Shown: one piece after another, positions 1 through 33,244 of the stretch
Numbering within the stretch: the first letter of the stretch is position 1
How the letters are laid out: every line of letters begins with the position of its first letter
Assembly: GCA_936942565.1 (NCBI GenBank)
Contig: CAKZJK010000096.1
Coordinates: forward strand, 1 to 33,244
Length of the DNA stretch: 33,244 nt
Direction of reading: 5' to 3'
Source of the DNA: an uncultured Caulobacter sp.
Lineage (GTDB): Bacteria > Pseudomonadota > Alphaproteobacteria > Caulobacterales > Caulobacteraceae
The notes under the pieces: generated by a model
Told to the model about the DNA's origin: nothing
What the model saw: only the letters and a program-made list of their open reading frames with translations
The model's database searches: none
Made by a program: the position numbers and the translations under genes

Positions 1-30
1 GAGCCGTTCTTGGGGCGCGAGGCGGCCTGA
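1..30 (+). CDS. C-terminal end of a CDS truncated by the window edge (…EPFLGREAA*)
   Basis: Open frame from base 1 to TGA at 28-30; only 9 codons are visible. Confidence 0.25.
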   Translation, partial: EPFLGREAA

Positions 31-106
31 CCATCGCGCCGCGAGCCAAGACGTAAGGCTCACCCGACAAAATGACAATGAAGCTTGACACACCTGTTGT
101 TGGATG

Positions 107-124
107 TGACAAGTGTGCTTGTCA
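107..124. promoter_or_regulatory. Candidate operator: perfect inverted repeat TGACAAG-TGTG-CTTGTCA
   Basis: 7-bp arms and 4-bp spacer just upstream of the ATG at 145 of a membrane protein/XRE regulator pair. Confidence 0.4.
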
Positions 125-144
125 AATTGATGTGGGTGCTTGTC

Positions 145-729
145 ATGTCCGAAGAAAAATCCACTTGGCGAAAATGGGCCCTATTCGGCGCCGGCGCGGT
201 CGCGCTGTCGGCTATTCCGGTCTGGCTGGGCTTGTCGCACGCGGTGAAGGGCGTGGCCCTTCCGATCGCGCTCTTTATCTGGTTCGTCGTCTATCTGGCC
301 TATGTCTTCTTCGGCACGGCCAGGCTGAAGGCGGGCCAGATCGGCCCGGTCATGAAGCGGTATCGTCGCCGCCTGGCCGTGGCGCTGATGAGCTACTGCC
401 TGGTGCTGATGGGGTCGATCTGGCTTCTGCACCGCATGGACCTGTCGGGGCCTTTGCTGTGGATCGTCGCCGCGGCGCCGGCCATTCCGATCCTCGGCGT
501 TCTGGTCGTGATGGGCCTTTATCTGAAGGAAGAGCCCGACGAGTTCGAACGCGCCGTGCACGTCGAAGCGATGATCTGGGGCTTGGGCGTCGTGCTAGCC
601 GTGACCACCGTCTGGGGCTTTCTCAGCAACGCCAACGTGGTTCCGGCCCCGCCGCTGTTCCTGGTGTTCCCTCTGTTCTGCCTATCCTGGGGCCTCAGCC
701 AGCCGTTCATCCGGAGGCGGTACCAATGA
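145..729 (+). CDS. Small multi-pass membrane protein
   Basis: ORF 85..729; internal ATG (MSEEKSTWRKW) is a more likely start. Several hydrophobic segments; overlaps the downstream HTH gene by 4 nt. Confidence 0.75.
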   Translation: MSEEKSTWRKWALFGAGAVALSAIPVWLGLSHAVKGVALPIALFIWFVVYLAYVFFGTARLKAGQIGPVMKRYRRRLAVALMSYCLVLMGSIWLLHRMDLSGPLLWIVAAAPAIPILGVLVVMGLYLKEEPDEFERAVHVEAMIWGLGVVLAVTTVWGFLSNANVVPAPPLFLVFPLFCLSWGLSQPFIRRRYQ

Positions 730-920
730 AGAACCGCCTGAAGGTCCTTCGCGCCGAGCGGGACTGGAGCCAAGCGGATCTGGCCGAGCGGCTCGAGGTG
801 TCCCGCCAGACCGTCAACGCGCTGGAGACGGGCAAGTACGACCCCAGCCTGCCGCTGGCCTTCAAGATCGCTCGCCTGTTCGGCCAGCCGATCGAAGCGA
901 TCTTCCAGGACGAGGCCTGA
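726..920 (+). CDS. XRE-family HTH transcriptional regulator
   Basis: MKNRLKVLRAERDWSQADLAERLEVSRQTVNALETGKYDPSLPLAFKIARLF is a classic HTH_3/XRE domain. Confidence 0.9.
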   Translation: MKNRLKVLRAERDWSQADLAERLEVSRQTVNALETGKYDPSLPLAFKIARLFGQPIEAIFQDEA

Positions 921-1021
921 GCGTCACATCCGCCGCCGCGCCGACACGGCGCTCACCCTTGGCGCGCTTGCCAGCGTGGCCAGGCGGGTGAACCTTCGAA
1001 CCAAAGTCATTGGGAGTTTCC

Positions 1022-1912
1022 ATGCTTCGCGATCTCAACCGTCCGGTCCGCCGCCTCTGGGCTGGCATGATCTCGGCGCTCGCCTTGGCCTTCGCCGGAC
1101 CGGTCCTGGCCGAGCCCGCCCTATGGGCGATCAAGGACCAGGACTCGACGATCTATCTGTTCGGCACGATCCACGTGCTGAAGCCCGACACGAAGTGGCG
1201 TTCGACCAAGATCGACCGGGCGTTCCAGAGCAGCGGCGACCTGACCCTGGAGATCGTGGGCGCCGATGATCCCGCGGTGATGCAGCCGTTGGTGCTGAAG
1301 TACGGCCTGGACCCGGGCAAGCCCCTGTCCGGCAAGATCGGTCCCGAGGCCTTCAAGCATGCGTCGGAGCTGGCCCAGGGCGCCGGCGTGCCGCCTCAGG
1401 CGCTCGAGGCGATGCGGCCTTGGCTGGCGGCGATCTCGCTGTCGATGGCGCCGGTGATCAAGGCCGGCTACGACCCGCGCAGCGGTGTGGAACAGGTGCT
1501 CGTGAAGTCCGCCGCGGAGACCGGCAAGGCCAAGAACGCTCTCGAGACTCCGGAGCAGCAGATCCGCTTCTTCGCCGACCTGCCGCCCAAGACCGAGGCC
1601 GATTTCCTCCGCGCCACCCTGGACGACGTGGACGACGGCGTCGCCAAGATCGACAAGATGGTCGCCGCCTGGGCCGCCGGCGACACCGCCGAGCTGGAGA
1701 AGGAATTCGTCTCGGAAATGAAGGGCGACTATCCCGAGCTCTACGAGCTGCTGCTCGTCCAGCGCAACCAGGATTGGGCGAACCAGCTGAAGGCCAAGCT
1801 CGCCGGCTCGGGTGTCAGCTTCGTCGCCGTGGGCTCGGGCCACCTCGTGGGTCCCGACAGCGTCCAGGCCCAACTGGCCAAGCTGGGGATCAAGGCCGAG
1901 CGGATAGAGTAG
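1022..1912 (+). CDS. TraB/GumN family protein
   Basis: Signal peptide, then LWAIKDQDSTIYLFGTIHVLKP (GTIH motif) and a C-terminal VAVGSGHLVG motif. Confidence 0.85.
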   Translation: MLRDLNRPVRRLWAGMISALALAFAGPVLAEPALWAIKDQDSTIYLFGTIHVLKPDTKWRSTKIDRAFQSSGDLTLEIVGADDPAVMQPLVLKYGLDPGKPLSGKIGPEAFKHASELAQGAGVPPQALEAMRPWLAAISLSMAPVIKAGYDPRSGVEQVLVKSAAETGKAKNALETPEQQIRFFADLPPKTEADFLRATLDDVDDGVAKIDKMVAAWAAGDTAELEKEFVSEMKGDYPELYELLLVQRNQDWANQLKAKLAGSGVSFVAVGSGHLVGPDSVQAQLAKLGIKAERIE

Positions 1913-1921
1913 GCGTTGAAG

Positions 1922-1945
1922 GCCTCCCCGCGGCGTCGGGGAGGC
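1922..1945. terminator. GC-rich hairpin between convergent genes (possible bidirectional terminator)
   Basis: GCCTCCCCG-CGGCGT-CGGGGAGGC, 9-bp stem; no clear T-tract. Confidence 0.4.
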
Positions 1946-1947
1946 GC

Positions 1948-2550
1948 CTACTCCGCCGCCCGCGCGGGCATGTAGATCGACCGCTTCGGGACGCTCATCA
2001 CCCGCCCCAGCATCGGTTCGAACGCCTCCAGCGGCATCGACTGGAAGCTCGGGTCGAAGGCTTCCTGGTCGTACACGTGGCAGAACTTGGCCGTGTACTC
2101 GAAGTCCGGATGGCCTCGGAACTGGTCTCGCAGGTTCCGGTCCAGGCCCAGGTGATGGAAGAAGTAGTAGCCCTGGAAGATCGCGTGGTGCGCCACCATC
2201 CAGTGGTTCCGCTCCGACACGAACGGCTGGAGGATCGCCGCGGCGATGTCGGCGTGATTGCGCGGGCCCAGGATGTCGCCGATGTCGTGCAGCAGCGCGC
2301 AGACGACATATTCCTCGTCCTCGCCGGCCTGGTGCGCGCGGGTGGCGGTCTGCAGGCTGTGCTCCAGCCGATCGATGGCGAAGCCGCCGCAGTCGCCCTT
2401 CAGTAGGTTCAGGTGCGCGATGAGCCGGTTCGGCAGGTCGCGACCGAACTCCATCGACGCGCTGGCGATGATCCCCCAGTCCTCGGCCGTGCCGTCGACC
2501 ATGGCGTGGAACTTGGCCCGGGCCTCGGGATGGTCTTCGCCATCGGCCAT
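1948..2550 (-). CDS. HD-domain phosphohydrolase-like protein
   Basis: H..…ALLHDIGDIL…NHADIAAAIL pattern; start at MADGEDHPEAR. Confidence 0.75.
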   Translation of the reverse strand: MADGEDHPEARAKFHAMVDGTAEDWGIIASASMEFGRDLPNRLIAHLNLLKGDCGGFAIDRLEHSLQTATRAHQAGEDEEYVVCALLHDIGDILGPRNHADIAAAILQPFVSERNHWMVAHHAIFQGYYFFHHLGLDRNLRDQFRGHPDFEYTAKFCHVYDQEAFDPSFQSMPLEAFEPMLGRVMSVPKRSIYMPARAAE

Positions 2551-2658
2551 CGCGCTTCTCCCCAAACGTCTGTTTGAGGCGATCGTGCGCCCGAAGCCCG
2601 GATGCGTCAACGCGGTGTGGGCGCGAAGCTGGGCGAGGGGGGTATCGAACCCGGACGT

Positions 2659-4083
2659 TCAGCCTGGGAGGTCCGCTGAACGCGGACCCCGCGAGACCCC
2701 GGCCAGCCGAGCCAATAGGGGCGCCGGGTTGGCCACGCGATCGAGATTCAACACCGTGTCCATCAGAAGCGCGGTGTCGGAGCCAGGCGGTGGGCATAGG
2801 GCCTTGGCCGCGCAGTCGGTGAACTTGGCGGTGATGGACGCTTCATCGATCGGATTTTCGGGCGCTCCCAAGGGATGGGTTACGCGGTGCGTGAGCGTCC
2901 GCCCCGAACGCAGCACCAGGGTGAGCGCGCCGGACGCCGCGTCGCGCAGCGTCGCTTCCGCGTCCAGCACGAAGCCGCCGCGGGCCGTCAGCGCGAGAAC
3001 CCGAGGATCGGCGAGGCGCTCCGGAGTGAAACCGTCCAGGGTCACCGCGCCGTCGACCAGCGCCAGGGCGGTGGTGAAGGGCAAGCTGAACTTGGCGTCG
3101 ATGGCCGTGCGTGGGGCCTGCTTCTGGGCGGCCGGCTCGGCCAGCATGCGCTGCACGCCGCCGCCGGTCATGACGAACGCCGAGATCATCTCGGGCGCCA
3201 GGTCGTGCGCTTCGCGCAAGGCCAGCGCGGCTTCGATGAAGGCGTGCGTGCCCCGACAGCTGGGCCAGGGCTTGAAGCTGAGGCGCTCGCCGTGAAAGTG
3301 GTCGCCGAGGTCGGCCGTCAGTCCGGCCTCGTCGTAGAGGCCCTTGGCGAACAGGGCGAACAGGCCCGCCTTGCCCTCGAACACCTCTTCGAAGCCGGTG
3401 ACGCCGCGCTGGGCCAGCAGGGCCGAGAGCAGTCCGGCGTGGGCCGGGAAGGCGTCGCGCACGGCGCGCAGGGTCGAGTTCGGATCCGTCTTGAACTGGG
3501 CCGTGGCGGTGGCCTGGTTCAAGGTCAAGGCCAGGGCCGCGGCGGTCTGACGTTCATCCAGGCGGAGCAGGCGCGCGGCGGTCGCGGCGGCGCCGAAAGC
3601 TCCCAGGATCGGCGGCGGGTACCAGCCGGCCTCGTCGGGATTGACCTTCAAGGCCAGGCCCAGGCGGCAGACGAGATCGCAGCCGACGGCGAGGGCGGTC
3701 AGGATGTCCTGGCCGGAGGCGTTCAATCGCTCGGCCAAGGCCATCGCCACGGGGACGCTGGCGGCGTTGGGATGGATCGGCGCGCCGTCATAAGCGTCCT
3801 CGAAGTCCAGGGCGTGGGCGCCCGCGCCGTTGGCCAGGACCGCGGCCAGGCTCGATGTGCGAAAGCCAAAGCCGATCACGCTGGCCTCCGGTCGACCGCC
3901 AGTGTCGCGGGCGACGTCCGCGAAGGCCGCCACGCCTTCGCCCAGTCGGCTGGCCGCCAGGGTCACGCCCAGGGCGTCCAGCAGCGACAGACGGGTCATG
4001 CGGACCGCGAGCGGCGACAGCCGCTCGAAGCGCGCGCTGGAGATGTGGCGCGCCAATCGATCGGTCAGACCCTCGTCGCTCAC
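2659..4083 (-). CDS. MmgE/PrpD family protein
   Basis: LLDALGVTLAASR…GFGFRTSSLAAVLANGAGAHALDFEDAYDGAPIHPNAASVPVAMALAE is typical of MmgE/PrpD; GTG start overlaps the upstream stop (GTGA). Confidence 0.85.
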   Translation of the reverse strand: MSDEGLTDRLARHISSARFERLSPLAVRMTRLSLLDALGVTLAASRLGEGVAAFADVARDTGGRPEASVIGFGFRTSSLAAVLANGAGAHALDFEDAYDGAPIHPNAASVPVAMALAERLNASGQDILTALAVGCDLVCRLGLALKVNPDEAGWYPPPILGAFGAAATAARLLRLDERQTAAALALTLNQATATAQFKTDPNSTLRAVRDAFPAHAGLLSALLAQRGVTGFEEVFEGKAGLFALFAKGLYDEAGLTADLGDHFHGERLSFKPWPSCRGTHAFIEAALALREAHDLAPEMISAFVMTGGGVQRMLAEPAAQKQAPRTAIDAKFSLPFTTALALVDGAVTLDGFTPERLADPRVLALTARGGFVLDAEATLRDAASGALTLVLRSGRTLTHRVTHPLGAPENPIDEASITAKFTDCAAKALCPPPGSDTALLMDTVLNLDRVANPAPLLARLAGVSRGPRSADLPG

Positions 4084-5111
4084 GAGGGTTCTTCGACGGC
4101 CAGGGCCAGGCGCCGGCGATCCCAGGCGGGCGCGACCGACAGCAGCACCACGGCGGCGATCATCAGGACGGCGCCGGCGAATTCGGTGGCGGTGGGCATG
4201 GGCAGGCCCCAGCCCAGGGCGAGGATGATCGATGCGGCGATCCCGGCCACGATGCTGGCCGAGCGCTCCATCGGCACGCAGTATGTGTTCTCGCGCGGGT
4301 CCAGGAGGATGATGGCCGAGAAGACAGACACCACGAACAGCAGCACCGCCAGGACGAGGATTGGCGGGATCTGCGGCGTGCTCCACACCGCGAAGAAGCC
4401 GAAGGCCAATTGCGAGCCCTGAGTCCCGAGACCAAGCATCGGGACCAGAGCCAGAAGGATCACCGACAGCGGGACGGCGACGATCTTCTCCTCGACGAAA
4501 TAGCGCTTCACGTCGTCGGGATCGCCAGATTTCGACACGCGCGTCATCACGGCCAGGCGGCCGAAATAGCCGATCGTGTAGAGCACGATCGTGGCGATCG
4601 CGAGCGGGGGCAGGTGCAGGCCGCCGCGCTGGCGAATGGTCAGGAAGAGGCCGATCGCCACCAGCACCAGCGCCACCCAGCTGTACCAGCCGACCTTGCG
4701 TCTGAACGCCAGGTCCACCAGCGGCGCCAGCAGCAGCACATCGCCACGCATCAACAGCTGGATGAAGGGGATGCTCACCCCCTGGAAGGTCAGGGACATC
4801 GGCACCGTGAACAGCACCAGCGCCGTGCAGATGCCCGAGAGGAACGTCCAGCGCGTGGGAACGGGCAGGGTGAACCCGCCGATTTGGCGCTGATGCGCGG
4901 CGCGCCACCAGCCGGACAGTCCGATGAAGATGAAGGTCATCAGGCCGCTGACCATCAGCGAAGCCGGCAGGATCTCCAGCGCGCTCAGCGGCCTCCCCAA
5001 GGACGCCGCGGGCGTGCTGGCCAACTGCTTGGTGATGACCATGTAGGGGATGTAGGCCAGCATGTAGAGCAGGACGATCCCCAACAGCGGCGCACGGCTT
5101 AGCCATTTCAT
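4080..5111 (-). CDS. EamA/DMT-like integral membrane transporter
   Basis: About 10 hydrophobic helices with internal duplication; start overlaps the stop of the CapA-like gene. Confidence 0.7.
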   Translation of the reverse strand: MKWLSRAPLLGIVLLYMLAYIPYMVITKQLASTPAASLGRPLSALEILPASLMVSGLMTFIFIGLSGWWRAAHQRQIGGFTLPVPTRWTFLSGICTALVLFTVPMSLTFQGVSIPFIQLLMRGDVLLLAPLVDLAFRRKVGWYSWVALVLVAIGLFLTIRQRGGLHLPPLAIATIVLYTIGYFGRLAVMTRVSKSGDPDDVKRYFVEEKIVAVPLSVILLALVPMLGLGTQGSQLAFGFFAVWSTPQIPPILVLAVLLFVVSVFSAIILLDPRENTYCVPMERSASIVAGIAASIILALGWGLPMPTATEFAGAVLMIAAVVLLSVAPAWDRRRLALAVEEPS

Positions 5112-6235
5112 CAGGGGGCTCCCATCAGGTTTATGAGGACGGTGTCGCCCTCGGTTCGGAGGCCGGTCTCAAGGCCGGCGGCTTCGGTGGCCCAGCGCAG
5201 ATAGTCGACGACTTGGCCAAAGCGCGGGTCGCACGCCTTGAGGATTTCGGGCTGGGCGTCGCGATTGATGAAGGCCGGCAGGAACCCGATGTTCGCCAGT
5301 CCCCGCGGGGTCGCGTCGGCGGTGACCACCAGGGTCATTCGCGAGTCCGGCGGGAAGTTGTAGAGGCTGTCGAAGTCCGGCACCCAGCCTGGGCTCAACG
5401 CCTGGATCTCGCGGAAGCCCTTGCCCTGGGCATGCTCCGGGGTCATCCGCAGATCTATCGCGAAGTTGCCCATCGAGTAGAAGATCGGCTTGCCGCGATA
5501 GACCTCGATCCCTTTGAGGACATGGGCGTGATGGCCCAGGATCAGGTCGACGCCGGCGTCGATCGCCGCATGGGCGACCTCGGCCTGGTAGTCGGCGAGC
5601 ACGGCCGGGATGAAGTGGATGCCCCAGTGGATGGACATCACCACGACATCGGCGATCTCGCGCGCGGCCTTGATGTCGGCGACAATCGCGGCCACGTCGG
5701 CGCGGTTGGCGTGGGTATGGACGCGGCACGGCGTACCGGGCTGGTCGGGCTCGATCTGCTCGTAGATCGTCCAGGCCCGCATGGGCGCGCAGCCAGGCCG
5801 ATCGGCCTCGGCCCAGTAGTTGGCCGGTAGGATCGAGTTGTAGGCCAGGAAGGCGACGCGGACGCCGTTGGCCTCCTCGATCACGGGCGCGCGGGCTTCC
5901 TGGATGTTGGCGCCGACGCCGGCCACCTGCAGGCCAGCGCCCTTCAGCGCGTCGATCGTGTCGAAGAAGCCGTCGCGTCCCCAGTCCATGCAGTGGTTGC
6001 CGCTGAAGGACACCACCGTGAAACCCGCGTCCTTCAGGGCGTCCGCCGTCGAGGCCTTGGCGCGGTGGGTGTGACGCACCTGGGGGAGGCGCGCGCCGCG
6101 TTCAGTCAGGTTCACTTCCAACTGGCAGAAGGCGATGTCGGCCTTGCGGATCTCGTCGCGCACCAGGGCGAAGCACTCGCGCGGATCCTCGCGATCGGGA
6201 CCGATGTCGGCCACGGCGTAGAGGCGGGCCGTCAT
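5111..6235 (-). CDS. CapA family (poly-gamma-glutamate synthesis protein-like) metallophosphatase
   Basis: FSGNHCMDWG, VVVMSIHWGIHF, DLILGHHAHVLKGIEVYRGKPIFYSMGNFAID motifs. Confidence 0.9.
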   Translation of the reverse strand: MTARLYAVADIGPDREDPRECFALVRDEIRKADIAFCQLEVNLTERGARLPQVRHTHRAKASTADALKDAGFTVVSFSGNHCMDWGRDGFFDTIDALKGAGLQVAGVGANIQEARAPVIEEANGVRVAFLAYNSILPANYWAEADRPGCAPMRAWTIYEQIEPDQPGTPCRVHTHANRADVAAIVADIKAAREIADVVVMSIHWGIHFIPAVLADYQAEVAHAAIDAGVDLILGHHAHVLKGIEVYRGKPIFYSMGNFAIDLRMTPEHAQGKGFREIQALSPGWVPDFDSLYNFPPDSRMTLVVTADATPRGLANIGFLPAFINRDAQPEILKACDPRFGQVVDYLRWATEAAGLETGLRTEGDTVLINLMGAP

Positions 6236-6443
6236 GACGGGCGACCGCCCAACGCCCGCTCGTTCGGATCGCGTCGGCGATGGCCGATCATCGAGGTCCT
6301 CCCACCGGCGTTGATCGCCGAGAATGTTATTTTGGCATACTGTTTATGATGTAAATCATTGTCAATCGCCCCTTGAGGCGAGGGCTCTCGGGCGCCGTCG
6401 CGATAACGCTGTTACGGAAAAATCGAAAGTACGGGTTGAACTC

Positions 6444-6463
6444 GTATTGTTTGCAAAACATAC
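6444..6463. promoter_or_regulatory. Candidate operator palindrome GTATtgTTTGCAAAacATAC
   Basis: 20-bp near-palindrome with 8 of 10 symmetric pairs, in the divergent capA-like/TonB intergenic region; overlaps a second copy of CATACTGTTT. Confidence 0.4.
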
Positions 6464-6547
6464 TGTTTTTGCGGCGATCCATTTCGGGCCGCGAAAACCA
6501 TGACGGATCGACGGCCTCCGCGCCGTACGAGCCGCGAGGGAGGGCGC

Positions 6548-9193
6548 ATGAGGAACACGCGAGTTCCGTCACGCCAGGTTTGTGTCTCAAGCCTGGCTTT
6601 GGCGATCGCCATCGGATCGGCCGCTTCGGCCGTCCAGGCTCAAACCAAGGATCGGAAGGACGACGACGTCGTCGCCGAGGTCGTCGTCACGGGCACCCGC
6701 ATCCGCGGCGTCGCGGCGGTCGGCTCGACGCCGGTCACGCTCAATCGAGACCAGATCGTCGCCAGCGGCGCGACCACGGCGTCGGACCTGCTGCGCAAGG
6801 TGCCCCAGGTGCTCGGACTGGGACCGTCGGCGGTCGCCACCTCGGCCCAGAACGGCGCGGCCAACGCCACGCGCGGCTCTGGCGTCAATCTGCGCGGCGT
6901 GGGCGTCAACGCGACCCTGCTACTGTTCGACGGCAATCGCTTCCCGGCGGCTGGCACGCAGGGGCAGTTCATCGACCCGTCGGTGCTGCCGTTCATCGCG
7001 CTCGAGCGGGTGGAGGTGGTTCCAGACGGCGCCTCGGCGATCTACGGCTCGGACGCCGTGGCCGGGGTGGTCAACCTGATCCCGCGCAAGAACTTCAACG
7101 GCGCCGAAACCAGCGTCCGCGCCAGTTTCGCCGATGGCTACAAGACCAGTCAGATCAGCCAAGTCCTCGGACACCGCTGGGAAACCGGTTCGGCCATGCT
7201 GGCCTTGGAGCACACGCACAACAGCGCGCTGGAGGGGCAGTCGCGTGACTTCTACACCTCCGACCAGCGCGCCCGTGGCGGCCGCGACTATCGCAGCACC
7301 CAGTGCAGCCCGGGCAACATCGTCATCGCCGGCGTCAGCTACGCCATCCCGAGAGGCGGGGTGACGGCGGCCAACGCCAGCAGCCTGACGCCAGGCACGA
7401 GCAACGCCTGCGATAACCTCAGGCTCAACTACATCATCCCCAAGCAGACCAAGAACAACGTGCTGCTCAGCCTGCGCCAGGAGGTCACGCCGAGCATCGA
7501 CCTGTTCGGCCTGGGCTACTATTCGCGCCGCACGGTGATGAACCGAAACGTCGTGACGGCCTCGCTGAGCGTGCCCAGCACCAATGCTTTCTACGTGCGT
7601 CCGCCGGGCGCGCCCGCCGGGACGTCCGAGACGGTCAACTACTCGTTCGCCGACGTGTTCGGGTACAACTACGTGCCCAGCGTTTCATCCTCCTACGAGA
7701 TGAGCGTCGGCGCCGAGATCCGCCTGCCCAAGAGCTGGAAAGGCAAGGTCACCGCCAGCTACGGTCGGTCGGACGACGTCAACAAACAGCGCACCAACTA
7801 CTACACGGCCGGCGGCGTCGCCGCCCTGGCCAGCGGCAACCCCGCCACGGCGCTCAACGTCTTCGGCGGGGCCACGAGCCCCGATGTCATCGCCTTGCTG
7901 AAGACGGGCTCGTTCGTGATCCAGGGGCGCACCGGTCTGGAGTCCGTCACGGCGCAGGCCGACGGCCCCTTGTTCGACCTGCCAGGCGGAACGTTGCGCC
8001 TGGCGGTCGGGGGCGAGACGCGCAACGAGCTCCTGGTGACCAACCTCTTCAGTGGAACGACGCGTGCTCCCGTCTCGGCGTACAGCCACGCCGATCGCGA
8101 CGTGCGGGCGGTCTATGGCGAGCTGTTCGTGCCGCTGGTCGGATCGGGTAACGCCCTGCCGCTGGTCCAGCAACTGAACCTGTCGTTGGCGGGCCGCTAT
8201 GAGGATTACAGCGACTTCGGCTCGACCTCGAACCCGAAGGTTGGACTGACGTGGCAACTTGTCGACGGGCTGACGATCAAGGGCAGCTACGGCAAGTCCT
8301 TCCGCGCGCCCAGCCTGGCGGAGAACAGCGCGATCGGCGGCGGGGCGGGGCTCTACGGCGATACCCTGCCGTGCGCCACGGGAACCTGCTACGGCATCGG
8401 CATCGCCGGCGGCAATGTGGACCTCAAGCCGGAGAAGGCCACCACCTGGTCGACCGGCGTGGATTGGCGACCGGCGGCCGCGCCGACGCTCCACGCCAGC
8501 CTCAGCTACTTCTCGGTGGACTATCGCAACCAGATCGTGGCTCTGCGCGGCACGTCGGGCCTGCTGACGCTACCCTACTATTCGCCCTATGTGACCTTCA
8601 ACCCGACCCCGGCCCAGATCGCGGCCCTGCAGGCCAAGTACGTCACGAACACCACGATCAATGTCGGGGCGGTGACCTACATCCAGGACGGCCGTCGACA
8701 GAACCTCGGCGCCAGCAAGATCGAAGGCCTGGATTTCGCTGTCGACTACGGCTGGGAGACCGACCTGGGCTCGTTCGAGGCCAGCGTCACGGGCGAGTAC
8801 TTCACCAAGTTCACCTTCTCGCCGGTTCCAGGCGTCGCGCCGATCGACGTGGTCGACAAGATCAACTACCCGCAGAGTCTGCGCGGACGCTTCGCCCTCG
8901 ACTGGGAGCGAGGCGGCTGGATCGCTCACGGCGCGATCAACTACGTCAACGGCTATGACAACAACACCGTCACGCCGGTGCAAAAAGTCGAGTCCTACAC
9001 GACGGTCGACCTGCGCCTAGCCTATCGGATCGATTCCGAGCGCGGGCTTCTGAACCGCGTCACGTTGGCGCTCGAAGCTCAGAACCTCTTCGATAAGGGG
9101 CCTCCCTTCGTCGATATCAGCGGGGGCTACGACTCCCAATCGGCCAGTCCGATTGGTCGCCTGATCGGCTTGAGCGTGACGAAGTCATGGTGA
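6548..9193 (+). CDS. TonB-dependent outer-membrane receptor
   Basis: Signal peptide; EVVVTGTRI TonB box; plug domain VNLRGVGVNATLLLFDGNR…ERVEVVPDGASAIYGSDAVAGVVNLI; C-terminal beta-barrel (…FDKGPPFVDISGGYD…SVTKSW). Confidence 0.97.
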   Translation: MRNTRVPSRQVCVSSLALAIAIGSAASAVQAQTKDRKDDDVVAEVVVTGTRIRGVAAVGSTPVTLNRDQIVASGATTASDLLRKVPQVLGLGPSAVATSAQNGAANATRGSGVNLRGVGVNATLLLFDGNRFPAAGTQGQFIDPSVLPFIALERVEVVPDGASAIYGSDAVAGVVNLIPRKNFNGAETSVRASFADGYKTSQISQVLGHRWETGSAMLALEHTHNSALEGQSRDFYTSDQRARGGRDYRSTQCSPGNIVIAGVSYAIPRGGVTAANASSLTPGTSNACDNLRLNYIIPKQTKNNVLLSLRQEVTPSIDLFGLGYYSRRTVMNRNVVTASLSVPSTNAFYVRPPGAPAGTSETVNYSFADVFGYNYVPSVSSSYEMSVGAEIRLPKSWKGKVTASYGRSDDVNKQRTNYYTAGGVAALASGNPATALNVFGGATSPDVIALLKTGSFVIQGRTGLESVTAQADGPLFDLPGGTLRLAVGGETRNELLVTNLFSGTTRAPVSAYSHADRDVRAVYGELFVPLVGSGNALPLVQQLNLSLAGRYEDYSDFGSTSNPKVGLTWQLVDGLTIKGSYGKSFRAPSLAENSAIGGGAGLYGDTLPCATGTCYGIGIAGGNVDLKPEKATTWSTGVDWRPAAAPTLHASLSYFSVDYRNQIVALRGTSGLLTLPYYSPYVTFNPTPAQIAALQAKYVTNTTINVGAVTYIQDGRRQNLGASKIEGLDFAVDYGWETDLGSFEASVTGEYFTKFTFSPVPGVAPIDVVDKINYPQSLRGRFALDWERGGWIAHGAINYVNGYDNNTVTPVQKVESYTTVDLRLAYRIDSERGLLNRVTLALEAQNLFDKGPPFVDISGGYDSQSASPIGRLIGLSVTKSW

Positions 9194-10767
9194 TGCGCGG
9201 CCTCGGCGGCGTTGGTCTGGCGAGTGTTCTCGCGCTGACGGCGGCTTGCGCCGATCAGCCGAGAGCGCCGTCGCGGGCCCTTGCCGCCGAGGCCGCCGTC
9301 GACGCCTGCGTCGCGCTGCGCGACTTCAAGGGACGGGGCGTTTCGGTGACGGCGGCCACCGCCGTGACGCCCAACCCGACCTGGCTGGCGCCGGCCCAGA
9401 GCTTCTACAAAGGTAAGGCGTCCAAGCCCTTTTGCCGGGTTGAGGGCGTGATCGCGGGGCGGGTCGGCTTCGAGCTTTGGCTGCCGGCGCCCGAAGCCTG
9501 GAACCGCCGCCTGTTGGGCGCCGGGGTCGGCGGAGACGCCGGGATCTACAACTACGCCGACCTGGGGCGCGGCGTGGACGCGGGCTTCGCGGCCGTCACC
9601 ACCGACAGCGGCCATAAGGCGACCAACGCCCACTGGATGCTCGATCGCGACGCGGTCGACGACTACACCCACCGCGCCCAGCACCTGACCAACCAGGCGG
9701 CTCGCGCCTTGATCCAGGCCTACTATCGTCGCCCCCCGGCCTACGCCTATTTCCTGGGATGCTCCGGGGGCGGCCGTCAGGCGCTGAAGGAAGTTCAGGA
9801 CTATCCCGGCGACTATGACGGCGTCGTGGCCGGCGCGCCGGGCCCCAACATGCCGCCGCTTTCGGCTCGGATGATGTGGCAAGGCCTGCGCGCCCAGCGC
9901 GATCCGGCGGGGGCGATGACCGACTCCGACTGGTCCCTGGTCGCCAAGTCGGCCGTTCAGGCTTGCGACCTCGATGACGGACTGGCCGACGGCCTCGTTT
10001 CAAACCCCTCCACCTGTCGCTTCGACCCGGCGTCGCTGCTCTGCCGATCCGGCGGCGCCGAAGCCTGCCTGACGCCGGCCAAGCTGGCCACCGTCCGCGC
10101 GACCTACGCGCCGCTCCGCGACGAGACCGGCGAAGCGGTCGACACCGGGATGTTTCCCGGCGTGCGCACCCGGCCTGGACCGCCATCGCCTCTGTTGCGG
10201 GCGATGTTCGCGGACGGCGCCCACGGCGATCCGAACTGGAACGCGGAGACCTTCACGATCGCCGGCGATTTGGCCCTGGCGAAACAGCGCCTGGGAAACC
10301 TCTGGACCAACAAGACCGACCTGAGCGCGTTCAAGGCCGGGGGCGGAAAGCTCTTGATCTATCAGGGTTGGCTCGACCCCTCGGTGATCGCTCAGCAGAG
10401 CCTGGAATATTACGCCAGCGTCGAGGCGCGCATGGGCGGACCGGCCAGGACGCGTTCGTTCGCCCGCCTGATGATGGCGCCGGGCGTCTATCACTGCCAA
10501 GGCGGGACCGGACCCGATCGGTTCGGTGGTTCGGCCTCTCCCGAGCCGATCGGCGACGCCGATCACGACGTGCTCGGCGCCATGGTGGCCTGGGTCGAGA
10601 CGGGCAGGGCGCCCGAGCGAGTCATCGCCAGCCAGGTCGAAGACGGTCGCGTGATCCGCCAGCGGCCGCTCTGTGTCTGGCCCAAGCAAGTGATCTATCA
10701 AGGCGGCGACCCGAACAACGCCGGGAGCTTCCGGTGCGGCCCGCCGACCAAGCCTGGGAACCCGTGA
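9187..10767 (+). CDS. Tannase/feruloyl esterase family alpha/beta hydrolase
   Basis: Lipoprotein-like N-terminus; FLGCSGGGRQALKEVQDYPGDYDGVVAGAPG nucleophile elbow of the tannase family. Confidence 0.93.
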   Translation: MVMRGLGGVGLASVLALTAACADQPRAPSRALAAEAAVDACVALRDFKGRGVSVTAATAVTPNPTWLAPAQSFYKGKASKPFCRVEGVIAGRVGFELWLPAPEAWNRRLLGAGVGGDAGIYNYADLGRGVDAGFAAVTTDSGHKATNAHWMLDRDAVDDYTHRAQHLTNQAARALIQAYYRRPPAYAYFLGCSGGGRQALKEVQDYPGDYDGVVAGAPGPNMPPLSARMMWQGLRAQRDPAGAMTDSDWSLVAKSAVQACDLDDGLADGLVSNPSTCRFDPASLLCRSGGAEACLTPAKLATVRATYAPLRDETGEAVDTGMFPGVRTRPGPPSPLLRAMFADGAHGDPNWNAETFTIAGDLALAKQRLGNLWTNKTDLSAFKAGGGKLLIYQGWLDPSVIAQQSLEYYASVEARMGGPARTRSFARLMMAPGVYHCQGGTGPDRFGGSASPEPIGDADHDVLGAMVAWVETGRAPERVIASQVEDGRVIRQRPLCVWPKQVIYQGGDPNNAGSFRCGPPTKPGNP

Positions 10768-12095
10768 TGCGCGTACCGCTTGTCTCCGTCCTCGCCGCGG
10801 CGTTGATCGCCAGCGCCGCCTCCGCCGAGGAGACGCGCGGCCCGTTGCCCGGCGGGGGCGATTGGGTTGTCGAGGCGCCGGGCAACTGGAACGGCACGGT
10901 CCTGCTCTACAGCCACGGCTATTCGCCCGTGTTGCGCCCGGCCGAAAGCGCGCCGAGGGGGCAGCGCGAAGCCTATCTCGCGCAAGGCTACGGACTGGCC
11001 GCCTCGTCCTATTCACAAGCTGGCTGGGCGCTGGAGCAGGCCCAGGTCGATCAATGGACCGCGCTCGACGCGTTCGTGGCCCGCTACGGAAAGCCCAAGC
11101 GGGTGATCGCCTGGGGCGACTCCATGGGCGGGCTGACGAGCATCGCGCTGGTCGAGCGACATCCCGAGCGGCTGGATGGGGCGCTTGCGATGTGCGGTTC
11201 GGTGTCGGGCGTCCTGGGCATGATGAACACCGCCCTGGATGGCGCCTTCGCCTTCAAGACCTTGCTGGAGCCTGGCCCGGATTTGCGGCTGGTCGGGATC
11301 ACCGATGATCGCGCCAACGGCGCGGCCGCCCAGGCGGCGCTGAACGAGGCGATGAAGACGCCTCGCGGCCGCGCCCGCGTGGCGCTGGCCGGCGCGCTCG
11401 CCCAACTGCCCGGCTGGACCGATCCGGCTTCGCCCAAGCCGGCGGAGGACGATTACGAGTCCCAACTTGATCAGCAGGCCAAGGCCTTCGTGATGGGCGT
11501 CTTTCTGCCCCGCGCCGATCAGGAGCGCCGGGCGGGCGGGGTGTTCTCCTGGAACACGGGGATCGACTACGCCCGGCAACTGCGGATCAGCGGACGTCGG
11601 CCGGCGGTCGAGGCGCTGTACAAGAAGGCCGGCCTCGACCTCGCCGATGATCTGGCGATCCTCGCCAAGGCTCCGCGGATCGCCGCCCAGCCCGGGGCGG
11701 TCGCCTACATGGCCGCCAATTACACGATCAGCGGCGACCTTCGCCGACCGCTGATGACGGTCCACAACATCGGCGACGGCATGACGGTGGTCAGCGCCAA
11801 CGCCGCCTACGCGTCGGCGGTCAAGGCGCGTGGGCGCTCGGCCAACCTGGCCCAGGGCTTCATCGACAGCGCCGGACACTGTCTGTTCAGCGCGGGCGAG
11901 CGCCTGGCGGCGATCCACGCTCTGGAGGCTCGGATCGACACGGGGCGATGGAACGCGGCTCCGGCCACGCTCAATCGCCGCGCCGCGCGAGCCGGTGACC
12001 CCCAGGGGCGTTTCATCGCCTTCAGTCCCCCAGCGTTCGCGCGACCGTGCGCGCGCGGCGGCGCGTGCGTCGGCGCGCCGATCAGACCCAAGTAG
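10767..12095 (+). CDS. Secreted alpha/beta hydrolase
   Basis: ATG overlaps the previous stop (TGATG); signal peptide, VLLYSHGYSPV, WGDSMGG (GxSxG), late DSAGHC histidine. Confidence 0.85.
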   Translation: MRVPLVSVLAAALIASAASAEETRGPLPGGGDWVVEAPGNWNGTVLLYSHGYSPVLRPAESAPRGQREAYLAQGYGLAASSYSQAGWALEQAQVDQWTALDAFVARYGKPKRVIAWGDSMGGLTSIALVERHPERLDGALAMCGSVSGVLGMMNTALDGAFAFKTLLEPGPDLRLVGITDDRANGAAAQAALNEAMKTPRGRARVALAGALAQLPGWTDPASPKPAEDDYESQLDQQAKAFVMGVFLPRADQERRAGGVFSWNTGIDYARQLRISGRRPAVEALYKKAGLDLADDLAILAKAPRIAAQPGAVAYMAANYTISGDLRRPLMTVHNIGDGMTVVSANAAYASAVKARGRSANLAQGFIDSAGHCLFSAGERLAAIHALEARIDTGRWNAAPATLNRRAARAGDPQGRFIAFSPPAFARPCARGGACVGAPIRPK

Positions 12096-12103
12096 GAGCG
12101 TTC

Positions 12104-13303
12104 ATGTCCAAGCCTCTCCAACAGGATTTCGACGCGCTCGCGCCCGAGACCTTCGACAGTCCCTACGCCGTCTACGCGGACCTGCGGGCCAGGTGCCCTG
12201 TCGCCCATAGCGACGCCTGGGGCGGGTTCTGGGCGCTGATGGGCTATGAGGACGTGCGACGCGTGGCGGGAGATTCGACGGGATTCATCACGTCCGTGCA
12301 GAACGTCGTGCCGAAGGTCGCGTTCACCGGCCGCCGGCCGCCGCTTCATCTGGATCCGCCCGAGCACACGCCTTACCGCGCCGCGCTCAATCCGTTGTTC
12401 AACGCCGCCCGGATGGCGTCGCTCGAGGCGCCGACGCGGCGCATCGTGGTCGATTTGCTGGAGCCGCTGCTGGCCAAGGGGGAGGGGGATATCTGCGCCG
12501 ATTTCTCGAGCCACCTGCCGATCCAGGTCTTCGCCCATTGGATGAACATCGCCGACGAGCAGGCCAGGGTGCTGAGCGAGGTGGGGCGCGACTACAATAT
12601 CGCCGTCCAAGCCAATATCGACGACATCGTCAAAGCCGCCAGCCTGCAACTCTACGACATGGCCAAGGCGGTGGTCGAAGACCGTAAGGCGAAGCCCTTG
12701 GACCCCGCCACCGACGCCACGAGCGCATTGCTCGCCGTCCGGTACCAAGGACAGCCGCTGCCCGAGGCAATGATCATCGGGACGATCCGGCAGGTGCTCG
12801 TGGTCGGCATCATCGCCCCCACGGTGATGATCGGCAGCATCGCCGTCCACCTGTCGCGCGACCAGGCCCTGCAAGCCAGGCTCCGGACCGAACCCGCGCT
12901 CATTCCGGCGGCGGTCGAGGAGTTCCTGCGGCTCTATACGCCTTACCGGGGGTTCGCCCGCACCGCGGTCGGCGATGTGGAAATCGGCGGCCGCGCCATC
13001 GCGGCCGGCGAGCCGATCGCGCTGGTCTACGCCTCGGCCAACCGCGACGAGACCAAGTTCGAGAACGCCGACCAGTTCGTGCTCGATCGGCCCAATATCG
13101 GTGAACACCTGGCCTTCGGACGCGGCGCCCATAATTGTCCCGGCGCGCCGCTGGCGCGGCTGCAACTTCGCGTCGCGCTGGAGGAATTGCTGGCCCGCAC
13201 CGAAGGCTTCGACCTGAATGGCGAGATCCGCCCGACCCGCTTCCCGGAGATCGGCGTCCTGTCCGCGCCCATGGTCTTCACCCGATCGGAGGCCGCCCGA
13301 TAA
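12104..13303 (+). CDS. Cytochrome P450
   Basis: Heme motif FGRGAHNCPG, EEFLR (ExxR), PPEHTPYR. Confidence 0.96.
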   Translation: MSKPLQQDFDALAPETFDSPYAVYADLRARCPVAHSDAWGGFWALMGYEDVRRVAGDSTGFITSVQNVVPKVAFTGRRPPLHLDPPEHTPYRAALNPLFNAARMASLEAPTRRIVVDLLEPLLAKGEGDICADFSSHLPIQVFAHWMNIADEQARVLSEVGRDYNIAVQANIDDIVKAASLQLYDMAKAVVEDRKAKPLDPATDATSALLAVRYQGQPLPEAMIIGTIRQVLVVGIIAPTVMIGSIAVHLSRDQALQARLRTEPALIPAAVEEFLRLYTPYRGFARTAVGDVEIGGRAIAAGEPIALVYASANRDETKFENADQFVLDRPNIGEHLAFGRGAHNCPGAPLARLQLRVALEELLARTEGFDLNGEIRPTRFPEIGVLSAPMVFTRSEAAR

Positions 13304-13398
13304 GGCCGTGATGCTGAGGAAGGTCCCGGCTTGGCCGAGGGGGCCGCTCCCCCCGCACCGCGTCCATCCTCGCGGACGGCGACCGTGCGTCGAGGGAC

Positions 13399-13449
13399 TT
13401 GGAGCGGGCGGGGGGAATCGAACCCCCGACATTCAGCTTGGGAAGCTGA
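13399..13449. repeat. attL: 51-bp direct repeat, 3' fragment of tRNA-Gly
   Basis: ttggagcgggcggggggaatcgaacccccgacattcagcttgggaagctga, identical to 30750-30800. Confidence 0.93.
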
Positions 13450-13575
13450 AAAAATCGAGGTTTCATGGCGTCGCGCAACGTTGCTAGCTGTCGCCAGGCT
13501 CAAATAACCTATTGCAATAAAAGCATTTTCGTAGATGTCATCCAGTGCGGGCCGTTGCGGTGAGTTTCAGCTCTC

Positions 13576-13599
13576 CGGGACAACGCCGGGACAACGGCG
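13576..13599. repeat. Tandem CGGGACAACG pair (11-bp period), left-end candidate integrase arm site
   Basis: cgggacaacg-c-cgggacaacg-gcg; matched by the pair at 30673-30696 near the right end. Confidence 0.5.
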
Positions 13600-13632
13600 C
13601 CGCATTTCGTTCTGGATCGCGTCGAGAAGCCC

Positions 13633-14967
13633 ATGCCCAACCTTACCCAAAAGCTCATCGAGAGCCTGAAGGCCACGGACAAGATCCAGAGCCTTCCGGA
13701 CAGCGCGATGAAGGGGCTTGAGCTCTACGTCACCAAGACGGGCGTGAAGACGTTCTCGGTTCGCTACACCCTTCCCGACGGAACACGTCGGCGCATGACG
13801 CTGGGGCGCTGGCCGGTCCTCACCCTGGTGGACGCCAGGGAGATGACTCTCGACATCCTCAATCAGGTAGCCAAGGGCAAGGATCCAGCCGTTGCCAAGA
13901 AGGTTGGCTCGGCCGAGGCGCGGGCCAATCAGGTGAAGACCGTTCGTGACCTCGGTGAGGCTCTGATCCAGGCATCGACGCTCAAGGGCGTGCGTCCTTC
14001 GACGCTCACCTATTGGAGCTGGTTGATGAAGAAGCACATCAACCCGCGCGTTGGAGACCTCCGGACCACCGACCTGACCTCGAAGCTGTTGCGTCCCGTT
14101 TTGCGGGAGATCGGAGCGGACGCCGGGCCGGTCACCTCGAACCGGACGCTCACGGTCCTCAAGCGAATGTACAACTTCGCGGTCGATGAGGAGCTTCTAG
14201 AGGTGAGCCCCATCGCCAAGGTGAAGTTCGCCTTCAACGAAACGAGCCGTGACCGGGTCATCTCGGAAAGCGAACTGGCCGCCATCTGGCGCATCCTCGA
14301 ACTGTCGAAGAACCCATCCCGGAATGGAGACCCTGAGCGGGATGGTCTCGGGGTTTCGGCGGCGATGGCGCTGGCGATCCAGCTTTGCGCCTTCACCTGT
14401 CAGCGCGGAAGCGAGGTGATCGGCATCCGCTGGGGCGAGGTCGATCTTGAGGCGCGGGCGTGGGTGCTTCCAGCGGCGCGGTCGAAATCCAAGAGGGAGA
14501 ACGTGGTGCCGCTGAGTGATAGCGCCCTCGCGGCCATCCGGGATGCCTACAGGCTTGCGGAAGCTCGATATGGGCGTTCGCTTCTCGCTGGTGACGCCTT
14601 GTTTCCGTCGCCGCGTAGCCGTCGATCACCGGCGGAAGCGCAGGCAGGTACGGACATTCCGCCTGTCGAGCGGCTTAGCCTCAATCGCGCCATGGCGAGA
14701 CTGACGCAAGCTGCCGGCGTAACCAATGCGACGGTTCATGACCTGCGCCGGACCGGCGCGACTATGATGGCATCGGAAAAAATCGGCGCGCTTGGCGAGA
14801 TTGTCTCACGAATTCTCAACCACAGTGCGGCTGGGTACGGAGTGACCGGGATCTACAACCGCTACGGTTATATCGCTGAGAAGCGCTCTGCGCTTCAGGC
14901 GTGGTGTAAACTGATTGAGCAATTCGCAGATCTGGATAATGACGAACCGAAATCCCGCCATTCATAA
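13633..14967 (+). CDS. int: Tyrosine recombinase / P4-type integrase
   Basis: DUF4102-like N-terminus (LELYVTKTGVKTFSVRYTLPDGTRRRMTLGRWP); catalytic region QLCAFTCQRGSEVIGIRWGEVD…VHDLRRTGATMM…ILNH…GVTGIYNRYGY; adjacent to attL. Confidence 0.95.
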   Translation: MPNLTQKLIESLKATDKIQSLPDSAMKGLELYVTKTGVKTFSVRYTLPDGTRRRMTLGRWPVLTLVDAREMTLDILNQVAKGKDPAVAKKVGSAEARANQVKTVRDLGEALIQASTLKGVRPSTLTYWSWLMKKHINPRVGDLRTTDLTSKLLRPVLREIGADAGPVTSNRTLTVLKRMYNFAVDEELLEVSPIAKVKFAFNETSRDRVISESELAAIWRILELSKNPSRNGDPERDGLGVSAAMALAIQLCAFTCQRGSEVIGIRWGEVDLEARAWVLPAARSKSKRENVVPLSDSALAAIRDAYRLAEARYGRSLLAGDALFPSPRSRRSPAEAQAGTDIPPVERLSLNRAMARLTQAAGVTNATVHDLRRTGATMMASEKIGALGEIVSRILNHSAAGYGVTGIYNRYGYIAEKRSALQAWCKLIEQFADLDNDEPKSRHS

Positions 14968-15997
14968 TCGCTACGCGGATAGCGAAGATGTTATAAACAT
15001 TGATGTTGCGTTCAAGATATTTGCAACTGGGTCGTCATATATTGATCTAGAAGAATATCTTGGCGTTGAAAATGTATCATATATCAGGGGTATTCTGAAA
15101 AAGAACTATTTCGTGAATTTGTACTCAAACTATGGATACATACTGGCGTTTTTGGTTGCTATATTTGCATTGATATTAATTTTGCGGGGCGGCGATTATG
15201 AGGTTATCTATCTATTTTCGCTCGCTTCTCTAGCTGTGGTTTTTGCTGTTGCGATATGCATACAGATCTTTCCGCAGTTTCCGGCCGATGATGATCTTGT
15301 GAGCCAAAGCCCGCCAGCTAAGCGTGGCGCGATGTCTGTCTTAATTGAATTCAAGACGTTGCTGGCGAATGGAAGTGTTCTTGTTTACGAGAAAAGCGAC
15401 AAGAACGTAAAAAATATAAGAAAAATAAGGAATTCGGATCGGTTTAAACAAGAATGTGGAGTGGTTTGGATAATAAAATCTATGTTTCCTGGCTTGCCGA
15501 TTAAAACCCTCTTTGGAAAATTTATTGAGGGAAAGCTGGTGGTGCGCCGTGATGATGTAGTGCATAGGGTTGAAAATATAAAAAGTGTTTATGGTGATGA
15601 TTACAGCATTTTATTGAGGGCGGTTTCGAACCCAAGGCAGATAAAATTGTTCAATTCTGCTGAAATTGATGCGCTGGAGAGAATATTCTCAAAGGTGGAT
15701 CTCATGGATAATCCATCTGTGGTCATATTTAAGATATATCGGATGCACCTTCATTTGAGATCTCAAAATAAGCGGTACTCTGCTGCGGATATTGGTGCGG
15801 CTTGTGATTACGACCCCGCGAGGGTCGAGAAGGTTCTTCGGGGTAAATATCCCGCTCTCTCGAGAAGGTTGAAGCAGGCCGTCGAGCGAGCTTCCGTTCC
15901 ACCTCAAACCGCTCCACGGCTTGGTTCGGGGGGGCGACCTCCTCAACCAGGGGGCCAGAGCCACTATCCGGTTAAGGCGTGTTTGCATCGTCGCTGA
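14939..15997 (+). CDS. Unknown AT-rich protein with two predicted TM helices
   Basis: Hydrophobic YILAFLVAIFALILIL and VIYLFSLASLAVVFAVAICIQIF; low GC over about 14.95-15.8 kb; overlaps the int 3' end. Confidence 0.6.
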   Translation: MTNRNPAIHNRYADSEDVINIDVAFKIFATGSSYIDLEEYLGVENVSYIRGILKKNYFVNLYSNYGYILAFLVAIFALILILRGGDYEVIYLFSLASLAVVFAVAICIQIFPQFPADDDLVSQSPPAKRGAMSVLIEFKTLLANGSVLVYEKSDKNVKNIRKIRNSDRFKQECGVVWIIKSMFPGLPIKTLFGKFIEGKLVVRRDDVVHRVENIKSVYGDDYSILLRAVSNPRQIKLFNSAEIDALERIFSKVDLMDNPSVVIFKIYRMHLHLRSQNKRYSAADIGAACDYDPARVEKVLRGKYPALSRRLKQAVERASVPPQTAPRLGSGGRPPQPGGQSHYPVKACLHRR

Positions 15998-16103
15998 CGG
16001 GAGGAGAGCTCCGCGTGTCAGGCGGGGGCAATCCTGGAACCGATCGAGGCCCATGAGCAGCCGCTCAACATCATCATAGATGGGTGGAATGCGGTCCTTA
16101 TGG

Positions 16104-16313
16104 CTAGTCGCCAAAGGCCTCTGCATCAAACGGGATGGATGGACCTAGCGCTGTAGCGAACTTTTCACCCAAGCAAACGGAATGGGCGAATAGCTCTTGG
16201 GCTGGTGGATCTTTACTAACCCACATCGCCACCAATGCGATGGAAACCGCGCCGATATCGGACTCGGGGATCGCCTGTTCGCAGAAACAACAGATCGCCA
16301 AAGCGCCCTCCAT
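16104..16313 (-). CDS. Small protein with CxxC…HSxC candidate zinc site
   Basis: MEGALAICCFCEQAIPESDIGAVSIALVAMW…QELFAHSVCLGEKFATAL…PFDAEAFGD. Confidence 0.5.
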   Translation of the reverse strand: MEGALAICCFCEQAIPESDIGAVSIALVAMWVSKDPPAQELFAHSVCLGEKFATALGPSIPFDAEAFGD

Positions 16314-16419
16314 GGATCGGGGCAACCTGTCATTCGCGAGCCGTAGCTGCAATGTCCGTCTAGGGTAGTGAGCCGAACTTCGGGTTGAGCATAGCTAATG
16401 CGGCGGCCTATCATCGGGC

Positions 16420-16890
16420 ATGGCTGACGTGGTGGAAATTACGATCCAGGCGAGCGGGGCCGGCTGGGCGGACTACGTGCTGGTCCTTGGTTCTCAAACC
16501 TTCAGCATGGATGGCGTGAGCTATTGTTCCGACGCGCTGGGGGATCTGCTGCGTGCGGCATTGCAACTGGCGGCGGGCGGCCGCGAAGCGAACTGCGCCT
16601 TTGATCGCGAGCCCTACGAGTGGCGGCTGAACCTCCAAGTCGACGTGGACCCTGAGCGTCTGTTTCTGCGCGTTTTGGAGTTTCCGGATTTTCAGAAGCA
16701 ATCTCCGACTGAGACGGGAGAGGTCTGCTTTCGAGGTGAGTGCGGGACGCGTGATTTCACCTTGGCCGTTGAGCGCGCGGCAGTCGCCCTGCTCAATGAA
16801 AAGGGCGATGCTGGCTACCGCGATTGGTGGAACATGCCATTTCCAAGCGCCGCTCTGAGAGCGCTCCAAGCCGCCCATGCTGGCGACTGA
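16420..16890 (+). CDS. Hypothetical protein (immunity-protein-like size and composition)
   Basis: Coherent acidic 156-aa ORF; no recognised motif. Confidence 0.6.
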   Translation: MADVVEITIQASGAGWADYVLVLGSQTFSMDGVSYCSDALGDLLRAALQLAAGGREANCAFDREPYEWRLNLQVDVDPERLFLRVLEFPDFQKQSPTETGEVCFRGECGTRDFTLAVERAAVALLNEKGDAGYRDWWNMPFPSAALRALQAAHAGD

Positions 16891-16950
16891 TATGGGTGGG
16901 AAGCCGCCACGGGATAGCGCCGCTTCCTGGAACGGGTTACCGATGGCGAC

Positions 16951-17970
16951 ATGCTCTCCAGGTTGATCAGCCTTATCTTTCACAGAACGAAAGCTCCCGC
17001 CCGGGAGGACGATTTCGATGTAGACGCATTCATTGCCTCTACCTCGCCGCTGACATGGGAAGACGTGTCCCGAAAACTAGCGGCTCTATCCCGCGCGCGT
17101 CCCGAGGATGTCATCCATGTCGGGCCAGAACTCTGCGCGCCCCTTTTCCGCCAGTATACCGACGCGCGACCCCGTGCGATGGCGCTAATGCGCCAGCATC
17201 CTCGCCTTGCCTGGCTGCTGATTTTCCACTCGAACGGAAGAGTTCGCGAGCCTGCGCTGCGAGCGCTGACCGAGCCGCCCGCGACGGCTTCGGAGTTCAT
17301 CGCCATCACCCTACGGCTCAACGATTGGGTTTCGGTCGTTCGAGCCTCAGCGCGCGAAGCGGCATCCCGGCTTTTTCCGCTCACCTCTCCCGACGTCGTG
17401 GCCGCCGCTGCGCCATATCTCTTAGCCCGGCGCTTCATGTGGACCCGTTGGGACGATGAATCCGGCGTCCTGGACGACGCGCTGGCGAGACCCGATGTCG
17501 CCGAGCACCTCAGTGGGAGCATAGGTGAGCTCAGAACTGGCCCAGGCGGGAGCATCTTGAGAATGGCCGCTCGATTTCCGTCGCTAGATCCTTACCTGCC
17601 AGACTTGGTCCGGCACGCGCGACATCCGTCGGTAAGAGCGGTGGCTCTCGATATGCTCGTCTCCGGCCAAGCTCGCTGGACGACCGGTTTTGATTGGGCA
17701 TGGGTCGACAAGACGTATGGAATCCGGAAGCGAGTAGCGGTGACCGCTACCCGGCCCCTCAGCCGAACCCACGACGTCGAAACCTTGATCCGCGATGCGC
17801 TCACGGATCGCTTTGCGGCGGTTCGTAAGGTCGCCGCCGATGCCCTCTACGAAAAACGGGGGACCATCGGCGACGCCTTGATGCTCGCCAGATCGATGCT
17901 CGGCGATCCAAGCCGCGCGGTAAGAGAGCGAGCGGAGTTTCTCGTCCGTCGCCTTTCGGAAGCACACTAG
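16951..17970 (+). CDS. HEAT-repeat-like protein
   Basis: Repeated helical units: NGRVREPALRAL, DWVSVVRASAREAASRLF, HPSVRAVALDMLV, DRFAAVRKVAADALYE, DPSRAVRERAEFLVRRL. Confidence 0.7.
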   Translation: MLSRLISLIFHRTKAPAREDDFDVDAFIASTSPLTWEDVSRKLAALSRARPEDVIHVGPELCAPLFRQYTDARPRAMALMRQHPRLAWLLIFHSNGRVREPALRALTEPPATASEFIAITLRLNDWVSVVRASAREAASRLFPLTSPDVVAAAAPYLLARRFMWTRWDDESGVLDDALARPDVAEHLSGSIGELRTGPGGSILRMAARFPSLDPYLPDLVRHARHPSVRAVALDMLVSGQARWTTGFDWAWVDKTYGIRKRVAVTATRPLSRTHDVETLIRDALTDRFAAVRKVAADALYEKRGTIGDALMLARSMLGDPSRAVRERAEFLVRRLSEAH

Positions 17971-18247
17971 ACGTCCGTTCAGGGTCGAAAGCGGGAAATG
18001 ATACCTGGCCTGGAAGTTGACCTTCAACGTGTCCAACCGCATCGCGCGGACTGACCAGCAAGTTTGGTGTTGGCCGTCCAGTCGGCTGCCGCGGTGTGGT
18101 AAGTCATTGAATTTAAAGAAAGTCCGTTTTTGTCCGGAATGAAGCAGGGGAATCTGCCTCGATCCGGAGAAGTCTGACTTAATCCCCTAGCGGCTCCTAT
18201 CCAGCACGTGACCCTCGTCGCACCCACTAGCGACATCAGGTCACCAC

Positions 18248-18496
18248 ATGAACCTTCTCACTTCCTCGCAGGTGATGCAGATCACCGGTATTGGCTGCCG
18301 TTCCACCCTTTGGCGGGCGGTCAGGGCCAATCGGTTTCCGTCTCCACTTGTCCTCGGCGCCAGGAGCATCCGCTGGCGCGTTGACGAAGTGGAGGGCTGG
18401 ATCAATTCCCGCCCTCGTCGTCAGTATCTGTCTGGCCAGACCTCAAGCGCCTGCGGCGCCCCGCGCGACGCATTCGACAACTCGGGGGAGGGCTGA
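18248..18496 (+). CDS. AlpA-family HTH regulator / excisionase-like
   Basis: LLTSSQVMQITGIGCRSTLWRAVRANRFPSPLVLGARSIRWRVDEVEGWINSR. Confidence 0.9.
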   Translation: MNLLTSSQVMQITGIGCRSTLWRAVRANRFPSPLVLGARSIRWRVDEVEGWINSRPRRQYLSGQTSSACGAPRDAFDNSGEG

Positions 18497-18498
18497 CC

Positions 18499-19032
18499 AT
18501 GAGCCTTCCCAAGCCTTCGCCTGAACTCAGCCGCCGATTTGCCGCCGCCAAGTTCATTTGGATCCGCAGTGTCGCCTCGGATCCCTCGGTTGGCGGTCTA
18601 GCCTGTCGCGTTGCGGCAATTCTGCTGGACTTCTTCCAGGTAACCGACGCCACGGCCTGGCCATCTCAGCAGTTGCTCGCCCGTCATGCTGGCGTTACCC
18701 CGCGAGCCTTGCGTGACGCGATCCGTCGGCTTGAAGTCGCCGGCTATCTCACGGTTACGCGGCCGGGCCGTAACCGAGTGAACCGCTATCGCCTGACGTT
18801 ACCCACAGAACCATCCACAGGGGCGGGCCGGCGGGCTTTCGGGAGGAAAAATGGCGCGCGGAACGCGACGCAGAATTTCCCCCGAATCCTTGAACAGAAT
18901 CCATCCCCCCTTGCCCCCCAAGCGCCCATTACGCCCGAGGTCCGCGAGGCGATCCGCGACGGAATGAACGACCTGATTGGCAAGCTTGGCGGTCGCCAAG
19001 CCGATCGGGCGAAAGGAGAGGGGAATGTCTGA
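18499..19032 (+). CDS. Helix-turn-helix (HTH_36-like) replication/regulatory protein
   Basis: ATAWPSQQLLARHAGVTPRALRDAIRRLEVAGYLTVTRPGRNRVNRYRL winged-HTH. Confidence 0.75.
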   Translation: MSLPKPSPELSRRFAAAKFIWIRSVASDPSVGGLACRVAAILLDFFQVTDATAWPSQQLLARHAGVTPRALRDAIRRLEVAGYLTVTRPGRNRVNRYRLTLPTEPSTGAGRRAFGRKNGARNATQNFPRILEQNPSPLAPQAPITPEVREAIRDGMNDLIGKLGGRQADRAKGEGNV

Positions 19033-19783
19033 GTTCAACGCGGACCACGACTTCGGCCCTCCAGCTCTCCCGGCTGGCACTCCTTCCGGCGCTCAGCGGC
19101 GGACGGCTGAGTTCGACTTCGACGCCAATGTCGAAGCCGCCAAGCAGGATGCTGAAGCCGCCCAACTAGCTTTGTCGATGACCCAGATCCTGGGCGCTCA
19201 GCACGAGATCAAGGCCGCTCTCCAGCGCTTCGATGTCGTGGCTGCCACTCGGGAGAAGAACGAGGCGCAGCGCGCAGCCGCCCTGTCCAAGTTGCTGATC
19301 AGCCCTGCTGATCTCGCCAAGGCTGCCTACGCCGGCGCCCAGTCCGGCATGGCGGGAATTCTGAACGAGGTTGTTCAGCGGGTCGAAGGAACGGGGCGCA
19401 GCATCGCGGCGGTCGAGGAGCGAATGCGGCGTGACGACCACAGACGCGACGGGGAGAGGCGTCGATGGGTAAACGCCGCGATGTATTCCGCCATTGGCGG
19501 CGCCGTCGCCATCCTCGTGGCGGGCGTCGGCGGCTACATCGTCGGAAGGAACGCGGGGGCGGCTAACGGCTATGCCATCGCGCGTGATGAGATCGCCGCC
19601 GTGAGCTGGGCGAATACCGCCAACGGCGTGTTCGCTCGCCAGCTCGACCGCGACGGCTCACTGCAACAGATACGCGATTGCTCAGGGCAACAGTGGCGGA
19701 TCCAGAAGGTGAAGGGCCGGCGCGTCTGCTTCGCTGGCGATGCGCCTCCTGGGCAGTCGCTCCAAGGCTGGTACGTGCCATGA
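19025..19783 (+). CDS. Membrane-anchored coiled-coil mobilization-associated protein
   Basis: Start MSEFNADHDF with a good RBS (aaaggagagg); helical N-terminus, one TM (YSAIGGAVAILVAGVGGYIVG), located upstream of mob genes. Confidence 0.6.
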   Translation: MSEFNADHDFGPPALPAGTPSGAQRRTAEFDFDANVEAAKQDAEAAQLALSMTQILGAQHEIKAALQRFDVVAATREKNEAQRAAALSKLLISPADLAKAAYAGAQSGMAGILNEVVQRVEGTGRSIAAVEERMRRDDHRRDGERRRWVNAAMYSAIGGAVAILVAGVGGYIVGRNAGAANGYAIARDEIAAVSWANTANGVFARQLDRDGSLQQIRDCSGQQWRIQKVKGRRVCFAGDAPPGQSLQGWYVP

Positions 19784-19817
19784 CCCAGGTCATCGGCCGT
19801 ACACAGCCAGGCGGGGT

Positions 19818-19835
19818 CCAGCGTCATGACGCTGG
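19818..19835. repeat. Perfect 18-bp palindrome CCAGCGTCATGACGCTGG
   Basis: Self-complementary across 18 nt, in the non-coding mob/oriT region. Confidence 0.7.
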
Positions 19836-19905
19836 CTGGGGCGTGGGGCGAGTAGCCCCATTGCCGCGCAGCGGCAGGGTGCAGGGGCTCCGCCCTTGCC
19901 GCACG

Positions 19906-19937
19906 CATTGGGCACCAATGCTAAAGTGCGCCCTTGG
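19906..19937 (+). other. oriT: Candidate oriT (MOBQ type), predicted nic between 19930 and 19931
   Basis: CATTGG-GCA-CCAATG inverted repeat followed directly by CTAAAGTGCG|CCCTTGG; same layout as RSF1010 (IR + TAAGTGCGCCCT), and the reverse complement CCAAGGGCGCACTTTAG resembles the Ti-plasmid oriT. Confidence 0.8.
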
Positions 19938-19994
19938 TCCTTCCGGCCCTTCGGGTGAGCCAGCGCGAAAGCTTCTGGATGGGAGGGCGCCGCT

Positions 19995-20267
19995 GTGACC
20001 CCAGCCCAAGAGCGTATCGAAAAGGCTCGCCGTAAGGTCGCCCAGGCCCAAGCCAGGCTCGAAGCGATCGCCGCCCGCGCCAACGCCCTCGAGCGAAAAG
20101 CCGACACCCGCCGGAAGATCATCCTCGGGGGCCTTTTGCTCGACGCCGCTGGCAAGGACGCGAGGTATGCCAGCGTCCTAACGGCTCTGATGCAGCGCAT
20201 TGGTCGTGAAGCCGATCGCCGCCCGTTCGCCGGTTGGTCGCCGCCGTCACCGTCGAGCACGGACTAG
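19995..20267 (+). CDS. Mobilization accessory protein (MobC/MbeB-like small coiled-coil)
   Basis: RIEKARRKVAQAQARLEAIAARANALERKADTRRKIILGGLLLDAA just upstream of the relaxase and downstream of the oriT candidate. Confidence 0.6.
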   Translation: MTPAQERIEKARRKVAQAQARLEAIAARANALERKADTRRKIILGGLLLDAAGKDARYASVLTALMQRIGREADRRPFAGWSPPSPSSTD

Positions 20268-20277
20268 CAGGCAAGCC

Positions 20278-21228
20278 ATGTCGATCTTTCACCTAACGGT
20301 GAGGTCGGTCTCTCGCGCCTCGGGCCGCAGCGCAGTCGCCGCTGCGGCCTATCGCGCTGGGGAGCGCTTGACCAACGACCGCGACGGCCGAACGCACGAC
20401 TACACGAACAAGCCGGTCGTGGAGGCCTTCATCCTCGCGCCCCCGGATGCTCCAGAGTGGTCACGCGACCGCGCCCGACTCTGGAACGCCGTGGAGGTGG
20501 CGGAGAAGCGCAAGGACGCCAAGGTCGCCCGCGAATATGAACTGGCGCTTCCCGCCGAGGTGGACGCCGCTGGACGCCGGCGCCTGGCGGAGACTTTCGG
20601 CTGGCGTCTGGTCGAGCGCTATGGCGTCGCGGTTGACGTGGCGATCCACCCGCCCAGCGAGGAGGGCGATCAGCGCAACCACCATGCTCATCTTCTGACG
20701 ACCACCCGGGCTATCGGGCCAACTGGTCTCGGGGCCAAGACCCGCGTGCTCGATGTCTCAAGCACCGCCTCCGTCGAGGTTGAAACGCTCCGGGAAGGCT
20801 GGGCGGATCTGGTCAACCAGGCGCTGGCGCGGGCCAACGTCCATGAGCGCGTCGATCACCGCAGCTTTGAGCGACAGGGTAAGGCGATCGAGCCGACGAT
20901 CAAGCTGGGGCCGATCGTGAGCGCAATAGAGCGGCGGGCGCGGGCGAGGGGAGGGGCTGGCGCTAGTATCCAGTCTGTTACGGAGCGCGGACGGTTCAAC
21001 GCCCTGCTGAAAGAGATGCGCAGTTTGTCGGCCTATATCGAGCGTGGGCGGTCGTTCTTGGAAGCCGAGCGTGGAAGGTTCCTGGCGACAGCGAAGGAGA
21101 TAGTGCAGTCGCCTGTAGCGAAGTTGCGTCGCGCCGTCGGTCAGATCGGCTGGGGTAACGGACGTGAGGGGTTGTCACGGCCAAAGCTGGAAGAGCAACG
21201 AACGAGGGGGAGAGGGCTTGAGCGCTAG
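20278..21228 (+). CDS. mobA: MobA/MobL (MOBQ) relaxase
   Basis: MSIFHLTVRSVSRASGRSAVAAAAYRAGERL…, histidine motif NHHAHLLTTTR. Shorter than typical plasmid MobA (relaxase domain only). Confidence 0.92.
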   Translation: MSIFHLTVRSVSRASGRSAVAAAAYRAGERLTNDRDGRTHDYTNKPVVEAFILAPPDAPEWSRDRARLWNAVEVAEKRKDAKVAREYELALPAEVDAAGRRRLAETFGWRLVERYGVAVDVAIHPPSEEGDQRNHHAHLLTTTRAIGPTGLGAKTRVLDVSSTASVEVETLREGWADLVNQALARANVHERVDHRSFERQGKAIEPTIKLGPIVSAIERRARARGGAGASIQSVTERGRFNALLKEMRSLSAYIERGRSFLEAERGRFLATAKEIVQSPVAKLRRAVGQIGWGNGREGLSRPKLEEQRTRGRGLER

Positions 21229-21466
21229 CGCCAGTGTTCCTGCTGCGAACTGGGCTGGGTTGTCGTCACCCGACACCACCTGAGAAAGGCGGCCTTGCAC
21301 CAGGATGGCGGAGGCTACTCAAACTGACGCCGCTCTGGCTTCTAAGCGTCCCTGACACCTTGTGATTTACGATGTTTCTTGCTCAGGTGGCGCCGAAGGT
21401 GGAGGGGCTACCATTGGGCATTGTGAATAGCGTTCCTAAACGCTCGGCGCGATGCGTCACGCTGCG

Positions 21467-23917
21467 ATGAGCAGTTCGAGCTTCAGCGAACGCGACATCT
21501 GCACCAAGTTCATTACTCCCGCTTTGGTCGCGGCGGGCTGGGACCTGACGGCGCAGATTCGCGAGGAAGTCAGCTTCACCAAGGGCCGCATCATCGTGCG
21601 CGGCAAGCTAGTCACGCGGGGCAAATCCAAGCGCGCCGACTATGTTCTCTACTATAAGCCCAACATTCCCCTGGCCATCATCGAGGCCAAGGACGGTGCG
21701 CACAGCGTTGGCGACGGCATTCAGCAAGCCCTGGACTACGCCGAGACGCTGGACATCCCATACGTCTTCTCCTCCAACGGCAGCGGCTTCGTCTTCCACG
21801 ATCGCACGGGAGCCAGCGCCCAGAAGGAGACGAACCTTCCGCTGGGCACATTCCCATCTCCGACCGACCTGTGGTCTCGCTATGCAGCCTGGAAGGGCTT
21901 CTCGGACGACGCCGAAAAGGTGGTCCTCCAGGACTACTTCGACGATGGCAGCGGCAAGGCCCCTCGCTACTACCAGCTCAACGCCGTCAACGCGGCGATC
22001 GAGGCCATCGCCAACGGACGTGACCGGGTGCTTCTGGTCATGGCGACGGGCACCGGCAAAACCTACACCGCGTTCCAGATCATCTGGCGTCTGTGGAAGG
22101 CCAAGCGGAAGAAGCGGATCCTGTTCCTGGCCGACCGGAACGTCCTGATCGACCAGACGATGGTCAATGACTTCCGGCCGTTCGGTTCGGCGATGGCCAA
22201 GCTCTCCTCGAAGTCGAAGACCATCGAGCGCAACGACGGCACGACGGTGGATCTCGTGACCGCCATTGGCGCCAAGCGGCGGATCGACACCTCCTACGAG
22301 ATCTATCTTGGCCTCTACCAGGCGATCACCGGGCCGGAAGAAGCTCAGAAGCTCTACAAGGAGTTCTCCCCGGACTTCTTCGACCTGATCGTCATCGACG
22401 AATGCCATCGCGGCAGCGCGGCGGAGGACTCAGCCTGGCGCGAGATCCTGAACCATTTCTCGTCGGCGACGCAGATCGGCCTGACCGCTACCCCCAAGGA
22501 GACCGAGTACGCCTCCAACACCGACTATTTCGGCGAGCCGGTCTATTCGTACTCTCTGAAGCAAGGCATCCGCGACGGCTTCCTGGCCCCGTACAAGGTC
22601 ATCAAGTGCCACATCGATCTCGACGTCGAGGGTTACCGGCCAGAGAAGGGAACCGTCGATCGCGACGGCGAGGAAGTCGAAGACCGGATCTACAACGCCA
22701 AGGACTTCGACCGCACCCTGGTGCTGGATCAGCGCACCAAGCTAGTCGCGTCACGGGTCACGGAGTTCCTGAAGGCGAGCGGCGACCGCTTTCAGAAGAC
22801 GATTGTCTTCTGCGTCGACGAGGAACACGCCGCCCGAATGCGCCAGGCCCTGATCAACGAGAACAAGGATCTCGTCGACCAGAACGCCAAGTACGTGATG
22901 CGCATCACCGGCAGCGATCAGGATGGCCAGGCCCAGCTCGGCAACTTTATCGATCCGGAGTCGCGCTATCCGGTGCTCGTCACCACCTCGCGGCTGCTCT
23001 CCACGGGGGTGGACGCTCAGACCTGCCGGCTAATCGTTCTGGACCGTCCGGTCGGCTCAATGACCGAGTTCAAGCAGATCGTGGGCCGGGGTACGCGGGT
23101 CCACGAGGACACCAAGAAGTACTATTTCACCCTGATGGACTTCCGGGGCGCGACCAACCATTTCGCCGACCCCGAGTTCGATGGCGAGCCAGTGCAGATC
23201 TATAAGCCTGGCGACTTCGATCCGATCACGCCTCCAGACGATGTCCCGCCGATCGACGAGGGCGAAGACGGCATTCCACCCGAGCCGGGTCCTGATGAGG
23301 TCGTCATAGACAGGCCTGACATCACGCTCACCGACGGCTTCGCGGAGAAGCAGAAGAAGGTCTATGTCGACGGCGTCGCCGCTAGGGTGATCTCCGAGCG
23401 CATCGAATACCTCGACGCCAGCGGCAAGCTGGTCACCGAAAGCCTGCGGGACTACACCCGCAACACGCTGCGCAAGCACTACGCGTCTCTGGAGGCCTTC
23501 CTGCGGCGCTGGAACGCGACCGATCGCAAGCAGGCCATCATCGACGAACTGGCCGAAGAGGGCCTGTCCCTAGACGTGCTGAGCGACGACGTCGGCAAGG
23601 ATCTCGATCTCTTTGATCTGATCTGCCACGTCGCTTTCGATCGCCCGCCACTGACCCGCCAGGAGCGCGCCGCCAACGTCCGCAAACGCGACGTCTTCAC
23701 CCGCTATGGTGACCAGGCCCGCGCGGTTCTAGAGGCCCTGCTGGCTAAGTATGAGGACGAGGGGCTGCTGAATCTCGACGATCCCCAGGTGCTGCGAATC
23801 TCGCCATTCGACCAGATGGGGACGCCGCTGCAATTGGTTCGGCAGTTTGGATCGCGTGAGAAGTTCGAGAGCGCAGTGCATGAACTCCAAGCCGCGCTCT
23901 ATTCCAACGGTGCCTGA
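21467..23917 (+). CDS. hsdR: Type I restriction endonuclease subunit R
   Basis: PD-(D/E)XK N-terminus (RADYVLYYKPNIPLAIIEAKD), Walker A MATGTGKT, DECHRGS, TATPKET, GRGTR motif. Confidence 0.97.
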   Translation: MSSSSFSERDICTKFITPALVAAGWDLTAQIREEVSFTKGRIIVRGKLVTRGKSKRADYVLYYKPNIPLAIIEAKDGAHSVGDGIQQALDYAETLDIPYVFSSNGSGFVFHDRTGASAQKETNLPLGTFPSPTDLWSRYAAWKGFSDDAEKVVLQDYFDDGSGKAPRYYQLNAVNAAIEAIANGRDRVLLVMATGTGKTYTAFQIIWRLWKAKRKKRILFLADRNVLIDQTMVNDFRPFGSAMAKLSSKSKTIERNDGTTVDLVTAIGAKRRIDTSYEIYLGLYQAITGPEEAQKLYKEFSPDFFDLIVIDECHRGSAAEDSAWREILNHFSSATQIGLTATPKETEYASNTDYFGEPVYSYSLKQGIRDGFLAPYKVIKCHIDLDVEGYRPEKGTVDRDGEEVEDRIYNAKDFDRTLVLDQRTKLVASRVTEFLKASGDRFQKTIVFCVDEEHAARMRQALINENKDLVDQNAKYVMRITGSDQDGQAQLGNFIDPESRYPVLVTTSRLLSTGVDAQTCRLIVLDRPVGSMTEFKQIVGRGTRVHEDTKKYYFTLMDFRGATNHFADPEFDGEPVQIYKPGDFDPITPPDDVPPIDEGEDGIPPEPGPDEVVIDRPDITLTDGFAEKQKKVYVDGVAARVISERIEYLDASGKLVTESLRDYTRNTLRKHYASLEAFLRRWNATDRKQAIIDELAEEGLSLDVLSDDVGKDLDLFDLICHVAFDRPPLTRQERAANVRKRDVFTRYGDQARAVLEALLAKYEDEGLLNLDDPQVLRISPFDQMGTPLQLVRQFGSREKFESAVHELQAALYSNGA

Positions 23918-23919
23918 CA

Positions 23920-24492
23920 ATGTCAGGAATTCAGATTGTCCGCTTCGAAGCGACGGCGGACCAGATGCGCCAGCTTGTCGTCGCCCACCGGGAGAGTTTT
24001 CCGAAGACCGAGCAAATCGAGCTCGAAGCGCTCAGAGCCCTAGAAGCAGGATTGGCCCGCCCCCTGGCGATGGCTTTGATCGAAAGCGTATGCGCTTGGG
24101 GCAACTACGCGGGTATTGCAGGGCGCGTGCGCGTCAGGAACTCAGCAAGCGAAATTTCCGCTCGCCTCAGCGAAGCGATTGAGCGGTCAGACCAAGGACG
24201 CTTTGGCGAAGGCGTGAATTGCATTGCGGAGTTAAGGGGGCTGGGGTTCTCGTTTGCCTCTAAGGTCCTGCGGTTTCTGAGGCCCGATCACGCTGTGGTG
24301 TTGGATAGCGTCATCAGCGAAGGTTTGGGCTTTGCGCGCAACGTCGCTGGTTATGACGCCTTCCGAGCGGAATGTGCGCGAATTGCGGATTTGCTGAACG
24401 CGCCAACCCAGCCTAATCCCGACCCGTCCAACCGAGCCTGGCGTCTTTTCGACGTCGAAATGGCGATCTACGCAAAGTTTCGAGGCCTCTAA
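23920..24492 (+). CDS. HhH-GPD (DNA glycosylase-like) protein embedded in the type I R-M operon
   Basis: IAELRGLGFSFASKVLRFLRPDHAVVLDSVI resembles helix-hairpin-helix plus conserved Asp of HhH-GPD proteins; 2-nt gaps to hsdR and hsdM. Confidence 0.6.
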   Translation: MSGIQIVRFEATADQMRQLVVAHRESFPKTEQIELEALRALEAGLARPLAMALIESVCAWGNYAGIAGRVRVRNSASEISARLSEAIERSDQGRFGEGVNCIAELRGLGFSFASKVLRFLRPDHAVVLDSVISEGLGFARNVAGYDAFRAECARIADLLNAPTQPNPDPSNRAWRLFDVEMAIYAKFRGL

Positions 24493-24494
24493 TC

Positions 24495-25949
24495 GTGTCC
24501 GTCCGTACCCTCGTCAAATCCATCCAGGACATCATGCGCAAGGACGTCGGCGTCGACGGCGACGCCCAGCGCGTGGGTCAGCTTTGCTGGATGTTCTTCC
24601 TCAAGATCATCGACGACCAGGACGAAGAGCTTGGGGTGCTCCGCAGCGACTACAGGTCCCCAATCCCTGATCACCTCCGCTGGTCAGCGTGGGCCGCGGA
24701 CCCGGAGGGTATGACCGGCGAGGCGCTGATCGATTTCATCAACGACACGCTATTTCCCAAGCTCAAGACCCTGCCGCTCAGCGGCAAGCCCGGAGATCGC
24801 GCGCGGGTCGTTCGGGCCGTCTTCGAGGACGCCTACAACTATATGAAGTCTGGGCAGTTGCTGCGCCAGATCATCAACAAGATCAACGAGGTCGACTTCA
24901 ACGATCTGGCTGAGCGCCAGCATTTCGGCGACGTCTATGAGCAGCTTCTCAACGACCTGCAGAACGCCGGCAACGCGGGCGAGTACTATACCCCGCGCGC
25001 CGTCACCGCCTTCATGGTCGATCGCATCGACCCGCGCCCCGGCGAGATCCTGTTCGACCCGGCCTGCGGCACAGGCGGCTTCCTGACCTGCTCGATCCGC
25101 CACATGCGCGAGCGCTATGTGAAGCGGCCAGAGGACGAACAGGCGCTGCAGGCTGGGCTGCGGGCGGTGGAGAAGAAGCCCCTGCCGCACATGCTGGCCA
25201 CCACCAACATGCTGTTGCATGGCGTCGAAGACCCCAGCTTCCTGCGCCACGACAACACACTGGCCCGCCCGCTGATCTCCTGGGGCAAGGACGAGCGCGT
25301 CGATATCGTGCTGACCAACCCGCCGTTCGGCGGCAAGGAAGAGGACGGCATCGAGAACAACTTCCCCACCTTCCGCACCAAGGAGACAGCGGATCTGTTC
25401 CTCGCCCTGATCGTGCGACTTTTGAGCAAGGACGGCCGCGCCGCCGTGGTGCTGCCCGATGGCACTCTGTTCGGCGAGGGTATCAAGACCCGGCTGAAGG
25501 AACACCTGATGGAGGAGTGCAACCTGCACACCATCGTCCGGCTGCCCAACTCGGTGTTCAAGCCCTACGCCTCGATCGGCACCAATCTGTTGTTCTTCGA
25601 GAAGGGCGCGCCGACCAAGGAGACCTGGTTCTTCGAGCACCGCGTGCCGGAAAGCCAGAAGGCCTATTCGATGACCAAGCCGATCCGCCTGGAGCATCTG
25701 CAGCCCTGTATCGACTGGTGGGGCGGCCAGGACCGCGAGGGTCGCGAAGAAGGTCCCCAGGCCTGGCGGGTGACGATCGATGACGTCAAGGCGCGCGGCT
25801 ACAACCTCGACTTCAAGAACCCGCACGCGGTGGCGGACGATCACGGCGACCCGGAGGCGCTTCTGGCCGACCTGGACGCCGCCGAGAGGGATGTCGCGGC
25901 CTTGCGCGACCAGCTGAAGGCGATCCTGGCTGAGGCGCTCGCCCGATGA
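24495..25949 (+). CDS. hsdM: Type I DNA methyltransferase subunit M
   Basis: FDPACGTGGFL SAM-binding motif, LTNPPFGG catalytic motif, HsdM_N-like N-terminus. Confidence 0.98.
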   Translation: MSVRTLVKSIQDIMRKDVGVDGDAQRVGQLCWMFFLKIIDDQDEELGVLRSDYRSPIPDHLRWSAWAADPEGMTGEALIDFINDTLFPKLKTLPLSGKPGDRARVVRAVFEDAYNYMKSGQLLRQIINKINEVDFNDLAERQHFGDVYEQLLNDLQNAGNAGEYYTPRAVTAFMVDRIDPRPGEILFDPACGTGGFLTCSIRHMRERYVKRPEDEQALQAGLRAVEKKPLPHMLATTNMLLHGVEDPSFLRHDNTLARPLISWGKDERVDIVLTNPPFGGKEEDGIENNFPTFRTKETADLFLALIVRLLSKDGRAAVVLPDGTLFGEGIKTRLKEHLMEECNLHTIVRLPNSVFKPYASIGTNLLFFEKGAPTKETWFFEHRVPESQKAYSMTKPIRLEHLQPCIDWWGGQDREGREEGPQAWRVTIDDVKARGYNLDFKNPHAVADDHGDPEALLADLDAAERDVAALRDQLKAILAEALAR

Positions 25950-27259
25950 ACGCTGAGCGCTTGTTGCAGCAGTACGAACGGATTTCTGACGCGCCGGATG
26001 CGATCGCCCGCCTGCGGCGGTTCGTTCTGGATCTTGCTGTTCGTGGCAAGCTCGTGCCGCAGAGCCCCAACGATGAGCCCGCTTCAGAGCTACTGAAACG
26101 CATCGAGAAGGAGAAGGCGCGGCTGTTGAGGGCTGGAGAAATTAGGTGGGATAGGCCACTTCCACCTGTAAGCGGCGCTGACGCAATCATCGCACTACCG
26201 CCCGGGTGGCAGTGGGTACGTTTAGGCCGTTTGGCACAGATGGTCACGAGCGGATCAAGAGATTGGGCAAAGCACTACGCAAGTGAAGGTGCGATCTTTG
26301 TTCGTATGGGCAATCTTTCAAAAGATCACTATCGCCTTCGTCTCGACCATATCCAACGAGTTAAAGCGCCCGAGGACGGCGAAGGGACGCGAACAAGGCT
26401 GGCAGCAGGCGATATTCTTATTTCCATCACCGGCGAGGTGGGGATGCTCGGCCTGATCCCTGAGGGGTTCGGCGAAGCCTACATTAATCAGCATACGGCA
26501 ATGGTACGCCCTATGCCTGAAATGCAGGGCCGATTTCTGCCTGAGTTGTTTCGCTCGCCATTCGCACAGGCACAGTTCAATGAACCGCAAAGAGGCATCA
26601 AGAACAGCTTTCGCCTGACCGATATTACGCAGTTCGTTGTTCCCCTTCCACCGCTGGCCGAGCAGCACCGCATCGTCGCCAAGATTGATGAGTTGATGGA
26701 CCTGTGCGACCGGCTGGAGGCGGCGCGGGAGGCGCGGGAGGCTACGCGCGACCGGCTGGCGGCGGCGAGCCTTGCCCGCCTCGACACGCCCGATCCCGAT
26801 GCCTTCAAAGACGACGGCCGCTTCGCCCTCGAAGCGCTACCCACCCTCACCACGCGCCCCGACCAGATCAAGCGCCTGCGCCAGGCCATCCTCAATCTCG
26901 CTGTGCGCGGAAAGCTCGTAGCTCAGGATACGAATGAAGAACCGGCTGTTGATGGGCTTCGGGCGGTCGAAGAATTGAAGGCTAAGCAGAGCATCAAGAA
27001 GCCCAAGAAGGTCGCGCCAATCGAGGACGCAGACAAATGGTGCGCGTCACCAAAGGGCTGGGTCTGGGCTCGTTGGGATCAAATCACGGACTGGATAACC
27101 TACGGCTTCACGCGTCCAATGGAGCATGTGAAGGAAGGCATTCCCATCGTTACGGGAAAGAACGTCAACGAGGGGCGTATCATCTTTGAAACTGCCAGCT
27201 TGACGCCTCTGCAATCGTTCAACGAACTTACCGAAAGCCGCAACCCGGTGATATTTTGA
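25946..27259 (+). CDS. hsdS: Type I specificity subunit S, N-terminal portion (apparently frameshifted)
   Basis: Two-TRD architecture; first TRD ends PLPPLAEQHRIVAKIDELMDLCDRLE; frame is lost near 27234-27236 and stops at 27259. ATGA overlap with hsdM. Confidence 0.9.
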   Translation: MNAERLLQQYERISDAPDAIARLRRFVLDLAVRGKLVPQSPNDEPASELLKRIEKEKARLLRAGEIRWDRPLPPVSGADAIIALPPGWQWVRLGRLAQMVTSGSRDWAKHYASEGAIFVRMGNLSKDHYRLRLDHIQRVKAPEDGEGTRTRLAAGDILISITGEVGMLGLIPEGFGEAYINQHTAMVRPMPEMQGRFLPELFRSPFAQAQFNEPQRGIKNSFRLTDITQFVVPLPPLAEQHRIVAKIDELMDLCDRLEAAREAREATRDRLAAASLARLDTPDPDAFKDDGRFALEALPTLTTRPDQIKRLRQAILNLAVRGKLVAQDTNEEPAVDGLRAVEELKAKQSIKKPKKVAPIEDADKWCASPKGWVWARWDQITDWITYGFTRPMEHVKEGIPIVTGKNVNEGRIIFETASLTPLQSFNELTESRNPVIF

Positions 27260-27669
27260 TTACGAAGGATGGTTCCATCGGCAGAACTGCAATCGTCGAG
27301 CAAAATCATCTGCCCTTCTGTATCAATCAGAGCGTTGCAGTGATGTGGCTACGATCTTGCCACTTTGATCGGCGCTACCTGAAGCTTGTTCTGGACTCGC
27401 CCCAGACACAGGAGGTTCTGCTTGAGAAGACGGCAGGCGTTGCGATCAAGCACATCTCGATTACAGATCTGGGGAAAATGGTGTTTCCCCTCCCGCCGCT
27501 CGCCGAACAACACCGCATCGTCGCCAAGGTCGATGAACTCATGGCGCTGTGCGACCAGTTAGAGACGAGCCTCACCGCCACCGCCGCCACCCGCCGCCTC
27601 CTGCTTGACGCCTTGCTGGCTGAAGCTCTCGCGCCGGCGGACGCCCGCGAAATGGAGGCGGCGGAGTGA
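27256..27669 (+). CDS. hsdS: Type I specificity subunit S, C-terminal portion (frameshifted remainder)
   Basis: ITKDGSIGRTAIV…PLPPLAEQHRIVAKVDELMALCDQLE; upstream codons in this frame read QPGDIL, the usual TRD continuation. Confidence 0.85.
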   Translation: MITKDGSIGRTAIVEQNHLPFCINQSVAVMWLRSCHFDRRYLKLVLDSPQTQEVLLEKTAGVAIKHISITDLGKMVFPLPPLAEQHRIVAKVDELMALCDQLETSLTATAATRRLLLDALLAEALAPADAREMEAAE

Positions 27670-27818
27670 GCCGCGCTCCAGCTGCGCGGTGGTCCGGTAC
27701 GCGGGGTGTTCAACGGCCCCGGCGAAGTCGCGTGTAACGTCTGCGGCGGCAGGCCTCCAACGGCCAGCACCCCGTTTAGCGCCGCCCCATAGCCATCCCT
27801 CCAGCCTAGCCGGTTCCC

Positions 27819-28460
27819 ATGATCCCGCATCGCTTCAACGTCGAGTATCCGCAGCGGTGCCTCGCCCTGTTGGGCGCCATGGAACCCGAAGCACGCAACC
27901 AGGATCTCCTGGCGTCCTTCAGCCTGCTTGCGGCGGCCTCGGTCCTCGTCATTCCCTTTGAGCGCTTGAAGGAAAGTCACCCGTTCGAGCAGGACAGAGG
28001 AACTCGTCTGGCGGCGGCGATCCGTAAGCTCAAGAAACAGAGGTGGTCTGAAGCTTCCTTCTGGAAAGAGCATGGCCTGGGCGAATGGAAATTTTCGCGC
28101 ATCGTGAACGATCCCAACCAAGTTGCGGAATGGACGGACGCGAATGGCCGTCGTTCGTTTTCGCCGGAGGCCAACGACATCGAACGCCGAACGGCTGACG
28201 ATGTCCTGCGCGTCCTGCGTAACGCCTTGGCGCACGGCAACGTCGTCTATCTGGACGAGGCGGGATACGAGAGAGCGGGGGCGCCAGTGCGCTACCTCGC
28301 CTTCCTCTCCCGATACGAAGAGACCAAGGAAGAGCGCGAGAGGGCGGAGACCTATCGGCTCGTGGTGGTCAGCGACAAAGACTTCCTCGCCTTCCTGCGC
28401 CACTGGGCGGGCTGGCTGGCTAGTTTCGCACCCGATAGCGAATTGAACGAGGCCTCGTGA
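27819..28460 (+). CDS. HEPN-like (pEK499_p136-type) protein
   Basis: DDVLRVLRNALAHGNVVYL has the RX4H HEPN signature; helical, about 213 aa. Confidence 0.65.
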   Translation: MIPHRFNVEYPQRCLALLGAMEPEARNQDLLASFSLLAAASVLVIPFERLKESHPFEQDRGTRLAAAIRKLKKQRWSEASFWKEHGLGEWKFSRIVNDPNQVAEWTDANGRRSFSPEANDIERRTADDVLRVLRNALAHGNVVYLDEAGYERAGAPVRYLAFLSRYEETKEERERAETYRLVVVSDKDFLAFLRHWAGWLASFAPDSELNEAS

Positions 28461-29560
28461 TGCCCATTCGTAACGCCATTTGGACCGTCAGCGCACAGCC
28501 ACAGCCGCTTGCGGAAGGTCGCCTCCCCAGCGAACGGGTGCTGGAGGATATGATCGTCGCCGCGCCTCGTATCTTGTCCGACGAGTGGATGCTGATCGGC
28601 CGTCAGGAACGCACCGGCTCGGGTGGGGTCATAGATCTGTTAGCGGTGGCGCCCGACGGCGCGCTGGTGCTGATTGAGCTGAAACGCGAGCGCACGCCTC
28701 GCGAAGTCGTGGCCCAGGCCATCGACTATGCGGTCTGGGTGGAGGGATTGGAGGCGCAAGACATCGCCGCCATCTACGGTCGCTTTGCGCCGGGACACGA
28801 TCTCGCGGCTGATTTCCTCGCCCGCTTTGGCCAGGCGCTGGATGAAGACTCTCTGAATGAAAGCCATCAGATCGTCATCGTCGCGACGTCGCTGGACGAC
28901 AGCAGCGAGCGGATCGTCGCCTATCTGAACAAGCGCGACATTCCCATCAATGTGCTGTGCTTCCAGATCTTTACGATCGGCGACCAGCAGCTGCTCAGCC
29001 GGTCCTGGTTACTCGATCCCGTTCACACCCAGGTTAGCGCGGCCGTCACCCCGACGGGGCGCGGCGCACGTGAGCGAGAGCCCTGGAACGGTGAGTTCTA
29101 CGCATCCTTTGGTCATGGCGTCAGCCGCTCGTGGAACGAGGCTCGCCGCTACGGCTTCATCAGCGCCGGCGGTGGGGCCTGGTACAGCAACACGCTAAAC
29201 CTTCTCAACATCGGTGATCGCGTTTGGGTGAAGGCTCCGGGCTACGGCTTCGTCGGTGTTGCTGAAGTAACCGGGCGCTCGCAGCCCGCCGATGAGTTTA
29301 GGCTGACGACAGAGCAGGGGGATCGCCCCGCGTCCGAGGTCCTGACCGAGGCGACCTATCATCGTGAATTCGGGAACGACCCGGAGCGGATGGAACACTT
29401 TGTCCCGGTGCGATGGCTGTACACGGTGCCGCTGGAGAAAGCGGTCAATGAGATTGGCCTCTTTGGCAATCAGAACACCGTCTGCAAACCGACTACCCCA
29501 AAGTGGCGCTCCACCGTTGATCGCCTCAAGGAACGCTGGCCGGGTGCTATCGTTGGCTGA
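28457..29560 (+). CDS. PD-(D/E)XK nuclease (NucS/DUF91-like) with C-terminal PUA/EVE-like module
   Basis: GGVIDLLAVAPDGALVLIELKRERTPREVVAQAIDYAVWV; C-term IGDRVWVKAPGYGFVGVAEVTGR; GTGATG start overlaps the HEPN stop. Confidence 0.7.
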   Translation: MMPIRNAIWTVSAQPQPLAEGRLPSERVLEDMIVAAPRILSDEWMLIGRQERTGSGGVIDLLAVAPDGALVLIELKRERTPREVVAQAIDYAVWVEGLEAQDIAAIYGRFAPGHDLAADFLARFGQALDEDSLNESHQIVIVATSLDDSSERIVAYLNKRDIPINVLCFQIFTIGDQQLLSRSWLLDPVHTQVSAAVTPTGRGAREREPWNGEFYASFGHGVSRSWNEARRYGFISAGGGAWYSNTLNLLNIGDRVWVKAPGYGFVGVAEVTGRSQPADEFRLTTEQGDRPASEVLTEATYHREFGNDPERMEHFVPVRWLYTVPLEKAVNEIGLFGNQNTVCKPTTPKWRSTVDRLKERWPGAIVG

Positions 29561-29613
29561 CGTCGGCGAAGGGTGGCGCGATGCGGGCTAGATTGTCGGC
29601 ATCTATGCGTGGT

Positions 29614-30510
29614 TCAGGCAGGCGACAACCGCGTATAAGGCAGTAGGCCAAGCTCGGCTGCGTTTTTGAAAGTGTGCTTTCGAAACGATACGAAGCCGGG
29701 TCTCTCATGCCCTGTTCGGCGTGTGGGATCGTAATAGACCGACATGATTGTCTGAAGAAGCCGCTGAAGCGGAATATGCAGCTCCGCTCTGCAATCGACT
29801 GCGACGTACCGCGCTTTATTAGGCGGAGAGTCCTTGCTCCGCACTTTAAAGGCGCAGGTTTGCTCCATCACGGAAACTTCGTTGACCAAGGTGTCGAAGT
29901 CTTGATCTTCGTACGCCGCCTGCAGGCCGGCCAAGATTTCCCGATTGAGGGCCTCGGGATCTTCCTGATCAGCCGAGAAGGCGAATAGCGCTGTGCATGG
30001 AGAACGGCGATCACGCTCTGCACATAGACAAGCGGCGTTTCTGAGGGCGATCAGTTCCTTGCTTAGATCCCGGAGATAGAGAGTCTTCTTCACTGATATA
30101 ATGCCCACTACCCCTTCGGGCGGAACAATGCAGAACTCCTCATATCGCTCGTAAACCGGGTAGGCATCGAAGTCGTAGATAATGATGTCTAACTGGGTGG
30201 AGTGCCGATCTTCATGGGCGAGCACGCGCTCGGTGTTGGAGATGCCGGTCTTCGTTGCGGGGCAGAGGATGAAACCGGAAACCGCCTGAAGATTGCCGGG
30301 CAAGTGCTTATTCAAGAATGTGCGTAGCAGTGACTCGATGAAGCGCCCCTCCTCACCACGGTGCGCTGCGCCCTTAGTCTTAGCGTTTGGGAGCAATGTC
30401 TCGATTACTCGATATCGTTCCTGCAGCGTCCTGGCCTCAATCTCGAAGAAGCTACGGACCCGGTGGCCCTTGCCAGCTTGGGCAATTGGATCATCGGTCT
30501 GGTCTGCCAT
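29614..30510 (-). CDS. DUF6602-like protein (possible PD-(D/E)XK relative)
   Basis: STQLDIIIYDFDAYPVYERYEEFCIVPPEGVVGIISVKKTL; start MADQTDDPIAQ. Confidence 0.65.
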   Translation of the reverse strand: MADQTDDPIAQAGKGHRVRSFFEIEARTLQERYRVIETLLPNAKTKGAAHRGEEGRFIESLLRTFLNKHLPGNLQAVSGFILCPATKTGISNTERVLAHEDRHSTQLDIIIYDFDAYPVYERYEEFCIVPPEGVVGIISVKKTLYLRDLSKELIALRNAACLCAERDRRSPCTALFAFSADQEDPEALNREILAGLQAAYEDQDFDTLVNEVSVMEQTCAFKVRSKDSPPNKARYVAVDCRAELHIPLQRLLQTIMSVYYDPTRRTGHERPGFVSFRKHTFKNAAELGLLPYTRLSPA

Positions 30511-30672
30511 GTTGCCTCTCGCTGCTTTGCTTCTGGCGTTACGCTGACCGAGCAGGTCGCGCAGCCCGCGCAGTCGGTCACTGAATGCCCGCTTCCTAAA
30601 AGGACGCCAAGGTGGACCTACGGCGCGATGGACCGCTGAGTCGCTGAGGGGCGAAAGTTCGAGAGTGTTCTT

Positions 30673-30696
30673 CGGGACAACGACGGGACAACGGCG
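30673..30696. repeat. Tandem CGGGACAACG pair (11-bp period), right-end candidate integrase arm site
   Basis: cgggacaacg-a-cgggacaacg-gcg; 23 of 24 nt match to 13576-13599. Confidence 0.5.
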
Positions 30697-30749
30697 GGGA
30701 AATGGATGCCGCAGAAGCACCAAAAAATCCGCTAAGTCATTGAAAAGCT

Positions 30750-30800
30750 TTGGAGCGGGCGGGGGGAATCGAACCCCCGACATTCAGCTTGGGAAGCTGA
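30750..30800. repeat. attR: 51-bp direct repeat inside tRNA-Gly
   Basis: Identical to 13399-13449. Confidence 0.93.
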
Positions 30801-30825
30801 CGTTCTACCTCTGAACTACGCCCGC
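30751..30825 (-). tRNA. tRNA-Gly (anticodon CCC), encoded CCA end
   Basis: Reverse complement gcgggcgtagttcagaggtagaacgtcagcttcccaagctgaatgtcgggggttcgattccccccgcccgctcca folds as a cloverleaf; anticodon loop TTCCCAA. Confidence 0.97.
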
Positions 30826-30901
30826 CAAAGGGACGAACCGTTTAGCCCGGCTCGGGGCGGGGCTCAAGCGTCGGCGTGATTTGATTTCGGAGACGATCGC
30901 C

Positions 30902-32770
30902 TCAGGCGTCGGTCTCCGCGCCTTCGCCGCCGCCCACGCAGCGAGCCAGCATCTCGGCCAGGGCCGTGACCTCGATCGGCTTGGGCAGCACGTCGTCCAT
31001 GCCCGCGGCGTGGTAGCTGGCGGTCTCCTGCTGGAGAACGCTGGCCGTGACGGCCACGATCGGCACGCGGCGGCGGCCCAGACGGTCCTCCTCCCGCCGA
31101 ATGGCGCGGGTGGCCTCGACGCCGTCCATCACCGGCATATGGACGTCCATGAAGATCGCGTCCCAGGGCTGGCGACGCCAGGCCTCGACCGCCTCGCGGC
31201 CGTCGGCGGCGAAGCCGCAGGCGATGCCGAATGGCTCGACCAGGGCGGCGATGATCTCGCGGTTCAAGGCGTTGTCGTCGACAACGAGCAGGGTCGGGGG
31301 CTCTTCATCGCCGTCGGCGCGCGGCGGCGAAGCGTGTCGCGGGGCCTGTTGATCGACCGCCGGGCAAGGGATGCGGAGGGTGAAGGTCGAGCCTTGACCC
31401 GGCTGGGACGTCGCCGACATCTCGCCGCCCATCTTGGCGACCAGGCCTTGGCAAAGCGCCAGGCCCAGGCCGATGCCGCCGGCCGCGCGCTTGGTGGAGT
31501 CGTCGATTTGGCTGAAGCGCTCGAAGATGACCGCCATCTTCTCCGGCGCGACGCCGTCGCCCGTGTCGCTGACCTCTATCCGCAGGTCGTCGCCCGCGCC
31601 GCTGATCCGGCAATCGACGCCGCCTTCCTGGGTGAACTTCAGGGCGTTGTCGATCAGGACGCTGATCACCTGACGCAGGCGATCGACGTCGCCGAGCCGG
31701 GTTTCCGCCTGGCCCGCCTCCAGCTGCATGGTAAGCCGCAGGCCCCGCGCGTCGGCGGTGGGGCGATGCAGATTGTCCAGGGACTGGGCGAGGGCGGCGA
31801 GGTGAAACGGCCGAGGCTTCAGCCGCAGGTCGCCATCGTCCAGCTGGCAGAGATCCAGCACGTCGTCGATCATCATGCGCAGGCGCCTGGCCGCGCCCTT
31901 CATCTCGAGGACCTGCTCGCGCTGTTTCTTGTTCAAGGACGAACGCGCCAGAATCTGGCCGACGCCCAGAATGGCGTTCAGCGGCGTGCGCATCTCGTGG
32001 CTGACGGTGGCGAGGAAGCGCGACTTGGCCTCGTTGGCCCCTTGGGCGCGTTTGGTGGCTTCCTGAAGCTGGCGGGTGCGCAGCTCCACCCGCGCCTCCA
32101 GATCCTGATTGACGCTGTTCAGGTCGTGACTGCGGCGCGCCAAGGCCTCGACCAGATCGCGGTTCTGGTCACGCAGTTGGATGGAGTCGACCAGCAGGGC
32201 GTGATTGTTGCGATGGCCCGTCAGCATGACCAGCCAGAACGCGACGCCCAACACGCCCAGCGCCCGGTCCGGGCCTAGCAGCAGGGCCGCGGAAGCCGGG
32301 AGCAGGATCAGGGAGATGTAGATCCGCCCCGTCAGCTTCAGGGGCGACAAGACGCCGGTGGCGCCGCCCGCCAGGGCCGACAACACGACGATGATCACGA
32401 AGCGCGTGCGCTGGCTGTCGATCGGAAAACGCAGCCAGGCCAGGAGCGCCCACAACGCGGCGCTGATCAGCAGGCCGGCGGAAAAGGCGACGACGATCGC
32501 GTCCAGTCGCTTGGCGAGCGCCCCGCCCTTCAGCGCGGAGGCCAGCAGGCGGTCCACGACGACGCGGGCGGCCAGGACGGCCAGGGTCGCCGTCAGCCAC
32601 GCCCAGTAGACCGGGCGCTCCGAGGGGAGGGCGGCCAGCGTGACCCCGATGGCCGCCGCCGCCTGCACGCCCATGGTCGCGACGCTGTTGCGCGACGCAT
32701 GCCCGACGAGGGCCAAGGTGAGGGGATTGTCGCGGATGCTCGAATGTCCTCGCGCCATCGTCATGGCCAT
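30902..32770 (-). CDS. Membrane hybrid sensor histidine kinase with C-terminal receiver domain
   Basis: N-terminal TM helices; [14 protein letters not shown]-box, [16 protein letters not shown]; receiver [13 protein letters not shown]…[14 protein letters not shown]…KP. Confidence 0.95.
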
Positions 32771-33080
32771 TTAGGTGTCACGACACAGGGGTCGTGGCCG
32801 TTATGCGTCGGCGCTTTCGCCGAGTCATCGCCGCGGCCTCGCGACAAAGCGCCGCGCGAGACGGCGAACACGTTGGAAACCATGAACTTCCCGTCCTCGA
32901 AACCGTCCGGGGCTGGGCTTTGCCGCGTGGGTCCTAGTTGGTAACGCTACCTTGGATAGAGCCGGCTGGGCGGTGGAACGACCTCATTTTGGGCAGGGAA
33001 TCGTTTTTCCCGGAGGGGCGGCGCGCCGAGGGCCCAGGGTCATGAAGCCGCGTCGAGGCCGTCACGACAAAGGTCCCAAC

Positions 33081-33114
33081 GAAAACGCCGCCCAGCGGTC
33101 AGGCTGGACGGCGT
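33081..33114 (-). terminator. Rho-independent terminator
   Basis: Minus-strand ACGCCGTCCAGC-loop-GCTGGGCGGCGT followed by TTTTC, downstream of the partial minus-strand CDS. Confidence 0.65.
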
Positions 33115-33134
33115 CGGATCGGGCGGAGACCTGA

Positions 33135-33242
33135 TCAGTTCTGAGGCGGTGGGCCTTCCGGCGGCGGGCCCGGGGGCGGGCCGTCGCCCTGTTGCATCCG
33201 ACGCTGACGCATCGTCTCGAAGGCGGTCTTCAGCTCATCGAG
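33135..33242 (-). CDS. C-terminus of a proline-rich protein (partial, runs off the window)
   Basis: LDELKTAFETMRQRRMQQGDGPPPGPPPEGPPPQN*, followed by a terminator hairpin. Confidence 0.5.
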   Translation of the reverse strand, partial: LDELKTAFETMRQRRMQQGDGPPPGPPPEGPPPQN

Positions 33243-33244
33243 CG

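Follow-up and report, generated by a model that had tools for sequence, protein, structure and literature searches.

In a 33,244-nucleotide stretch of DNA from an uncultured Caulobacter sp. (the window), a type I restriction operon carries a small gene, here designated X, with hsdR on one side and hsdM on the other. It is interpreted as an exchangeable accessory HhH-GPD glycosylase of a mobile EcoAI-type operon, probably monofunctional and serving in defence beside type I restriction, a reading to which we give slightly less than even confidence. Embedded accessory genes of type I operons are already a known kind and have been encountered mainly as PrrC-like RNases and nucleases. The literature searched, the coverage of which leaves out most subscription journals, gave no example of cargo with a glycosylase fold at the hsdR/hsdM junction and no type I system with a glycosylase; the hsd operons with X known here number two, in the window and in an Acetobacteraceae contig (L008). 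To our knowledge, no HhH-fold defence glycosylase has been described earlier. A base-excision fold as hsd cargo, next to the Brig-type glycosylases of other folds, would mean that defence has recruited another repair superfamily. The hsdR/hsdM junction also presents itself as a place to seek more defence genes.

Operon and mobile element

X occupies positions 23920-24492 (+), begins with ATG and encodes 190 amino acids. The TGA stop codon of hsdR is followed by 'CA' and the start codon of X, and the TAA of X is followed by 'TC' and the GTG of hsdM, leaving the spacers of 2 nt on either side that a preliminary description of this DNA had given exactly. Co-translation with the hsd genes is plausible from these junctions. 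The match to PF21790, the presence of relatives on plasmids and in genomes, and the conservation of residues in 13 relatives together identify X as a real gene as opposed to a chance open reading frame.

The host operon is a type I restriction operon of the EcoAI type (type IB-like). HsdR (21452..23917, +) belongs to the EcoAI/FtnUII family of type I restriction subunits, scoring 1165 bits against NF046051 (cut-off 550) and matching Pfam ResIII and EcoEI_R_C. HsdM (24495..25949, +) is a type I N6-adenine methyltransferase with Pfam N6_Mtase and HsdM_N domains. HsdS (25946..27669, +) is divided into two open reading frames, 25946-27259 and 27256-27669, with Methylase_S in each piece. The frameshift lies near 27245 (27240-27260), where after a short run of C the HsdS motif GDILITKDGS continues in a different frame, so that hsdS has probably either mutated recently or been misread in sequencing or assembly. 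A genuine frameshift could impair the activity of the type I system. The next gene in the operon encodes a 213-aa protein (27819..28460, +) for which family searches gave no confident match, followed by a candidate NucS-like endonuclease (28457..29560, +; PADLOC PDC-S11, PDLC04916, E 4e-153). A homologue of PDC-S11 with 62-73% identity also follows hsdS in Pseudomonas aeruginosa pPAG5 (L027, 9127-10201), where ZorA lies next to it.

A perfect direct repeat of 51 bp, corresponding to the 3' end of tRNA-Gly(CCC), is present at 13399-13449 and 30750-30800. The right copy lies inside tRNA-Gly(CCC) itself (30751-30825, -) and the left, identical to it, is placed ahead of a tyrosine integrase gene (13633..14967, +; PHROG integrase, E 7e-50) and a MobA/MobL relaxase gene (20275..21228, +; PF03389, E 6e-64). 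Taken together, the attachment-site repeats, integrase and relaxase bound an integrative element of 17.4 kb in tRNA-Gly, which carries the hsd operon and the PDC-S11 candidate. Its right end encodes a DUF6602 protein with weak NucC/PD-DExK similarity in PADLOC (29614-30783, -).

Fold and family

PF21790 ('OGG', putative 8-oxoguanine DNA glycosylase OGG-like protein) was the single credible Pfam match of X, with an E value of 7.9e-6 and a score of 26.2 bits that falls just under the cut-off of 27. The same family was matched by ten of 13 relatives of X (E up to 0.1, best 8e-8), and X is probably a member of it. When a profile of the relatives was compared with the PDB, the best sequence match was 9o02, an 8-oxoguanine glycosylase/AP lyase (E 0.0038), which aligned ungapped across the hairpin and Asp; the same holds for the match to the 8-oxoguanine glycosylase entry 9o00.

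The AlphaFold2 model of X (pLDDT 90.4, pTM 0.86) is almost all helical. In Foldseek comparisons with the PDB, the model was led by SsOgg, EndoIII, MjaOgg, MutY and TmOgg and ranks 1-18 were all HhH-GPD proteins, at values that are weak (E 0.13-1.3 over the top 18, TM 0.3-0.5). A relative from locus L010, folded likewise, gave a best E of 0.03, and all 50 of its listed matches were HhH-GPD glycosylases, nearly all of OGG or MutY type. Each statistic is modest; the independent methods concur, and on predicted structure and sequence profile X is assigned to the HhH-GPD superfamily. The glycosylase-like fold put forward in the preliminary description is thus borne out by the Pfam match, the profile search against the PDB and the AlphaFold2 model, whose comparison with OGG, AlkA and MutY structures by Foldseek had been proposed there as a check. 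Three further HhH-GPD genes above the Pfam cut-off are present in the host genome (a draft of 676 contigs), which argues that X is not a housekeeping copy.

Active-site pattern

The helix-hairpin-helix and Asp segment of X, LRGLGFSFASKVLRFLRPDHAVVLDSVI (residues 105-132; 24232..24315, +), contains G107, G109, S111, K115 and D129 according to alignments A1-A3. Counted from the hairpin GLG, Ser111 is found at +2, Lys115 at +6 and Asp129 at +20. In OGG1, counted likewise, the lyase residue Lys249 is at +2 and Cys253 at +6, while OGG2 has His at +6 (PMC3397491). Lys115 of X is therefore situated one helical turn past the lyase-Lys position, at the position of OGG1 Cys253. An HhH followed by a conserved Asp had been recognised beforehand and is present as described; the remark that the OGG1-type lyase position is not Lys was likewise correct, Ser being found there, and the conserved Lys four residues beyond that Ser had been overlooked.

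Asp129, Trp60-Gly61 and Glu180 were kept in all 13 relatives, and none of these residues formed part of the search pattern. The lyase-Lys position is Ser or Thr in X and its relatives, and was never Lys in L002-L006. The pattern used to scan genomes demanded residues of the S111/K115 type, and part of their invariance in L008-L019 therefore reflects ascertainment. Only the set found without the pattern (L002-L006) counts as evidence for K115, and in that set all five relatives have Lys at +6. Universal invariance of K115 was rejected, since the search pattern itself accounts for part of it, and a borderline PF21790 match (L007) is without this residue.

The human OGG1 double mutant K249C/C253K keeps full glycosylase activity and has lost lyase activity (PMC12499884). 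The natural Ser/Lys arrangement of X mirrors this engineered separation-of-function mutant and leads to a sharp prediction, that X is a glycosylase without lyase activity. Asp129 would activate water for base excision and Lys115, at the Cys253 position, would shape the base pocket. X would then act as a monofunctional enzyme: the base is freed and an abasic site remains, with no efficient cutting of the strand.

The missing lyase Lys could also be taken to mean that X is a non-catalytic regulator or adaptor of HsdM/HsdR, in which the HhH fold serves for binding only. HhH motifs bind DNA non-specifically, and X is tightly coupled between R and M. This explanation is improbable: the type I enzymes of sister operons do without an adaptor of this kind, and the catalytic Asp, the conserved Lys, Trp60-Gly61 and Glu180 are retained in distant relatives, which suggests that the active site is under selection.

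The hsdR/hsdM junction

Sister operons were gathered via HsdM, and the contents of the junction were counted for the 35 loci having both hsdR and hsdM; the HsdM loci L042, L060, L061 and L062 were left out of the count. The junction was empty in 26 (gap of 114 nt or less), held cargo on the same strand in eight and held an insertion sequence with a PIN toxin-antitoxin pair in one. Cargo consisted of X in the window and L008, an FRG protein in L026, a 309-aa protein with an HNH endonuclease in L027, a 176-aa protein of no known family with a GPYAIVNA segment in L035, a 249-aa protein of no known family in L037, an Mrr-type restriction enzyme (PADLOC PDC-S02, a type IV match) in L051 and a SHOCT protein in L059. 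X thus sits in an exchangeable cargo slot of the type I operon. Inside the operon, co-oriented with it, spaced by 2 nt and variable among relatives, X has the features of an hsd-embedded accessory gene.

X was absent from L035, L036, L040, L041 and L026, the HsdR and HsdM of which are as close to those of the window as are those of L008. The slot is empty in L036, L040 and L041, which belong to the subclade with roughly 75-80% identity to the window, and is filled by another gene in L035 and L026. The core type I enzyme evidently manages without X, and the suggestion in the preliminary description that X is a dedicated subunit of this system finds no support in these loci.

L008, the sole other hsd operon found with X, has the same order, hsdR-X-hsdM; there the start of X overlaps hsdR, and 3 nt separate X from hsdM. 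Identity between L008 and the window is 75% for HsdR, 76% for HsdM and only about 34% for X. This greater divergence of X than of its flanking genes would fit either fast evolution or separate acquisition. In a tree of HsdR and HsdM, L008 grouped with L035 (support 76), apart from the window; the grouping of the window with L008 was not rejected by the AU test (p = 0.17), and the claim that X entered the two operons independently was accordingly dropped. A 36-bp tandem duplication (12 aa) is present near the C-terminus of X in L008 (about 4420-4495), just ahead of a conserved IEMAIF segment.

PrrC resides within a type IC operon, the complex of which holds it sequestered until T4 infection sets it free (PMC3874165), and many type I and type III systems bear exchangeable toxin-like genes (PMC3506569). 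These precedents, together with the variability and tight coupling of the slot, would accommodate X as a latent guardian toxin of the PrrC kind, silenced by the type I complex and freed when a phage inhibits or removes restriction-modification, whereupon it would excise bases from the cell's own DNA and abort the infection. We regard this as rather unlikely, since no antitoxin or inhibitory partner of X was identified and its relatives, either solitary or next to a methyltransferase, are accompanied by no type I complex. Nor do we know of any toxin domain with the HhH-GPD fold.

Relatives of X and their neighbourhoods

A genome scan identified 12 relatives of X (best E 6e-30), and relatives on plasmids were found via tblastn. 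The family is rare. Nothing beyond the window itself was found when the X protein was searched against 100 relative and 385 class genomes; PF21790 gave just two weak or distant matches in 399 phylum genomes, and alignment A3 recovered from the phylum genomes only the window and one weak match of 53 residues. No relatives were found in viral contigs and phages, X had no match in a PHROG search, and PADLOC 2.0 returned 0 families at E values up to 1.

The hsdR-X-hsdM order, which the preliminary description had proposed to look for among homologues, was recovered in L008; most relatives lie outside hsd operons, so that this association holds for one locus besides the window. The remaining relatives from the scan are next to a methyltransferase in some cases, by a MutY-like gene in one, and otherwise alone. 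At five Pseudomonas loci the X-like gene is located 9 nt downstream of a DNA methyltransferase with an SPPY motif (L004, 5525-7477; L005, 5399-7357; L009, 7276-9357; L016/L017, 7711-9699); the methyltransferase of L005, the one scanned, has an Mrr_N domain. The SPPY methyltransferase and the OGG-like gene possibly form a two-gene unit of modification and base excision. In L013 (7838-9459) the OGG-like gene is preceded on the same strand, at a distance of 143 nt, by a MutY-like HhH-GPD gene.

Solitary relatives in many genomes, the MutY-like neighbour in L013 and the finding of 8-oxoguanine glycosylases as the nearest solved structures would also be expected of a repair or protection factor of the element or its host, which removes oxidised or otherwise damaged bases, perhaps at restriction ends, and reached the hsd operon by chance insertion. 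That explanation appears unlikely, given that two operons hold X in the same position though the copies are very divergent, that the identifiable genes of the slot are nucleases, FRG/SHOCT or unknown proteins and not repair genes, and that the host is already equipped with three HhH-GPD glycosylases.

The family is twice tied to DNA methyltransferases, to hsdM here and to the SPPY methyltransferase in Pseudomonas, and restriction glycosylases are already known (PMC10273834). X might accordingly be a base-excision restriction effector similar to R.PabI, guided by the methylation of the operon and excising unmethylated target bases. Several features make this very improbable: the operon has a nuclease of its own in HsdR, which is of intact length, X is without a sequence-recognition domain, the fold of R.PabI is unrelated, and sister operons do without X.

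Proposed role

The favoured explanation, that X is an accessory glycosylase acting beside type I restriction, draws its defence component from gene context. On invading DNA poorly handled by the type I enzyme, X would excise a base that is modified or unusual, and would thereby serve as a type IV-like complement to type I restriction. The Mrr-type enzyme in the slot of L051 suggests that genes placed here can provide a means of attacking modified DNA beyond the reach of type I restriction. In phage DNA, abasic sites made in the absence of a lyase are lethal only with another nuclease or a replication block. More narrowly, X could be a modification-dependent partner of the type I system, type IV-like in its action: an HhH-GPD glycosylase whose pocket lysine has been relocated and which makes abasic sites in modified phage DNA left uncut by HsdR. 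This version is doubtful; if true, it would represent a new class of hsd cargo.

Comparison with known systems

PF21790 is the best family match of X and shares the HhH-Asp core, although X scores just below the curated cut-off; the Pfam description line gives a name that is merely 'putative' and states no hsd link. The OGG2 enzymes MjaOgg, SsOgg and TmOgg are the nearest solved structures and resemble X in their small size, HhH-GPD core, lack of the OGG1 A-domain and G-x-G...A-S-x3-L-R...D pattern. They differ in having the catalytic Lys two residues past the GxG hairpin, where X has Ser111 and its relatives Ser or Thr, and in having His at the Cys253 position, where X has Lys. In OGG2 a strictly conserved C-terminal Lys senses 8-oxoG (PMC3397491). 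This sensor is absent from X, the family having C-termini such as AKFRGL and FEKLRS with no conserved terminal Lys, and 8-oxoG is therefore no safe guess as substrate. OGG1 possesses an N-terminal A-domain and Lys249, unlike X, which at 190 aa consists of the helical core only and has Ser at that position.

MutY, the chemistry of which is monofunctional, agrees with X in having Ser in place of the catalytic Lys and a spacing of 18 from Ser to Asp. It differs by its Fe-S cluster cysteines, the C-x6-C-x2-C-x5-C arrangement being absent from X, by a C-terminal MutT-like domain that X is without, and by the lack of a counterpart to Lys115. Judged on these sequence features, X is a member of none of OGG1, OGG2 or MutY.

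In proposed function X resembles the antiphage glycosylases Brig1 and Brig3, which excise modified phage bases and leave abasic sites. In the accessible portions of the respective reports, Brig1 is placed in the uracil-DNA-glycosylase superfamily (PMC11078745) and the core of Brig3 is said to resemble AAG (PMC13160076); as described there, and unlike X, neither is an HhH-GPD protein or is embedded in an hsd operon. In the R.PabI family (HALFPIPE), base excision is likewise tied to a DNA methyltransferase, but the fold is unrelated and the enzyme belongs to a stand-alone type II pair that acts on the unmethylated recognition sequence (PMC10273834). The model of X, almost all helical and nearest to HhH-GPD folds, has neither a UDG/AAG-like nor a HALFPIPE fold. 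X may work like Brig1, Brig3 or R.PabI, yet is a member of none of these groups. With PrrC of EcoprrI and further accessory genes that are exchanged among type I systems it shares an operon-embedded position that varies between relatives; PrrC, however, is a tRNA anticodon nuclease of a type IC operon, whereas X has a glycosylase fold and separates hsdR from hsdM in an operon of the EcoAI type.
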